DNA of 64,000 nucleotides from an uncultured Pseudomonadota bacterium (GCA_913055645.1 CAJXLC010000009.1:1-64000), one strand, 5' to 3'. Shown: positions 1 through 64,000, counted from the first letter of the stretch. Numbers and translations: made by a program. The notes: generated from the sequence alone by a model not told the origin.

Positions 1-100
1 CATTAGGTTGGACTTGTTGAATAATGCGCACTAAACTCATTGAATCAGATAAGTCGCCATAATGTAGAATAAATTTACAATCCATTTTATGGGGGTCTTG
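1..100 (-). pseudogene. GDP-mannose 4,6-dehydratase fragment joined in frame to fadE
   Basis: The first 100 bases, read on the minus strand, encode QDPH followed by a segment with HYGDLSDSMSLVRIIQQVQP. This matches the region after the Rossmann start of GDP-mannose 4,6-dehydratases (E. coli Gmd has YQDPH, then LHYGDLSD and VQP). It continues in the same reading frame as fadE with no stop between them. The Gmd N-terminus, including its nucleotide-binding glycines, is absent and replaced by FadE. The rest runs off the window edge. It is either an in-frame recombination product or an assembly chimera. The family match is strong although only about 33 residues are visible. Confidence 0.7.
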
Positions 101-2377
101 ATTTTTTTTGCCCAAGCTTTCACTGAGTTTTTTTAATATGGCATCAGCGGCAATAATATTATCTAAGACTAACTCCATTGTACCAACGGAATTGTTGTCG
201 TTAGCTGTTAGATAAATACCTTCACAAAGCCTAGAGCGAGTCTCAGAGGGCTGCATCATCATAACAGCCACATGATGCCCAAGATTATCGTCTGGCGGTG
301 TCAGAGGGCGTCCCCAGAAAAAGAATTTCCATCGCATCAATGTGCCTATACAACGACTGGGGAAATTATGGAATAAATCGTATATGGCTTCTTGAGCTTT
401 ATACAAATTAGATTCTAATGAATATTTAACTAGAGCTAAATCTTCTTGATGACGACCGTCATCTTGATATTTTTTTAAAATGGCAGAAGCAATAAATAAA
501 CGACTCAAAACATCACCAAGACGCGCGGAAATTTTTTCTCGCCTTTTTAGTTCTCCACCCAATATGCCTAAAGTCATATCAGCCGAAAAAGCGAGTACTG
601 CACTGAAACGATTAATAATTTGGTAGTATTTCTTGGTCTCATCTCTGAAGGGTGAGCGACTAAATTTTGAACCCGTAAATCCGAGCCATGCTGCTTTCAC
701 AAAGTTACTCAGAGCAAAGCCTAGATGACTAAATAGAGCGCTATCAAATTTTTTGATGCCTTCTTCAGCAACAGGGTGGTGGATGGCATTAATTTCATCG
801 AGTAAATAAGGATGGCATCTTAATGATCCCTGTCCAAAAATTATGAGAGAACGAGTGAGAATATTCGCACCTTCCACCGTAATGCCAACAGGTATAGTTT
901 GATACATACGTGCCAAATAATTCGATGGTCCCATGCAAATACCACGCCCACCATGCACATCCATGCCATCATTCACTACCTGACGCATGCTTTCGGTTAA
1001 ATAATATTTCACAATCGCAGTAATCACAGCAGGTCGTTCACCCTGATCCAACATGGATAATGTAAGCAACCTTGTCGAATCCATCATATAGGTCAGCCCA
1101 CCAATGCGAGACATCGCTTCTTGCACACCTTCAAACTTACCAACTGGAAGGTGAAACTGTTTACGAACCCGTGCATAAGCACCTGTTGTCTGACTCACGC
1201 GTTTACCAGCCCCAACACTTAAAGCAGGTAAAGAAATACCACGCCCTACTGCCAACCTCTCAACCAGCATCTGCCAACCTTTGCCAATATATGCCTCCCC
1301 ACCAATCAACCAATCCATCGGCACAAACACATCTTTACCACTATTGGGTCCATTCATAAAAGCTGCATTGAGTGGGTAATGCCTGCGCCCTATTTTTACA
1401 CCCTTGGTAGCCGTCGGAATCAATGCACATGAGATACCCAAATCTTTAGTGTCGCCCAATAAACCATCAGGATCATAAGCATGAAAAGCCAGACCAAGCA
1501 CCGTCGCAACTGGTCCTAACGTGATATAACGTTTTTCCCAGTTAATGCGAAATCCAAGCACTTCCTTGCCCTTATATTTAACTTTACAAACCACACCAAC
1601 ATCCGTCATTGCTCCCGCATCAGAGCCAGCAACTGGACTGGTTAACGCGAAACAAGGGATTTCCTCACCTTTCGCAAGTTTGGATAAATAATGTTTCTTC
1701 TGGGTATCTGTACCATAAGATAAAAGCAATTCTGCGGGACCCAAAGAGTTCGGAACCATCACCGTTACAGCTGCGGTTAAAGAGCGACTAGCTATTTTTT
1801 GTACAACTTGCGAATGCGCATACGCCGAAAAATCTAAGCCGCCATACTCTTTAGGAATAATCATACCAAAAAAGCCATGTGATTTGATAAATTCCCACAC
1901 CTCTGGTGATAAATCATTACGTTTATGCGTAATATCCCAGTCATCAAGCATACTGCACAAGACTTCAACATCGGAGTCTAAAAAATTCTTCTCTTCATCC
2001 GTTAGTTTATTTTTTGGTATATGAAATAACTTTTGCCAATCAGGATTGCCAGAAAATAATTCAGCATCCCAGCCTACTGTGCCTGATTCCATTGCTTCTT
2101 TTTCACTGTTGGAAATCGGCGGTAATGATTGTTTCATATGCTGAAATAACGGCTCTGTCAGCCAACGCTTGCGCATTTCAGACCAGTGCAATGGAATCAT
2201 ACAAACAGCAAATATCAGCCACAGAGCTATAGCTAAACCGCCACCAATCCAATCCAATGCCGTTATCACAAACAATGCCCCTGCAATGGTTGTTGTCCAA
2301 ACCAACAACGACAGTTGAACGCGAACAAGCGTAAATAACAACACAAAAACGAATGCCAACAAAACAAACCACTGCAT
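101..2377 (-). CDS. fadE: Acyl-CoA dehydrogenase FadE, C-terminus replaced
   Basis: First oxidation of fatty-acid beta-oxidation: FAD-dependent acyl-CoA to 2-enoyl-CoA. The translation follows E. coli FadE almost throughout: an N-terminal hydrophobic region (about residues 1-60), then MIIPKEYGGL, CFALTSPVAGSDAG, GPNSGKDVFVP, TVEGANILTRS and LGGELKRRE in the expected order. I checked the frame at several places and found no stop. The start at 2377 has a GGAGGT ribosome site. FadE homology stops at LGKKN (about residue 759), some 50 residues short of the usual end, where Gmd sequence begins. Missing the tail could impair assembly or activity. It lies upstream of the left edge and is preceded by fadL on the same strand. 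Confidence 0.9.
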
Positions 2378-2470
2378 AGATACCTCCAAACACATGACTA
2401 TTTTAAAAATAGCTAAACTTTAGTCTTAGTTTAGACCAAGTCCTTTCACATCACCAACTTATTGAGACAT

Positions 2471-2498
2471 AAAAAAAGGGAGCCGAAGCTCCCCTTTT
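2471..2498 (-). terminator. Rho-independent terminator after fadL
   Basis: On the minus strand a six-base-pair GGGAGC/GCTCCC stem with a TTCG tetraloop is followed by seven T. It lies just beyond the fadL stop codon and separates fadL from fadE. Confidence 0.9.
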
Positions 2499-2515
2499 AG
2501 ATACCTTAAACAAAA

Positions 2516-3769
2516 TTAAAATCGCAAAGTATAATCAGCCGAGAACACATGAATATTAGCTTTATATGTACCATTGCGTTGCGTTCCTGCAGGCGGAGGC
2601 GTTGTTGCAGATGCTGTTTGATTGCGGTCTTTCACTAAAATATAACCATATGTAAGATTCAACGTTCCTGCTGAAAAATCTTGACCATAACCAATAGTAA
2701 AAAAGTTTCTGTCGTTACCGGCAATTCGGGGAGAAAAATTGGTATCATCAATAGGGCTGGGATTAAATCCATAACCTGCTCGCAGGTGCATATCTTTTTG
2801 AAAGGACCATTCTGTACCCAAAGAAAACGATGTTGTTGCTTTCCAGTTCTCTCTCACTGTCTTAGTAGAGCCTGTAATTGCATTCAAAGCCGATGTACCA
2901 TAATCAAATTTTAATTGATCAAAAGTTTTCCAGTTGACCCAATCCACCTGAGCACTAACCAAAACATTTTCTATAGGGTGAAATGATATACCCCCTGATA
3001 CCATGTCTGGTGTGGTAACTGATGTCTTAACTGCTGATGATGCGCCTGTTAATCCTGCAAAACCCAGTGCTTTGCCGCCAATTGCCCTTCCTGTAACATC
3101 TATTTTTACACGGCTACGATACGTCAAGCCCGCATTAAAACTATCGCTCTTATAAAAGATAGCTGCATTACCACCCCACCCATTACCATTACCATGTTGT
3201 GTCACAGCTGTACTGTCAAAAGCCACATTGGATACATTGAAGTACATCACACCAGCCGCAATCGAAAGATTATCATTGATTTTATAAGCAATCGTTGGAT
3301 TCACATTGATCATGCGAATTTCTGAAAAAGTAAGGCTTCCACTAGCGCCTGTTGGATTTACAGGTGTTTGAGCACTGGTAAATGGTGCCCCAGAATTTGT
3401 CCAGTCTGTTGAAAGACCAAATGGCGCATTCACTACAAGTCCAAAAGCAATAGGCGCGTCCTCCATATTATAACCCACATAACCAAACGGGATCACATGA
3501 CTCTTCTTATCCATGGAATACCCTGTGCCAGTGGCCGCAGTATAATCAACCGTTGGTATCGCAACTTGACCACCTGCTGTAATCGAAACACCATCCTGAA
3601 ATACTAAAGCCGCAGGATTATACCACGCTGCTGTTGTATCATCGGCAACACCTGTAAAAGCATTTGCCAAACTCATCGCTTTCGTTCCTTGATCTTTCAC
3701 CGCAAAGCCCGATGCAAAGGCTGTCGAACTAAATAATAAAATCATCAAAAATGTAAATAAATGCCGCAT
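2516..3769 (-). CDS. fadL: FadL/TodX-family outer-membrane transport protein
   Basis: A 417-residue beta-barrel for uptake of long-chain fatty acids or other hydrophobic molecules across the outer membrane. The start at 3769 (MRHLFTF) is chosen because AAGGGAGG precedes it; an upstream in-frame ATG has no ribosome site. A signal peptide ending AFA-SG is followed by the family's N-terminal hatch signature, including NAFTGVADDTTAAWYNPAAL. The protein ends in an aromatic residue (TLRF), typical of Bam-assembled barrels. Its closeness to fadE suggests fatty acid or hydrocarbon use, but members of the family also carry toluene and other compounds, so the substrate is not fixed by sequence. Confidence 0.9.
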   Translation of the reverse strand: MRHLFTFLMILLFSSTAFASGFAVKDQGTKAMSLANAFTGVADDTTAAWYNPAALVFQDGVSITAGGQVAIPTVDYTAATGTGYSMDKKSHVIPFGYVGYNMEDAPIAFGLVVNAPFGLSTDWTNSGAPFTSAQTPVNPTGASGSLTFSEIRMINVNPTIAYKINDNLSIAAGVMYFNVSNVAFDSTAVTQHGNGNGWGGNAAIFYKSDSFNAGLTYRSRVKIDVTGRAIGGKALGFAGLTGASSAVKTSVTTPDMVSGGISFHPIENVLVSAQVDWVNWKTFDQLKFDYGTSALNAITGSTKTVRENWKATTSFSLGTEWSFQKDMHLRAGYGFNPSPIDDTNFSPRIAGNDRNFFTIGYGQDFSAGTLNLTYGYILVKDRNQTASATTPPPAGTQRNGTYKANIHVFSADYTLRF

Positions 3770-3838
3770 AAATCCTCCCTTAAAGATTAAAGCCACCTGC
3801 TATTTATAATACAAGATTCAATATCTAGCAAGTTAATT

Positions 3839-5335
3839 TCAACCGTGTGGTTTTCCTTCTACGGTATCTGGAAACACGCTGGATATACTTATCGAACGCC
3901 CATGTGCATCAACACGACGTACATGATGTCGTTTTAATTGGCGTAAACGTCTTACACCACAAGAATGTGCGATCGTACCCACCTCATGCAATAGATTCTC
4001 AACATAATGCGCAACACGTTCGGATTTATCCTCTGGATCCAAACCTGCTTGCAGACGCGGATTATGTGTTGTAATACCAGTTGGACATGTGTTTTTATTG
4101 CATTGCAAGGCTTGAATACAACCTAGAGAAAATAAAAAACCACGTGCAGACACAGCAAAATCAGCCCCCATTGCCAATGCCCATGCAACATCTGCTGGTG
4201 TGATCAACTTGCCAGAACACACGACCTTAATACGCTCACGTAAACCATAACCCACCAAATGATTGACCAGCATCGGCAAACTCTCTGGAATAGGCATACC
4301 GACATAATCCATCAAGGCTTGTGGTGCTGCGCCAGTACCACCATCGGCACTATCTAGGGTAATAAAATCAGGGGCCGCGTCCAATCCACGCTCTTTTACA
4401 GCATCAAACAAATGATCCAAGACATTACAGCCACCCAGTACAAATTTAATACCTACAGGTTTACCCGTTACTCGGCGCACATGCTCAATCATATCCAAAA
4501 TATCATTCGGCGAATCAACATCCACATGTCGATTCGGGCTAATCGAATCTTTCCCCACCTCAATGCCGCGAATTTTCGCTATTTCTTCACTCACCTTGGC
4601 ACCCGGCAACATCCCACCCTTACCTGGTTTTGCACCCTGACTAAGTTTTATTTCAAACATCTTTACCTGCGTATGCGCAGCAATATCCTTAAGCTTTTTA
4701 TCACTTAAATTTCCATCACTATCACGCACACCATACTTTGCCGTTCCAATTTGAAACACCAAATCAGCACCACCTTGCAAGTGATATGGTGACAACCCCC
4801 CCTCACCCGTATTCATCCAGCAACCTGCTTTTGCCGCTCCTTTGGATAAAGCCAGCACTGCTACTTTGGATAATGCACCATAACTCATGCCTGAAATATT
4901 AAATGGACTTTTGGCTTTAAATGGTTGTTCACAACCTGAGCCAATGACAATACTTTGAATCTTTTCAGCGTCTTCTTCCAAAGCTGGAAACGGACAGTTT
5001 ACAAAGAAGATACTACCAACAGGGCTTAAATCACGCGTTGAACCAAAAGCAGCTGTACTATCAACATTCTTCGCGGCTTTATAGACCCATTCACGCTGCG
5101 CGCGATTAAATGGCATTTCTTCTCGATCCATAGCAAAGAAATATTGTCGAAAAAATACCCCTAAATATTCAAAACCACTACGAAAGCGACCAATCAACGG
5201 GTAATTATGCCGGATAGCATTTTTTCGCTGAGAAATATCGACAATGTACAATGTTGTCGCAAATAAGAATAATAATCCCAGTATGCCAATCAACACAACG
5301 CCCATGGCTGTAAATATTTGGTATAATAATTCCAT
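3839..5335 (-). CDS. FMN-binding glutamate synthase-family protein, membrane-anchored
   Basis: A 498-residue protein containing only the synthase/FMN domain of the glutamate synthase large subunit. One N-terminal membrane helix (about residues 8-30) is followed by the FMN barrel with NISGMSYGALS, GEGGLSPYH and KPGKGGMLPG. A CIQALQCNKNTCPTG segment supplies the three cysteines that bind the 3Fe-4S cluster in GltB relatives. The glutaminase domain of true GltB is missing, so classical glutamate synthesis from glutamine is not implied; the reaction is unknown. GAGGAGT precedes the ATG. It is the last gene of a tight operon starting at 8734. Confidence 0.88.
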   Translation of the reverse strand: MELLYQIFTAMGVVLIGILGLLFLFATTLYIVDISQRKNAIRHNYPLIGRFRSGFEYLGVFFRQYFFAMDREEMPFNRAQREWVYKAAKNVDSTAAFGSTRDLSPVGSIFFVNCPFPALEEDAEKIQSIVIGSGCEQPFKAKSPFNISGMSYGALSKVAVLALSKGAAKAGCWMNTGEGGLSPYHLQGGADLVFQIGTAKYGVRDSDGNLSDKKLKDIAAHTQVKMFEIKLSQGAKPGKGGMLPGAKVSEEIAKIRGIEVGKDSISPNRHVDVDSPNDILDMIEHVRRVTGKPVGIKFVLGGCNVLDHLFDAVKERGLDAAPDFITLDSADGGTGAAPQALMDYVGMPIPESLPMLVNHLVGYGLRERIKVVCSGKLITPADVAWALAMGADFAVSARGFLFSLGCIQALQCNKNTCPTGITTHNPRLQAGLDPEDKSERVAHYVENLLHEVGTIAHSCGVRRLRQLKRHHVRRVDAHGRSISISSVFPDTVEGKPHG

Positions 5336-5361
5336 GCATACTCCTCATACCCATTAATCGT

Positions 5362-6120
5362 TCAAAAATAACGTTCCACCCAAGCCGCAATCAATTGTCC
5401 CACATACCGCGCATCGGACGGCTTGCTTAATAAATGATCCGATTGATCCAATGATATATAACTTTTGGGATGTAAGGCGGTCTGAAAGATTGTAGCAGCA
5501 TGGTGAACACCAACCGTCTCATCCAAAGGAGCATGCAGCACCAACAATGCTTTTTTCAATTGGGCAATATCAGAGATAATAGAAACCGATTCCAAATCAT
5601 CTATAAATTGCTGTTTAATCGTAAAATTACGCCCTGCCAACACTACTGTTGCCTCACCAAATTCTTCGATTTTCTTCTTAGAGTCTGAAAACTGTTCTGC
5701 CACATGCGATGGCGAAGCGGGGCTAGCAATGGTTACAACTGCCCGTACGGATTCAATCAAAGCCGCCGCTTTTAAAACGGCTGTACCACCCAAAGAATGC
5801 CCCACGATGATATTGGGTGCATAACCTTCCTGCCTCATAAAATCCGCTGCACTTAAAATATCCTGTACATTCGTGGTAAAATTCGTCTCTGAAAAATCAC
5901 CTTCACTTTCGCCCAGTCCTGTAAAATCAAAACGAAATACAGCAATTCCTTGCGCCAATAAACCTTTGGTAATATGCCCTGCTGCGCGCAAACTTTTGTT
6001 GCAGGTAAAACAATGTGCTAAAAGTACATAAGCACGAGGTTCTTCATCAGGCTTATCCAAACGAGCCGATAACATATACCCCTGATTATTCTTAAAGCTA
6101 CTTTTTTCAATATGCGCCAT
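5362..6120 (-). CDS. Alpha/beta hydrolase
   Basis: A 252-residue serine hydrolase of the alpha/beta fold. The nucleophile elbow GHSLGG lies near residue 107, a likely acid is in HAPLDETV, and the catalytic His is probably in QSDHLL near the end. The N-terminal part (HCFTCNKSLRAAGHI) resembles the hydrolase half of bifunctional hydrolase-OsmC proteins, but no OsmC domain follows. There is no signal peptide, so it should be cytoplasmic. It starts 9 bases after the reductase gene and ends 26 bases before the glutamate-synthase-like gene. The substrate is unknown. Confidence 0.85.
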   Translation of the reverse strand: MAHIEKSSFKNNQGYMLSARLDKPDEEPRAYVLLAHCFTCNKSLRAAGHITKGLLAQGIAVFRFDFTGLGESEGDFSETNFTTNVQDILSAADFMRQEGYAPNIIVGHSLGGTAVLKAAALIESVRAVVTIASPASPSHVAEQFSDSKKKIEEFGEATVVLAGRNFTIKQQFIDDLESVSIISDIAQLKKALLVLHAPLDETVGVHHAATIFQTALHPKSYISLDQSDHLLSKPSDARYVGQLIAAWVERYF

Positions 6121-6129
6121 GTCTAATCG

Positions 6130-7563
6130 CTAAAACCAACGCATCAAGAAACGTACAATCTTTTTCGTGCCTTCAGAAAATAATTTTTCTGTATAAAAAC
6201 TGCCTGCAATGCGCTTATTTACTTCCGATAATGTCGGGTACGGCGCAATCATCGAAGCCATTGCACCAATTTTCATTTTCTGACTGATGGCTAGAATCCA
6301 AGGCTGAATCAACTCACCCGCATGCATGCCAACAATGGTTGCGCCTAAAATACGTCCATTTTTTTCTGTCACAACTTTTACCATGCCTTCAGTACGTTTT
6401 TCAGCTTGCGCACGATCATTTTCTTCAAATTTCCAACGCAATACCCGTACAGACTTACCCGCACTTTCAGCATCCGCTTCTGTCATACCCACATGCGCCA
6501 ATTCTGGATCAGTATAAGTCACCCAAGGTACAGCTGAATAATCAACTTTGGCAGGTAATTTAAACAACATATTACGAATCACAATGCCTGCCTGATAAGC
6601 TGCCATATGCGTAAATTGATACGGACCTGCCACATCTCCAATGGCAAAAATACGTTTATTGGAGCTTCTCAAGCGTGCATCAACGTCAACGCCACATGGA
6701 CTATATTTCACACCTGCTGCTTCCAAATTCAATCCATTCACATTAGCGCGCCTACCTGTGGCAATGAGTATATGTGAACCGTCTACACATGCTTTTTCAG
6801 GGTTGCTTTCATCACCCATTTCACAGTGTGCACTGATACCTTTATCCGTTTTCTCGATACGCAAATTGCGTCCACCTTCATAAAAGTCCATGCCTTCATC
6901 ACGCAAACGGTCAATGACAATCTGTGCCAATTCACGATCATCTTTCATCAGTAACCGCGCCAGTTCCATCACCGTTACCTTAGCTCCCAAACGACGATGT
7001 GCTTGTGCCATTTCAATACCAATCGGACCACCACCAATCACAATTAAATGATCAATGGCTTCTTTGTTATCAAAGATGTTTTCATTGGTAAAATAATCGA
7101 CAGTGTCCAAACCTTCAATGGGTGGCACAAATGCTGAAGAACCAGTCGCCAGTACAAAATACTTGGCTTTTACTTGCACATCACCTGCTTGCACTGTCTT
7201 TTCATCCACAAACTCCGCCGCAGCCTGAATAACCTTCACACCCAAGCCTTCAAAACGCTCCACAGAATCATTCGGCGCAATCGCAGCAATCACACCGTGA
7301 ACATGCTTATGCACCACAGCCCAATCCACCATCGGCTCGTGCGACTGTATGCCAAAGGCTGTCGATTCGCGCATATTTTGTGCTACATGCCCTGCAGCAA
7401 GTATTGCTTTGGATGGCACACAACCTGTATTCAGACAATCACCACCCATCGCCGCCTTTTCAATCAACACAACACTAGCACCCATTTGTGATGCGCCAGC
7501 GGCAACAGATAAACCACCCGAACCTGCTCCAATCACACAAATATCCGTTTGGATTATGCTCAT
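6130..7563 (-). CDS. MerA/Lpd-like FAD disulfide oxidoreductase, catalytic His replaced
   Basis: A 477-residue flavoprotein of the dihydrolipoamide dehydrogenase/mercuric reductase class. It has an N-terminal FAD fold (GAGSGGL), the redox-active disulfide in GGDCLNTGCVPSK, an NAD(P) fold (IGGGPIGIE) and a second FAD motif (RIFAIGDVAG). At the C-terminus, where Lpd and glutathione reductase carry HPT-x-x-E, this protein has APYPTLSE, so Tyr replaces the catalytic His. There is also no C-terminal vicinal Cys pair as in MerA and no heavy-metal domain. It is therefore neither a standard E3 subunit nor mercuric reductase. Its start overlaps the TVP38 gene by 4 bases, a pairing often seen in bacteria. 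Confidence 0.9.
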   Translation of the reverse strand: MSIIQTDICVIGAGSGGLSVAAGASQMGASVVLIEKAAMGGDCLNTGCVPSKAILAAGHVAQNMRESTAFGIQSHEPMVDWAVVHKHVHGVIAAIAPNDSVERFEGLGVKVIQAAAEFVDEKTVQAGDVQVKAKYFVLATGSSAFVPPIEGLDTVDYFTNENIFDNKEAIDHLIVIGGGPIGIEMAQAHRRLGAKVTVMELARLLMKDDRELAQIVIDRLRDEGMDFYEGGRNLRIEKTDKGISAHCEMGDESNPEKACVDGSHILIATGRRANVNGLNLEAAGVKYSPCGVDVDARLRSSNKRIFAIGDVAGPYQFTHMAAYQAGIVIRNMLFKLPAKVDYSAVPWVTYTDPELAHVGMTEADAESAGKSVRVLRWKFEENDRAQAEKRTEGMVKVVTEKNGRILGATIVGMHAGELIQPWILAISQKMKIGAMASMIAPYPTLSEVNKRIAGSFYTEKLFSEGTKKIVRFLMRWF

Positions 7564-8294
7564 AATGTTTCTCCTGATGATTTCTTTGCACTACCTTTGG
7601 TCTTCGTAAAACGTTTATATATAACAGGTACAAGTGCCAATAAACCCAGACCTAAAAATGCTCCCATGATTTCAGGTGTTAGAATACTGGCTGCTGAAAA
7701 GCTTTCACCCTGCTCAAACACCTTGCCCAGACCACTACCCGCCAAGGCATATACAAACGTTGCTGGCATAATGCCAAAGAATGTTGCCACGAGATAAACA
7801 CGCAATGGTACACCCAAAAAAGCAGGTGCAAGGTTTACCAAAAAGAACGGGAATATCGGCACAAGGCGTAAAATAAACATATAACTCCAGACATCTTCTT
7901 CAAAGCCTGACTGCAATTTTTTCACAGATTCTCCTGCCTTTGCCAATAAAAAATCACCAAGCGATGTCTTAGCAATAAGAAACAGCATCGTTGCTCCGAA
8001 CGTTGCTCCCGTCACCGCCATGACCGTGCCCCAGACTGCCCCAAATAAGAATCCACCACTTAACGTCATGACAGAGCCTCCTGGCAGAGATAACGTCACC
8101 ACCAAGATATAAATACCAATATAGGTAAGCGATGCCATGATTGGATGCATAGAAACTTGCTCTGATAGAGCATGGCGATGTTCCGCCAATGCATCAAAAC
8201 TTAAATACTTCCCTAAATCCAATATAAAAAATAAAGCAATCGCGACAGCGATCACCAGTATAGGCATAATACGTTTTAATATATCCATCATCAT
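7560..8294 (-). CDS. TVP38/TMEM64-family (DedA-superfamily) membrane protein
   Basis: A 244-residue inner-membrane protein with about six hydrophobic segments. The core carries the VTT/SNARE-associated signature: LPGGSVMTLSGGFLFG, then LRLVPIFPFFLVNLAPAFLGV. Members of this superfamily are implicated in lipid scrambling or ion-coupled transport, but the role here is unknown. It overlaps both neighbours by four bases (8291-8294 and 7560-7563), so translation is very likely coupled with the periplasmic protein upstream and the reductase downstream. Confidence 0.9.
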   Translation of the reverse strand: MMMDILKRIMPILVIAVAIALFFILDLGKYLSFDALAEHRHALSEQVSMHPIMASLTYIGIYILVVTLSLPGGSVMTLSGGFLFGAVWGTVMAVTGATFGATMLFLIAKTSLGDFLLAKAGESVKKLQSGFEEDVWSYMFILRLVPIFPFFLVNLAPAFLGVPLRVYLVATFFGIMPATFVYALAGSGLGKVFEQGESFSAASILTPEIMGAFLGLGLLALVPVIYKRFTKTKGSAKKSSGETL

Positions 8295-8734
8295 TCTACC
8301 AACAAATGATAATCAGGTGTTGGATTCAAAGGGCAGGAATAAAGATACTCACCTTTTTTTAACGTAATGGCATAATCTTTAAATCCGTCAGTTTGAATAC
8401 CTCCCCCTGATACAGATGGTAACGTAAAACGATCCAAACCCTTACCTCGCAACCAGAAACCCAAAGTATACGGCACATCACGGTTGCGAACGCGAAAAAC
8501 ATAAGCACCAGGCTTCAAATGCAATGTTTCGCTCAAAGCCAATCGTTTATCCTGTGTGCGCTGATTAATAGCAATACAATCTTCTGCTTTTTTTGTTTGA
8601 AAAGCATAATCCTGAGATTCTACTTCTACAAACTGACACGCTGTTTGCGTTAACTTAATCACAACAGGTTCAGCCAATGCCTGCCCACTCACCAATAACG
8701 ATAAAACCATCACGCCTAAAAACCACACATACAT
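8291..8734 (-). CDS. Secreted cupredoxin-like protein with degenerate metal site
   Basis: A 147-residue protein. The start at 8734 (MYVWFLG) has an AAAGGAG site seven bases upstream; longer starts do not. The signal peptide ends QALA. The mature part ends with a cupredoxin-like pattern: GAYVFRVRNRDVPYTLGF, then GEYLYSCPLNPTPDYHLL. In true cupredoxins the first loop carries a copper His where this protein has Tyr (VPYTLGF), and the Cys-x2-His-x4-Met loop is not conserved, so copper binding is doubtful. Three cysteines remain. It is the first gene of the operon running to 3839. Function is unknown and the fold call is moderate. Confidence 0.6.
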   Translation of the reverse strand: MYVWFLGVMVLSLLVSGQALAEPVVIKLTQTACQFVEVESQDYAFQTKKAEDCIAINQRTQDKRLALSETLHLKPGAYVFRVRNRDVPYTLGFWLRGKGLDRFTLPSVSGGGIQTDGFKDYAITLKKGEYLYSCPLNPTPDYHLLVE

Positions 8735-8831
8735 CGGCAACTCCTTTACTGTTTTGTGGTGGTCGCCATGTTTCCTTTTCAATTACACACCTTAGATAAC
8801 TTTATGTCATGTGCTTTGATATATTGGCTTC

Positions 8832-8897
8832 TCTTTTAAGACGAGACTACATAAAATACACGTCATTCGCGGGAATGACGGCTGATTTACTATATAA
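8832..8897 (-). repeat. Dispersed palindromic repeat B, copy 1
   Basis: It starts with TTTTAAGACGAGAC and contains the near-palindrome GTCATTCGCGGGAATGAC. It matches the reverse complement of copy 2 (45932-46028) over about 60 bases. The core is of the widespread extragenic GTCATTCCCGCGAA type. Confidence 0.75.
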
Positions 8898-8917
8898 GCT
8901 GTAGTAAATCAGCCTAA

Positions 8918-9049
8918 GGAAGTGCGGATTAAAGGTGTCATCTCGACCGAAGTGGAGAGAACTATTTTTCAACATCATTTTGCAAAAAAATATCTTTCGA
9001 CTTCGCTCAAGATGACCAATCATGTCAAATGGCGTTAATCAGCGCTTCC
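8918..9049 (-). repeat. Dispersed inverted repeat A, copy 1
   Basis: An imperfect palindrome. TCATCTCGACCGAAGTGGAG on the left pairs with CTTTCGACTTCGCTCAAGAT on the right, around an A/T-rich middle. Outer parts include TGGCGTTAATCAGCGCTTCC, shared with copies at 40198, 42009 and 46071. This copy is inverted relative to the other three. Confidence 0.85.
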
Positions 9050-9074
9050 CTAAATCCAACATACTCCTAGTGCC

Positions 9075-10214
9075 CTAAATATCGAGCAACACACCACCAA
9101 AACCTTCCAACGCTTCTTTCACAGTCACTAGAAAACCAACAGCTTCTTTACCATCAATCAATCGGTGGTCATACGATAAGGCTAAATACATCATGGGACG
9201 AATAATCATTTGATCATTCTCTACAATCACACGCTTCTGAATCGTATGCATACCCAAAATGGCTGATTGTGGTGTATTCAGAATAGGTGTGGAAAGCATG
9301 GAACCAAATACGCCGCCATTGGTAATAGAGAATGTTCCACCCTTTAAATCATCAGGCATTAACCCACCTTCACGGGCTTTGCTTGCCAAACTCACAATTC
9401 CCTTCTCAATCTCTGCAAAACTCATCAAACCTGCATCTTTTAATACAGGAACCACCAACCCATTTTTGGTAGAGACAGCAACACCCACATCCATATAATT
9501 ATGGTACAACACATCCTCACCATCGATATAGGCATTGATAGCTGGATATTTAGAGGCTGCATACACACATGCTTTGACAAAAAATGACATAAAACCAAGT
9601 TTTGCATCGTATTTATCCATAAATGCATCTTTATGTTGCACGCGCATATTCATCACATATTGCATATTCACTTCATTGAATGTCGTTAACATCGCCGCCG
9701 TGTTTTGTGCTTCTTTCAAGCGTGTTGCAATACGTTTACGTAACCCCGACATCGGCACACGTTCCACACTGCGTTCATGTAACTCATTAGCTCCAAGCAC
9801 AATACTCGCCTGTTCTTTCACTTTCTCAACCACAGACTCAGCCTTTTGTTGGGCTTCTTCTTTTGTCACTGCTTCTTCTTTTATCACTTTTTCTGTGGTC
9901 GACTTATTTTTCTTCACGGCTGCTTTTTCAGTTTTTTTCGTGGCAGTTTTTACGGCAGGCTTTGCGCTGACTTTTGCAGATGTATCCAACATACCTATCA
10001 CTTCACCTGGCTCCACCACACTATCGGCTTCTTTTAAAATAGACTTTAAGACCCCTTCTTCAAAGGCCGTAATTTCCATGGTTATTTTGTCACTCTCAAT
10101 TTCAGCCAAGACATCATCAACCAACACTTCATCACCCTCTGATTTTAACCATGAAACCAGTGTCGCTTCACTTTCAGATTCACCCAAACTTGGTACTTTA
10201 ATTTCAATATCCAT
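9075..10214 (-). CDS. sucB: 2-oxoglutarate dehydrogenase E2 (succinyltransferase) lacking the E3-binding domain
   Basis: Transfers succinyl from E1-bound thiamine to CoA through a lipoyl arm in the TCA cycle. The start at 10214 is preceded by GAGGGAAATC; the upstream ATG at 10241 has no ribosome site. The lipoyl domain spans residues 1-77 with the lipoylated Lys43 in IESDKI. A Lys/Ala/Glu-rich linker (about 80-150) leads straight to the catalytic domain (about 155-379), which ends in SYDHRLIDG (His350). The usual 35-residue peripheral subunit-binding domain (SPAVRxLA type) is not there: residues 78-155 hold only low-complexity linker. This explains its short length (379 against about 405). 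It follows sucA by 41 bases; no E3 gene is adjacent. Confidence 0.93.
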
Positions 10215-10255
10215 GATTTCCCTCACCCCGATTATGTTCATTATATAGCATATGA

Positions 10256-13099
10256 TTATTCCGTAGGAATATCTTTTGCAAATGCGCTATCCAACAAATT
10301 CCGCAATTCTGCTTTGTGCCGTGGCATTGAGCCTACAGCTGGTGCCGCCAAGGCTGGACGGCTAACACAATAAAGCTTCTGCGCATCCAAAAGAATACGG
10401 CGTATCTGGCTATTAACTTGCGTCCATGCACCTTGATTTGCAGGCTCTTCTTGTACCCAAAATATCTCTTTCGCAGCGCTATAAGCATGCACAGTTTCGC
10501 GCAATAATTCCGTTGGGAATGGGTATAAACGCTCAACACGAACAATCGCCACATCTTTAACGTCCAATGCTTCACGCTCTGCCAATAAATCATAATAAAC
10601 TTTACCTGAGCACAATAACAAACGCTGACAAGAAGCGGTCTTTACCTTCGCATCATCTTCAGCAATAACAGCTTGGAAATGCCCTGATGTAAAATCTTGC
10701 AAGGGTGAAAAAGATGCTTTCAAACGCAACATACTCTTCGGACTCATCACTACCAATGGTTTGCGCGTAGCAATCATAGATTGGCGACGCAGTAAATGAA
10801 ATACCTGAGCAGGTGTTGTTGGACAAACCACTTGCATATTATCTTCTGCACAAAGTTGTAGAAAACGCTCCAGACGAGCCGATGAATGTTCAGCACCCTG
10901 CCCTTCATAACCATGCGGCAACCAAAGAACCAAACCCGACATGCGGCTCCACTTGGATTCACCTGCCGCAATAAATTGATCCATGACAACCTGAGCACCA
11001 TTGGCAAAATCACCATATTGCGCTTCCCAAATCACCAAGGCCCGTGGTTCTGCAACTGAATAACCATATTCAAATGCCATCACTGCCAATTCAGAGAGCA
11101 TGCTATCCACCACAATAAAATGGCTCATATCACCATTTTCCACTTGTTTTATCGGAACAAAACTTTTACCTGTTTTCTCATCATAAACGGTTGCATGACG
11201 ATGAAAAAATGTCCCTCGCCCAGAATCTTCCCCTGATAAACGAATCCAACCACCTTCAGCAAGTAAGGTGGCATAAGCCATCACTTCACCACAGCCCCAA
11301 TCTGCGAATGTTTGACCTTGCATCATTTGCAAACGCGCATCATAAATTTTCTCAACCCTTGAGCTTAAACTAAATGTATCGGGTACCACATGCGCACGCT
11401 GTGCTAAATCTTCCAAGATATTCGCTGCAACTGCCGTTTCAGGCTCTTTTGCGCCCTCACGAACATAACCTTGCCAACGCCCACCCAAACTATTCACATC
11501 ATGCGGTTGAGTCACACCTTCTTTACGAAATTTATCCAGACATGCAATGTATGATTTTTTCATCTCTTCTGCGCTATCTGCAGTCAACACGCCATCATCA
11601 ATCAATTGCTGGCGGTAAATTTGCTCAACGGTGGAATGTTTACCAATCTCACGGTACATCACAGGTTGTGTTACTTCAGGAGAGTCTGCTTCATTGTGAC
11701 CATGTCGACGATAACACACCAAATCAATCACCACATCACTGCGAAACTGATTGCGGTATTCCATTGCTAAATCCATCACCAAACAACACGCATCGGGATC
11801 ATCACCATTCACATGCAAAATCGGTGCCTGCACCATTTTTGCAATATCTGTGCAATATAATGTGGAACGTGAATCATAGGTATTGGTGGTAAAACCAATT
11901 TGATTGTTGACCACGATATGAATCGTGCCACCTGTACGAAAACCACCCAGCTCACCCAAATTTAATGATTCAGCGACAACGCCTTGCCCTGCAAATGCTG
12001 CATCACCATGCACCAAAACACCCAATACCTGACGACGAGCTTTATCTTTTCTTCGGCATTGCCTTGCCCGCACACTTCCCAACACAACTGGGGTAATAAT
12101 TTCTAAATGTGAAGGATTAAAACCCAATGATAAATGTACTACACCACCGGGCGTTTCAATATCTGATGAGAATCCCAAATGATACTTCACATCGCCTGAA
12201 CCAGTGGGTACTTCATCTTGCAATTGCGTACCTTCAAATTCTGAAAAAATATCTGTCAACGATTTACCCAAAATATTTGCCAAAACATTTAAACGTCCTC
12301 GATGCGCCATACCAAGAATAATTTCTTTCACACCTGTCACACCACTTTTTTGAATCAGCCTATCCAACATGGGAATCAGGCTTTCACCACCTTCCAATGA
12401 GAAACGTTTTTGCCCCATATAACGGGTATGTAAAAAGTGTTCAAAAGCATCGGCATGCATTACATGCTCAAAGGTACGCTGCCGAGTTTCAGCATCTTGC
12501 TTTTGACTGCCCTGCATATTTTCTAATCGTTCAAACAACCAGTGTTTCTTGGCTGAATTGGAAATATGCATCAACTCAGGACCTATACTTCCTGCATAGG
12601 TGCGTTGTAAGCGCCCTAAAATATCACGCAGTGGCAAACGCTCTTCACCCGCCATATCACCCGTTGGAAATTCGTGATTTAAATCTGCATCAGATAAACC
12701 ATAATAACTCAATTCTAATTCAGGTCTAGGTTGCGGAATATTCAAACCCAAAGGGTCAAGGTTGGCTTGTGTGTGTCCATAAACACGCCAAGCATGAATC
12801 AAATATATCGCACGCGAAGGGTACTCCACAGGATAACTATCACAGGGCGTATGTGCTGATGTGTTTGAACCCTTCATTGCGCCATTTAAACGCGAAGTGG
12901 ATGCCATTTTACTAAGCATCATTCTATGCTTCACAGCACCTATATCAGCTGCATCATCCGATTCAAAAACAGCCTGCCAATGTTCCGAAACTTGATTGGG
13001 TGTATCCAACCATTGCTCGTACAAAGCCTCAAGCCAAGCCCCACCTGCTGCAAAAAGTGATTCAGAATCATCCGATAATACTTCAGGATTTTTGCTCAC
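10256..13099 (-). CDS. sucA: 2-oxoglutarate dehydrogenase E1 component
   Basis: Thiamine-diphosphate-dependent decarboxylation of 2-oxoglutarate, the entry step of the 2-oxoglutarate dehydrogenase complex. It has 947 residues, the normal length. An N-terminal E2-interaction segment ([17 protein letters not shown]) is followed by [31 protein letters not shown] and the [13 protein letters not shown] motif, then the C-terminal transketolase-like domain with [14 protein letters not shown] and [19 protein letters not shown]. The start is GTG with GGGAGG just upstream. It is co-transcribed with sucB. A full oxidative TCA step in an organism that may be autotrophic is worth noting. Confidence 0.96.
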
Positions 13100-13224
13100 A
13101 CATCCTCCCTGATGTTACTAGACATATATACTATCTTTATTCATAGACAACATCACCAAAAAAGCAACATTCATGCCGATTAGCTAACTGTCTATGTTAA
13201 ACAGCCATAGCTTACACACATATT

Positions 13225-13989
13225 TCATCCATACTTTAAATGATACCAACATAATCCCAAATATTCATGTAATGCTTGCCCGGAATCAGAAAACACTGTC
13301 CAACGTGGTAGAAAACTACGTATATCATAACTCTGCTGCGATGTTACATAATCAGTCGGTGCTGGAATCACATGCAGACCTTGCGACTCAAAACACCATA
13401 CTGAACGTGGCATATGCCATGCCGAAGTCACCAAAATAATATTTTTAATGCCTTTTTTGGCTAACAATTCTTTTATATACATAGCATTTTGCCAAGTATT
13501 ATTCGCATGTGATTCTGCAAAAACCTTATCTTCAGCAACACCCAAACGTATCAACCAACGCCGCATCACATCACCCTCTGCATCATTCATATCATCATCA
13601 AGCGGTGCTCCACCTGTGGCATAAACATTCAAACCAGTCAGTTTAGCCACATGCGCAGCATACAATGTGCGCATCATGGCATAACTTCTCAATTCATCTG
13701 AACCATTATATTCAGGTGCATTGGCATAAATGCCACCACCCAATAAAACAATAGCTGTGTGTTCATTTTTTTTATCATCAACGTGTAAGGCAGGGTAAGC
13801 AAACTCTAGAGGTTTAATGAGTGCATCACGAACAGGTTCAGTGGACAAACTCCAAAATAGCAATAAGACAACAACAACAGCCCACCGTCCCCAACGGCGT
13901 TTCCAAAATATCACGCCTATCATTGCCAATAAAATCAATCCGCCAGGTGGTAATAATAGCTGTGAAATAACCTTTGATGTTAACAACAT
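13225..13989 (-). CDS. YdcF/ElyC-family (DUF218) membrane protein
   Basis: A 254-residue protein with the start at 13989 (TGGAGGTCTT before ATG). Two N-terminal membrane helices (about 5-28 and 32-50) are followed by a DUF218 domain with AIVLLGGG, ATGGAP, ESHANNTWQNA and ILVTSAWHMPRS in the family order. E. coli relatives ElyC and SanA act in envelope maintenance linked to peptidoglycan precursors. It is the last gene after glmM on the same strand, consistent with an envelope role, but its exact reaction is unknown. Confidence 0.9.
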   Translation of the reverse strand: MLLTSKVISQLLLPPGGLILLAMIGVIFWKRRWGRWAVVVVLLLFWSLSTEPVRDALIKPLEFAYPALHVDDKKNEHTAIVLLGGGIYANAPEYNGSDELRSYAMMRTLYAAHVAKLTGLNVYATGGAPLDDDMNDAEGDVMRRWLIRLGVAEDKVFAESHANNTWQNAMYIKELLAKKGIKNIILVTSAWHMPRSVWCFESQGLHVIPAPTDYVTSQQSYDIRSFLPRWTVFSDSGQALHEYLGLCWYHLKYG

Positions 13990-14071
13990 AAGACCTCCAT
14001 AGCACAACTCTACACAGCCCTCTACAAAGAACCCATATCAAAGATGAAAGCTTAGAATAAAACTCAACTAT

Positions 14072-15415
14072 TTATAAAACGTGTTTAGAGATTTCCTTGG
14101 CAAGCCCTTCGCCAACCTTCAACATCAACATTTCACTTTCTGCTTCCACCATGATGCGCAATTTTGGCTCAGTTCCCGACATACGCACACTGACCCGGCC
14201 TGATGTGCCTAACTCTAACTCAGCATCGTGCAGCAAACTCTGAATCACTTTATCTTCCATCACATCCTTACGTTCTGGAAGAATAATATTCCACAATTTT
14301 TGTGGGAACAGCACCATAGAGCTTGCCATATCTTGAATCGGTTTATTTTGCTCTTTCATCGCACAAAGCAATTGCAAGGCACTCATCAAACCATCACCTG
14401 TGGTATTACTATCAAGCATAATTACATGCCCTGACTGCTCGCCACCAAGATTACAACCTTTCTCACGCATCATCTCAAGCACATAACGATCACCCACAGC
14501 CGCGCGATGCATATCAAGCCCGATGTCATTAAGGTAACGCTCCAGACCCATATTACTCATCAATGTTGTCACTACACCGCCACCACGAAGCTTGCCATGC
14601 CTATTCGCATGTTCTGCCAAAATCGCAATAACACGATCACCATCCACAAGCTCGCCCTTGGCATCACAAGCTATAAGGCGATCTGCATCACCATCCAAAG
14701 CCAAGCCCAAATCAGCCCCAACCTCAACCACCTTAGCACACATCTTAGCAGGATAGGTTGAACCACAATCAAGGTTAATATTATAGCCATCTGGTTTGGC
14801 AAACATGCTCACCACGTCACAACCCAACTCTTGTAGCATACGTGGTGCTACGTCATAAGCAGCGCCATTCGCGCTATCAATCACTACTTTTATACCATCC
14901 AAGCGTAATCCGCGTGGTAGTGAGGCTTTTAAAAATTCAATATAGCGCCCGCGTGCATCATCCACACGTACTGCCTTACCAATCTCAAGTGCTGACGGTA
15001 ATACTGGTAAATCATCTAGGCATTGTTCAATTTCCAACTCTACTGCATCAGGCAATTTAAAACCGTCTGCTGCAAAAAATTTAATGCCATTATCACCCGC
15101 AGGATTGTGCGAAGCAGATAACATTACCCCCGCATCAGCACGCAAACTACGTGTTAAATATGCTACTGCAGGCGTAGGCACTGGTCCTACGAGCAGAACA
15201 TTCATACCTTGTGCCGTTAAACCAGCGCACAATGCCGACTCAATCATATAACCTGATAAGCGTGTATCTTTACCAATAAGAATGTGCGGTTTATGCGGTA
15301 AATGTTTGGTTAACACATAGCCTGCAGCACGCCCCAAACATAGCGCAAACTCCGCTGTCATTGGGTCTTGATTAACCGTTCCTCGGACCCCATCCGTACC
15401 AAAATATTTACGCAT
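14072..15415 (-). CDS. glmM: Phosphoglucosamine mutase
   Basis: Interconverts glucosamine-6-phosphate and glucosamine-1-phosphate on the way to UDP-GlcNAc for peptidoglycan and LPS. It has 447 residues of normal length. The N-terminal FGTDGVRG signature is present. The phosphorylated serine is Ser102 in LSASHNPAGDNGIKF. The metal-binding loop is LDGDADRL, the sugar-binding loop is GGEQSGH, and the phosphate-binding C-terminal motif is RMSGTEPKLR. Its ATG overlaps the cdaR stop codon (TAATG), so translation is coupled. In Firmicutes GlmM binds and inhibits CdaA; the same gene order suggests the same coupling here. Confidence 0.97.
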   Translation of the reverse strand: MRKYFGTDGVRGTVNQDPMTAEFALCLGRAAGYVLTKHLPHKPHILIGKDTRLSGYMIESALCAGLTAQGMNVLLVGPVPTPAVAYLTRSLRADAGVMLSASHNPAGDNGIKFFAADGFKLPDAVELEIEQCLDDLPVLPSALEIGKAVRVDDARGRYIEFLKASLPRGLRLDGIKVVIDSANGAAYDVAPRMLQELGCDVVSMFAKPDGYNINLDCGSTYPAKMCAKVVEVGADLGLALDGDADRLIACDAKGELVDGDRVIAILAEHANRHGKLRGGGVVTTLMSNMGLERYLNDIGLDMHRAAVGDRYVLEMMREKGCNLGGEQSGHVIMLDSNTTGDGLMSALQLLCAMKEQNKPIQDMASSMVLFPQKLWNIILPERKDVMEDKVIQSLLHDAELELGTSGRVSVRMSGTEPKLRIMVEAESEMLMLKVGEGLAKEISKHVL

Positions 15416-16119
15416 TATTGAGTCACTCCTTGCAACTTTAAATCATCAGTAGAATTTGCTTCAACAGTATCTTGAAATAAAGCCCCACGAACCACAAAAC
15501 CACCCTTATTTTTCTCTAAATGCACAGCTTTTCCTGCTGGTGTTGCAATATTCGCTTTTAACTCAAATGAACCTGCTTTTAACTCTAACCTTAACGGTAC
15601 TGTTTCAACAGTATTGAGTGATTCCAACCAAACTTCAGGACCTTGTAAACGTGCTAAAACAGGTTCAACCGATACAGCTTTAACATGCCAACCTTGTGGT
15701 AAATCAAACTGTGGATGCACTGCAACAGTACGTGTTACAATACGATCTATTTGCAATTGTACGCGATCTGGCTGAATACTCTCAACCACAAGTCCAGCAG
15801 GGAGGTGAATATCTTCTGGGTTAAGCGGACGTTTAATCACACCAGGGTTCGATAAATCACGTGCATTTAACGGGACAAAAATATCCTCTGCCTGCAATAC
15901 TTTCAAGCGCGCTTGCAAACCCTTTACAGTTAATCGTACTTGATTCGGAAGGTTATTCACAATCACCATATTATCTGGCAACCCCTGCACTTGCAGCGCA
16001 ACATCCATACTTAATGAGCCTTCACCTTCACCATGCACTTGCACCCATAAAATAACGGCTATCAATATAGCCCAAGCATACAAAGCCAGTGGTTTTAATA
16101 GTGTTAACATCTTATGCAT
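15415..16119 (-). CDS. cdaR: CdaR-like YbbR-domain regulator of diadenylate cyclase
   Basis: A 234-residue protein with one N-terminal membrane helix (about residues 10-28) and an extracytoplasmic region of YbbR-type repeats (segments such as GLPDNMVIVNNLPNQVRLTVKG and VQLQIDRIVTRTV). YbbR-domain proteins next to cdaA modulate c-di-AMP synthesis in Firmicutes. The start overlaps the end of cdaA by eight bases and its stop overlaps glmM, giving a compact cdaA-cdaR-glmM unit. Three YbbR-like repeats seem plausible, but boundaries cannot be fixed by eye. Confidence 0.85.
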   Translation of the reverse strand: MHKMLTLLKPLALYAWAILIAVILWVQVHGEGEGSLSMDVALQVQGLPDNMVIVNNLPNQVRLTVKGLQARLKVLQAEDIFVPLNARDLSNPGVIKRPLNPEDIHLPAGLVVESIQPDRVQLQIDRIVTRTVAVHPQFDLPQGWHVKAVSVEPVLARLQGPEVWLESLNTVETVPLRLELKAGSFELKANIATPAGKAVHLEKNKGGFVVRGALFQDTVEANSTDDLKLQGVTQ

Positions 16120-16921
16120 GTTTAGAGCCCCATTGAAAACTTTGCACCTGCAAACGTTGTTTCAATTCCTTTCTTAACTGCTCAGAATCCAATGGAGAAC
16201 TTAGATTTCCTTCTTCTGCCAAATGAACTTCGCCACGTTCCTCAGATACAATAACCACCAAGGCATCACTTTCTTCACTGATTCCTACCCCTGCCCGATG
16301 ACGTGTACCAAAACCTCCTGCTAAACTCTTTGCTTCAACCAAGGGTAATAACACTCTTGCAGCAACAATACATGCCCCATTGGCACCATGACGCACAATC
16401 ACCGCACCATCATGCATAGGGGCTTTGGGGCAAAATAAGGTTTGAATAACATCAGAACGAAGTGCTATATTCATTTCAACACCCGATTCCATCAAATGCT
16501 TTAAACCCGTATCACGTTCAATCACAATCAAACCACCCCAACCTCGGTGCACCAGTGCATTGGCAGATTCCACCAAATGTTCAACCATATCTTCCATAGG
16601 CTTGGCCGCTGGTGCCAAAGGGTTTACAGCCACGCGCATCAAACCACGTCGTATTTCATGTTGAAAGAGAACCACTATGATAATAATAAATGCCGAGAAA
16701 AATTGAGAAAATATCCATTCAACCGTTAATAAGCCAAACATACGTGCCAGCTCATAAATCAAAAATAATACAGCCAAGCCAATTAACATTTGTTCAGCGC
16801 GTGTACCACGCATCAAACGCAATGCAAAATAAACAACCACTGCCACCACAAGGATGTCAATCATATCCAACACACCTATCTGCCAAATAGGCCAGTTCAT
16901 ATCAATGCCAAATATATTCAT
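16112..16921 (-). CDS. cdaA: Membrane diadenylate cyclase CdaA (c-di-AMP synthase)
   Basis: Makes cyclic di-AMP from two ATP. It has 269 residues: two to three N-terminal membrane helices (about residues 15-37, 43-62 and 72-87), a FQHEIRR link (CdaA usually FQPELRR), then the DisA_N catalytic domain. Both catalytic motifs are intact, DGA at 171-173 and RHR at 207-209, followed by GVGISEESDA. c-di-AMP is standard in Firmicutes, Actinobacteria, Cyanobacteria and Deltaproteobacteria-type groups but is generally absent from the alpha, beta and gamma classes. The gene is inserted with cdaR into the ftsH-folP-glmM cluster. No c-di-AMP phosphodiesterase is visible in the window. Confidence 0.93.
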   Translation of the reverse strand: MNIFGIDMNWPIWQIGVLDMIDILVVAVVVYFALRLMRGTRAEQMLIGLAVLFLIYELARMFGLLTVEWIFSQFFSAFIIIIVVLFQHEIRRGLMRVAVNPLAPAAKPMEDMVEHLVESANALVHRGWGGLIVIERDTGLKHLMESGVEMNIALRSDVIQTLFCPKAPMHDGAVIVRHGANGACIVAARVLLPLVEAKSLAGGFGTRHRAGVGISEESDALVVIVSEERGEVHLAEEGNLSSPLDSEQLRKELKQRLQVQSFQWGSKHA

Positions 16922-16943
16922 ATATCATTCCCAATTTATCTTT

Positions 16944-17103
16944 GGAAGCTCTGAACAAGTCTGAATGAAGCAGATTGTGATTCAGAATCTTCAAAATCAA
17001 GGCGTGAATCGCACGTAATAGCAGAGCTATTGCGAAGATTTACAACGCAGAGTTTGGATATTCTGGATGCAAAATACAAATTCATGACTTATTCAGAACT
17101 TCC
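16944..17103. mobile_element. MITE-like element overlapping the 3' end of folP
   Basis: A 160-bp stretch bounded by inverted ends. GGAAGCTCTGAACAAGTC on the left matches the reverse complement of the right end, which reads GGAAGTTCTGAATAAGTCAT. These ends resemble IS5-type termini (GGAAGGTGCGAACAAG in IS5). No transposase is inside. Both sides are flanked by TTT, a possible short target duplication. The right end supplies the last codons and stop of folP. Assignment as an IS5-derived MITE is inference. Confidence 0.65.
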
Positions 17104-17948
17104 TTTTTAGCATCAAACAAGGCAGAAGCTACCTGACAGGCTCGATGTTGGGCTACCACATCATGCACACGCACACCGTCTACACCTTGAAAAACACCAA
17201 TGCTGCCTGCCACTGCTGTCTCCAATTCACGTTCATTCACACCTGCTTCAGTAAGTGAGCCTATGAATGATTTTCGCGACACTCCCAGTAATATAGGTAG
17301 ACCAAAACGCTCTTTTAGTACACTAATATTGGCAATTAGCGTCAAATTATCTTCTAGAGATTTTCCAAAACCAATACCTGGATCAAGTATAACTGCCGAT
17401 TCTGACATGCCTGCACACAAACAACGTTCAAGGCAATTATCAAAAAAATCCTCAACGTCAGACAAAACATCATGATATTTTGGGCTTTGTTGCATGGTCT
17501 CTGGGGTACCCTGCATATGCATCAAACATACATCCACACCCGTATGAACAGCCACATCCAAACTCTTATCATCAAACAACGCACTCACATCATTAATCAA
17601 ACATGCTCCTGCCTGAACAGCTTGTTTCATCACCATCGCATGCCGTGTATCAATCGAAACCTTGCAGCCTTGTGCAACCAAAGCCTTGACCACTGGAAGT
17701 ACACGTCGTAATTCTTCATCTTCCCCAACAGCTTTCGCTCCTGGGCGTGTGGACTCACCCCCCACATCAATAATCTTTGCTCCAGCATGCCACAACGCCA
17801 AACCATGTTGAACAGCCGTATCAACATCCACAAATTGACCACCATCTGAAAACGAATCGGGGGTGCAATTTAGCACCCCCATTATCCATGCTGGTTGCCC
17901 AGTCTGGCGTCGCCATTCAGATGGCTTTTGACCCTGAAGGGCGTGCAT
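17082..17948 (-). CDS. folP: Dihydropteroate synthase
   Basis: Condenses p-aminobenzoate with dihydropterin pyrophosphate in folate synthesis and is the target of sulfonamides. It has 288 residues. Motifs in order are MGVLNCTPDSFSDGG, DVGGESTRPGA, SIDTRH, LINDVSAL, LMHMQGTP, DPGIGFGKS, LLGVSRKSFIG and the C-terminal RVHDVVAQ. The start codon shares one base with the ftsH stop (TGATG). The final residues (about EVLNKS) and the stop lie inside a MITE-like element (16944-17103), so the original C-terminus was probably altered slightly downstream of all catalytic motifs. Confidence 0.96.
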   Translation of the reverse strand: MHALQGQKPSEWRRQTGQPAWIMGVLNCTPDSFSDGGQFVDVDTAVQHGLALWHAGAKIIDVGGESTRPGAKAVGEDEELRRVLPVVKALVAQGCKVSIDTRHAMVMKQAVQAGACLINDVSALFDDKSLDVAVHTGVDVCLMHMQGTPETMQQSPKYHDVLSDVEDFFDNCLERCLCAGMSESAVILDPGIGFGKSLEDNLTLIANISVLKERFGLPILLGVSRKSFIGSLTEAGVNERELETAVAGSIGVFQGVDGVRVHDVVAQHRACQVASALFDAKKEVLNKS

Positions 17949-19888
17949 CAGTGTGACTGACCAGCCTCATCACCAGCGTGTTTGCTTTTATCGTCTGTTT
18001 CATCATCCAATACCACAGCCTCATCTTCGACCATGTCATCAGTGATATCAGCACTTTCCGCTTTTACCTCATCACTTTCAGTGCGTATAGACTTACCCGC
18101 CAAAATCTGATTGATTTCATCACCTGATAGTGTCTCATATTCCAATGCTGCCTCAGCCAGTTTATGTAGCTCGTCAATATGATCAGTGAGAATTTTATTT
18201 GCTCTATCATAAGCATCATCAACAAAGCGCCTTACTTCACTATCAATAAGGCGTGATGTTTCATCCGACATACTTTGACTCTGTGTCATAGAACGACCAA
18301 GAAATACTTCCTGTTCATCTTCACCATATAACAAAGGACCCAATTTATCCGAAAATCCCCATTTGGTAACCATATTTTTTGCTAAATTGGTCGCCATTTG
18401 AATATCACTGGAAGCGCCAGAAGTCACATTATCATAGCCAAAGATCAATTCTTCAGCCACGCGACCACCCATAGCAATCGCTAGACTATCATGCATTTTT
18501 TCACGTGATTGTGAATATTCATCTTTCTCTGGTAAACGCATCACCATACCCAATGCCCGACCTCGTGGAATAATGGTCATTTTGTGAATAGGGTCTGATG
18601 CAGGACAATGAATTGCCACCAAAGCATGACCCCCTTCATGGTATGCAGTGAGTTTTTTCTCATCTTCCGTCATCGCCATCGAGCGACGCTCTGTACCCAT
18701 CATGACCTTATCTTTGGCTTCATCAAAATCCGCCGCAGACACCTTATCTTTATTAAATCTAGCCGCATTAAGTGCGGCTTCGTTCACTAGATTTGCAAGT
18801 TCCGCACCTGAAAAACCCGGTGTCCCACGCGCGATAACCTTAGCATCCACATCTGATGCCAAAGGAACATTTTTCATATGTACTTTAAGAATTTGAACGC
18901 GACCATTTAGATCAGCATTACCCACTACAACTTGGCGATCAAAACGACCTGGGCGCATCAATGCAGGATCCAGCACATCAGGACGGTTCGTTGCTGCCAC
19001 CAAAATCACACTTTCATTGGCCTCAAAACCATCCATTTCAACCAGCATTTGGTTCAATGTCTGTTCTCGCTCATCATTGCCACCACCTACACCAGCTCCA
19101 CGGTGACGACCCATAGCATCAATTTCATCCACAAATACAATGCAAGGCGCATGTTTTTTAGCTTGTTCAAACATGTCACGCACACGTGATGCGCCCACAC
19201 CCACAAACATTTCCACAAAATCTGAGCCTGAAATTGAAAAGAACGGCACTTCTGCTTCACCAGCAATCGCACGTCCCAGCAATGTTTTACCTGTGCCTGG
19301 AGGTCCTACCAACAATACACCTTTGGGAATCTTGCCACCCAAGCGGGTAAATTTTGAAGGGTCACGCAAAAATTCAATCACTTCCGTTACTTCTTGCTTG
19401 GCTTCATCACAACCAGCTACATCATCAAAGGTTACACGGTTGGTGTTTTCAGTTAACAATTTTGCTTTACTCTTGCCAAAGCCCATCGCTCCACCTTTAC
19501 CACCACCTTGCATTTGGCGCATAAAGAAAATCCACACACCAATCAATAATAACATTGGGAACCATGAAATAAGAATAGATAACAGGAATGGTACTTCTGC
19601 AGGTGCTTTCACATCTACTTCTACCTTATTATCCAACAAACGCTGCATCAAGCCGGGATCATTGGGAACCTGTAATGTGAAGCTTTTCATCTCACCAGAT
19701 AAGTCGCGAAACTGCCCCGAAACTTGTTTGTCACTGATAGTGACTTGCTCAACCATGCCCTGCTCAACATGGTCAATAAATGAGGAGTAGGTCATTGCTT
19801 CCTGCTTACCAGAAGGCGCCGTAAACATATTAAACACACTCATCATGGTCAGACCAATGACAATCCACAATAAAAAATTCTTACCCAT
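17948..19888 (-). CDS. ftsH: ATP-dependent membrane zinc protease FtsH
   Basis: A hexameric inner-membrane AAA protease that degrades misfolded membrane proteins and regulators such as LpxC. It has 646 residues with membrane helices at about 5-22 and 101-123 around a periplasmic domain. The Walker A motif GPPGTGKT is at 195-202, Walker B VFVDEID at about 251-257 and the second region of homology around RPGRFDR. The zinc site HEGGH is at 417-421. The Asp/Glu-rich C-terminal tail (from about 610) is longer and more acidic than in E. coli. GGAG precedes the ATG. It is followed directly by folP, as in E. coli. Confidence 0.97.
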
Positions 19889-19977
19889 ACACTAAACTCC
19901 AATTTTTACTTAAAAGACAACTATGACCCATACAAGATGAAGCCAACATGAATTCTTAAACAAACAACACTACAGCA

Positions 19978-20970
19978 TTAGATGCGGGAGATTGCCTTTC
20001 TACTCTCAAGATGCAAGTAACCAGCACAATGTGATAAGCGGCAAGCCGATAAATCCAGACCACCACGCCCACCTTTTCTTTGCCAAAACTCAATCAACTC
20101 AATATGTCTACGCCCAAAAACTACACCTTCACCTAGCACAGATGCTGCCATGCGCTGCAAAACCTGCGCGCGTACAGCCTGCGACAAATTTTGCCAATCA
20201 TACCATAAAACGGAGCAAGTCGAACCTGTCACATTCAAAGCTATGCTATCAGCCTCATTATCCACTCTATTTGCCAATGCTACAGCCTGCTTTTGCCAAC
20301 GTGTAAAAAGCCTATAAGGATTATGACCCATAGACAATATTTTAGGAAAAAGCTCCAGACGAATCCGATTTCGCCATAGACTCACATCGTCATTACTAGC
20401 GTCATGTAACCAAGCAATACCCGCTTCCTGTAAAGCATTCTTTAAAGAAGATCTTCGCACATGCAATAAAGGTCGATAAATATCTAATCCATTACGGCAA
20501 CTATGTGGGCTTATTCCCCGACAGCCCATCACACCAGCACCCTGCAACATCCGCATACAAACAGTTTCTGCCTGATCATCAGCATGGTGTCCCAAAGCAA
20601 TCGCATATACGTCCGTTTGTTTAGCCATCGCTTGAAAAGCTTGATAACGCCCGTGTCGCGCATGTGCTTCACGGTTGGATGTCGGTGTTTCATCCAACCT
20701 CTGTGATAAAAAGCTGATACCCCAAGACGCTGCTAAATGAGAGAGCTTCTCGGCATCATAGGAAGATTGCTGATGCCAGGCATGGTCAATATGCCACGCA
20801 TGCACTTGAACACCTGCATGATGCAAAGCTAAAAGTAAGGCTGTTGAGTCTATGCCGCCAGACCAACCTACAGCCATTGATTGCGGTAGGCAGTGTGCCA
20901 AACTTGATGTTTTCAACCATTCTCCCGCTTGTGATAAATGCGGTGTACGAATCGTTAACCTCCAGCCCAA
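19978..20970 (-). CDS. tilS: tRNA(Ile)-lysidine synthase
   Basis: Modifies the wobble C34 of the CAU-anticodon tRNA-Ile to lysidine using ATP and lysine. The PP-loop motif SGGIDS is at about residues 37-42. Downstream are HIDHAWHQQS, LGHHADDQAETVCMRMLQGAG and RPLLHVRR, all typical of TilS. At about 330 residues it lacks the larger C-terminal domain of E. coli TilS and resembles the short form. The start is uncertain: the TTG at 20970 overlaps the upstream gene, and the strong GGAGG lies after that TTG, so the true start may be a few codons downstream. Confidence 0.93.
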   Translation of the reverse strand: MGWRLTIRTPHLSQAGEWLKTSSLAHCLPQSMAVGWSGGIDSTALLLALHHAGVQVHAWHIDHAWHQQSSYDAEKLSHLAASWGISFLSQRLDETPTSNREAHARHGRYQAFQAMAKQTDVYAIALGHHADDQAETVCMRMLQGAGVMGCRGISPHSCRNGLDIYRPLLHVRRSSLKNALQEAGIAWLHDASNDDVSLWRNRIRLELFPKILSMGHNPYRLFTRWQKQAVALANRVDNEADSIALNVTGSTCSVLWYDWQNLSQAVRAQVLQRMAASVLGEGVVFGRRHIELIEFWQRKGGRGGLDLSACRLSHCAGYLHLESRKAISRI

Positions 20971-23102
20971 CTCGTCAAAACTTCTGAACGAATCAATTGC
21001 GCTGCTTCTGTCGCAGAATCCAATAATTCATACAAATTTACCGAGCTGCCATTTAAAGAAGGAGAGCCCACTTTCACAAACAGTGACATGTTTTTTTCCT
21101 CATTATGAGGAATAATTACCACCAGTTCAAACACATCACTCGGCAAACGGTATGTTGAAAAAATCGATGCTGCTTTATGCCGATCTAAGTAAAATTTCTT
21201 CACGCCTGCTTTCGCACGCATGACTGATAAATACTCAACAACAACCGTTTCACTAAGTGCAAAACCTTGGTTGCACAGTACACTGGCTGACTTTCCTGTC
21301 CCTGACTCTATCGTTTCAACACGCACTCCGCCCAAAGCTTTTTGCCCTGCTTGATGGTCGCGCCATGCAATAATTTGTGCAATAGCAGCATCATGAGCAA
21401 TACCAGCATCTGCCTGCGCCACAACCAAGCCACTTGCCATGCGAACATCTCCAAATTTTTTATGCTTATAATCAACAACTGTCCATTCACCCATCATCAC
21501 CATACACATGGATGCTGTTGGTATACGCCCTCGTCCATCGCCCTCAATCGCATCCATATAAAATTGGCGCAATAGATTTTGAATCGCAGAACCCACTTCT
21601 ACCAAAGCTTCGCTACTACCACGAAGCGAGCAGCCCGATGCCTGCAATGCATCCAAGAAAACACTGTCAGCATCTTCAATTTTTGCCAGTAATGCAGGTA
21701 AAAATACAGTTTCTAAAAATTTCTCATAATCAACATGCGTCGCATACATTGTCGCCAAATAATCCGACCATTCAATTCTTAAGCATGCCTGCTTTGACGT
21801 TAATGAAACACCACTATGCAGCGATTTATCCACACTTTGAAAGTAAACCAACTTACCATCTTGCCACGCTGCAGATAAAGCTTTCTCAGCTTCCGTGCTA
21901 CGCCCTTTACCAGCCAACGCCTTACGACGATCCAACCATACAGTTTCAGCCTGACGACGGGTACGTTCAACCACGACATCTTCTTCAAAAACACGAAATG
22001 CATTTAGCACACGATCATCTTTCAACCATGGCCCAGAAGATGTAAATTTCGATTTCTTAGAATCTCGTCGCGCTAACACCCAACTCACCACAGGGTAGTC
22101 CGTGTGAGCCTCTAGTAGCTTCACAGCACTTTCAGGCAACAACTCAGGTTTTGCCAAGAATTGATCTAGTTTTTTGGCATCAAGTACCCACTGCATCCAA
22201 ATGCCCTGACCTGTTTGTTCAGCCAACTCCCACAAAGCCAAGCGCGCCCAAGTACGCTTTAACATATGTTCACCCATACGATCTTGAGCCAACAAGGCTA
22301 AAATACCAGCTTCATGTTTAGCAGCTACTTTGGCGCGCAATTGACGCAAACGTGGCACAATATCTGGCTCTAGACCGTAGGACATAATAACAAACCTATC
22401 ATCGCCCAACAGTGAATCGTCTGGTTGGCGATACAAAAAAGCAATCGGTGTTGCAGGAATCATCATGGCTTCATAGGTAGCAATACGTGTGACTTCCACA
22501 GCCCCTTCTAAATGTTTTTTTAGAAATCCACGCAATGCCCATTCATACAAGCCACCTGCGACACAAACCAATATATGATCGGTATGTGCTTCATGCTCCT
22601 TTGGCAATTGGGCAATAGCTTCTCTAATAAGCTTCAAAATCAAAATATTTACACTGGCTACCCATGGCGCATTATCGGCTTGATCTTGCTTCCAAGATTG
22701 CTTCCACATTTCCTGCCACATTGCCAACAACGCCAAGCCACCTTTTTCATCAGCGCACCAATGGTGCAACAACATTTGAGGTAAATGAGGGTAACGTTTA
22801 TGTAAATGCAAAATCATTTTCCGAGATACGGGTGTCATGCTAGGTAATTGATGTGCTGAAACTTTTTCGCCTGAAATAATATAACGCACAGAATAATCTT
22901 GCAGCCGTCGCATCGACGTGTAAATGGTTTCTGACATACTAGGTTTCACAGCATAAGGGATATATTCCTTACCATCTTCGCCAGAAAAACGTATTGGCAA
23001 ACGACGCACATCCACACGGCAACGCCCAGCAGTTGCTTCGCCACGATTAAAAATCGGGCGGTACCAACTCCAGCGAAAATCAAAATACCCCGGGGATAAC
23101 AT
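20955..23102 (-). CDS. Unrecognised 715-residue protein
   Basis: I do not recognise this protein. The start at 23102 (MLSPGYFDFRWSWYRP) has GGAGG six bases upstream; longer reading to 23312 has no ribosome site and unlike composition. There is no signal peptide and no clear membrane helix. It is Trp- and Ala-rich and mostly helical, with a Lys/Arg-rich middle (about 420-470). A C-terminal stretch from FYMDAIEGDGRGRIP to DAGIAHDAAIAQIIAWRDHQ could be a degenerate globular domain. Its end overlaps the possible tilS start, so the two genes are likely co-expressed. The function cannot be inferred from the context. Confidence 0.75.
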   Translation of the reverse strand: MLSPGYFDFRWSWYRPIFNRGEATAGRCRVDVRRLPIRFSGEDGKEYIPYAVKPSMSETIYTSMRRLQDYSVRYIISGEKVSAHQLPSMTPVSRKMILHLHKRYPHLPQMLLHHWCADEKGGLALLAMWQEMWKQSWKQDQADNAPWVASVNILILKLIREAIAQLPKEHEAHTDHILVCVAGGLYEWALRGFLKKHLEGAVEVTRIATYEAMMIPATPIAFLYRQPDDSLLGDDRFVIMSYGLEPDIVPRLRQLRAKVAAKHEAGILALLAQDRMGEHMLKRTWARLALWELAEQTGQGIWMQWVLDAKKLDQFLAKPELLPESAVKLLEAHTDYPVVSWVLARRDSKKSKFTSSGPWLKDDRVLNAFRVFEEDVVVERTRRQAETVWLDRRKALAGKGRSTEAEKALSAAWQDGKLVYFQSVDKSLHSGVSLTSKQACLRIEWSDYLATMYATHVDYEKFLETVFLPALLAKIEDADSVFLDALQASGCSLRGSSEALVEVGSAIQNLLRQFYMDAIEGDGRGRIPTASMCMVMMGEWTVVDYKHKKFGDVRMASGLVVAQADAGIAHDAAIAQIIAWRDHQAGQKALGGVRVETIESGTGKSASVLCNQGFALSETVVVEYLSVMRAKAGVKKFYLDRHKAASIFSTYRLPSDVFELVVIIPHNEEKNMSLFVKVGSPSLNGSSVNLYELLDSATEAAQLIRSEVLTSWAGG

Positions 23103-23334
23103 ATCCAGCCTCCTGCTTTTTTTTACCACATAACCCATATATCTAGCGCATATACGCCTTTTATCAAGTATGAATACAAACAAGCAACCATGGGTGCATG
23201 TATTCAAATTACCAGACAAATTGCCAGACATAAAGCAAAGCCTTAGCTTTCGCTGTCTGCTCATTGTCATAAATGTAGTTAAAAAAAATCTATAGGACAA
23301 CATAAAACGCAATGATTATGCCAATCCATAAAAA

Positions 23335-24165
23335 ATGAGACCTTTATTTCATAGCTTCTTACTCACCTTATTCATTTTTAGCATGCCTATATTTGCCAAG
23401 GCTACTGATATTATCACCACCTTACCGCCAATCGCGGGACTGGTTCACTGGCTAGAGCCTGATGCTGATGTTTTATGTCTGTTGCCCGCCAATGCTGATC
23501 CTCATCATTTTCAGCTTTCCCCACGCCAAGTTGAAAGCCTGCAACAAAGCAAGCTTTTGGTGCGCTCATCGCAAGATGATGGACATTGGGCAAGCTTGGG
23601 AAATCAAGCGCATGTATTTGATTTATGGCCGCGTACAGAACATATTAAGCAGCATGAACAACATAGAGCCAATCATGCATGGTTAAACCCCCATGCAATC
23701 CAAGCTGTATTACCGAAATTAGCAGCGCAATTGCAGACGATGTACCCCGAAGACAAACAAAAAATACAACAAAATCTTGCGCTCGCCCTCACACAAAGTG
23801 AAGCGTTATGGCAAGCTTGGGTACAGATTAGCCAAACAACTGGACTAAATAAACATGGTGTTATTATGCAACACCCATCTTGGACAAATCTTTTTCAGGC
23901 TTTGCATATACCTATTTTTAATAGCCTAGAATCCGAACAACATGGTCATGAATATGGGCCTCGTAAACTAGAAGCAGCATTACGGCAATTGCAGCAACAC
24001 CCGAACATTCGACTCATTGCCGATAACCATCATAGTAACCGTGCCTTGCAGTGGCTGAAAAATCACCATCCATCGAGCACCATCACAACCCTTGATGCTC
24101 TTGGCTCATGCGGTGAGTCATGGGTACACCTTATGCAACGCAACTTGGATGATTTACAACCATGA
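23335..24165 (+). CDS. znuA: Zinc/manganese ABC transporter substrate-binding protein (ZnuA-like)
   Basis: A periplasmic metal-binding protein of the cluster A-I type, 276 residues. The signal peptide ends AKA (about residue 23). Expected metal ligands occur in DPHHFQLSPRQ, in HAWLNPHA and in QHPSW, with a further His pair in ADNHHSNRAL. A short His-rich segment (EHIKQHEQHRANHAW) stands where ZnuA proteins carry their His-rich loop. Its stop overlaps the ATPase start (ATGA at 24162), forming the operon with the next two genes. Zinc is the most likely substrate; manganese cannot be excluded. The start has only a weak ribosome site. Confidence 0.88.
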   Translation: MRPLFHSFLLTLFIFSMPIFAKATDIITTLPPIAGLVHWLEPDADVLCLLPANADPHHFQLSPRQVESLQQSKLLVRSSQDDGHWASLGNQAHVFDLWPRTEHIKQHEQHRANHAWLNPHAIQAVLPKLAAQLQTMYPEDKQKIQQNLALALTQSEALWQAWVQISQTTGLNKHGVIMQHPSWTNLFQALHIPIFNSLESEQHGHEYGPRKLEAALRQLQQHPNIRLIADNHHSNRALQWLKNHHPSSTITTLDALGSCGESWVHLMQRNLDDLQP

Positions 24166-24950
24166 AAAGCCCTGTAATCAGCCTGTCCCATATCAATTTT
24201 GGTCCATCGCACACACCCATTTTGGATGATATTTCACTCGAGCTCGAGTCAGGGCACTTTATGGGCATTGTTGGACCTAATGGCGCAGGGAAAAGCACCA
24301 TTCTTTCCATGGTTATAGGTCGTTTACAGCCTGATTCGGGGCATATCGACCTATTTGGCGAATGCCTCAAACGTTTTAATCGCTATCGTTTATTAAAAAA
24401 TATCGGCTATTTACATCAACTCCATGATTACGCACCCAATTTGCCATTAAAGGTGTATGATATTGTTGCTATGGGACTACATGATTATGCCAAACCATTA
24501 TGGCAATGGTTTGGTTCCACCTCCCATCAACATACAGACATTGTTCAGGCTCTGCAATATGTGGAAATGGAACATTTGATGGATCATGATTTCAGGCAAT
24601 TATCAGGCGGTCAGCAACAACGGGTGCGCTTAGCTCGCGCCCTAGTTCGCAAGCCTAAACTATTGCTTTTAGATGAACCTGCCGCCGCTTTGGATAGTAA
24701 ACAGCAACAAAAATTATATACCTTATTACGGCAATTATGTGATACTCAAGACATTGCTATCATGATGGTTGAGCATGATATTGCGGCAATTACAGGGCAT
24801 GTGGATTCCGTTGCATGCTTGAACCGCAGCATTCACCACCACGCCATGAAAGGCGAACAAATACCTGAAGATGTATGGCATCAAATGTATGGTCAACACA
24901 TGCATGTGATTGCCCATGATACGAGTTGTATTGGCTGTCATCATGCTTGA
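24162..24950 (+). CDS. znuC: Metal ABC transporter ATPase (ZnuC-like)
   Basis: The ATPase of the zinc-type importer, 262 residues. Walker A GPNGAGKST is at 38-46, the signature LSGGQQQR at 147-154 and Walker B LLLLDE at 167-172, with the switch His in MMVEHDI. The C-terminal tail is rich in His and Cys (GQHMHVIAHDTSCIGCHH), which may sense or handle metal, as in some ZnuC proteins. Translation is coupled to the genes on both sides. Confidence 0.93.
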   Translation: MKSPVISLSHINFGPSHTPILDDISLELESGHFMGIVGPNGAGKSTILSMVIGRLQPDSGHIDLFGECLKRFNRYRLLKNIGYLHQLHDYAPNLPLKVYDIVAMGLHDYAKPLWQWFGSTSHQHTDIVQALQYVEMEHLMDHDFRQLSGGQQQRVRLARALVRKPKLLLLDEPAAALDSKQQQKLYTLLRQLCDTQDIAIMMVEHDIAAITGHVDSVACLNRSIHHHAMKGEQIPEDVWHQMYGQHMHVIAHDTSCIGCHHA

Positions 24951-25767
24951 CTTCTTGCAGCAATTTTTCACCAGCCCAGTCATGCAAGATGCCTTACCAC
25001 CTGCACTTTTTATTGCTGTTGTTGCATCGTCAATATCTGTGATGATTTTGGCGCATCGCTTGTCATTTCTCACAGTCGGCATCTCTCATGCTTCACTGGC
25101 AGGTTTAGGGTTAGCAATTGCATTTTCCTTTCCCTTGTTGCCCACTGCTACTGCTTTTTGTGTTGCCATTGCATTGCTTCTTGCCGCACTACCCAAACAA
25201 CGCGGCATTAGCGAGGATACGGGCACAGGGCTTTTATTTGCTGGCAGCATGGCGCTAGGCATTGTGCTAATTTCACAAGTTAGCCGTAATCAGGTGGACT
25301 TATTCGGACTTTTATTTGGTAACATTCTGACTGTTTCTGCACAAGAATGGCATTGGTTATTATTCATTGGTTGCATGATTCTTTTAGCTTTTATCACCAT
25401 GGCACGCGCTTGGTGGAGCATCGCTTTTGATGCCATTACTGCCGCTGCAAGTGGGTTACCTGTCTCACTATTACGTTTATTATTATATGCTACAGTTGGG
25501 CTTTCCGTGGTAATGTGCGTTAAACTTGCAGGTATTGTACTTACCACAGGTTTGATGGTCTTGCCTGCAACCTGTGCATGGTTATGGGGACGTTCGCTAA
25601 TTAGTTTATGGCTATTAAGTATGAGCTTCGCCATCATAGGTACCTTCATCGGACTGCTATTCTCATATCACTATGATTGGCCGTCTGGTGCAACCATCGT
25701 ATTAACATTATGCGTCATGTTTATCATGAGTTGGGGAATAGCATGGCTAACACAACGCAATAAATAA
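24943..25767 (+). CDS. znuB: Metal ABC transporter permease (ZnuB-like)
   Basis: The membrane part of the importer, about 274 residues from MLDFLQQ. Eight or so hydrophobic segments, plus SHASLAGLG, DTGTGLLFAGSMALG and the late KLAGIVLTTGLMVLPA segment, fit the ABC-3 permease family. The start at 24943 overlaps znuC by eight bases; an alternative ATG at 24910 would overlap more. No ribosome site is obvious, which fits translational coupling. Confidence 0.9.
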   Translation: MLDFLQQFFTSPVMQDALPPALFIAVVASSISVMILAHRLSFLTVGISHASLAGLGLAIAFSFPLLPTATAFCVAIALLLAALPKQRGISEDTGTGLLFAGSMALGIVLISQVSRNQVDLFGLLFGNILTVSAQEWHWLLFIGCMILLAFITMARAWWSIAFDAITAAASGLPVSLLRLLLYATVGLSVVMCVKLAGIVLTTGLMVLPATCAWLWGRSLISLWLLSMSFAIIGTFIGLLFSYHYDWPSGATIVLTLCVMFIMSWGIAWLTQRNK

Positions 25768-25916
25768 GACCCAAAGCAATCAAGGTAGGTATTATGATAT
25801 AACCCCACAACACCAAGCACGGCCTTGTTTAAGAGTAAGAAAAAAGCACGAAATATACTACTGTATATAAACACTTTAGACGCAGCTATCGGGTAAGTCA
25901 GTGGTAATATAAACAG

Positions 25917-26747
25917 TTAGAGAAGTTTCCAGAGTCGCTTTCCTTTAAACATCACACATTCCCATTTGGAATAATGTCCTTCTGGTATTTCTGTTGCACC
26001 CGTAAATAAATAACCGCCTTTTTTCATCGTTTTTGCCAAACGATCAATCACATTCATGCGCTCTTCAGGCGAAAAATAAATCAATACATTACGACAAAAT
26101 ACAATATCAAAAGGTCCAAAACGACGGACTTGACTGACCAATGCGTCATTGACTAAATTTCCATTTTGAAACGTCAGCATTTCTTTTAACTCATCACATA
26201 CAAACCAATCAAGACCTTCTTGCGTAAAAAAGCGCACCAATTGTTTCACAGGCATACCACGCTGCACTTCCATCTGAGAATATTTTGCCTCGCGCGCATA
26301 AGCAATCGCACTTTCTGACAAATCAGTTCCTAAAATCGAAACGCGTTTATCCGCCATTGGCACAGTCTCAGAAGCTGTCATAGCTATGGAGTATGGCTCC
26401 TGACCTTTGGATGAGGCCGCAGACCATATTTTTATATTTCCATGACCATTCCCAACATGTATTAGCTCTGGGAATACCAATGTTTTCAAAGCTTCAAAAG
26501 GATAAGTATCTCGAAAAAATAACGTTTCATTGGTTGTCATCGCATCCAAGAAATGATGTGCAAGTTTGCTGTTTTCATCACGTTTAATTTGTTGAGCCAA
26601 GGCATCCATGTCAGAAATTTCAAAGTTACGTAATAGAGCCTGCACACGCGAACGAATCAAATATAATTTACTATCATCCAACACCAAACCACTTTTATGC
26701 AGTAAAAATTCCCGCAAATAACGAAATAGCTCTGGTCGTAGACTCAT
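25917..26747 (-). CDS. cheR: Chemotaxis protein methyltransferase CheR
   Basis: Adds methyl groups from S-adenosylmethionine to glutamates of chemoreceptors. It has 276 residues with an all-helical N-terminal domain (1-80) and a SAM-binding domain with TNETLFFRD, KIWSAASSKGQEPYSIAM, ILGTDLSESAI and DIVFCRNVLIYF. The ATG overlaps the cheB stop (ATGA). It is the last gene of the chemosensory operon. The single MCP of the operon shows no obvious C-terminal pentapeptide tether for CheR. Confidence 0.95.
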   Translation of the reverse strand: MSLRPELFRYLREFLLHKSGLVLDDSKLYLIRSRVQALLRNFEISDMDALAQQIKRDENSKLAHHFLDAMTTNETLFFRDTYPFEALKTLVFPELIHVGNGHGNIKIWSAASSKGQEPYSIAMTASETVPMADKRVSILGTDLSESAIAYAREAKYSQMEVQRGMPVKQLVRFFTQEGLDWFVCDELKEMLTFQNGNLVNDALVSQVRRFGPFDIVFCRNVLIYFSPEERMNVIDRLAKTMKKGGYLFTGATEIPEGHYSKWECVMFKGKRLWKLL

Positions 26748-27811
26748 AACCCACCCATCCCACAATATTTCATGATAGCGGCTGCAATATCATTAAGTGC
26801 TATAATCTCACTAGCAGCCCCTACCTTTACAGTTTCTCCAGGCATTCCCCAAACCACACTACTGGCTTTATCTTGCGCAATAACATGCATATTTTTACCG
26901 GCTAATGCCTTTGCTCCCGCCGCACCATCATTGCCCATACCTGTCAAAACAACAGCCATCGTGCAAATACGCGGTGCCAATACTGCTAACGAATGAAATG
27001 TTACATCCACAGCAGGCTTGCAATGATTAACCCGCTCGCCATCCACCAAATGTACGCGCAATTGGGTTCCAATACGTTCAATTTCCATATGAATATCGCC
27101 AGGCGCAACATAAATACAGCCCGATTTCAATACCATACCATCTTCTGCCAGTTTACATGTTAAATCAGTATCTTTTTCCAACCTCTCAACCAATGAAACA
27201 AGAAACAATTTCGGCATATGCTGCGTGACCACAATTGGCACAGAAAAAGAGGCAGGTAACATATTTAAGACATGATGCAGTGCAACAGGACCACCTGTAC
27301 TCGAACCAATCGCAATAATATCAGGGCAACTTCTACGGTTTCTTGTAGTGTTTTTCACCATGCTTGTCGGTTTATTCTTACCCACCCTACGCTGCGTAAC
27401 AGTGGCAATACTTCGTGCTAATGGAATTTTTTCTTTTAATAGTGTCTGCAGAATATTCCTTGGTTTCTTTTCCAAACAAGTCGATTTCAAAATAAAGTCA
27501 TAAGCCCCAGATTCGAGTGCTTGAACAGTTTTTTCTGCACTGGTTTCCGATTCATTGGTAATCACCAATACGTGCACCTCTGGTGCTTCTTCTTGCAAAC
27601 ATTGCAATACTTCAATACCCGTTAAAAAAGGCATTTCCATATCCAGCGTCACCAAGTCAGGTTTGAGTGTTTTAATTTTCTGTAGCGCATCCCGTCCATC
27701 ACGCGCTACGCCCAACACCTCTATATCCTCCATCTCACTCATACAGCTACGTAAAAAGGTGCGGAAAATCGCATCATCATCAACAATCAATACACGTATA
27801 GATTTATTCAT
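26744..27811 (-). CDS. cheB: Chemotaxis methylesterase/glutaminase CheB
   Basis: Removes receptor methyl groups when phosphorylated by CheA. It has 355 residues. The receiver domain is at 1-120 with the acceptor Asp57 (LVTLDMEMP). A basic linker (135-163) leads to the esterase domain with the triad in AIGSSTGGP (Ser171), TQHMP (His198) and TGMGNDGA. It overlaps the cheY stop at its start by four bases and cheR at its end. Confidence 0.96.
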   Translation of the reverse strand: MNKSIRVLIVDDDAIFRTFLRSCMSEMEDIEVLGVARDGRDALQKIKTLKPDLVTLDMEMPFLTGIEVLQCLQEEAPEVHVLVITNESETSAEKTVQALESGAYDFILKSTCLEKKPRNILQTLLKEKIPLARSIATVTQRRVGKNKPTSMVKNTTRNRRSCPDIIAIGSSTGGPVALHHVLNMLPASFSVPIVVTQHMPKLFLVSLVERLEKDTDLTCKLAEDGMVLKSGCIYVAPGDIHMEIERIGTQLRVHLVDGERVNHCKPAVDVTFHSLAVLAPRICTMAVVLTGMGNDGAAGAKALAGKNMHVIAQDKASSVVWGMPGETVKVGAASEIIALNDIAAAIMKYCGMGGL

Positions 27812-28191
27812 TTTTCGTACGCAATACCAACAATATCTAACTTATCCATCACCATCTCTTTATCAAATGGCTTCATAATGTATTCATCCGCACCTGCTGC
27901 AAGCGCTTTCAACATCGATGGCATGCCCGTTTCTGTCGTAACCATAATAACCGAAGGCTCTGTGGTATATTTGGCATCAGAGCGCAAAGCCACTAAAAAT
28001 TCATAACCATTCATCACTGGCATATTCCAATCCAAAAGAACCACCGATATATCATCATGCGCTTGCATCTGCTCTTGAGCTAACGCGCCATTGGCAGCTT
28101 CGAACACTTCAAAACCAAGTGCCTGCATAATACGCCCCAAGGAAGTACGCACGACCTTGGCATCATCCACAATTAATGCTTTTTTTGTCAT
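27808..28191 (-). CDS. cheY: CheY-like single-domain response regulator
   Basis: A receiver-only protein of 127 residues with the acid pair Asp9-Asp10, the acceptor Asp54 in VLLDWNMP, Thr in MVTTE and the conserved Lys in IMKPFD. It is the phosphorylation output or a phosphate sink for the CheA in the same operon. It ends overlapping cheB by four bases and starts 25 bases after cheW. A second CheY-like protein is encoded at 31838-32215, so the pathway has two separate regulators plus receivers in CheA and CheB. Confidence 0.95.
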   Translation of the reverse strand: MTKKALIVDDAKVVRTSLGRIMQALGFEVFEAANGALAQEQMQAHDDISVVLLDWNMPVMNGYEFLVALRSDAKYTTEPSVIMVTTETGMPSMLKALAAGADEYIMKPFDKEMVMDKLDIVGIAYEK

Positions 28192-28216
28192 CCAAATCTC
28201 CCTATTTCATGATAAC

Positions 28217-28717
28217 TCAATGTAATACTGCTTGATCAGGTGCACCCTGCTCTGCACTGGGTATCGTCAAGGCAATAAATTTATCCACATTCACCAATAC
28301 CAAAACACCTTGTTCTAATTTCAAAACACCTTCACTCACGTGTCGCCAAATAGCATCCAGTGAGCGCGGTGTTGGTTCATAATTATCAAGGTTCAATAGC
28401 ATCACTTCACCTACATCATCCACAGCCAAACCGAAATCTTCCCCCGAACTGCTTTCAATAATCGCCACATGACAAGATTCACCCTCAGCTCGCTCTGGCA
28501 AACCCACGACTTTGCGCACATCCAGCTCAGTCATCACCCGACCACGCAAATTAATCAGTCCAAGCACCGCATCAGGACTCAAAGGCATTTGAGTTCGTTC
28601 CTGATTGGTAACCACTTCGCGCACTTGCTGAACATGAAAACCAATCCATTGCTCGCCTACTAGGCAGGTTAACAATTCAGTATGTATCTGTTCTTTCACT
28701 GCCACCAATGCATTCAT
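28217..28717 (-). CDS. cheW: CheW-like coupling protein
   Basis: Links receptors to the kinase CheA. It has 166 residues from MNALVAV; the start at 28717 is preceded by GAAGGGAG. It is a single CheW/SH3-like domain with CLVGEQWIGFHVQQVREVV, GLINLRGRVMTELDVRKVV and GLAVDDVGEVM in family order. The start overlaps the 3' end of cheA slightly outside the chosen codon (cheA stop at 28749), leaving 31 bases between the genes. Confidence 0.92.
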   Translation of the reverse strand: MNALVAVKEQIHTELLTCLVGEQWIGFHVQQVREVVTNQERTQMPLSPDAVLGLINLRGRVMTELDVRKVVGLPERAEGESCHVAIIESSSGEDFGLAVDDVGEVMLLNLDNYEPTPRSLDAIWRHVSEGVLKLEQGVLVLVNVDKFIALTIPSAEQGAPDQAVLH

Positions 28718-28748
28718 ATATGACTCCCTTCTTGAACAAGCATGTGCA

Positions 28749-31655
28749 TCAAATGCTGTCGTCCGCATCTACAATCACTGCGCCTTCAACACTCAAAGGT
28801 TTTTGCTTCCTTATATTTGCCATCACTTCACTTAATCCTTCAGTTAAACTCTGCCGATCCAGCTTCAACATCACTTCTACAAACTTATCCCTATGCGCAA
28901 CATCAATGTCATCTACCGGCGTAGCCGTTAGCGCAACAATCGGGATATCATCAAATTCTTCACGTCCTCTCACCCAGTCAGTCAATTCATAACCATTCAT
29001 ATTGGGCATTTCCAAATCGGTTAGAATTAAATCAGGTCGCCTTTCTTCCAAAATTTTACATGCTTCAATGCCATCTTTTGCCACCCATGCTTCATAATCT
29101 AAAACATCAAAGATTGGCATTACCAAGTTTCTAAAAAATGCTGCGTCTTCAACAAATAATATTTTTTGTCGCAGACTTATATCATCTGAACTGGATAAGT
29201 TTGATGATCTGCGTGCAAACCAATTGACATCTACTTTTTTTACCACTTCAAATGCATCAATCACTTCAGTTGCCATACCATCAACCACTGATGTACCTAA
29301 AAACAGTGGGTCATCCGATTGTGTTTTAATTTCTAACGGTGTTTCAAGAATATCTTCTACTTGTTCAACCTGTAAACACATCCGCTTATGCCCATCTGAT
29401 AAGATTAAAGCATACACCTCACCACTGCATAGCCGCTCCCCAACTTCAATCAAATCACCCCAACGAATCACAGGGATCACATCATCACGGTATTGTAAAA
29501 CCTCTGATGTTCCAGAATATTCAATACGTTCAGCAGGAAAAAGCTCCAAGCGCTCAATCAACACCATCGGAATAGCAAAGCGTTGCTTACCCTGAGAAAA
29601 AACTAAGGTATGTTGCAATTCATTCTCAGAAAAGTCACTTTCATCATCCTCTTCATCTTGGCGCATGGCTTCCACTTCTGAAGAAAGCTGCATCAGGTTC
29701 GCCAACTCATTACAATCAAAAATGGGTATTACAATACCATCACCCAAAATACTGCAACCACCATAAAGCCCTAAATGTTGAAAGTGTACACCCAATGGCT
29801 TAACAACAATTTCCTCAGCACCATAAATTTGATCAACCAAGACGCCAAAGTTTCGATCTCCCAAATCAATCACCACAATCGAACCTGCATCTTCAATGCT
29901 ATCGCTCAATTGCAACTTCTCTTTCAGTCGCATGATGGGTAATAGCTTTCCACGCAAACGGTAAAATGTTTGCCCACCAATCACCCGCCATTCTTGCGAA
30001 TCCTTGGGCGCACTCAATAACTCTTGGATACTCATTTGAGGAATAGCAAAACGTTGATTTTGGCAACTCACAATCATCGCCGAAATAATTGCTAAGGTTA
30101 ACGGAATACGAATACGCAGCGTTGTTCCCTTACCAGGCTCACTGCTGATATCAACATTGCCACCCACTTTCTCAATTTCGGTTCGCACCACATCCATACC
30201 AACACCGCGACCAGATAAATTACTAACCTTTTCAGCAGTCGATAACCCAGCATGGAAAATAAGCTGAAGCGCAGCTTTATCACTAATCTTTTCACCTTGT
30301 TCTTCGGTCAAAACGCCCATCGTAACAGCTTTCTTTTTCACCCGTTCTGCATCAATGCCAGCACCATCATCTTCAATAAGAATCACAATAAAGCCAGATT
30401 CCTGCGAAGCTGATAAACGCAACGTGCCTTCATCAGGTTTACCCGCTTTACGCCTATCATTGGGCATTTCAATGCCATGATCACAACTATTGCGGATAAT
30501 GTGTGTTAAAGGGTCTTTCAAGGCATTTAGAATCGTACGGTCCAGCTCTGTTTCTTCTCCATGCATCACGACAGATATTTTCTTTTCCAACTGTTTGCCC
30601 ATATCACGAACAATACGAGGCACACTATTCCAAATACTCTGAATCGGTTGCATACGTGTACGTAGTAACTGCGATTGTAGTTGCTCCGTAATATGATCAA
30701 TATCGCGGCTAACACGCACAAACTCCATATTCCCCGAAGCTTGCACCATTTGAACCAAACGATTACGGGTTAATACCAACTCACCCACCTGATTCATCAA
30801 AGAATCCAATAAACCCACGTCCACACGAATACTTCCAGCGCTTTTAGGCTTCACAGAACTCGCTTTTTTCTTCACTGGAACAGGGGCAGCGGCTTGAGGT
30901 TCAGAAGCTTTTTCCTTCACTATCTCAACATTGCTTTCCTGATGTACCTCTGTGCTAGCTGGCTCAACATCCATTTTTTCAGCCACTTTTTCAGGTAATT
31001 TGGCTTTCTCTTCTTTGCTGGAACTATTCGCCGCTACTTTAGCAACACCCAATAATTTCAATGCATCGCCAGCTGTAAAACCATCCAGTTCTTTCAACTT
31101 CGCAAAACCTACATCTATGACTGCTTGGGCAGAAAGCAAACCATTATTTACCAATGCACCTGCAGCTTCTTCGGATACATCTGCCGCCCATGTTTTAAGC
31201 TCCGCCAAGGCATCGCTTCCTGCATTTTCTTGTACAGGCTCAGCAGCAGGCTTTTCTTCACCATCCATCGTTGCCACCAAACGCTCAGCAGCATGCAAAC
31301 GATTAATCAAACCACTATAATCTATATCTGGCTCTGCACCTTCCGCTTCAAGCCCATCCAACAAACTGGTAATGGCATCCGCACACTCCAATAATAATGA
31401 TACAAGGTCTGCATTCATCTCAAACTTTAACGAACGTATTTTACTTAAAAGATTCTCGCCCGCATGCGCCACCTTTTCCAGTCCAACTAAACCAAGGAAC
31501 CCACAACTACCCTTCACCGTATGAATAGCACGGAAAATTGCCCCCAGAATTTCTTCATCTTGAGGGTTTGCCTCTAAATCCATCAGTTGTTGCTCGATGG
31601 CAGATAGATTCTCGTTACTTTCCGTTAAAAATTCCGCTAATAGTTCTTCATCCAT
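28749..31655 (-). CDS. cheA: Hybrid chemotaxis kinase CheA with two CheW-like domains and a receiver
   Basis: A 968-residue kinase. The HPt domain (about 1-105) has the phosphorylated His45 in AIHTVKGSCGF. A small helical segment at about 150-210 (KLKELDGFTAGDALKLLGVAK, resembling a helix-hairpin unit) replaces the usual P2 domain. Then come an acidic/Lys linker, dimerisation and ATPase domains (about 275-540; ILIEDDGAGID, GRGVGMDVV, GTTLRIRIPLT). Two CheW-like domains follow (QNQRFAIPQMSI and KQRFAIPMVLI, about 545-815), then a receiver domain (about 835-955; LILTDLEMPNMNG). Duplicated CheW modules plus a fused receiver are unusual and give the kinase its own phosphate acceptor. Confidence 0.95.
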   Translation of the reverse strand: MDEELLAEFLTESNENLSAIEQQLMDLEANPQDEEILGAIFRAIHTVKGSCGFLGLVGLEKVAHAGENLLSKIRSLKFEMNADLVSLLLECADAITSLLDGLEAEGAEPDIDYSGLINRLHAAERLVATMDGEEKPAAEPVQENAGSDALAELKTWAADVSEEAAGALVNNGLLSAQAVIDVGFAKLKELDGFTAGDALKLLGVAKVAANSSSKEEKAKLPEKVAEKMDVEPASTEVHQESNVEIVKEKASEPQAAAPVPVKKKASSVKPKSAGSIRVDVGLLDSLMNQVGELVLTRNRLVQMVQASGNMEFVRVSRDIDHITEQLQSQLLRTRMQPIQSIWNSVPRIVRDMGKQLEKKISVVMHGEETELDRTILNALKDPLTHIIRNSCDHGIEMPNDRRKAGKPDEGTLRLSASQESGFIVILIEDDGAGIDAERVKKKAVTMGVLTEEQGEKISDKAALQLIFHAGLSTAEKVSNLSGRGVGMDVVRTEIEKVGGNVDISSEPGKGTTLRIRIPLTLAIISAMIVSCQNQRFAIPQMSIQELLSAPKDSQEWRVIGGQTFYRLRGKLLPIMRLKEKLQLSDSIEDAGSIVVIDLGDRNFGVLVDQIYGAEEIVVKPLGVHFQHLGLYGGCSILGDGIVIPIFDCNELANLMQLSSEVEAMRQDEEDDESDFSENELQHTLVFSQGKQRFAIPMVLIERLELFPAERIEYSGTSEVLQYRDDVIPVIRWGDLIEVGERLCSGEVYALILSDGHKRMCLQVEQVEDILETPLEIKTQSDDPLFLGTSVVDGMATEVIDAFEVVKKVDVNWFARRSSNLSSSDDISLRQKILFVEDAAFFRNLVMPIFDVLDYEAWVAKDGIEACKILEERRPDLILTDLEMPNMNGYELTDWVRGREEFDDIPIVALTATPVDDIDVAHRDKFVEVMLKLDRQSLTEGLSEVMANIRKQKPLSVEGAVIVDADDSI

Positions 31656-31740
31656 ACCTTACTCCGAAATCCAATCAATTCACTAAAAGTCACCTATTCA
31701 GACTGATAAATAGTCATTCAAGTATTTATTTACCTTTACG

Positions 31741-31807
31741 GTCATTCCCGCGAAAGCGGCAACCCATAGTTTACAATGGATCCTCGATTCAAACATTCGG
31801 GGATGAC
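31741..31807. repeat. Dispersed palindromic repeat B, copy 3
   Basis: GTCATTCCCGCGAAAGCGG at the left faces CATTCGGGGATGAC at the right, with a central ATGGATCCTCGATTC. This is the common extragenic palindrome type of proteobacteria. It sits between the CheY gene and cheA inside the operon and could fold in the mRNA, lowering or protecting downstream expression. Confidence 0.75.
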
Positions 31808-31837
31808 GAGGTAATTTAGTACCTGAACCACTATAAA

Positions 31838-32215
31838 TTAAAACAACATACCGCCCACCATTTCTATCAATGCATCCGGTTCAAAAGGTTTCACCAGCCA
31901 TGCAGAAACGCCCGATTCATGACCAACCGATTTCTTATCTTCACCCGACTCCGTTGTTAGCATTACAATGGGTGTTTCTGTATAAGCTGGAATAGCGCGA
32001 ATATTCTGAATCATAGTCAAACCATCCATATTCGGCATATTCAAATCAGTTAAAATCAAGTCATAAGGGTTATCAGCCGATGCTGTTGCCTTGTCTAAAC
32101 CAATCTGTCCGTCTTTGGCCTCATCCACTTGAAAATCAACTTTTGCCAAGGTGCGTTTCACAGTAATCCGCACCATGGTTGAATCTTCAACGATTAATAT
32201 TCTTGGGCCGCTCAT
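31838..32215 (-). CDS. CheY-like response regulator coupled to the channel gene
   Basis: A receiver-only protein of 125 residues starting at MSGPRILIVEDSTMVR. The acceptor is Asp57 in LILTDLNMP, with Thr in MLTTES and Lys in LVKPFEPD. GAAGGAGG precedes the ATG, which overlaps the stop of the giant channel gene (ATGA at 32212-32215). Such tight coupling suggests matched amounts of regulator and channel. This is the likely partner of the CheZ-like DxxxQ helix at the channel C-terminus, though that is inference. It has no DNA-binding domain. Confidence 0.94.
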   Translation of the reverse strand: MSGPRILIVEDSTMVRITVKRTLAKVDFQVDEAKDGQIGLDKATASADNPYDLILTDLNMPNMDGLTMIQNIRAIPAYTETPIVMLTTESGEDKKSVGHESGVSAWLVKPFEPDALIEMVGGMLF

Positions 32216-35200
32216 AACTCCTCCTTCAAAACCATGCGTTCTTCTTCCATCACATAACGCTGACTTACTTCCTCTTGCCATAATGCAGCCTGACCACTTT
32301 CAGGCACATGATTCGACCAATCCTTCAAACAACTTTTCACATTATTCAAACGCTGTGATACGCGATCAATATTTTGTAGGTCCGTCAAAGCCGCCATAAT
32401 CAATTCTTCGACTTCTTCTGATACACCCATATCAAGGACTTCAGTCAGTTTGACCAAGCCTTCTTCACAGCTCTCATTCAATAGCTCTAAGGATCCGCCA
32501 ACCTGCTTTTTAAGCACCCTTAACAATCGTTTATCCGCTTGCTGCGGCCACACAGAATCATTCATCACTTCACCTTCCAATACAGCCTTTTCCAATCCTG
32601 TTTCGGCTTGTTTTATGATACCTATATCTTTATCATCAATACTTTCTTCAACTTGCTCTAAAGCTTCATTTTCAACTATTTTTTCTACCACTTCTTCTAC
32701 AGTCTCTTCTAAATCTTCTTCTATAATGTCCTGCTGTATACTTTCAGACGTTGCTTCAGAATCCTCTTCAACAACCTTTTCGCTCATCGTAGCAGGCTTC
32801 TCTTCAACCACGTCGTTAACATCTGCAACAACCTTTTCTACCACGGCTTCTTGTACAGATGTTTCAATGGCTACCTCGACGTTACTCTCTTCTCTTTCAT
32901 TTGCACTCAACACGCCACGGCGACAAAATAATAAAGTCACCGTTTGAGCAGGCACATCCATTTCCATGACAGGTGAACCAGCCAATAAATGCATACGACT
33001 ACCTGTATCATCTTGTGGCTGTGGAAACAGCTTATCCAACACTGTAAATGCCGTTTGCCCATCACGTTCAACTTCTGGCATTACATATGCCATAAGCATC
33101 CATCCACGGCGCAAGGCTTCTCGATATACAGGTACCCAATCCATGTCCGCTTCAATTTCCACCAAGCGCGTGGTTGCCACATCTTCGACGAGCACAGTGT
33201 CGCCCAACATGGCATCCATAAACGCATAGCTTTTTTCATCTTGTTGGCTTTCCTCCTGATTCAAATGCTTTCTAGCATGGGTAAGCAACTGCCTTGCCAT
33301 AAACACATCGTGAAAAGCATCTGGCGAACCCACATCCACTGCCAAATCAGGATAATTCAGTCCTGCCATTTCAAAGGATGAAACATGCTCACCACTTCGC
33401 GGCAATATCATTAGCTTGGGTGGCGTCCACCATTTTACCTTGGCTTTGCGCTCTGAGAGTACGCGTGCCACTTCATGGAACCACAATTCAAGCAGTGAAT
33501 CTTCACTACCATTGGACTGCTCTTCAGGATAAAACATCATCACCTTGCAACCACGCAGCAGTGATTCCCAAACCGAATTATCCAACCCATCCCAAGCATG
33601 TAGCGATACTTTTAACTCACATTTACAATGTGTCGCAGCGCGTTCACACGCATCTTTTATACTACGATTTTGTAGGGTAAGTTTATCCTCATGCACCGTG
33701 CTCAACACATGTACGGTAAGCTTATGATGTTTGAGTGCCATTTCTTCAACCATGGCAGGAAGACCTGCATGCCAACCCAAGAAAATCATGGATAAATCCC
33801 ATGTTTCAGGCCATGTGAATTGTTTTAGGGTATTTTCATGCGGCTGATTTTCATTCATGGACAACGCTCCTTCCATGATACCAGACCAAAGCAATGTCGA
33901 GCCGCCCAACCCTACAACATCAGTGAATGTTTCACTCTTTTCAGCATGCATTAAATCACTAAACAAAACGAACGAACCATCTTCACGTCGCGCTGCCAAA
34001 AGGTTCACACCTGCTGCAAAACAATCGCTTAACCATGCATCCAAAACTTGTGATGATTCGCCCACTGATACCATCACCATGCCACTACCAGACTGCACTT
34101 CAAATATCCAAGGCACTGTCTTTAATCCTATCTCACCTGCCACCGCATCGAGCATGCGAATACCCAATTCTGGCATCCAAGCGCAATGATGCATTTGATA
34201 CAACATCCGCGCTGCCACTGATGCTGAATTTAATACCGACATGGACATGGAATCGCCATATAATGATTGCAATCGTGGAGACAACCCTGCTTCTGAGATC
34301 AGCATACCATCCACATTAAAATCGCGTGCCAAATGATGATTATCTACCAAACTTTCCGTGTTGATGCTTTCGTTTCCTTTCCGAAACAGCACCAACTGCC
34401 GAATACCAGATAAATGAAACCGCTCCATCAAACCACGACTGCCAGATTCAACTTCACGTACTGATAACCAACTACCAATCGTCGTTGCGCCATCCATCGC
34501 CTGGCCATGAAAAATCCACACCGAAGACATACTTTGCCTCATACGAGCAAAGAACTTGTCCAGCCTTTTGAGAATCAGCAATGCTTGATCATTGCTACCT
34601 GCCAAGACCATCTGCTCACGTGCTGATAGAGAGCTATTACGCAATTCACGTAACATATATTGCATAACATTTGAGCCAAGGTTTACCATCAATGCAAAGA
34701 AAAATACGCCCGAAAGCACCAGCAACGCTGTTAATCCCACTAACCACGGTGAGAATGCTTCTGGTGTCGCAGCACCAGGGTCGGTTAGCACCCGAAAAAC
34801 ATACAACATCACCTGAAATGGCAAATAATCTGCCGGTGTAATATTACCATCATCATTAATATCCATTTCAGGATAAAGGTAAATTACTGCCAATGAGCCC
34901 ATAATCATCATCGCCACCAGCATACCTGCCAACATACTGCTTTCACTACGAACTTCTTGTATAGCAAGCACCCGTTTGGCTGCTTTGGCAATATTACCTA
35001 CAGGATTAAGCATTACCAAAAAACGAATCGCACGCAGCCCAACCCAAGCTGCTGCCACACCAGGAATAAGACCCAACACAGCAATACTGACAAGCATATC
35101 CAACGATACAAAAGCCAATTCTGCCTTTTTGCGCCCACCATCGGGTAAAACTTTAAGAATAGATACCGTACGACATACACCTTCAATCAATAAAAACACA

Positions 35201-35817
35201 CCGATATACATCGCGACCCATGGTATGGCGATAGCAACACATGCCATCGCCACCACAATCAAGGCAAAAGGCAGGGAGTAAACAAATGTATCGTGGGTAA
35301 GAAAACGAAATATTCGCAACATCCGCAGCATATACATACCACGGAAAAGCCTAGCAATACGCAAATAAACAGCCTGATGTAATGGGTTCACTGGCATAAA
35401 TAGAGCTGAAATAAGGCTCATCGTTGCCAAGCCATCCAATATCAAAAACACCAGTTCAGAACGATTACGAAAGCGATTCTCTTTTTGCAACCAAAAGCGC
35501 AAACACCATTCAACCACAAAAAATACACCCAATGTCGCCAATACAAAGCTATAGCGCTCAAACATGCATAACACAAGCGCAACAACGATTAAAATAGCAT
35601 ACCTAGGATGTGAAAAGACACGCTCGCCCAGCAGCAGCCACTCACGGCGTGAATGCTCACCTGAAATCCAACGTTTCACCCAAGCAGATTGCGAACGCGG
35701 TGTTTTTTTTACATCAGCATCCGCCATCTCATCTAAAACCTCATGTGAGACCTTATCTGATGCACTCAACACATCGTTTGCATCATTTACATCGTTTGCT
35801 GGTCCCACCTTCACCAC
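32212..35817 (-). CDS. Giant CASTOR/POLLUX-like ion channel with RCK domains and CheZ-like tail
   Basis: A 1201-residue protein with GTG start (GGAGGT upstream). Residues 72-172 form four membrane segments, the fourth carrying Arg153, 156, 159, 165, 168 and 171, the three-residue spacing of a voltage sensor. A second set of four segments is at 180-285. A pore pair follows at 292-390 with TDPG (345-348), as in CASTOR/POLLUX channels. Between S5 and the pore, residues 319-330 fit a 12-residue EF-hand/dockerin calcium loop. RCK-like domains start at 400 (REQMVLAGSND) and 672 (IFLGWHAGLPAMVEEM). Residues 975-1088 are an acidic linker; 1089-1201 are helical with IDRVSQ (Asp1151, Gln1155), like the CheZ DxxxQ site. 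It lies between an MCP and a CheY gene. Ion and ligand are unknown. Confidence 0.8.
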   Translation of the reverse strand: MVKVGPANDVNDANDVLSASDKVSHEVLDEMADADVKKTPRSQSAWVKRWISGEHSRREWLLLGERVFSHPRYAILIVVALVLCMFERYSFVLATLGVFFVVEWCLRFWLQKENRFRNRSELVFLILDGLATMSLISALFMPVNPLHQAVYLRIARLFRGMYMLRMLRIFRFLTHDTFVYSLPFALIVVAMACVAIAIPWVAMYIGVFLLIEGVCRTVSILKVLPDGGRKKAELAFVSLDMLVSIAVLGLIPGVAAAWVGLRAIRFLVMLNPVGNIAKAAKRVLAIQEVRSESSMLAGMLVAMMIMGSLAVIYLYPEMDINDDGNITPADYLPFQVMLYVFRVLTDPGAATPEAFSPWLVGLTALLVLSGVFFFALMVNLGSNVMQYMLRELRNSSLSAREQMVLAGSNDQALLILKRLDKFFARMRQSMSSVWIFHGQAMDGATTIGSWLSVREVESGSRGLMERFHLSGIRQLVLFRKGNESINTESLVDNHHLARDFNVDGMLISEAGLSPRLQSLYGDSMSMSVLNSASVAARMLYQMHHCAWMPELGIRMLDAVAGEIGLKTVPWIFEVQSGSGMVMVSVGESSQVLDAWLSDCFAAGVNLLAARREDGSFVLFSDLMHAEKSETFTDVVGLGGSTLLWSGIMEGALSMNENQPHENTLKQFTWPETWDLSMIFLGWHAGLPAMVEEMALKHHKLTVHVLSTVHEDKLTLQNRSIKDACERAATHCKCELKVSLHAWDGLDNSVWESLLRGCKVMMFYPEEQSNGSEDSLLELWFHEVARVLSERKAKVKWWTPPKLMILPRSGEHVSSFEMAGLNYPDLAVDVGSPDAFHDVFMARQLLTHARKHLNQEESQQDEKSYAFMDAMLGDTVLVEDVATTRLVEIEADMDWVPVYREALRRGWMLMAYVMPEVERDGQTAFTVLDKLFPQPQDDTGSRMHLLAGSPVMEMDVPAQTVTLLFCRRGVLSANEREESNVEVAIETSVQEAVVEKVVADVNDVVEEKPATMSEKVVEEDSEATSESIQQDIIEEDLEETVEEVVEKIVENEALEQVEESIDDKDIGIIKQAETGLEKAVLEGEVMNDSVWPQQADKRLLRVLKKQVGGSLELLNESCEEGLVKLTEVLDMGVSEEVEELIMAALTDLQNIDRVSQRLNNVKSCLKDWSNHVPESGQAALWQEEVSQRYVMEEERMVLKEEL

Positions 35818-35891
35818 CTTACGTACCTCCGCCGCAGCACATGCTACTGGTTGCTCTGGGAGAATTTCCCGACCATCATTTGCGCCACCAA

Positions 35892-38138
35892 CTAACGGCG
35901 ACGCAATGCGGCTAAAAAATCACGCACCCGCTGGGATAAACCTTCCCCTTTTTGACGAATATCTGTGGATGAAGTGAGCACATCTCCTGCAGCTTTACCT
36001 GTTTCATTCGATGCTTCTGTCACCGAAGAAATCGCCTCTGTCACACGCTGAGTTGCATCTGAGGCATATTGCACACTTTGAGAGATTTCACGGGTTGCTT
36101 CATTTTGCCCTTCTGTAGCAGCAGAAATCGCTTGGTTAATATCATTCATCTTTTGAATGGTTTCGCCAATATGTCCAATCGCTTTGGCTGCACCATCACT
36201 CTCCTTCTGAATAGATGAGATTTGACCTGCAATTTTTTCAGTCGCTTGAGCAGTTTGGTTGGCAAGCTCTTTGACTTCGCCCGCAACCACTGCAAAACCA
36301 CGGCCAGCCTCACCTGCCCGTGCCGCTTCAATACTGGCATTGAGTGCCAATAAATTGGTTTGTTCTGCAATATCCGTAATCACTCGAATAACCTCACCAA
36401 TTTCTTCCGATACCTTGGCTAATTTCGTAACATTTTGATTGGTCGTTTCAGCTTCTTCCACTGCTTGACCTGACATATCCACAGCATCACGCACTTGGCG
36501 TGTAATTTCTGCAATTGAAGCTGTCAGCTCTTCTGCTGCAGATGCCACAGTCATCACATTTTCATTCGCCTCAGCAGAGCTATGGGAAACGCTTTCTGCT
36601 TGTGTTGTGGATTGTTCGGCAGTGCTAGAAAGGGTTTCACTCGCAGTCTGCATGCCCACTGATGCCTCAATCAAATCATTGACCAAGGCTGCGACATTAC
36701 TTTCAAAGTCTCCCGCTAATTGATGTTGCTCAGACACATCATTCCACGACACCATCACAGAGTCCCATTCACCCTCATGATTATCAATGGCATGCGCAGA
36801 AAATTCGATCTCATGACCATCCGCCTCAAAACTTGCAGACATTGGAAATGCAGCCCTATTGGAAAGTAATTTGCGCTGGTGCGAAGGATCTTTGTGAAAA
36901 ATATCAATGCACTGCCCAATCATGTTATCCACTCGACAAGGTAAGAAATTCTGTAGTGTTTGAAATAGTTCCGTTGCTGCTGGATTCATATAAGTAATTT
37001 TCAAATCTTTGGCATTTGCAATCATGGTTGCCTGTGGTGATGCTTCTACCACACGCCGTAAAAGCGTGGCTTCAGCGGATTGTTCTTGAAAAATAGCCAA
37101 CGATTCCAACATCTCACCAATTTCACCGCCTTCATCGCCAACCACAGGAATCACATCACCTCTTTCCAATGCATCCATAGAAGTCGCAACACGTGCAATC
37201 GGATCACCAACCGACCTTGCAATTCTCCAAACAGCCAACATTACAAATACAAACACCAACAACATAATGCCTATATAATAACGCGGCAAAACTTTCATAA
37301 CATACGCATATTCTTCATCCAACTTCGAAAGATAATCACCAAGCGCTTCATCTGCTGTGTTAAAGTCATTCATTATCGGACCTTGGAAACTAGCTTCCAA
37401 CGCTTTAGCATCGTGCAATAATTTTGTATTCATGGTTGCATACTTCATGAAGCTTTGTTCATAATCATTCATAAGCATCAAAATTGATTGCTTCTCAGAA
37501 CTGGCAAGATTTGAGGATGCCAATAAACGTGCAAAAATAAGCTTTTCTTCTTGGAATTCTTTCACATACTCTAATGAACTGCGCAGCATAAAATCTTTTT
37601 CATGACGGCGAAGCATCAACATCGACGTCAACAATTTATCCTGCTTAAAGTGCTCCAGCTTCCTCTCAGCAGCATGTACCTTATCTCGAAAATGACCCTG
37701 CAGCCCGTCATTCTCGTTCATGCCAAGTTCTGGGCGCATGGCTATCACTTTTTCAGCATTGACATCATAGCTATCTACAATTTCTTTTAACGCTTCAACA
37801 CTTGCTTTCACCTTTTCATTAGGCGCTCTTTCAAGCAAGTTATGAAGCTCTTTAACATTCTCTTTTTTTAACGATTGGTACGCTTCCAATGCATCTGGGT
37901 GCTTATGCACAGCATAAAGCTGAACCTTACGCGCCTCTACAGATAAACTCGTTGCCAGCCCATCCAACACTTCCATGGTGTCACCCGCTGCAATCTGTTC
38001 ATTTGAAATATCCAACAAACTCGTAACCATGTATTGATGCGTAATTGCAGATGCTAGCAATCCCAGCAATGCCACAACACCAATCAGTGACAAACGTTTC
38101 ATAATAGAAAATTGCTTTAGATTTAGTAAATTCATCAT
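35892..38138 (-). CDS. Methyl-accepting chemotaxis protein with HBM-type sensor and PAS domain
   Basis: A 748-residue receptor. Membrane helices are at about 15-34 and 286-306, enclosing a long all-helical periplasmic domain. Its [12 protein letters not shown] segment is typical of helical bimodular (HBM) sensors, which bind organic acids in characterised cases. A HAMP domain (about 307-360) is followed by a PAS domain (about 363-465) and the signalling hairpin with [26 protein letters not shown]. It has both an external and an internal sensor. It is the first gene of the operon, with a sigma-54-like promoter just upstream. The channel gene follows after 74 bases. Confidence 0.94.
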
Positions 38139-38173
38139 TTAATCCCCAGAGAAAACTTATTCACAGGGAAGAA

Positions 38174-38190
38174 AGCAAGTTTCACGCCAA
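38174..38190 (-). promoter_or_regulatory. Sigma-54-like promoter before the chemosensory operon
   Basis: On the minus strand TTGGCGTGAAACTTGCTT matches the -24/-12 consensus (YTGGCAC-N5-TTGCW), with GG and GC ten bases apart. The -12 element lies about 36 bases before the MCP start codon, leaving a short leader. There are two mismatches in the -24 box, and an enhancer-binding activator is not seen in the window. Confidence 0.5.
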
Positions 38191-38236
38191 TTTCACATGT
38201 CAAAACTACTGTAAAAAAAAGCGGCTAAAAAAATAA

Positions 38237-40183
38237 TTAAATCACAGGGATAGGACAGTCCATGCCATCAGCAATAGCACGCAAAGCTTCCGATTCTTTT
38301 ACGTGCAACAAACCATCTGCCAAAATCACTTGCATACAAGCAGTTAGCAATGCTTTTTTGACACTTGGAGAGGCGCATTCAAGTTTTTTAAGTGATTCAT
38401 TCAAGCGTGCCAAATGCAAAACCCGCGCTGGTGGCCAAGGCATTGGTTCACCCAAAAGTTCTGTGCTTACAGTCTTAAATAAAACTTCAGGTTCAGCATG
38501 TGTTCCATAACTAATCAGTATACCCAACACACACCCACATTCCGCAGCCACATTCTGTACCTTGCGATAGCTCACTGGCTGCATCTTTATATCCGTAAAA
38601 CTTGGTTTTAAATGTCGCAACAACAAGCGTTGCAACATATATTCAAACAAGCTGATGCGATGATTGGCTTGTATTAACATACGAATGTTTTTCACAAATA
38701 GTTGATATTGCGCATGCGACATGCTCTTTAATGCAGGCAGCATCATATCAATCAATGGCAACCGTAAATCAGCCAATAAATCCATCACTTCACGTTGTAT
38801 ATCAAGCAGTTCACGCAATACATTTTTATCAGCCGACTTTTCCAGCAACGACATCTGAATATGCCGTTGCCCATCATCCGCATCCAATAATAAAGCATAA
38901 CACACTGCACGCGCAGTGTAAGAATCATGCGCAAAATCACGTAAATGACTAGGAATACGTTGCAATTTCTTGCTTGCACGTACAAGCCTTGCTTTTTCTG
39001 GCTCGCCGATAGCTGCCAACCACTGGTGATAATCGTTTACTGTTGCATCTATGGGGGAAACATCCTCACCCATAGTCTGTGCAAAACCCATCTTTGCCTC
39101 TGCCAAAACCCGTTGCTGCTTATCTGCTTCTTGAACAATCTTTAACTGCCCGCGAAAACGCGGTTCAATACGCTTAATTCGCTGCAATAAAGGCGGGTGA
39201 CTTGCCCACCAGCGTGTTGAATTCTCACCAACAGCAGCCCGTTTCAAAGCATTACCAAAAAAGAAATGCCCTATCGGTGAAGCATCCGTATGACGCACTT
39301 GAGAACCCGCCTTATAACCACCAATCACCTTTAACGCATTGGCAATACCTTCTGGATTACGGGTAAATTGAACTGCCGAAGCATCTGCTAAAAATTCACG
39401 CTGCCGTGAGACTGCGCGTTTTATCAAATCTGCTAAGACCATGCCGATAAGACCAACCAAGAATAATAAAATACCCAATACAAATACAGCAGGGTGTGTA
39501 CCACTTTTACGACTGGAATAATACGTAGAACGGCGTGATGTAAGCAAAAGCATGCCTGTATCTGAAATCAAGGTTATACCATGCAATAATCCCATTATAC
39601 GCATATTAATGCGTGTATCACCATGCAATATATGACTAAATTCATGGGCAATTACGCCCTGTAATTCATCACGGTTGAGCATCTCAACCGCCCCTCGCGT
39701 CACACCAATCACAGTGTCCGATGCTGAAAATCCCGCTGCAAAGGCGTTGATGCCCGATTGATTCAAAATATATACAGGTGGCACAGGCAAGCCCGAAGCA
39801 ATCGCCATTTCTTCGACCACATTCAGAAGTCGTCTCGCCAACACATCACCCACATTACTTGGCAAACGTTTACCACCAAGCATATCGGCAACAGCCGCAC
39901 CGCCGCCCTGTCGTAATTGATGTATTTTATACGCACTACCTGCAAGAATAAGAGCAACTGTAATCGAGCTTACCCAGAAAAATCGCGCCTGATTCCAAAA
40001 CGCATCCACCTGCAACCATTCTGCTTGAGATTGAAAAGAATCACCATGAGAAAAGCCTACAAACAGGCCTGCAGTAACCGCTGCATACACAGCAAAAACC
40101 ACTACAACAACTGCACATGCAAACCAAACAAACAATGCGTATGTTCGTCGCTGGGCTTGCTCTTGATGACCGAAAAAATCCAT
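38237..40183 (-). CDS. HtpX-like M48 family metallopeptidase, extended
   Basis: A 648-residue membrane protease. Membrane helices lie at about 18-42 and 68-86, and two more after the active site (about 235-265). The zinc motif HEFSH is at 180-184 (VIAHEFSHILHGD), with a third ligand likely in REFLADASAVQFTR. A C-terminal half of about 280 residues, largely helical, has no counterpart in HtpX (about 290 residues) and includes an ILADGLLHVKESEALRAIAD segment resembling TerB-like domains. It follows lemA on the same strand, a pair found in many bacteria, and probably acts in membrane protein quality control. Confidence 0.88.
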   Translation of the reverse strand: MDFFGHQEQAQRRTYALFVWFACAVVVVVFAVYAAVTAGLFVGFSHGDSFQSQAEWLQVDAFWNQARFFWVSSITVALILAGSAYKIHQLRQGGGAAVADMLGGKRLPSNVGDVLARRLLNVVEEMAIASGLPVPPVYILNQSGINAFAAGFSASDTVIGVTRGAVEMLNRDELQGVIAHEFSHILHGDTRINMRIMGLLHGITLISDTGMLLLTSRRSTYYSSRKSGTHPAVFVLGILLFLVGLIGMVLADLIKRAVSRQREFLADASAVQFTRNPEGIANALKVIGGYKAGSQVRHTDASPIGHFFFGNALKRAAVGENSTRWWASHPPLLQRIKRIEPRFRGQLKIVQEADKQQRVLAEAKMGFAQTMGEDVSPIDATVNDYHQWLAAIGEPEKARLVRASKKLQRIPSHLRDFAHDSYTARAVCYALLLDADDGQRHIQMSLLEKSADKNVLRELLDIQREVMDLLADLRLPLIDMMLPALKSMSHAQYQLFVKNIRMLIQANHRISLFEYMLQRLLLRHLKPSFTDIKMQPVSYRKVQNVAAECGCVLGILISYGTHAEPEVLFKTVSTELLGEPMPWPPARVLHLARLNESLKKLECASPSVKKALLTACMQVILADGLLHVKESEALRAIADGMDCPIPVI

Positions 40184-40197
40184 TGGAAGTTATTTAG

Positions 40198-40340
40198 AGA
40201 AGCGCTGATTAACGCCATTTATCATACCGTTTGTCATACTACTTGTCATCTTGAGCGAAGTCGAAAGATCTTTGCCTTCAAGATGTTGCAAAATAGATCT
40301 CTCCACTTCGGTCGAGATGACACCTTTCATAAGCATTTCC
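40198..40340 (+). repeat. Dispersed inverted repeat A, copy 2
   Basis: It starts AAGCGCTGATTAACGCCATT and contains TCATCTTGAGCGAAGTCGAA facing TCCACTTCGGTCGAGATGAC. It ends AAGCATTTCC inside the last codons/stop region of lemA. It separates lemA from the M48 protease gene. Confidence 0.88.
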
Positions 40341-40928
40341 TTAGAAATTAACCTTTATCGCCTCTTTTACTTCAGCATTCGCGACCTCAAACAACTCAGC
40401 GACATGAAAACCAAACATGGCAGAAAACAATACATCAGGAAACGTTTCAAGCTGGGTATTATAAAACATCACCTCATCATTATACGCCTGACGCGCAAAT
40501 GACACTCGATTTTCTGTAGAAGTAAGTTCCTCTGTTAGTTGCTGCATGGTCTTATCCGCTTTTAAATCAGGGTACGCTTCGGTCAAAGCATTTAGGTTAA
40601 TCATCGCGCCACCCAATACCCCTTCAGCACCACCCAGCGCCTGCATAAGTTTACCATCACCAGGGTTTTTACTGGCTTTTTTCATTGCACTTAAAGCATG
40701 ATTCCGTGCCTCAATCACCTTCTGTAAAGTATCTTGCTCATGTTTTAAATAACCCTTGGCTGTTTCCACCAAGTTGGGAATCAAATCGTAACGACGACGC
40801 AATTGCACATCGATTTGTGAAAATGCATTCTGAAATCGATTTTTCAATTTTACCAAGCGGTTATAAATCATCACTACCCAAACAATAACTGCCAAAATGA
40901 CCGCAAGCACAACAATCAACACTTCCAT
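40341..40928 (-). CDS. lemA: LemA family protein
   Basis: A 195-residue protein with one N-terminal membrane helix (about 2-20, MEVLIVVLAVILAVIVWV) and a cytoplasmic helical bundle. The family core reads NRFQNAFSQIDVQLRRRYDLIPNLVETAKGY, and AYNDEVMFYNTQLETFPDVLF lies near the end. The start at 40928 follows GGAGGG; the longer frame to 40964 has no ribosome site. LemA proteins are often encoded beside HtpX-type proteases, as here; their molecular role is unclear. Confidence 0.94.
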   Translation of the reverse strand: MEVLIVVLAVILAVIVWVVMIYNRLVKLKNRFQNAFSQIDVQLRRRYDLIPNLVETAKGYLKHEQDTLQKVIEARNHALSAMKKASKNPGDGKLMQALGGAEGVLGGAMINLNALTEAYPDLKADKTMQQLTEELTSTENRVSFARQAYNDEVMFYNTQLETFPDVLFSAMFGFHVAELFEVANAEVKEAIKVNF

Positions 40929-41082
40929 AAAGCCACCCTCCAAATTCAATTTATAACACACCATAAACCAAAATATGAAATTATTCCATACTCTGTTTGG
41001 CTATTGACAAAATATACGCATCAATCAAGCTCCTCCTACACATAAAGGGATGTGTATATATTTTGGGAGGGTATTTAAACTC

Positions 41083-42000
41083 ATGAAAAAGATTTTTATT
41101 TCATTGGCTGCAACAGCATTATGCGTTGCGCCTACATTGGCTAGTGCTCATGGGCACGAAGAATCACACGATGGCCATGCTAATCCATGCGCTCATTCAG
41201 CGCACCATGCTGCAGTGTCTGATAAAGTCATCGCAGAACAGCGCGAAGCGCTTGCTAAAAGTACCAAAGGCAAAGGTTTTGGACCACAAGCACCACGTGA
41301 TATTGATGCTGTTCAAGGCAACAATAACCGTATTTTCAGCGAAGCTCCTGCATCGACTGCTATGAACCTTTGTAATATTCATTTCCATAAAAATGCTGAG
41401 CATAAAGCTGCTGATTTCTCAATCTATGCAGGCAATGGTAATGGTGAAGGCTATCAAAATGGCTATAAAGCCGATGCTTCTCATTTGAGCAGCGCTGAAC
41501 TTGCGCCAACGCATGGTAAAATCTGCAATAGTTCTCATAGCACACTGCGTCCAGGTGACACCATTGAGGTTCACTATGTATATACCACTGCACAAGTAAA
41601 ACCTGGCAAAGGCTTGGGCTCTTGTCTTAATAGTGATATTCCAGCACAAAACCCACAATTGCGCGTGGAAACACAAGTATACCTATTGGTTAATGATAAA
41701 CATGCAGCCAGCTTTAAGGATTTGACCAAATACGGCAAAGCTAAATCTGGTCTTTACCAAGCTACTGGCATCCCAAGCAATACCGGTACTCCTGTACAAT
41801 ATGAAGGCTCAACAACTGGCCCTGGTTACAATGAAAAAGGCTCTCCTTACCAAGTATCTTGGAGCGTTCGCCCACATGTTGCCAAGGTAAATATTGCAAC
41901 AGTAGGCAAATGGTGTGAAGGCAATGACTTTAAAGAAGATCATGGTCATGGTGTTCGCAACCTTGTGAAAAACCCAGATCTGTTATCTAAAATCGACTAA
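41083..42000 (+). CDS. Secreted delta-class carbonic anhydrase-like protein
   Basis: A 305-residue protein with the start at MKKIFISL (41083, GGGAGGG upstream). A signal peptide ends ASA (about residue 22). The mature N-terminus is His-rich (HGHEESHDGHANPCAHSAHH). The central CNIHFHKNAEH motif (97-107; His100, His102, His107) is the zinc-ligand signature I associate with delta-class carbonic anhydrases of diatoms and chemolithoautotrophic proteobacteria. HSTLRPGDTIEVHYVYTT, GLGSC and QLRVETQVYLLVND follow. It would interconvert CO2 and bicarbonate in the periplasm. It stands alone, with its own terminator after repeat A copy 3. The family call rests on recalled motifs. Confidence 0.75.
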   Translation: MKKIFISLAATALCVAPTLASAHGHEESHDGHANPCAHSAHHAAVSDKVIAEQREALAKSTKGKGFGPQAPRDIDAVQGNNNRIFSEAPASTAMNLCNIHFHKNAEHKAADFSIYAGNGNGEGYQNGYKADASHLSSAELAPTHGKICNSSHSTLRPGDTIEVHYVYTTAQVKPGKGLGSCLNSDIPAQNPQLRVETQVYLLVNDKHAASFKDLTKYGKAKSGLYQATGIPSNTGTPVQYEGSTTGPGYNEKGSPYQVSWSVRPHVAKVNIATVGKWCEGNDFKEDHGHGVRNLVKNPDLLSKID

Positions 42001-42008
42001 CCTTAACA

Positions 42009-42128
42009 GGAAGTGCTGATGACCCTTATTTGTCATCTTGAGCGAAGTCGAAAGATCTTTGTTTTCAAGATGTAACCAAATAGATCTCTCCACTTCGGTC
42101 GAGATGACACCTTTCATAAGCACCTACC
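42009..42128 (+). repeat. Dispersed inverted repeat A, copy 3
   Basis: It starts GGAAGTGCTGATGACC, contains TCATCTTGAGCGAAGTCGAA and its inverted partner, and ends CACCTTTCATAAGCACCTAC. It lies between the carbonic anhydrase gene and its terminator and is about 95% identical to copy 2 over the core, judged by eye. Confidence 0.88.
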
Positions 42129-42134
42129 AAGAAA

Positions 42135-42162
42135 GCCACCCCGAATGGGGGTGGCTTTTTTT
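42135..42162 (+). terminator. Rho-independent terminator after the carbonic anhydrase gene
   Basis: The GCCACCCC stem pairs with GGGGTGGC around a short GAATG loop, followed by seven T. It ends transcription from the carbonic anhydrase gene before the convergent phoR. Confidence 0.9.
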
Positions 42163-42217
42163 ATGCTTTAATTGGTGGAACTATTTAGTATATCTGAAAA
42201 AAGCACCCCGTAGCTGT

Positions 42218-43381
42218 TCAGGTTGCTGCTGAATGGTTACTAAGGGGTAACGTTATCATGACACATAAACCATTCGATTCACGATTCTCTAATTGCAAAC
42301 GACCACCATCACGATCCAGTGTTTCTTTAACAATTGCCAAGCCAAGCCCATGCCCTCCACGTGTACGCACCGCATCCACACGATAAAAACGCTCAGTTAC
42401 ATGTGGCAAATCTTTTTCAGGAATACCATCACCCTCATCTAAAACGGATAAAATACCTGCTCCTTGCGTCATATCCAAACTGCAATCCAATGCGGAATCC
42501 TCAGCTGTGTAATGCACAGCATTGGATGCCACATTCATTAATACACGAAAGCAATCCGACTCATGCATAGCAATTTCAAAGGATTCAGGCAGCTGTAAAG
42601 ATAATGTTACATCTTTTTCAGCCATTTCAGGCTGCAATGCTTGCCAAACCTTTTTACATACCTCCACAACATCACATACGCCTTGCTCACTTGCATTATA
42701 TTCAATTTGTTCAACAGATAACAACGCATCCAAGAGACTGTTCACATGAAGCGCCTCTTGCGCAATCACCGATACAGCCTCTTGACGCAAGGCTGCATCA
42801 TCCGCAAATGCTTCAATACTCCGAGCATAACCAAGCAACGATGTCAGCGGTGTTTTTAAATCATGCATCAAATCAGCCACAAATGTTTTACGCTGTTCTT
42901 GCAAGCGATATTGTGCGGTCACATCCAAACACAACAACAACCCTTGCCCTTCACCCAAACCTGCCAAGCGTGGCAAATACACCTCTTCGCCGATAAAAAT
43001 TTCAGGCAGCGCAACCACTTCAGGCAATGAGTGTACCGCCTTTGAAAAGGCCTCTAACCAATCAGGATTACGATAAAATACAACCATGGGTTCGGGCAAT
43101 AAATTCATATCACGAATCGCAAACAATCGCATGCCTGCATCATTGGCAGACATCACATGCCCAGCGCGGTCTACGCGCAATACAGGCTCATGAATTGCTG
43201 ATAACAATTCATCCAGCCTATGACTGCGCTGCTCAAGTTGTTTCTCTAAATCATTTTGACTGACCTGTGTATTCGACAATATGCGTTCACGGCTTGCCAG
43301 CATGCGTTTTAATGAACGGACATGCCACCACCATAACACCACAAGCAATGGTATAATAAAGCCTGCAATACTATCCATCAC
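42218..43381 (-). CDS. phoR: PhoR-like sensor histidine kinase
   Basis: A 387-residue kinase. One N-terminal membrane helix (about 5-22) is followed by a PAS domain (about 55-165; PVLRVDRAGHVMSANDAG). The dimerisation/phosphoacceptor segment contains DLMHDLKTPLTSLLG and the ATPase domain NVASNAVHYT, DEGDGIPEKDL and GGHGLGLAIVKE. The single-helix-plus-PAS layout is that of PhoR, which senses phosphate through the Pst/PhoU complex rather than a periplasmic domain. Its start overlaps the phoB stop by four bases. Confidence 0.92.
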   Translation of the reverse strand: MMDSIAGFIIPLLVVLWWWHVRSLKRMLASRERILSNTQVSQNDLEKQLEQRSHRLDELLSAIHEPVLRVDRAGHVMSANDAGMRLFAIRDMNLLPEPMVVFYRNPDWLEAFSKAVHSLPEVVALPEIFIGEEVYLPRLAGLGEGQGLLLCLDVTAQYRLQEQRKTFVADLMHDLKTPLTSLLGYARSIEAFADDAALRQEAVSVIAQEALHVNSLLDALLSVEQIEYNASEQGVCDVVEVCKKVWQALQPEMAEKDVTLSLQLPESFEIAMHESDCFRVLMNVASNAVHYTAEDSALDCSLDMTQGAGILSVLDEGDGIPEKDLPHVTERFYRVDAVRTRGGHGLGLAIVKETLDRDGGRLQLENRESNGLCVMITLPLSNHSAAT

Positions 43382-44082
43382 GAATCAGTCTTTACAAAGC
43401 GATAGCCTGAGCCTCTCACTGTTACAATACATTCACCCAAGCCATGTTCTGCCAGAGCTTTACGCAAACGTTTCACCGTGACATCCACGGTTCGCTCTTC
43501 CACAAAGTTATTCACACCCCAAACTTTATCCAATAAATACTCTCTGCTGCGTACCTTGCCAGGTTTCTTCATCAAACGTTGCAACAAGCGAAACTCCAAA
43601 GGGCGCAAATCTACCCGTTTTCCAGCCACAAAGACTTCCATAGCATCATGGTCTAATTCAATAGCTGAATCAGAGGCGCTGTTAGATTGCCCATGTAAGG
43701 AACGTCGCAACAAAGCCTGAACCCGCGCTAGCAATTCATCAGGTTCAAAAGGCTTAGGCAAATAGTCATCTGCACCTTCATTCAAACCACGAATTCGCTC
43801 TTCAGTCTGAGCCAAAGCTGTTACCATCACCACTGGCAATGTGCGCAAGGCATCTTGTTTGCGCAACCAACGCAATAAGTCCAAACCGCGTACACCTGGA
43901 ATCATCCTATCCAAAAGCATCAATTTATAGTTATGTGATTCAAGCAGTGCAATCGCATCGTGACCATTGCCACAACACGCCACACTATATCCTGCACGTT
44001 GCAAATGAATCTCCATCAAACGCGCAATGGCAGCTTCATCTTCAACAATCAGAATATCTGCATGTTTTATTTTATCTGTCAT
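43378..44082 (-). CDS. phoB: Phosphate regulon response regulator PhoB
   Basis: A 234-residue OmpR/PhoB-type regulator. The receiver domain has the acceptor at Asp58 (MLLDRMIPG). The winged-helix domain has RPLEFRLLQRLMKKPGKV, the VWGVN segment and the recognition region ERTVDVTVKRLRKAL, then GSGYRF. It binds Pho boxes; sites consistent with it are seen at 44663, 44707, 46241 and 46388. It is co-transcribed with phoR and with the upstream cyclic-nucleotide-binding gene, which ends one base before its start. Confidence 0.94.
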   Translation of the reverse strand: MTDKIKHADILIVEDEAAIARLMEIHLQRAGYSVACCGNGHDAIALLESHNYKLMLLDRMIPGVRGLDLLRWLRKQDALRTLPVVMVTALAQTEERIRGLNEGADDYLPKPFEPDELLARVQALLRRSLHGQSNSASDSAIELDHDAMEVFVAGKRVDLRPLEFRLLQRLMKKPGKVRSREYLLDKVWGVNNFVEERTVDVTVKRLRKALAEHGLGECIVTVRGSGYRFVKTDS

Positions 44083-44622
44083 TTACACCTTCCGACCCAA
44101 TGCAAACTGATGCATATGAGCATATTCTACTTCGACTTTTAATGCCTGTTGACTCAACAATCGAAACATAAAATACATCAACTGTTGACCTAGCCTTGGT
44201 TCTTCCAAAGCAATTAAATCAAAGTAGCTGCGTTCCAAGCTTAGCACAACTGTATCTTTTTCAGCTTGGATGGTCGCGGAATGATTGCGTTTGTCATCCA
44301 AAAATGAAAATAATCCAAATACGCCACCTGCACGCAAGTTGTCATATCTATAGCCACTTTCATCTTCCACACCCACTTTACCATCCAATATAAGGTGCAT
44401 CTCACCTTCTGCCACCGTACCTGCATGATAAATAACCTCACCTGCTGCAAAGCATTTCTCTTTCATGCACGCGAACAAAAGCATGGCATGTTCTTCTGAC
44501 ATTTCCTTAATCAAAGGTATGCTCTTAAATGCTTCAAAATAAACATTGGATGTCATCGATGACATCAATGCTTCCAACAACACTTCCTTCTCTGCAGAGT
44601 TTTCTGCTTTTTCTACTATCAT
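44083..44622 (-). CDS. Cyclic nucleotide-binding domain protein in the phoBR operon
   Basis: A 179-residue protein from MIVEKAENS (44622, GGAGA upstream). A short helical N-terminus is followed by one CAP-type sensor domain (about 35-160; CFAAGEVIYHAGTVAEGEMHLI, LRAGGVFGLFSFLDDKRN, TVVLSLERSYF) and an amphipathic helix. There is no helix-turn-helix, so it is not a DNA-binding CRP. The phosphate-binding cassette lacks the classical RSA Arg (it reads KRNHSATI), so cAMP/cGMP binding is uncertain. It is the first gene of a Pho-box-controlled operon with phoB and phoR, and may modify PhoR or PhoB activity; that is inference. Confidence 0.85.
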   Translation of the reverse strand: MIVEKAENSAEKEVLLEALMSSMTSNVYFEAFKSIPLIKEMSEEHAMLLFACMKEKCFAAGEVIYHAGTVAEGEMHLILDGKVGVEDESGYRYDNLRAGGVFGLFSFLDDKRNHSATIQAEKDTVVLSLERSYFDLIALEEPRLGQQLMYFMFRLLSQQALKVEVEYAHMHQFALGRKV

Positions 44623-44662
44623 TTCTTTCTCCGTCTCTATTAGGTATATGTAGAAATTATAA

Positions 44663-44687
44663 GACAACTATGACAAGAACATGACAA
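44663..44687 (-). promoter_or_regulatory. Pho box for the cNMP protein-phoB-phoR operon
   Basis: Minus strand TGTCATGTTCTTGTCATAG followed by TTGTC shows TGTCA repeats at 11-base spacing, the PhoB half-site pattern. It lies about 40 bases before the start codon at 44622, suggesting autoregulation. Confidence 0.65.
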
Positions 44688-44706
44688 AACATCTGTCGCC
44701 ATAACG

Positions 44707-44724
44707 CTGTCATATTGTTGTCAC
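44707..44724 (+). promoter_or_regulatory. Pho box for the porin gene
   Basis: CTGTCATATTGTTGTCAC fits the E. coli Pho-box consensus of two 7-base CTGTCAT-like repeats with 4 bases between. It is divergent from the box at 44663-44687 and about 47 bases upstream of the porin start codon. Confidence 0.75.
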
Positions 44725-44770
44725 ATTCAAAATATACGGTGTGCCCAACTTTCTAGGGGGAAACACAATA

Positions 44771-45856
44771 ATGAAAATGAAAACATTTATTCGCACTGCT
44801 GCATTGCTAGCTGCAGCTGCTGTTGCAACACCTGCATTCGCAGGCGGCGTAACTGTTGCTAAAGATGGTGACAGCAAATTAAAAATCGGTGGTAAATTCT
44901 TTTTGAATGCTACTGACTATAAAGTAACTAAGAACGGTGTAACTGACACCAAAACTCGTAGTGTTGCAGTTGATCGTGCTTACTTTACTGCTAAATATTA
45001 CTTCGACCAAGATTGGATGATGCGTATCACAACAGATATGGTTGTTGATCCAAACTTGAAATCAAAAAATAGTAATATCTTCTTAAAATATGCTTATCTT
45101 GAAGGTAAGTTGATGGGCGATGCAGTTGTATTGCGTTTGGGTCAATCACACACACCTTGGATTGATTACGAACAACACTTATGGGGACATCGTTATGTTT
45201 CTAAAACATTGGTTGATACACAAGGTTATGATGCTTCTTCTGATTTGGGCGTTGGCTTGAAAGGTAAAGTTGCTGATGGTCTTGTAGGCTATTTCGTAAC
45301 AGCTACTAACGGTGCTGGTTATAGTCACCCAACCAATAAGAAGACAGCAGGCTCATCTCTTGACTTTGATTCTCGTGTAAGCTTTAACCCTGTTAAAGGT
45401 TTAACATTGGATTTGGGTTATCGCACTGGTTACAAAGGCACTAAGTCTCTTAAAGCTGGTGTTTCCGGCTCTAATACCAAGTCTACTATGTATCAACTGA
45501 TGGCTACTTATGGTACAGAAGACTACCGTTTTGGTGCAAACTTTATCAACAACCGTTCCAAACTTGATACCTCTGCTGTAAACCTTACCAAAGAAGATGC
45601 ATTCGCACTTTGGGGTTGGGGTAAACTTGGTGATGGTGTAGGCGCATTTGGCCGTTACGAATCAACAAAAAACAAGCTAAATGTTGCAAGCCCTCAAAAA
45701 GAAATTCGTTATCTTGCTGGTTTTGAATACTCTCCACGCAAGCATGTAAATTTCTCTTTGGTATATGACAACACTAAATTCACCAACTCGGGAAATGTTG
45801 CTGGCGCTACTAAAAAGGTAACTCAGATTGGTCTTTATTCACAGGTTAAATTCTAA
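44771..45856 (+). CDS. Phosphate-selective porin-like outer-membrane protein (OprO/OprP type)
   Basis: A 361-residue barrel. The start at 44771 (MKMKTFIRTAA) follows AGGGGGAAA. The signal peptide ends AFA-GG. The mature part is made of alternating aromatic beta strands (YFTAKYYFDQDWMMRITTDM, SLDFDSRVSFNPVKGL, FEYSPRKHVNFSLVYDN) and ends in Phe (YSQVKF). The direct Pho box and the adjacent phoBR operon point to phosphate or polyphosphate uptake, as with OprO/OprP of Pseudomonas. Family assignment is moderate because general porins share this pattern. Confidence 0.8.
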   Translation: MKMKTFIRTAALLAAAAVATPAFAGGVTVAKDGDSKLKIGGKFFLNATDYKVTKNGVTDTKTRSVAVDRAYFTAKYYFDQDWMMRITTDMVVDPNLKSKNSNIFLKYAYLEGKLMGDAVVLRLGQSHTPWIDYEQHLWGHRYVSKTLVDTQGYDASSDLGVGLKGKVADGLVGYFVTATNGAGYSHPTNKKTAGSSLDFDSRVSFNPVKGLTLDLGYRTGYKGTKSLKAGVSGSNTKSTMYQLMATYGTEDYRFGANFINNRSKLDTSAVNLTKEDAFALWGWGKLGDGVGAFGRYESTKNKLNVASPQKEIRYLAGFEYSPRKHVNFSLVYDNTKFTNSGNVAGATKKVTQIGLYSQVKF

Positions 45857-45883
45857 AATAAATTAACACTGTTGATTGCTAAG

Positions 45884-45913
45884 ATAGCCCGCCTTTGTGC
45901 GGGCTATTTTTTT
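45884..45913 (+). terminator. Rho-independent terminator after the porin gene
   Basis: ATAGCCCGC pairs with GCGGGCTAT around a short loop and is followed by a T-run. Confidence 0.92.
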
Positions 45914-45931
45914 ATCTGCTTCTCGGCTTCT

Positions 45932-46028
45932 ATTTTAAGACGGGACAAAACATTGAGTTGAAAATTTATGGTAAATAAGCCGCCATTCGCGGGAATGACG
46001 TGTGCTTTATGTTGTCCTATCTTAAAAA
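45932..46028 (+). repeat. Dispersed palindromic repeat B, copy 2
   Basis: Inverted ends TTTTAAGACGGGACAAAACAT and ATGTTGTCCTATCTTAAAA enclose CCATTCGCGGGAATGAC. This copy shows terminal inverted repeats at both sides and so best defines the element (about 97 bp). Confidence 0.75.
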
Positions 46029-46070
46029 GGAACCTGAATTCAAGTTAAAAAATCATTCGCATGATTGTTA

Positions 46071-46186
46071 ATCGCTGATTAGCGCCATTTATTATCTTGA
46101 GCGGAGCCGAAAGATCTTTATTTTCAAGATATGGTGCAATAGCTCTCCCTACTTCGGTCGAGATGACATCGTTGATCAGCATATCC
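46071..46186 (+). repeat. Dispersed inverted repeat A, copy 4
   Basis: ATCGCTGATTAGCGCCATTT, then ATCTTGAGCGGAGCCGAAAG and its inverted partner CTACTTCGGTCGAGATGACA, ending ATCAGCATATCC. It is the most diverged of the four copies and lies in the porin-pstS gap. Confidence 0.85.
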
Positions 46187-46240
46187 GATAAAATAGTTCG
46201 GGCATAACGGCAAATCAATTTACAAGCCATGCAAGGTATA

Positions 46241-46258
46241 TGTCATAAGGCTGTCATA
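46241..46258 (+). promoter_or_regulatory. Pho box upstream of a candidate small RNA
   Basis: TGTCATAAGGCTGTCATAA holds two TGTCAT repeats 11 bases apart. It lies about 140 bases before the Pho box of pstS, with a strong terminator between them. Confidence 0.7.
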
Positions 46259-46277
46259 AACATCTGTTAGAACCACC

Positions 46278-46350
46278 ACATCATTGTTGAAAAGTGTGTA
46301 ACTCCTCGTTGAAATTAAAAAAGCTCGCGCATGTCGCGGGCTTTTTTTTT
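46278..46350 (+). ncRNA. Candidate phosphate-starvation small RNA or pst leader
   Basis: A Pho box (46241-46258) is followed by about 60 bases without a start codon or frame and a strong terminator: GCTCGCG/CGCGGGC stem (46323-46341) and nine T (46342-46350). A transcript starting around 46278 would be about 70 nt. pstS has its own Pho box downstream of this terminator, so this unit is separate or acts as an attenuated leader. The start position is estimated from the usual Pho-box spacing. No known sRNA family is recognised. Confidence 0.45.
46317..46350 (+). terminator. Strong terminator between porin and pstS
   Basis: An A-run (46317-46322), seven-base-pair stem GCTCGCG/CGCGGGC with a CATGT loop, and nine T. 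It can work in both directions. It ends the candidate small RNA driven by the upstream Pho box. Confidence 0.88.
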
Positions 46351-46387
46351 GTTTTGCGACAATTCTACAATACACTATTACATGCCA

Positions 46388-46405
46388 TGTCACGCCCATG
46401 TCACA
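46388..46405 (+). promoter_or_regulatory. Pho box for pstS
   Basis: TGTCACGCCCATGTCACAT shows TGTCAC repeated at 11-base spacing, about 46 bases before the pstS start codon. Confidence 0.72.
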
Positions 46406-46450
46406 TAACACACTTATACTGAGCACTATCTTTTTAAAGGAGTTCAACCA

Positions 46451-47491
46451 ATGAAAAAAACTATGATTACAATCGCAGCTTCTGTGATGATGATGGCAAG
46501 CAGCATGGCTTCTGCTGCTACAACTATCACAGGCGCTGGCGCAACATTCCCTTTCCCTGTTTATTCTAAATGGGCTTACAACTACCATAAAGAATCAGGT
46601 GTTAAACTAAACTATCAGGCTATCGGTTCTGGTGGTGGTATTAAACAAATTAAAGCTAAAACAGTGGATTTTGGCGCATCTGATGCACCATTGAAAGCTG
46701 CAGAATTGGATAAATTTGGTTTGATGCAGTTCCCAATGATTATGGGCGGTGTTGTACCAGTTGTACATATCAAAGGCATCAAAGCTGGTCAGTTGAAATT
46801 GAGTGCTACCAACATTGCTAACATCTATCTTGGTAACATCACAAAATGGAATGACCCACGTATCGCTGCAAACAACACTGGTCTTTCTTTGCCAAATGAA
46901 AACATTACTACAGTTCACCGTGCTGACGGTTCTGGTACTACTTGGATTTTCACCAACTACCTAACCAAAGTTAGTGGCGAATGGGGTGCTAAATTAGGTA
47001 ACGCTAAAGCTGTAGCTTGGCCTAATGGTGTTGGCGGTAAGGGCAACCAAGGTGTTGCTGCTTTTGTAAACAAAGTAGAAGGCTCTATTGGTTATGTTGA
47101 ATATGCTTATGCATTGCAAAATCATATGGCTTCTGTGTTGTTGCAAAACCACTATGGTAACTTCGTAGCACCAACATCTGCTAACTTCCAAGCTGCAGCC
47201 GCAGGCGCAGACTGGAAAAATGCTAAAGGCTATTACATGGTTCTAACCAACCAACCAGGTGTAAATTCTTGGCCTATCACAGGTGCATCATTTATCCTGT
47301 TGTACAAAACTCAGGCAAAACCAGCTCAAGCAAAAGAAGTGTTGAAATTCTATAACTGGAGCTACAACAATGGTGCTGATGCTGCTGAAAAGTTAGACTA
47401 TGTACCAATGCCTAAGGCTGTAGCAGACATGGTTCGTAATACTTGGAAGAATGTATTGAAAGATCGCTCTGGCAACCCAATCTGGAAGTAA
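46451..47491 (+). CDS. pstS: Phosphate ABC transporter substrate-binding protein PstS
   Basis: Periplasmic phosphate-binding protein, 346 residues, starting after AAAGGAG. The signal peptide ends ASA. The mature start TTITGAGATFPFPVYSKW and the phosphate-binding segments YQAIGSGGGIKQI, FGASDAPL and VHRADGSGTTWIFTNYL are all typical. A strong terminator follows (47547-47579), so pstS is probably made in excess over the permease genes, with some read-through or a second promoter for pstCAB. Confidence 0.97.
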   Translation: MKKTMITIAASVMMMASSMASAATTITGAGATFPFPVYSKWAYNYHKESGVKLNYQAIGSGGGIKQIKAKTVDFGASDAPLKAAELDKFGLMQFPMIMGGVVPVVHIKGIKAGQLKLSATNIANIYLGNITKWNDPRIAANNTGLSLPNENITTVHRADGSGTTWIFTNYLTKVSGEWGAKLGNAKAVAWPNGVGGKGNQGVAAFVNKVEGSIGYVEYAYALQNHMASVLLQNHYGNFVAPTSANFQAAAAGADWKNAKGYYMVLTNQPGVNSWPITGASFILLYKTQAKPAQAKEVLKFYNWSYNNGADAAEKLDYVPMPKAVADMVRNTWKNVLKDRSGNPIWK

Positions 47492-47546
47492 GCTAAAGCT
47501 CTTTCACATATCTTGAATACTCTTTTCAAGATATAAGCTATGCCTA

Positions 47547-47579
47547 AGAGGGCTGGTTCATTGCCAGCCCTCTTTTTTA
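47547..47579 (+). terminator. Terminator between pstS and pstC
   Basis: A ten-base-pair stem AGAGGGCTGG/CCAGCCCTCT followed by a T-run. It probably lowers transcription of pstCAB relative to pstS. Confidence 0.92.
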
Positions 47580-47652
47580 TACTAAATACCATTGCACGAT
47601 AGCGTACTTAAGGTAAGTATTGCACACTCAACTAATCAATGCTGGGGAACCT

Positions 47653-48579
47653 ATGAATACGGTCAAAAAATATATATCTGGTGATGTCGCCTTTAAGGGT
47701 ATCACGCTTACGTTTGCACTTGGCATTCTCGTGCTATTCATTGCTATAATCGCCAGTCTTTGGCATGAATCGCTACCTTCTATACATAAATTTGGTTTTT
47801 CTTTTTTAAGCAGTAGCGCGTGGAATCCTGTAAAGGATGACTTTGGTGCGCTTATTTCTATCGTAGGTACACTATTGTCGGCTCTGATTGCCATGCTTAT
47901 CGCTGTGCCTTTAAGCATCGGTGTTGCTTTATTTCTTGCCGAACTTGCTCCAGACTGGATGAAAGCACCCTTTGGGACTGCCATTGAGCTGCTCGCAGCT
48001 ATCCCAAGCATTGTATATGGCATGTGGGGACTTTTTGTATTGGCACCATTAATGGCCGAATATGTACAACCCGCACTTGCAGAATATCTTGGTTTTATTC
48101 CACTGTTTACGGGTACCATCATGGGAATCGGCATGCTTACCGCAGGGTTGGTGCTGGCATTAATGATTCTTCCTTTCATCGCATCAGTGACACGCGATGT
48201 GTTCCTTATGGTACCGAATAATCTTAAGGAAGCAGCATACGGCATGGGCTGCACAACATGGGAAGTTGTGCGTGATGTGATGCTTCCCTACGGAAAAAAA
48301 GGTATCGCTGGCGCAATCTTTCTTGGCATGGGGCGAGCTCTAGGAGAAACCATGGCTATCACTTTTGTCATTGGTAACACCCATCATCTCTCCGCATCAC
48401 TGTTTGCACCAGGCACTTCCATTGCTTCAACACTAGCAAATGAATTTACTGAAGCCGATAGTGATATTTATCTCTCATCGCTAGTCGAATTAGGATTGGT
48501 GTTATTCCTCATTACTTTCATTGTACTCGGTCTCGCACAGCTATGGCTCAAACGCGGTCAACCAGGAGGTGGGCAATGA
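47653..48579 (+). CDS. pstC: Phosphate ABC transporter permease PstC
   Basis: A 308-residue inner-membrane permease. The start at 47653 (MNTVKKYISGD) has GGGG AACCT upstream. About six membrane helices and the BPD_transp_1 loop (EAAYGMGCTTWEVVRDVMLPYGKKGIAGAIFLGMGRALGE region) are present. It overlaps pstA by four bases (ATGA). With PstA it forms the channel for phosphate energised by PstB. Confidence 0.95.
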   Translation: MNTVKKYISGDVAFKGITLTFALGILVLFIAIIASLWHESLPSIHKFGFSFLSSSAWNPVKDDFGALISIVGTLLSALIAMLIAVPLSIGVALFLAELAPDWMKAPFGTAIELLAAIPSIVYGMWGLFVLAPLMAEYVQPALAEYLGFIPLFTGTIMGIGMLTAGLVLALMILPFIASVTRDVFLMVPNNLKEAAYGMGCTTWEVVRDVMLPYGKKGIAGAIFLGMGRALGETMAITFVIGNTHHLSASLFAPGTSIASTLANEFTEADSDIYLSSLVELGLVLFLITFIVLGLAQLWLKRGQPGGGQ

Positions 48580-49418
48580 TTCTCCACCAACGTAGGATGC
48601 TCACTAATCGTATCATCTTGACTATTTCAGGAGCAGCAGCCCTGCTCGGATTGGTAATGCTTATATGGATTCTCGGCGATGTGGCTGTGCGCGGCATACA
48701 GGCTATCAACTGGGATTTTTTCACTCAACTTCCAGCCCCTCCGGGTATGGAAGGTTCAGGTCTTGCCAATGCCATTGTTGGAACATTACTTATGACATTT
48801 ATGGCTACACTCATGTCCGTTCCTTTCGGCATATTGGCTGGCACTTGGTTATCTGAATTCGGACGCGAATCAAAAATAGGGCAAGTCATTCGTTATTTCT
48901 CGGATATTCTTGTTTCGGCACCTTCAATCGTGATTGGTGTTTTCGTTTACCTCATTGTAGTGCGTCCCCTTGGGTATTTTTCAGGCTGGGCTGGTGCTTT
49001 ATCATTGGCTATCATCATGTTACCCGTGGTTACCCGTACGACAGAGGAAATGCTTAAATTGGTTCCCCATGAATTGCGCGAAGCTGCGCTTGCACTCGGT
49101 ACGCCTTACTGGAAGGTGATGGTGCAAGTGATTTATCGAGCTGCCGTAACAGGAATGATTACAGGCATCATGCTCGCCGTGGCTCGTGTCGCAGGTGAAA
49201 CAGCACCGCTTTTATTTACAGCGATGAATAGCCCTTACTGGATGGAAGGGCTGAATGAACCCATCGCTAACCTCACAGTCACCCTCTTTAACTATGCCAT
49301 GAGTCCATATGATGATTGGATAAGCATGGCTTGGGGTGCTGCATTTTTGATTACCACGACCGTACTGATTACAACCATTATCACGCGGCTTGTGCTGCAT
49401 AAAAGGAGTAGACATTGA
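48576..49418 (+). CDS. pstA: Phosphate ABC transporter permease PstA
   Basis: A 280-residue permease starting at MILHQRRML (48576) with GGAGGTGGGCA before ATG. It has six helices and the EAA loop [24 protein letters not shown], followed by [14 protein letters not shown], typical of PstA. The start overlaps pstC and the stop overlaps the pstB TTG start. Confidence 0.95.
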
Positions 49419-50221
49419 CCGCAACGCATAACGTACAGTCCGCAGACAATCCTGCTGGTCATACAGATGAAGTTAAATTATCAATTCGCAACCTAAATTT
49501 CTATTACGGCAATAAACAGGTGCTATTTGGTAACACACTAGATATTGCTGCCAATAAAGTGACGGCATTTATCGGCCCATCGGGTTGTGGGAAATCTACC
49601 CATATACGAACCTACAACCGCATGTTTGACCTCTACAAAGGTCAACACGCCGAAGGTGAAATTTTACTCGATGGCATGAATACCCTTGATCCAAAGGTTC
49701 CAGCACTTTCCTTACGTCATAAAATCGGCATGATTTTTCAAAAGCCTACACCGTTCCCAATGTCTATAGCAGAAAATATTGCCTACGGGCTGAAGCTGCA
49801 CACAAGCTTAGGCAAAGCTGAAACGGAAGTTCGGGTTGAAAAAGCATTGCGCGGTGCCGCGTTGTGGGATGAAGTTAAAGATATGCTAAACCAACCTGGA
49901 ACAGCACTTTCTGGTGGGCAGCAACAACGCTTGTGCATTGCCCGTGCCTTGGCAATTGAGCCAGAAGTCATCCTTATGGATGAGCCTTGCTCGGCACTCG
50001 ACCCAATCGCCACTGCCAAGATAGAAGAGTTGATTGGGGAACTACGCGATAAATATACCATTGTTATCGTTACTCACAACATGCAACAGGCAGCACGCGT
50101 ATCAGACAACACCGCTTTTTTCTATCTCGGCAAGCTTATTGAATTTGGTGAAACATCTTCCCTCTTCACCAAACCACAACAACAGCAAACCGAAGACTAT
50201 ATTACAGGTCGTTTTGGCTAA
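49415..50221 (+). CDS. pstB: Phosphate ABC transporter ATPase PstB
   Basis: A 268-residue ATPase. The start is TTG (AAAAGGAG upstream), within the pstA stop. Walker A is GPSGCGKST, the signature is [14 protein letters not shown] and Walker B VILMDEP, with the PstB-specific CSALDPIAT and [13 protein letters not shown]. It powers phosphate uptake and contributes to the signal to PhoR via PhoU. Confidence 0.96.
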
Positions 50222-50302
50222 TATCAGCATAAATACGTGAATTTCATGCTATACTCCTAGAGTTAATCATGAAAACCATTACGCAAGCGCTAAGGAGAAC
50301 AC

Positions 50303-51004
50303 ATGCAACATACCATAAAACGTTTTGATGAAGAAATGGTGGAACTTAAAGAACACGTGCTTTCAATGGGCGGACTTGTTGAGCGAGCCGTTGGACATGC
50401 TGTCAGAGCCATGATTGAACAAGATGAAAAGCTCGCACTCAAAACCATTGAGCGCGATCGCGCCATTAATGCATTGGAAGTACAGTGCGACGAAATGACC
50501 CGTGATATTCTGGTGCGCCGCCAGCCAGCTGCTAGTGATTTGCGTTTCATTTTGGGTATTATCAAAGCGGTCACAGATTTGGAACGCATGGGTGATTTAG
50601 CTGCTAGCATTGCCAAAGGTATGATTCAATCCGAAGAAGCTCCGCTAAGAAATTTCTCCAACTTGGATACCATGGGTGAAAGAGTTCAAAAACAAGTACA
50701 ACGCGCTTTGGATGCCTTTTCTCGTGGTGATGCTGATTTAGCAATGAAAGTCATTCAAAAAGACGTAAAAATAGATAAGCTTTATAAACGTATGTACCGT
50801 GAACTTCTCACCTATATGATGGAAGATGCACGTAGCATTAGCGGTTCAATCATTTTATCAGATGCTGCCAAGAATCTTGAGCGTATTTCTGCTCATGCAA
50901 CCAATATCGCAGAAATGGTCGTTTATATGGAGTATGGGCATGATATTCGCCATGTTGACCATGATGCTGCTGCTAAAATTCTTGCTGGTGACGACGATAG
51001 TTAA
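50303..51004 (+). CDS. phoU: Phosphate signalling protein PhoU
   Basis: A 233-residue protein of two PhoU helical bundles, with metal-binding EXXXD-type motifs such as QCDEMTRDIL and KNLERISAHATNIAEMVVY. The start follows AAGGAGA. It connects Pst transport status to PhoR. An 81-bp gap separates it from pstB, possibly with its own promoter; ppk follows after 29 bases. Confidence 0.96.
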   Translation: MQHTIKRFDEEMVELKEHVLSMGGLVERAVGHAVRAMIEQDEKLALKTIERDRAINALEVQCDEMTRDILVRRQPAASDLRFILGIIKAVTDLERMGDLAASIAKGMIQSEEAPLRNFSNLDTMGERVQKQVQRALDAFSRGDADLAMKVIQKDVKIDKLYKRMYRELLTYMMEDARSISGSIILSDAAKNLERISAHATNIAEMVVYMEYGHDIRHVDHDAAAKILAGDDDS

Positions 51005-51033
51005 TCCAAGCATACACAACAAAGGAAAATGAT

Positions 51034-53121
51034 TTGAATACAACTCAAACCATAGCGCTGGATCACCCTGATCTTTATATCAACAGAGATTTAAGCATGC
51101 TTGAATTTAATCGTCGCGTGCTAGCTATGGCAGCTGATGAAAGTGTGCCTCTGCTTGAACGTTTGAGGTTTCTTTGCATATGCACATCCAATATGGATGA
51201 ATTTTTTGAAGTACGTGTTGCTATTCAAAAACAAAGAGTCGCTATCGGCTCCGTACAAACGGGTGCTGATGCGCTCACATCCAGCGAAATTTTACAGCGT
51301 ATCCGAAAACAGGTAAGTGATTTGGTTGAGCAACAATACCAAATTCTTAACAATGATTTATTGCCCAATATGCGTGAAGAAGGCATCCATTTTTTACACC
51401 GTGATGAGTGGAATGAAGCGCAACAAAACTGGATTCATAAATATTTTAAACGTGAATTATTGCCACTACTCACGCCTATCGGACTTGATCCTGCTCACCC
51501 TTTTCCTCGTTTATTAAGTAAAGTTCTTAATTTTATGATTGCCCTTGAAGGCAAGGATGCCTTTGGACGCGAATCAAGTTACGCTATTGTGCAAGCACCA
51601 CGTTCATTGCCACGTATGATTCGTTTACCCGATGATATTGCCACATCGGAGCACAGTTATGCGTTCCTTTCATCCATTATTCACGCCCATGTTGATGATT
51701 TATTCCCAGGTATGAATATTAAATATTGTCACCAATTCCGCATTACCCGTAATAGCGAGATGGATGTTGATGAAGAGTTAAGCGATTTAAAACAAGCTAT
51801 TGCAGGCGAATTGCTTGAGCGCCGCTTTGGTAAAGCTGTACGTTTGGAAGTGTCCAATCATTGTCCAAAAGAGCTTTCCGACTATTTATTACAACAATTT
51901 GGTGTGCAAGAAGTTGATTTATACAGGGTTCATGGGCCTGTTAACTTATATCGTATGGCACGGGTGTGTGATGAGGTCGATCGACCAGACCTTAAGTTTC
52001 CTGCTTTTGAAGCTGGTATTCCATCGATATTTAAAAAAGATGATAACGATATATTCAAAACAATCCGTGATGGTGATGTTTTACTTCATCATCCTTTTCA
52101 AAGTTTCCAACCAGTCGTTGAATTACTGAAACAAGCCGCTTCCGATCCCAATGTCTTGGCAATTAAACAAACCCTTTATCGTGCCGTTCCTGATTCTCCG
52201 ATTGTTGATGCGTTAATCAAAGCTGCGCGTGCCAATAAAGAAGTGGTGGCAGTAATTGAATTACGTGCACGCTTTAACGAGCAAGATAACATCACACTTG
52301 CGACCCGACTTTCAGCTGCAGGTGTACAGGTTGTTTATGGCGTTGTTGATTATAAAACACATTGTAAAATGATGCTTATTGTTCGCCGTGAAGGTCGCAC
52401 CATGCGCCGTTATGTACATTTAGGAACAGGCAATTATCACACCGTGACCACCCGTTTTTATACAGATATCGGTTTGCTTAGCTGTGAACCTGCACTTACA
52501 GAAGACGTACATCGTGTATTCCAACAATTAACTGGCATGGGTAGGCTTTCCAAGCTTAAAACCATGTTACAAGCCCCATTTTCTTTGCACAGTGGCATCA
52601 TTGAACGCATCAATTTCGAGGCTGCCAATGCACGTGCTGGCAATACGGCTCGTATTATTGCCAAAATGAATGGCTTGGAAGAACCCAAAGTGATTCAAGC
52701 ACTTTATCAAGCATCTCAAGCAGGTGTAAAAATTGATTTGATTGTGCGCGGCATCTGCTGCTTACGCCCTGGCATCAAAGGCATATCAGAAAATATTCGT
52801 GTACGCTCTGTACTGGGACGATTTCTCGAACATACCCGTGTATTTTATTTTCATAATGGCGGAGAATCCGAGGTATTTTGTTCTAGTGCTGATTGGATGA
52901 ATCGTAACCTCCTAAGACGAGTAGAAACGTGCTTCCCTATCCGTGATAAAAAACAGGCTAGGGATATTCTTAAAACAGCTCTGCGTCCTTACCTTGCTGA
53001 TAATGTTGGTGCATGGAATTTACGTAAAGATGGTCAATATTATCGTGTTAAACCAAGTAAAAAAGAACGCAATGCTCAAAAAGAGCTTATGCAAACATTT
53101 GGTAAGCTACAAACTTCATAA
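51034..53121 (+). CDS. ppk: Polyphosphate kinase 1
   Basis: Reversibly transfers the terminal phosphate of ATP onto polyphosphate. It has 695 residues, of normal length. The start is TTG with AAAGGAA upstream. Motifs include RDLSMLEFNRRVL near the N-terminus, LLHHPFQSF, the first phospholipase-D-like motif with the autophosphorylated His in YKTHCKMM, HLGTGNYH and the second with FCSSADWMNRNLLRRVE. It is downstream of phoU, tying phosphate uptake to storage; ppx lies close by on the opposite strand. Confidence 0.97.
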   Translation: MNTTQTIALDHPDLYINRDLSMLEFNRRVLAMAADESVPLLERLRFLCICTSNMDEFFEVRVAIQKQRVAIGSVQTGADALTSSEILQRIRKQVSDLVEQQYQILNNDLLPNMREEGIHFLHRDEWNEAQQNWIHKYFKRELLPLLTPIGLDPAHPFPRLLSKVLNFMIALEGKDAFGRESSYAIVQAPRSLPRMIRLPDDIATSEHSYAFLSSIIHAHVDDLFPGMNIKYCHQFRITRNSEMDVDEELSDLKQAIAGELLERRFGKAVRLEVSNHCPKELSDYLLQQFGVQEVDLYRVHGPVNLYRMARVCDEVDRPDLKFPAFEAGIPSIFKKDDNDIFKTIRDGDVLLHHPFQSFQPVVELLKQAASDPNVLAIKQTLYRAVPDSPIVDALIKAARANKEVVAVIELRARFNEQDNITLATRLSAAGVQVVYGVVDYKTHCKMMLIVRREGRTMRRYVHLGTGNYHTVTTRFYTDIGLLSCEPALTEDVHRVFQQLTGMGRLSKLKTMLQAPFSLHSGIIERINFEAANARAGNTARIIAKMNGLEEPKVIQALYQASQAGVKIDLIVRGICCLRPGIKGISENIRVRSVLGRFLEHTRVFYFHNGGESEVFCSSADWMNRNLLRRVETCFPIRDKKQARDILKTALRPYLADNVGAWNLRKDGQYYRVKPSKKERNAQKELMQTFGKLQTS

Positions 53122-53204
53122 GAGCTGTGCCATAAGCTTGACATATTAGAGCTTTAGGTTACCATAATGCTCTACACTCAAGCACAGTTTATTTTATAAT
53201 TACT

Positions 53205-54176
53205 ATGATAAATTCAAAACATAGCAATCAACACCTCACAATGAATCTTGAACACCCAGAGCCAGTCCATATCAATTGCATGGCTTTGGATGTACTAACG
53301 CGCTTTAGAGAATATGAAAATATCACCGCCTTAGCTGTTGTGAATGATGACATGCAGGCTATTGGTCTGGTGACCCGTCGCGAGACGCTTGCAATCTTCG
53401 GGCACAAATTTTCTCATGAGCTTAATAGAAAAAAAAGCGTAGAAATTCTTATAAATTCACAAGCCAAAAGCTTTGACATTAGTACCGACATTGATGTCAT
53501 TAGCCAACACATGACCGAGCGCAATGAGAGCGACCATTTTGACCCTGCAATCATCACACGCGATGGGCTTTATTATGGTCTTTTATCAGTCATTACTTTA
53601 CTCAAGACTATGACTGATATTCGTCTACAGCAAGCCTATGACTGTAACCCTTTATCTCATTTACCTGGCAACAATAGCATCAACCGCGAAATAGATTTCC
53701 GTTTGCAAAACGAAGTGGATTTCATGTTAGTCTATGCTGATTTGGATTCATTCAAAGCCTACAATGATTGTTATGGCTATGAACGCGGTGATCGTATTAT
53801 TCAAATGGTTGCGAAGATTTTAAGTGATGAGATTGATGAGCAGGATTTTCTAGGTCATGTTGGCGGCGATGATTTTGTTTTAATTCTACATCCCAATGAT
53901 TGGCGTAAAAAATTGGAATCGATTCTTACTATATTTAGTGCTGAATCACGCATGATGTACCATCAAGCAGACCGTCAGCGTGGCTATATTATTACCGAAG
54001 ACCGGCAAGGTCAGGAACAAAACTTTGCGCTCATGAGTTTATCATTGGCTGTAGTGTCTTGCCCACCCAAAAGCTTTGTTTCACATATTACTGTGTCGGA
54101 AGTTGCCAGCGAAGTAAAACACTTGGCAAAAAATGAGCCGGGCAACAGCATTGTGGTTAACCGTAGAACATCCTAA
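53205..54176 (+). CDS. CBS-GGDEF protein with a GGDDF active-site variant
   Basis: A 323-residue protein. Residues about 20-135 form a CBS pair (ALAVVNDDMQAIGLVTRRETL and AIITRDGLYYGLLSVITLL), a nucleotide-sensing module. The cyclase domain follows: NPLSHLPGNNSI, YADLDSFKAYNDCYGYERGDRI and GHVGGDDFVLI. The signature is GGDDF instead of GGDEF/GGEEF; some members of this subgroup share it, and activity is uncertain. No ribosome site is evident. It sits between ppk and ppx and its last four bases overlap the ppx stop on the other strand. Confidence 0.85.
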   Translation: MINSKHSNQHLTMNLEHPEPVHINCMALDVLTRFREYENITALAVVNDDMQAIGLVTRRETLAIFGHKFSHELNRKKSVEILINSQAKSFDISTDIDVISQHMTERNESDHFDPAIITRDGLYYGLLSVITLLKTMTDIRLQQAYDCNPLSHLPGNNSINREIDFRLQNEVDFMLVYADLDSFKAYNDCYGYERGDRIIQMVAKILSDEIDEQDFLGHVGGDDFVLILHPNDWRKKLESILTIFSAESRMMYHQADRQRGYIITEDRQGQEQNFALMSLSLAVVSCPPKSFVSHITVSEVASEVKHLAKNEPGNSIVVNRRTS

Positions 54177-55729
54177 ACATCCAAAGAAATTTGTAATTTT
54201 AGCTCGAACACGTAATGAATATAATCCTCTACTTGTAATGATGCCCAGCGCTCCAATAATAAATCACCATCCCCTTCTAAACGTAGCATGATATTTTCAT
54301 CATCCAATGTGACATGCACGCATCGAACACGATCACGACGATCTTTGTTTAACGCAATCGCCAAACGAAGGAAGCTACTTAAAAAACAAACGCTGCGCTG
54401 ATCGGCCTCCGCTAGCTTCACAAAACCCTCATGTTCTTCACTAGGAAAAGCTTTGCGCTGATAACGAACAGTCTGTGCTAACACAGCCTTTTCATCTTTC
54501 GACAGACCCAGCAATGGTGATGCGGATATAAGGTAAGCAGCATGTCTATGATGCCCACCAACCCGAACATACATGCCGATTTCGTGCGCACGGCATGCCA
54601 CTTCAAGCAATACACGCTCTCCCGCACCAAGCCCATGTAATGATTGCATTTGATCAAATAGACTCAATGCTAAGCGTGCCACAGATTTGGCATAATGTTG
54701 ATCAACATGATACTTCTTTTTAAGGCTACGTGCCCATGCCAATAAATTCCTACGTCGTGAATGCATGGTTACATCTTCCGACTCCATCATACCAATAAGA
54801 ATACCATCGAGTAGGCTCGCTTCTGGCATCACCATGGTTTGCACACGCGCTAATGTCATAATCTCATGAAATACCATAGAAGCGGGTAAAATAACATCGG
54901 CACGATCAGGTCTTAATCCCAAATCTTGAATACGCTCTTCAAAACTCATAGCCGCTAATTTTTTAATCAAATCATCCAACTCAATGCGACTCACTTGTTC
55001 TGCCGACTCTGTACCAAGTACCTGAAAGGCTAAACTACCAATCGCGCCAGCATTGCCACCAGTCGCCACACACACAGCGGGTTTTCTTCTGCCAAGTTGT
55101 TGTTTTAATTTTTTACGCATACCTTCAAGATATTCGGATAATAAGCTATTAAAAACACCACTTCTTCCTAACAACTCAAGCAACCGAACCGTGCCAATCT
55201 TAAAGCTTTGTGCAGAAATAACCTCACCATCATCACAAAGTGTGACTTCAACACTACCACCACCCATATCAACAAGCAGTGTAAACTGATTGGATAAGTC
55301 CACACGGCGGCTAATCGAAAGCTGTACAAGTCGCGCTTCTTCCTCTCCCGAAATCAGCGATAATTTAATACCTGTTTCATCAAAAATACGCTTGATTAAC
55401 ACACGTCCATTTTTGGAATCGCGCATCGCACTGGTCGCTGTAGCGCGATAATTTTCAATATGATGTTGATCAAGAATCTTGCGAAAATAAGCAAACGCCT
55501 TCACCGCATCATCCATAGTTTTTTCGCTCAATATGCCAGTGGTAAAAGCATCATGACCCAAACGAACAGGTTCACGATAACGCTGAATAAGCTGGGGTGT
55601 GCCAGTATCAGCATCAAATGCAGCCAGCCCCAAACGCATGGCATTGGAACCAACATCAATAGCTGCAATCAGCGCGCCACGATTCAACCATTCATCTTCA
55701 GCAATCAGGTTTGTTATTTCCATAGGCAT
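54173..55729 (-). CDS. ppx: Exopolyphosphatase / guanosine pentaphosphate phosphohydrolase
   Basis: Releases phosphate from polyphosphate ends, or converts pppGpp to ppGpp. It has 518 residues. The sugar-kinase-like N-terminal domain has IAAIDVGSNAMRLGLA, ATSAMRDSKN, ISGEEEARL and LLVDMGGGSVEVTL. A C-terminal HD-like helical domain (about 315-515) contains ARLALSLFDQMQSLHGLG and EIGMYVRVGGHHRHAAYLI. Its presence next to ppk and the pst genes completes a phosphate storage and recovery set. Choice between Ppx and GppA by sequence alone is not safe. Confidence 0.94.
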   Translation of the reverse strand: MPMEITNLIAEDEWLNRGALIAAIDVGSNAMRLGLAAFDADTGTPQLIQRYREPVRLGHDAFTTGILSEKTMDDAVKAFAYFRKILDQHHIENYRATATSAMRDSKNGRVLIKRIFDETGIKLSLISGEEEARLVQLSISRRVDLSNQFTLLVDMGGGSVEVTLCDDGEVISAQSFKIGTVRLLELLGRSGVFNSLLSEYLEGMRKKLKQQLGRRKPAVCVATGGNAGAIGSLAFQVLGTESAEQVSRIELDDLIKKLAAMSFEERIQDLGLRPDRADVILPASMVFHEIMTLARVQTMVMPEASLLDGILIGMMESEDVTMHSRRRNLLAWARSLKKKYHVDQHYAKSVARLALSLFDQMQSLHGLGAGERVLLEVACRAHEIGMYVRVGGHHRHAAYLISASPLLGLSKDEKAVLAQTVRYQRKAFPSEEHEGFVKLAEADQRSVCFLSSFLRLAIALNKDRRDRVRCVHVTLDDENIMLRLEGDGDLLLERWASLQVEDYIHYVFELKLQISLDV

Positions 55730-55816
55730 ATCATGCCTTGTTTGATAACAAAACTAAACCTGAAAATATCAGAGATCACCCTTTTTCATTGCGCCATAAT
55801 CGCGTAGCTTGCAGGC

Positions 55817-57244
55817 ATGGATTCTTCTAAACCTATGCATAAAACTCCTCTCAGCATTACTGAATTAACTGCGCGCATCAAACAAACACTGGAACAGGGC
55901 TTTTCTCATATCGAAGTCAAAGGTGAAATATCTCGTTTAACCAAACCATCATCAGGTCACCTTTATTTCACCATCAAAGATAGCCATGCCAGCATTTCCG
56001 CTGTGGTTTGGCGCTCAGCAGCATTGCGCTTAAAAACGTTACCCAAAGAAGGACAAGAATTCATTTTTAATGGTCATTTAAGCCTCTATGAGGCGCGTGG
56101 CACATATCAAATTATTGTCACACAAATCAGCCCTGTAGGGGCTGGACAATTGGCTGCGGAGTTTGAACGTCGCAAAGCTTTGTTTGCAGAGCGTGGTTGG
56201 TTTTCTAACGAAAATAAAAAGCCTATCCCAGCATTACCACAACATATCGGCATCGTAACATCCGCTACTGCCGCAGCTTTTGAAGATGTAAAAAAAGTGC
56301 TCGCAACACGTCCTGCATGGTTAAAGAAAACCTTGTCCCCTGCCATTGTACAAGGCGAGCAAGCCCCGCAATCCATTGCCAATGCCATTGCAGCACTACA
56401 ACAACTCAATGATACCCCAGACATCATTTTATTGGTGCGTGGTGGTGGAAGTATGGAAGATTTATGGTGTTTTAATGATGAGGCTGTTATCAAGGCTATC
56501 GCCAAATCAGACATTCCTATTATTTCAGGTGTTGGTCATGAAATTGATACCACGCTCGCAGATTTTGCTGCAGATTTACGAGCCGCCACACCATCCAATG
56601 CGGCTGAATTATGTTGCGCCTCACGCCAACATTTACGTCAAAACATGCCGCAACCACAGCGCTTGAAATATACTCTCACATCCATGTTTGGACGTTTACA
56701 ACAAAAACTTCATATCCAACAACAAGGCTTAAAACACCATCAACAACGCAATCTGGATCAAAGCTTGCAGCAAAGTGCCATGTTACAACAGCGACTCACA
56801 TCATCTTTTCAGTCCTCACTCGGGCAATGGCAACAACGCAGGCATGACCAACATCAAACTTTAATCTCACTTGAACCTGGTCGGCAACTACGACAAAAAC
56901 AGCAGCAACTGCACACTTTGCAAGAGCGTCTTGCCGCTTGTCGTTTAAAAGTTCTACCTGAAAAACTTCATCATCTTGAAGCATATCAGCAAAGACTTGC
57001 GCAACATTGGCAATCATCGCTTCAGGCTTTGCGTTATAAGCTTCAATTACACCGCGAGACTTTGCATGCACTTGATCCTACACATGTATTACAGCGTGGT
57101 TATAGTCTGAACTATGATGCGTCAGGCAAGCTCATCACCCATGCTCAATCTATGCAACAGGGCGATGCCATGCATATTCATTTTCAAGATGGAAGCATCG
57201 ATACACGTGTAGAAAAAATTCAGCTAAATCCAACAAGCGAGTAA
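55817..57244 (+). CDS. xseA: Exodeoxyribonuclease VII large subunit
   Basis: The large subunit of the single-strand-specific nuclease. It has 475 residues. An N-terminal OB fold (SHIEVKGEISRLTKPSSGHLYFTIKD) is followed by the catalytic core with IGIVTSATAAAFEDV, LLVRGGGSMEDLWCFNDE, VGHEIDTTLADFAADLRAATPSNAAEL, then a Gln-rich coiled coil (about 275-440) and a short C-terminal strand unit (ALDPTHVLQRGYSL). The coiled coil is unusually rich in Gln and His. An in-frame ATG at 55835 is a possible alternative start. Confidence 0.96.
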   Translation: MDSSKPMHKTPLSITELTARIKQTLEQGFSHIEVKGEISRLTKPSSGHLYFTIKDSHASISAVVWRSAALRLKTLPKEGQEFIFNGHLSLYEARGTYQIIVTQISPVGAGQLAAEFERRKALFAERGWFSNENKKPIPALPQHIGIVTSATAAAFEDVKKVLATRPAWLKKTLSPAIVQGEQAPQSIANAIAALQQLNDTPDIILLVRGGGSMEDLWCFNDEAVIKAIAKSDIPIISGVGHEIDTTLADFAADLRAATPSNAAELCCASRQHLRQNMPQPQRLKYTLTSMFGRLQQKLHIQQQGLKHHQQRNLDQSLQQSAMLQQRLTSSFQSSLGQWQQRRHDQHQTLISLEPGRQLRQKQQQLHTLQERLAACRLKVLPEKLHHLEAYQQRLAQHWQSSLQALRYKLQLHRETLHALDPTHVLQRGYSLNYDASGKLITHAQSMQQGDAMHIHFQDGSIDTRVEKIQLNPTSE

Positions 57245-57249
57245 ATATC

Positions 57250-58071
57250 ATGCCTTATTTTATCATACTATTTTTATCTTTAACTCTTACCTCACCAGCA
57301 TATGCCCATGATTGGCGTGCCACACAAGGTGATATGGTTGAGGTAACACTCAACACCAATAACCCAATCAATAAGCTTACATGCATAGGCAAAGAGTGGC
57401 CTTTCCAAAAAGATAAGCATGGCACTGTTCACGGCTGGATAGGCATCGATTTAAAACAAAAACCAGGCAGCTACCCCATTCAATGGATTGGTAAAACAAC
57501 CATGACCGATCACCTACATATCAACAAAGGCGAGTTCCGCATCTCCCGTATCACTGTTGCAAAGAAGATGTCCAGTTTCGATGCTGCTGCCATCAAACGT
57601 ATTCGCTCAGATCAACAGGCAATCAAAAATACCTATGATATGGATGTGAATATATTCCCTGCATTTACCAAAGCAATTACACCAGTCGATGGCATAGAAT
57701 CTACGCCATTCGGCGCACAACGTTATGTCAATGGACAAGCAAGATCACCCCATTCGGGCATTGATATTGCAGCACCAAAAGGCACACCCATCAAAGCACC
57801 TTTGGCTGGAAAAGTTCTGTTGGTCGAAGATATGTTTTTAAATGGTACACTGATCGCTATTGGTCATGGCAAAGGCTTGGTTACAGTATATGCCCATTTA
57901 AGCAAAACTCATGTTCACGTTGGGCAAGAGGTTCAAGCGGGTCAAATTATTGCGGAGGTTGGTAGCACGGGAAGATCAACAGGGGCACATTTACACTGGG
58001 GTATGCGCTTTAATCATGCGCGCATCAATCCGCATAGTTTATTATCCCTATCATCAACTTCGCATAAATAA
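57250..58071 (+). CDS. Periplasmic M23 family peptidase
   Basis: A 273-residue secreted protein. The signal peptide ends AYA-HDW. An N-terminal beta domain (about 20-110) is followed by the LytM/M23 domain with zinc ligands in SPHSGIDIAA (His and Asp), a later HLHWGM pair, and the loop YAHLSKTHVHVGQEVQAGQIIAEVGSTGRSTG. It probably cleaves peptidoglycan cross-links or acts as an amidase activator. It starts five bases after xseA and ends two bases before the convergent fimV-like gene. Confidence 0.92.
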   Translation: MPYFIILFLSLTLTSPAYAHDWRATQGDMVEVTLNTNNPINKLTCIGKEWPFQKDKHGTVHGWIGIDLKQKPGSYPIQWIGKTTMTDHLHINKGEFRISRITVAKKMSSFDAAAIKRIRSDQQAIKNTYDMDVNIFPAFTKAITPVDGIESTPFGAQRYVNGQARSPHSGIDIAAPKGTPIKAPLAGKVLLVEDMFLNGTLIAIGHGKGLVTVYAHLSKTHVHVGQEVQAGQIIAEVGSTGRSTGAHLHWGMRFNHARINPHSLLSLSSTSHK

Positions 58072-58072
58072 G

Positions 58073-59950
58073 CTAAAGCAGTTTTTTCTTACCATCCAGT
58101 GTCGTAATAAATACAGTACTAACAAATTCATCTTCTGACGCACTACTCTCCAACTCTGAGACTGATTGTTCATCCACAGCTTTAAATTCCGTCTCATCCA
58201 ATTCTAAAAAACTACTGTTTACCTCAACAGCCTCTGTCGTATCCACAGTATCTGATTGCAATGGATTAGAGCTTGCTGCTTTGCTTGCTGAAGCTTTTCC
58301 CTCAGTAGCATCTTCATGATGACTCGTTAAAGGCTCTTCAATATTGAATGCTTCCCCACTACCTTTAACAACACCTGATTTTTGCAATGCATGCCATACA
58401 TCGGTAGGCAGACGATCACACAATAAAGACCACTGCTGATCACTCAAGGAGCTCTGCTTGTCTCGAATGAAGCTATTACGCTCATCCAAACGCCCTGTTT
58501 CATGATATAAACGCGTTTTTAAAGCGCACACAGCAAAATGCTCGCGCTCATTCTGACTTAACTGTTTTAAAATTTCTTCCACAGCCTCATAATTTCTCAG
58601 GTTTAAGTGCTTTTCAATATCATATATTTTATTTTCAAGCAGGTATTTCTTCCGCACTTTCTTCTTAACTGGCGTTTGTACAGGCTCTTCCACTGGTGCT
58701 GGTGTTTCATTCTTTTTCTTGAAATATGCTTCTTCAATATCATATATTTCTTTTATCTTTGCATGATGTTTGCGATATAGAAATAACCCAAGAAGTACCA
58801 TATTAAACAATACCAACAATAAAAATCCCATCATCCAATATTGCGTACTCGGTGAATTCGCCATCTGTTTCTGCATTATATTTTGTTGTTCTTTTAAGGC
58901 AGTAATATCATCACCCAACTTACCAATATCATCGCGGATTGCCGTAATATTCTGATCCAAGTTTGCCATCTGTAAGTGATCATTCATAGCTTGCTTATAC
59001 AGCTTATTCAACTTTTCTTGCAACTGCTCTGAACGCTTGCTAGAAGTGGTTGCTAACTCTGTTGGTGAAACATGTGCATCATTGCCCAATCCAATACGTC
59101 CAACATAGCGTAATTTTGAAGCTGCATCATTCTTCTTCGTTTCTGGCAATATAGGCTTAGGCTTAACCATTGCTTTCGTGAGTTTTTTGGACACAGCTTG
59201 TGTTTTTTTCTTACTATTTTCATATGGTTTAGGTGCTTGTTTGAGCAACTTTTTTAGCGCCTTTTCACGCGGTATTTCCAACCAAACACCTGATTTCAAC
59301 CTATTTATATCATGCTGAATAAATGCATCAGGATTAAAACGATACAATGCCAACATAACATCATGATTTGACCACTGTTTATCTCGGCGCAAACGATACG
59401 CAATCGTGCTTAAACTATCCCCCGAACGAACAGGTCCATAACGCCATGTCCTCGCCCAACCATGCTCTTCATTATTTTTTACAATCGCTTTATCTGCAAC
59501 AGGAGCAGAGCGCCTCTGTTTATGTTTAACACTATACGTTCTTGCCCCTAGCTCCATCGTATCAAGAAGCAATTGCACCTGTTTATAATATGTATTGTTC
59601 CCAATACGCGCTTTCAATAATAATGATACAATCGGTGCCTGCACTACAGATACAGAACTGAGCAAAACATAAAGTTCTCCATGCGGCATATGCTCTACAG
59701 AAACACGCATACCCAACAAATCCGTATAAGGCTCTAACCCAACCAAACGATATTCATTGGGCTTGGCAAACTCTACAAACACACTGTTTAAACTTTCATT
59801 TTTAGCCAATATTAATGGTACACGCACATCCAATACTTCATTGAGATGGCTTTTTAGCACAGGCGCACCAAAACCCAGAGCGTTTGCCGAAGCAGGCAAG
59901 CCCAAAAGTATCACAATAACCATGCAAAAAATTCTTATCTTTTTCGCAAT
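58073..59950 (-). CDS. FimV/HubP-like LysM membrane protein
   Basis: A 625-residue polar-organiser-type protein. The start at 59950 (MIAKKIRIF) gives a clean signal peptide ending ANA-LG; an ATG at 59998 is possible but no ribosome site favours it. The FimV N-terminal beta domain (about 20-125) is followed by a LysM unit (RSGDSLSTIAYRLRRDKQWS, about 165-225), a Lys-rich linker and a coiled coil (about 285-345). One membrane helix (about 355-375) and a cytoplasmic part follow, with an acidic tail and a TPR-like segment as in FimV C-termini. In relatives it supports type IV pili and pole identity. Confidence 0.85.
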   Translation of the reverse strand: MAKKIRIFCMVIVILLGLPASANALGFGAPVLKSHLNEVLDVRVPLILAKNESLNSVFVEFAKPNEYRLVGLEPYTDLLGMRVSVEHMPHGELYVLLSSVSVVQAPIVSLLLKARIGNNTYYKQVQLLLDTMELGARTYSVKHKQRRSAPVADKAIVKNNEEHGWARTWRYGPVRSGDSLSTIAYRLRRDKQWSNHDVMLALYRFNPDAFIQHDINRLKSGVWLEIPREKALKKLLKQAPKPYENSKKKTQAVSKKLTKAMVKPKPILPETKKNDAASKLRYVGRIGLGNDAHVSPTELATTSSKRSEQLQEKLNKLYKQAMNDHLQMANLDQNITAIRDDIGKLGDDITALKEQQNIMQKQMANSPSTQYWMMGFLLLVLFNMVLLGLFLYRKHHAKIKEIYDIEEAYFKKKNETPAPVEEPVQTPVKKKVRKKYLLENKIYDIEKHLNLRNYEAVEEILKQLSQNEREHFAVCALKTRLYHETGRLDERNSFIRDKQSSLSDQQWSLLCDRLPTDVWHALQKSGVVKGSGEAFNIEEPLTSHHEDATEGKASASKAASSNPLQSDTVDTTEAVEVNSSFLELDETEFKAVDEQSVSELESSASEDEFVSTVFITTLDGKKKLL

Positions 59951-60406
59951 CATATGTTTTCTAGCACTATATAAACCAGCATGAGAACCCATGCCCAAAA
60001 TTACAGCAATATCGCTGCCACTTAGAAACTTTGAAGTTTTTTCTGTGCCTCTTCCAATTCTACTAACTTGTTTCCCCCTTCTGCTAAATCATCACGCACT
60101 TTGGCAACCACAGCCTATGCAACTTTCACCTCATTCCCAGCCGTGTTAAAAACACAAGTTTTACCAAAGCTTCAAAATGCACTGCGACAAATCTAACTCA
60201 CGAATAGTTGCGAATACGTAACATACGTTTCTATACTTTTATTAGTGTGTGAGATTTATCACATCTCGAATAAATCGAACGACTTGTACAATGCCAGCAC
60301 CCGTTGCATACACTGACTTACTTTAGCATAATCTATTTTGTCTCAGCATAGACTATATTTCAGCCATTGGTAACCAATGATGATAAGATAACTATCAAAT
60401 TTATAT
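59951..60406. other. Gap holding a decayed valS tail, otherwise featureless
   Basis: Apart from the valS-tail remnant (60022-60114), I see no gene here. From about 60181 to 60406 the sequence is A/T-rich with no frame, hairpin or repeat I recognise. The upstream region of the fimV-like gene must lie in this gap. Confidence 0.6.
60022..60114 (-). pseudogene. Remnant of the 3' end of a second valS gene
   Basis: The minus strand encodes AVVAKVRDDLAEGGNKLVE, then LEEAQKKLQSF and a stop. This matches the ValS C-terminal coiled-coil arm; the intact gene at 62825 ends EAVVNKARADLAALEAKLNE and LQTAKIKLEALM. About half the residues are identical and the lengths match. A TAG stop stands at the position of the Glu before AVV, and upstream frame is broken. 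It is therefore a diverged, non-functional tail about 2.7 kb from the intact gene. Confidence 0.7.
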
Positions 60407-61282
60407 TTATGAGACTTCTTGAACCGCCATGACAGCCATTTTCATGGTACTTTCAAAAGATTTTGTGCCTGCAATGAATAGTCCATTATGGCAAAACATC
60501 GCATCATCAAGCCCTGTCACATCTTGTAGCGCTTCATCGGATAACCCTGCCCAAGCTTTGGGTAATTCTTTTCTATTTTCAAAGGTGCCCAATGCCGCAG
60601 GCACAGTCTGAATGCGCCATTCGCCTGTTTGCGATGGATAAACCACGAACAATGCTTCTTCGGATAAGTTCACCACCGTCTTTTTCCACGGCGTATATTT
60701 TTCCAACACAACCACCCTTGGATCCTCTGCATCTTCAATGGCTTGAGCAACAATGGCTTTGGCACTAAGCCCTCCCTTTGCTGCGGCAATAAAGCGGATT
60801 AACACACGCGACGCAAAATCCACTGCCTCATCAAAGCAATCATCAATGTTCACATCTTCTTCCCATGTTGGGTTAAACATACCAATGGTTTGACTCAAGC
60901 TAATGCCTTCTTGCACCCCTGAAACATGTCCACAATCAATGGCATCAATCGTGGATACCAAGCCACCATCCACTGCATTGGCAAGGTCTTGATTACCTTG
61001 GCACATCTCAACGCCATATTTCTGCCAAATCAAACCAAATGAGGAGTAAGGAATACCATTTTCGCGTTCACCTGCACCGCCGCGCTGATGATGGTCAAAG
61101 CGACCTGTTTCAGGGTCATATTCACCACCTACATCCACTACAGTATCTGCCTTGGCGATAAGCGATAAATCGCGGGTGCGAATCAGCTCAAAAGAAGGCA
61201 ATATGTTTTTGAATACAGCAATGCTAAATACATCATCTGCATGGAAATTGCCGTTGTGTGTTACGATGGTTGGTTTATTCAT
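60407..61282 (-). CDS. MYG1/UPF0160-family metal-dependent hydrolase
   Basis: A 291-residue protein of the MYG1 family, which in eukaryotes is an RNA 3'-5' exonuclease. Motifs are THNGNFHADDVFSIAVF, ADTVVDVGGEYDP, FDHHQRGGAGERENGIPYSSFGLIW (DHH-like metal site), AVDGGLVSTIDAIDCG and a C-terminal VCHNG-like segment (DAMFCHNGLFIAGTKS). Length is normal. It lies between the valS remnant and the IS remnant and stands alone. The bacterial role is not known. Confidence 0.92.
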   Translation of the reverse strand: MNKPTIVTHNGNFHADDVFSIAVFKNILPSFELIRTRDLSLIAKADTVVDVGGEYDPETGRFDHHQRGGAGERENGIPYSSFGLIWQKYGVEMCQGNQDLANAVDGGLVSTIDAIDCGHVSGVQEGISLSQTIGMFNPTWEEDVNIDDCFDEAVDFASRVLIRFIAAAKGGLSAKAIVAQAIEDAEDPRVVVLEKYTPWKKTVVNLSEEALFVVYPSQTGEWRIQTVPAALGTFENRKELPKAWAGLSDEALQDVTGLDDAMFCHNGLFIAGTKSFESTMKMAVMAVQEVS

Positions 61283-61440
61283 TTATTTATGTCCGTGTGT
61301 GAAGGGGTGGGGATTTTTTATATTTTCGAGAACTTTATATAAAGACCACCAAAAAAATAGCTTTAAAGGTTGTGCTGTAGTAAACTAATCGAATCTGACA
61401 GTTTGGGATTGGGTGTTTGTGTGTAAACATAAACTAAAGA

Positions 61441-61475
61441 ACGTCATTCCCACGTAGGTAGGAATCCACAATTTA
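61441..61475. repeat. Dispersed palindromic repeat B-type fragment, copy 4
   Basis: ACGTCATTCCCACGTAGGTAGGAATCCAC is a variant of the same extragenic palindrome core (GTCATTCCC..GGAATCC). It adjoins the IS1182 remnant, and the frame of that remnant reads through it. Confidence 0.6.
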
Positions 61476-61539
61476 GTCTCTAGCCTTTCTGAATAAAAAA
61501 ATGCGCGAACCAAGACCCGATCCCGATGGTTTCGCATGT

Positions 61540-61660
61540 CCAACTCATCGACAAAAACATCAATCACGCGAACAGGATTGTCTTCAGCAACATAATCATT
61601 CAGCAACTCAGGAAACAGCGTGCTCTGGCTACGACTTTCTCCAATAACAAATCGCTTCAT
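61540..61660 (-). pseudogene. IS1182-family transposase N-terminal remnant
   Basis: The minus strand from 61660 encodes MKRFVIGESRSQSTLFPELL, then NDYVAEDNPVRVIDVFVDELD, the conserved start of IS1182-family transposases. Homology ends near 61540 and the DDE domain is absent; the frame then runs into a repeat-B fragment and stops at 61385. A full IS1182 transposase has over 400 residues. No terminal inverted repeats are identified. Confidence 0.78.
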
Positions 61661-61753
61661 GAAAATACCCCACAGGATGTTGTGAGATAATCATACCATT
61701 AATGATCAGCGTTTTCACACACTCTGGGCCAGAAGCAGGCACTCAGGAATGGT

Positions 61754-62035
61754 TCATCCAAGATATAAAGCGACGCCAATAAAAACGGTCAGCAGTAGTA
61801 TTGTAATTACCTTAAGCATCCAGCTTGGCCCATCCCAAAGAACTGAACCAGCCATATCGACCACAATATTGGCGGGCAGGTAGAAGACGGCTAGAAAAGC
61901 GAAATACAACCAACCGGTTGAGTTTTCCAACATTTTAATGATCACCAACATCGATGCCATCCCAACGATTAACACGATGGTTGAAGAGATCACTAACCAC
62001 TTAGGGTAACGAAACTCCGTATTCTCATTAATCAT
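61754..62035 (-). CDS. Small membrane protein of unknown function
   Basis: A 93-residue protein with three hydrophobic segments (about residues 13-33, 42-60 and 72-92) and almost no soluble part. I do not recognise the family. It has a plausible start (MINENTEF) but only a weak ribosome site. It sits between the IS remnant and the higBA pair, in what looks like a small inserted segment. Confidence 0.6.
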   Translation of the reverse strand: MINENTEFRYPKWLVISSTIVLIVGMASMLVIIKMLENSTGWLYFAFLAVFYLPANIVVDMAGSVLWDGPSWMLKVITILLLTVFIGVALYLG

Positions 62036-62116
62036 CGGATCAGACTAGCGTTTGCTTTGGAAGAAGTGGTCAGGACTAGTTTCGCGCATTTTTAGCACCC
62101 TAAGCACAGTATATCT

Positions 62117-62413
62117 CTAAACATGAATAGCTTCTTGCACTGGTTTGATAACTGGACGTTTCTTTTGCGATGCTTGATAAAGATCGTAAGCCGATTGCAT
62201 ATTTATCCATGATTCAGGGCTGCTGCCCAACCATACGGCTAGGCGCAATGCCATATCAGGGCTAATACCTGCTTTTCCATTGATAACGCGAGACAAAGCA
62301 ACGCGCGTCACACCAAGCTGATTGGCAGCCTCGGTGACTGTGATTCCCAATTCAGGCAACACATCTTCTTTTAAAATTTCGCCAGGATGTGTAGGGCATA
62401 CCATTCGTCTCAC
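62117..62413 (-). CDS. higA: HigA-type antitoxin
   Basis: A 98-residue protein. The start is taken as GTG at 62413 because AGGAGG lies six bases upstream; an ATG at 62404 is three codons in. It contains the HigA/VapI signature [23 protein letters not shown] and a helix-turn-helix ([19 protein letters not shown]). It should neutralise the upstream HigB and repress the operon. The toxin gene ends 10 bases before it, the usual higBA order. Confidence 0.92.
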
Positions 62414-62423
62414 AGCAAACCTC

Positions 62424-62702
62424 CTAATGATAATCTTGATAATCAACGAGCACGGCATCCATTCCATCAAAAGTAAACGTAAGCCGCCAGTTACCATCAA
62501 CACGCACTGAATAAAAGTTTAACATGTCACCTTTTAAAGCATGAAATCGCCAGCCAGGAATATTCATGTCCTCTGCAGTTATTGCTCCATCAAGCCTAGA
62601 AAGTTGCCTATTTAGCTTGTTCGCATGGTGCGCTTGAATACCTGCCTTGCTTCCCTTGAAAAAGAACTTTTCAATACCCTTATGACGGAAACTTTTAATC
62701 AT
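62424..62702 (-). CDS. higB: HigB-type toxin (RelE superfamily mRNA interferase)
   Basis: A 92-residue protein with the HigB pattern [14 protein letters not shown], then a helical region ([13 protein letters not shown]), [11 protein letters not shown] and the C-terminal strand set [23 protein letters not shown]. The Arg in NWRLTF and the terminal His region are the usual active-site residues. It cleaves mRNA on ribosomes in characterised relatives. Together with higA it forms a complete toxin-antitoxin pair next to valS. Confidence 0.92.
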
Positions 62703-62824
62703 TAGATGGTAATGTATAGTGTTACTTTACGCTTGTCAATCACTTTCAATATATCCTCTCCAACTTAAGGTTATAATTTGTGATTCCAAAGCAAATCAAT
62801 GGGAATGATTGATTTATACACACA

Positions 62825-64000
62825 TTACATCAATGCTTCCAGCTTTATTTTTGCAGTTTGAAGCTCATTTAATTTCGCTTCAAGTGCTGCCAAATCAGCA
62901 CGGGCTTTGTTGACCACGGCTTCAGGTGCGCTGGCAACAAATTTATCGTTGTTTAAGCGACCTTTGAGCCCACCCATTTCTTTTTCGATTTTCTCGATGT
63001 TTTTGGCAACACGCGTCAACTCTTCTTGCACATTCACCAAACCTGCAAGCGGCAAGAAGATTTTAAGTGCGGAGAGTGGAGCAATAGCTGCATTTTCAAC
63101 TTCGGCATCAGCATCAATCCACACAATGCTTTCCAGTTTCGCCAAGCTTTTAAGTAAGTTTTCTTGGGAAGAAAGCTCTGCTTTTAAAGCATCACTTAAT
63201 GCAATATGGGCTTCGATTTTCTTACCTGGTGACACATTCATCTCACCACGAATCGAGCGAATCGCATTCACCATATCCATAATCAGTTGCATACGCGCTG
63301 TGGCTTCATCATCGCGAGCAAAGTCTGTGCGCCATTTGTCGGTGACCAATCGCGCATCATCACCATGCAATTCTTGGAAAATTTGTTCGGTAATAAATGG
63401 ACAAATGGGGTGCAGTAGGCGCAACCAACCATCCAATGCCGTAAGCATAACGATTTGAGTCTCGCGCTTATCGGCGACATCACCTTTATACAATGATGTT
63501 TTGGCAGCTTCCACATACCAATCGCAATAGGTCCCCCAAATAAAGCTGTAAAGCGTGCCTGCAGCTTCATTGAAGCGGTATTCTTCCAAAGCTTTGTGTA
63601 CTTCTTTGGCACAAGTATCCAATTCTGATAAAATCCAACGGTTCACATCATTCTTGGGCTGAATACTGCTGTCTGGCAACGCATCTTCACGATTCATAAA
63701 CACAAACCGCGATGCATTCCAAATTTTATTCATGAAATTGCGGTTGGATTCAATGCGTTTGATGTCCAACTTCACATCACGCCCCGGTGTTGCCATGTGC
63801 GCCAAGGTAAAGCGTAAGGCATCCGCGCCATACGCTTCAATCATTTCCAGCGGATCAACCACATTACCCTTGGACTTGGACATTTTCTGCCCATCTTTAT
63901 CGCGAATCAAGGCGTGGATATAGATGTCTTTGAATGGTTTTTCGTCTGTAAACTTCTTGCCCATCATCATCATGCGAGCAACCCAGAAAAAGATAATATC
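62825..64000 (-). CDS. valS: Valine--tRNA ligase, C-terminal part
   Basis: The 3' part of valyl-tRNA synthetase; the gene continues beyond the right edge, where the frame stays open (DIIFFWVARMMMMGKKF at the edge). The visible portion begins just before the KMSKS loop (DGQKMSKSKGNVVDP), then carries the anticodon-binding domain (RFNEAAGTLYSFIWGTYCDWYVE and RLLHPICPFITEQIFQEL). The C-terminal coiled-coil arm ends KLEALM. A diverged copy of this arm remains at 60022-60114. Confidence 0.96.
   Translation of the reverse strand, partial: DIIFFWVARMMMMGKKFTDEKPFKDIYIHALIRDKDGQKMSKSKGNVVDPLEMIEAYGADALRFTLAHMATPGRDVKLDIKRIESNRNFMNKIWNASRFVFMNREDALPDSSIQPKNDVNRWILSELDTCAKEVHKALEEYRFNEAAGTLYSFIWGTYCDWYVEAAKTSLYKGDVADKRETQIVMLTALDGWLRLLHPICPFITEQIFQELHGDDARLVTDKWRTDFARDDEATARMQLIMDMVNAIRSIRGEMNVSPGKKIEAHIALSDALKAELSSQENLLKSLAKLESIVWIDADAEVENAAIAPLSALKIFLPLAGLVNVQEELTRVAKNIEKIEKEMGGLKGRLNNDKFVASAPEAVVNKARADLAALEAKLNELQTAKIKLEALM

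Follow-up and report, generated by a model that had tools for sequence, protein, structure and literature searches.

The DNA analysed here (the window) is a stretch of 64,000 nucleotides from an uncultured Pseudomonadota bacterium; coordinates are counted from its first letter, and all features described lie on its minus strand. We confirmed the 1,201-residue gene reported in an earlier note on this DNA, at 32212-35817, as an open reading frame that begins with GTG (35817-32212) and encodes, based on an AlphaFold model and Foldseek, a channel with tandem voltage-sensor domains (VSDs), a pore, two RCK-like domains and a DxxxQ tail. Based on Pfam, an MCP with PAS and weak HAMP matches lies upstream (35892-38138), and CheY1 (31838-32215), CheA with a C-terminal receiver (28749-31655), CheW (28217-28768), CheY2 (27808-28191), CheB (26744-27811) and CheR (25917-26765) follow, which meets the definition of a canonical che operon (that is, cheA, cheW, cheY, cheB, cheR and an MCP together). 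The channel's TGA stop (32214-32212) overlaps the ATG of CheY1 (32215-32213) as ATGA, read directly in the sequence, and the channel does sit, as previously described, in a che operon between an MCP and an overlapping cheY. Using the channel as a single sequence, searches of Pfam, NCBIfam and the PDB gave no significant match. Because its core is conserved at 39-91% identity across 35 homologues, the gene is not a chance open reading frame.

The AlphaFold model of the channel was built with 36 sequences, a shallow homologue alignment, and reached a pLDDT of 81 and a pTM of 0.78. The architecture shown by the model comprises ten transmembrane helices (S1-S4, S1'-S4' and S5-pore-S6) followed by two alpha/beta RCK-like domains. 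VSD1 (residues ~71-173, 35299-35607) and VSD2 (residues ~182-284, 34966-35274), both also supported by conserved charges, precede the modelled S5-pore helix-S6 unit (residues ~287-393, 34639-34959), the RCK1-like domain (residues ~403-652, 33862-34611; profile search, model and Foldseek) and the RCK2-like domain (residues ~674-967, 32917-33798; model and Foldseek). The weakest part of the model is the S3-S4 region of VSD1 (pLDDT 54-58). A DPG pore motif, identified from the sequence and its conservation in homologues (residues 346-348, 34774-34782), is present within 'RVLTDPG', matching the TDPG noted before.

The best PDB matches found by Foldseek were the gating ring of LjCASTOR (E = 2.9e-14; TM-score 0.64 by target), Slo1, Slo2.2, MtDMI1, GsuK and MthK, and on this basis a double RCK gating ring of CASTOR type is present in the model. 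Four transmembrane segments are predicted for CASTOR (PMC6697748), and this CASTOR/POLLUX topology is not met by the ten-helix model. A profile of the che-type channel found nothing, and a profile of the flagellar-type channels (see below) matched DMI1, CASTOR and MthK weakly in the RCK1 region (0.013-0.1) and a bacterial CASTOR-like protein at 3.5e-9. The proposal of a CASTOR/POLLUX-like channel with a voltage sensor, a pore and two RCK-like domains is thus supported by the fold search and weakly but coherently by the profiles. We infer a channel that is presumably tetrameric and conducts Ca2+ or another cation.

The assignment as a voltage-sensor channel also stood, except that there are two VSDs in tandem instead of one. 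VSD1 has five conserved S4 arginines together with an invariant S2 glutamate and S3 aspartate (the charge-transfer centre), and so fulfils the charge requirements of a voltage sensor. Both S2 helices carry E/R and both S3 helices D; the acidic residues of VSD2 are kept, but it has just two conserved S4 arginines in che-type channels, compared with five in flagellar-type ones. When VSD1 was compared with VSD2 by hhalign, P was 3.2e-7 for the che-type channels and 2.8e-9 for the flagellar-type ones, against 0.77 in a control comparison with the pore. An internal duplication therefore relates the two S1-S4 units, which gives two voltage sensors per pore. Voltage dependence of the channel is an inference without electrophysiology.

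The turret between S5 and the pore helix, predicted to be periplasmic, contains an EF-hand-like loop of 12 residues in its sequence, DINDDGNITPAD (residues 319-330, 34828-34863). Position 1 is Asp and position 12 is Asp or Glu in 50/50 sequences, and the full EF-hand pattern was found in 21 of the 36 che-type loops, with no other match in 46,239 windows. None of 14 flagellar-type loops matched the full pattern, and both end aspartates were kept in them. Ca2+ may be a ligand or permeant ion of the channel; this is inferred and is helped by the fact that CASTOR is a Ca2+ channel (PMC6697748).

Following the RCK2-like domain, a variable acidic linker (residues 968-1078, 32584-32916) without any match to other genera leads to a C-terminal tail of 123 residues (residues 1079-1201, 32215-32583), delimited by the model and by conservation. 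The tail consists of a helical hairpin (pLDDT 86) with an invariant D and Q in DRVxQ, followed by a conserved C-terminal helix, and is CheZ-like by motif: its DRVSQ (32353-32367) is a DxxxQ whose D1151 and Q1155 are invariant in alignments. DXXXQ is the described phosphatase motif of CheZ (PMC7750401), and the tail carries it on a helical hairpin, as expected of CheZ. Some channels end in two or three tandem copies of the tail (L124:1922-6946, L112, L113 and L129), L124 having an additional stand-alone copy of the module, and the D and Q were kept in 37/37 tail motif copies found, tandem copies included. One genome (G016) has the DxxxQ module alone in a che operon that lacks the channel; there cheA comes next, so a rule that the tail always lies beside cheY is not strict.

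Related modules were also found outside the Zetaproteobacteria, where MCPs of about 400 residues end in a QFQDRxxQ module (L172:4376-5584, L193-L199), and in the loci read from these other Proteobacteria cheY and cheA adjoin the MCP gene. This MCP-tail module, for which Pfam has no family, may represent a CheY phosphatase that has yet to be named. Between the zeta modules and the MCP tails, invariant positions are limited to the Q, D, R and Q of QxxDRxxQ. The MCP tails read FQDRVSQ, in register with FQDLTGQ of CheZ.

Searches left sequence homology between the tail and CheZ unproven. Aligned to the CheZ family with hhalign, the tail gave a probability of about 1%, which is not significant and fails as evidence of homology; Pfam CheZ did not match the zeta modules and was reached by one MCP tail of the wider group only at 0.0018, below the curated cut-off; and a fold search with the tail gave nothing beyond generic helical hairpins, CheZ being absent from the 50 matches listed. 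It is plausible that the tail functions in the manner of CheZ, its phosphatase activity being inferred, but it has not been shown to be a CheZ. Nor need it be the sole phosphatase, because a separate CheC/CheX-type protein is encoded on another contig of the same genome.

A few candidates related to the tail or channel were rejected. Apparent stand-alone tails in three genomes (G012, G033 and G008) end their contigs and are therefore no evidence for separate genes, the break in a seemingly split channel gene (G026) coincides with a run of N, and small f33 proteins with weak tail matches (L174-L176) lie away from che genes and were taken as chance.

Based on mean identity to other genera, the best-conserved parts of the operon are CheY1 (78%), which is its most conserved protein, the tail (64%), VSD1 (61%) and the pore (56%). 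This pattern fits a working voltage-sensing channel with a tail that acts on CheY1. A different possibility is that the main task of the channel part is to keep a constitutive CheZ-like phosphatase close to the MCP array, at the membrane or the pole, with ion flow serving homeostasis and exerting no control over the phosphatase. Long and very variable linkers would suit such tethering, and the tail modules found elsewhere are anchored too, by fusion to MCPs; however, the VSD, pore and EF-hand residues are conserved more strongly than an anchor needs, and the same channel core is present without a tail in flagellar operons. We consider simple anchoring unlikely.

The genome of the locus is Mariprofundaceae-like (Zetaproteobacteria), judging from named relatives, and the carriers are deep-sea iron-oxidising bacteria. 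A scan of 84,980 species recovered 40 related loci, which derive from Zetaproteobacteria or their genera except for one assigned to a 'Proteobacteria bacterium' (L107; 86% identity to the window). Because the scan used two short peptide patterns, distant forms of the channel were possibly missed. Cultured carriers include Mariprofundus micogutta ET2, M. erugo P3 and strains EBB-1 and KV. When 399 genomes from the phylum were searched with a profile of the sister family, the one match outside the class (G378) was a plain bacterial CASTOR-like protein with 'RAMDPG', and the viral contigs searched contained no relative.

Within the reach of the contigs, the channel has the same che operon around it in each of the 40 named loci, and every sufficiently long related locus has the order MCP - channel - CheY1 - CheA - CheW - (CheY2) - CheB - CheR. 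Homologues lying mostly away from che genes would have refuted the proposed association; instead, an MCP was found upstream and a CheY downstream wherever the flanks suffice. Across 78 genomes of the class, FliG and any channel of the family co-occurred (50 genomes with both, 3 with FliG only, 5 with a channel only and 20 with neither; Fisher p = 4e-11, uncorrected for shared ancestry). FliG without a channel was found in G016, G018 and G076, and is more divergent in the latter two. These two are single-contig genomes with flagellar and che genes (L224-L226) and have neither the channel nor the DxxxQ module; because such flagellated, che-positive zeta genomes lack the channel, it is not universally required.

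It could be argued that a cation channel of the Zetaproteobacteria is merely hitch-hiking in the operon and that its tail is an assembly or localisation coil, given that there are no biochemical data and that the CheZ homology of the tail is not significant. We regard this as very unlikely, since the linkage of channel and che genes is invariant across genera and families and includes the start-stop overlap with cheY1, a second member of the family lies in a flagellar operon, the channels co-occur with flagella, and relatives of the tail are found at cheY-cheA in unrelated bacteria.

The second member is a paralogous tandem-VSD channel of about 950 residues, which lacks the DxxxQ tail and is encoded in the flagellar operon of most of the Zetaproteobacteria read. 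Of 18 paralog loci read, 11 (L031, L032, L033, L043, L046, L047, L049, L050, L052, L187 and L025) have it between motE-like and fliK genes or adjoining one of them, the operon order being fliF-G-H-I-J-motE-channel-fliK-flgD-flgE. FliI, FliK, FlgD and the MotE-like protein were assigned by Pfam in L047 and the others by position and size, with FliG also by a further search. Other contexts were seen as well: one paralog (L189:7680-10553) adjoins a second che cluster (cheY-cheA-cheW-MCP-MCP), and the tail-less paralog in the genome of the locus (L026:8161-11031, contig C5) adjoins GGDEF-EAL and ABC transporter genes outside the flagellar operon.

Alternatively, the tail could be a receptor and not an enzyme. 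CheY1-P would then dock on it and open or close the channel, and the chemosensory output would be broadcast by shifting the membrane potential or the cytoplasmic Ca2+ level, a signal that the flagellar-operon paralog might read. Gene linkage and the conservation of CheY1 also fit such an effector, and the paralogs share the channel core in flagellar operons and, in one case, beside the second che cluster. Nonetheless, the catalytic-type DxxxQ is retained in every tail copy, and the module is found apart from any channel in G016 and at the end of MCPs in other bacteria, so it does not serve channel gating alone; a purely effector role seems to us rather unlikely.

The earlier suggestion that the channel acts as a sensor or effector of the che system was strengthened by the DxxxQ tail near cheY and by the flagellar-operon paralogs, but with the discovery of the tail module the favoured mechanism shifts to a channel-controlled CheY phosphatase. 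Under this mechanism, a CASTOR/Slo-like cation channel, presumably tetrameric, would reside in the inner membrane, each subunit contributing two VSDs, one pore with a turret loop of divalent-binding type and a double-RCK gating ring, and each tethering a CheZ-like CheY-P phosphatase module by the flexible acidic linker. The channel and its gating ring would change state in response to membrane potential, to an intracellular ligand bound by the RCK ring (Ca2+ being a possibility) or to both. Depending on that state, the tethered phosphatase would be more or less active on CheY1-P, or more or less accessible to it, and the electrical or ionic state of the cell would in this way reach the flagellar motor through the level of CheY1-P. 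We give about even chances to the channel being a membrane-gated CheY1-P phosphatase that couples voltage or ions to the motor signal, with the CheY-P phosphatase activity (for which biochemical data are lacking) and the direction of coupling both inferred. A broader interpretation, in which the two-VSD channel is a voltage- and ion-gated chemotaxis enzyme with direct control of CheY-P breakdown and forms, with its flagellar-operon sister, an electrical layer of signalling in the flagellar system, is possible but held more tentatively.

From the sequence and the structural models we predict that the voltage across the membrane, or a flow of ions, may act directly on how the cell steers. Should this hold, a single polypeptide would bring membrane potential or ion flow into the chemotaxis phosphorelay, at signal termination and not at the receptors. 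Energy or electrical taxis in bacteria inhabiting opposed Fe(II)/O2 gradients would then have a definite molecule that can be put to the test, voltage sensors would be known in a new arrangement with two for each pore, and channels would be tied to the flagellar gene cluster. The role of the channel is testable because cultured carriers exist (Mariprofundus micogutta, M. erugo, EBB-1 and KV).

Among known systems, CASTOR/POLLUX/DMI1 channels are close in the cytosolic part, where the gating rings of LjCASTOR and MtDMI1 are the best fold match; a double RCK ring and a pore without TVGYG are shared, and an ordinary bacterial CASTOR-like protein (G378) likewise has the DPG pore. CASTOR is a Ca2+-regulated Ca2+ channel (PMC6697748). 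Unlike CASTOR, the channel described here has ten transmembrane helices, two VSDs, an EF-hand-like turret and a DxxxQ tail. Slo1 (BK) and Slo2.2 likewise match in fold and combine a VSD, a pore and RCK1-RCK2 in a single chain. Slo channels have one VSD per subunit; they differ further in lacking a phosphatase-like tail and in having the K+ filter TVGYG, which is missing here. The tail resembles CheZ in its helical hairpin, DxxxQ, conserved C-terminal helix and gene location beside cheY, but its hairpin is shorter, it has no significant sequence homology to CheZ and it is covalently joined to an ion channel. Precedents for a link between ion channels and chemotaxis or motility in bacteria are NaVBP of alkaliphilic Bacillus, according to the title of a cited study (Ito 2004, cited in PMC4225499), and the prokaryotic Cys-loop receptors, with a predicted chemotaxis link (PMC549065). 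Among the titles and abstracts listed by searches of open-access papers, subscription papers being outside the scope, none described a channel fused with a CheY-phosphatase-like module, a tandem-VSD channel with a single pore or a channel encoded within a flagellar or core che operon, and the view that no chemosensory system with such a channel has been described holds to that extent. To our knowledge, neither NaVBP nor the Cys-loop receptors are fused to a chemotaxis signalling enzyme or located in a core che operon. The parts of the channel are of known kinds and their combination is new; a demonstration that the channel gates the phosphatase would justify a separate category for it.
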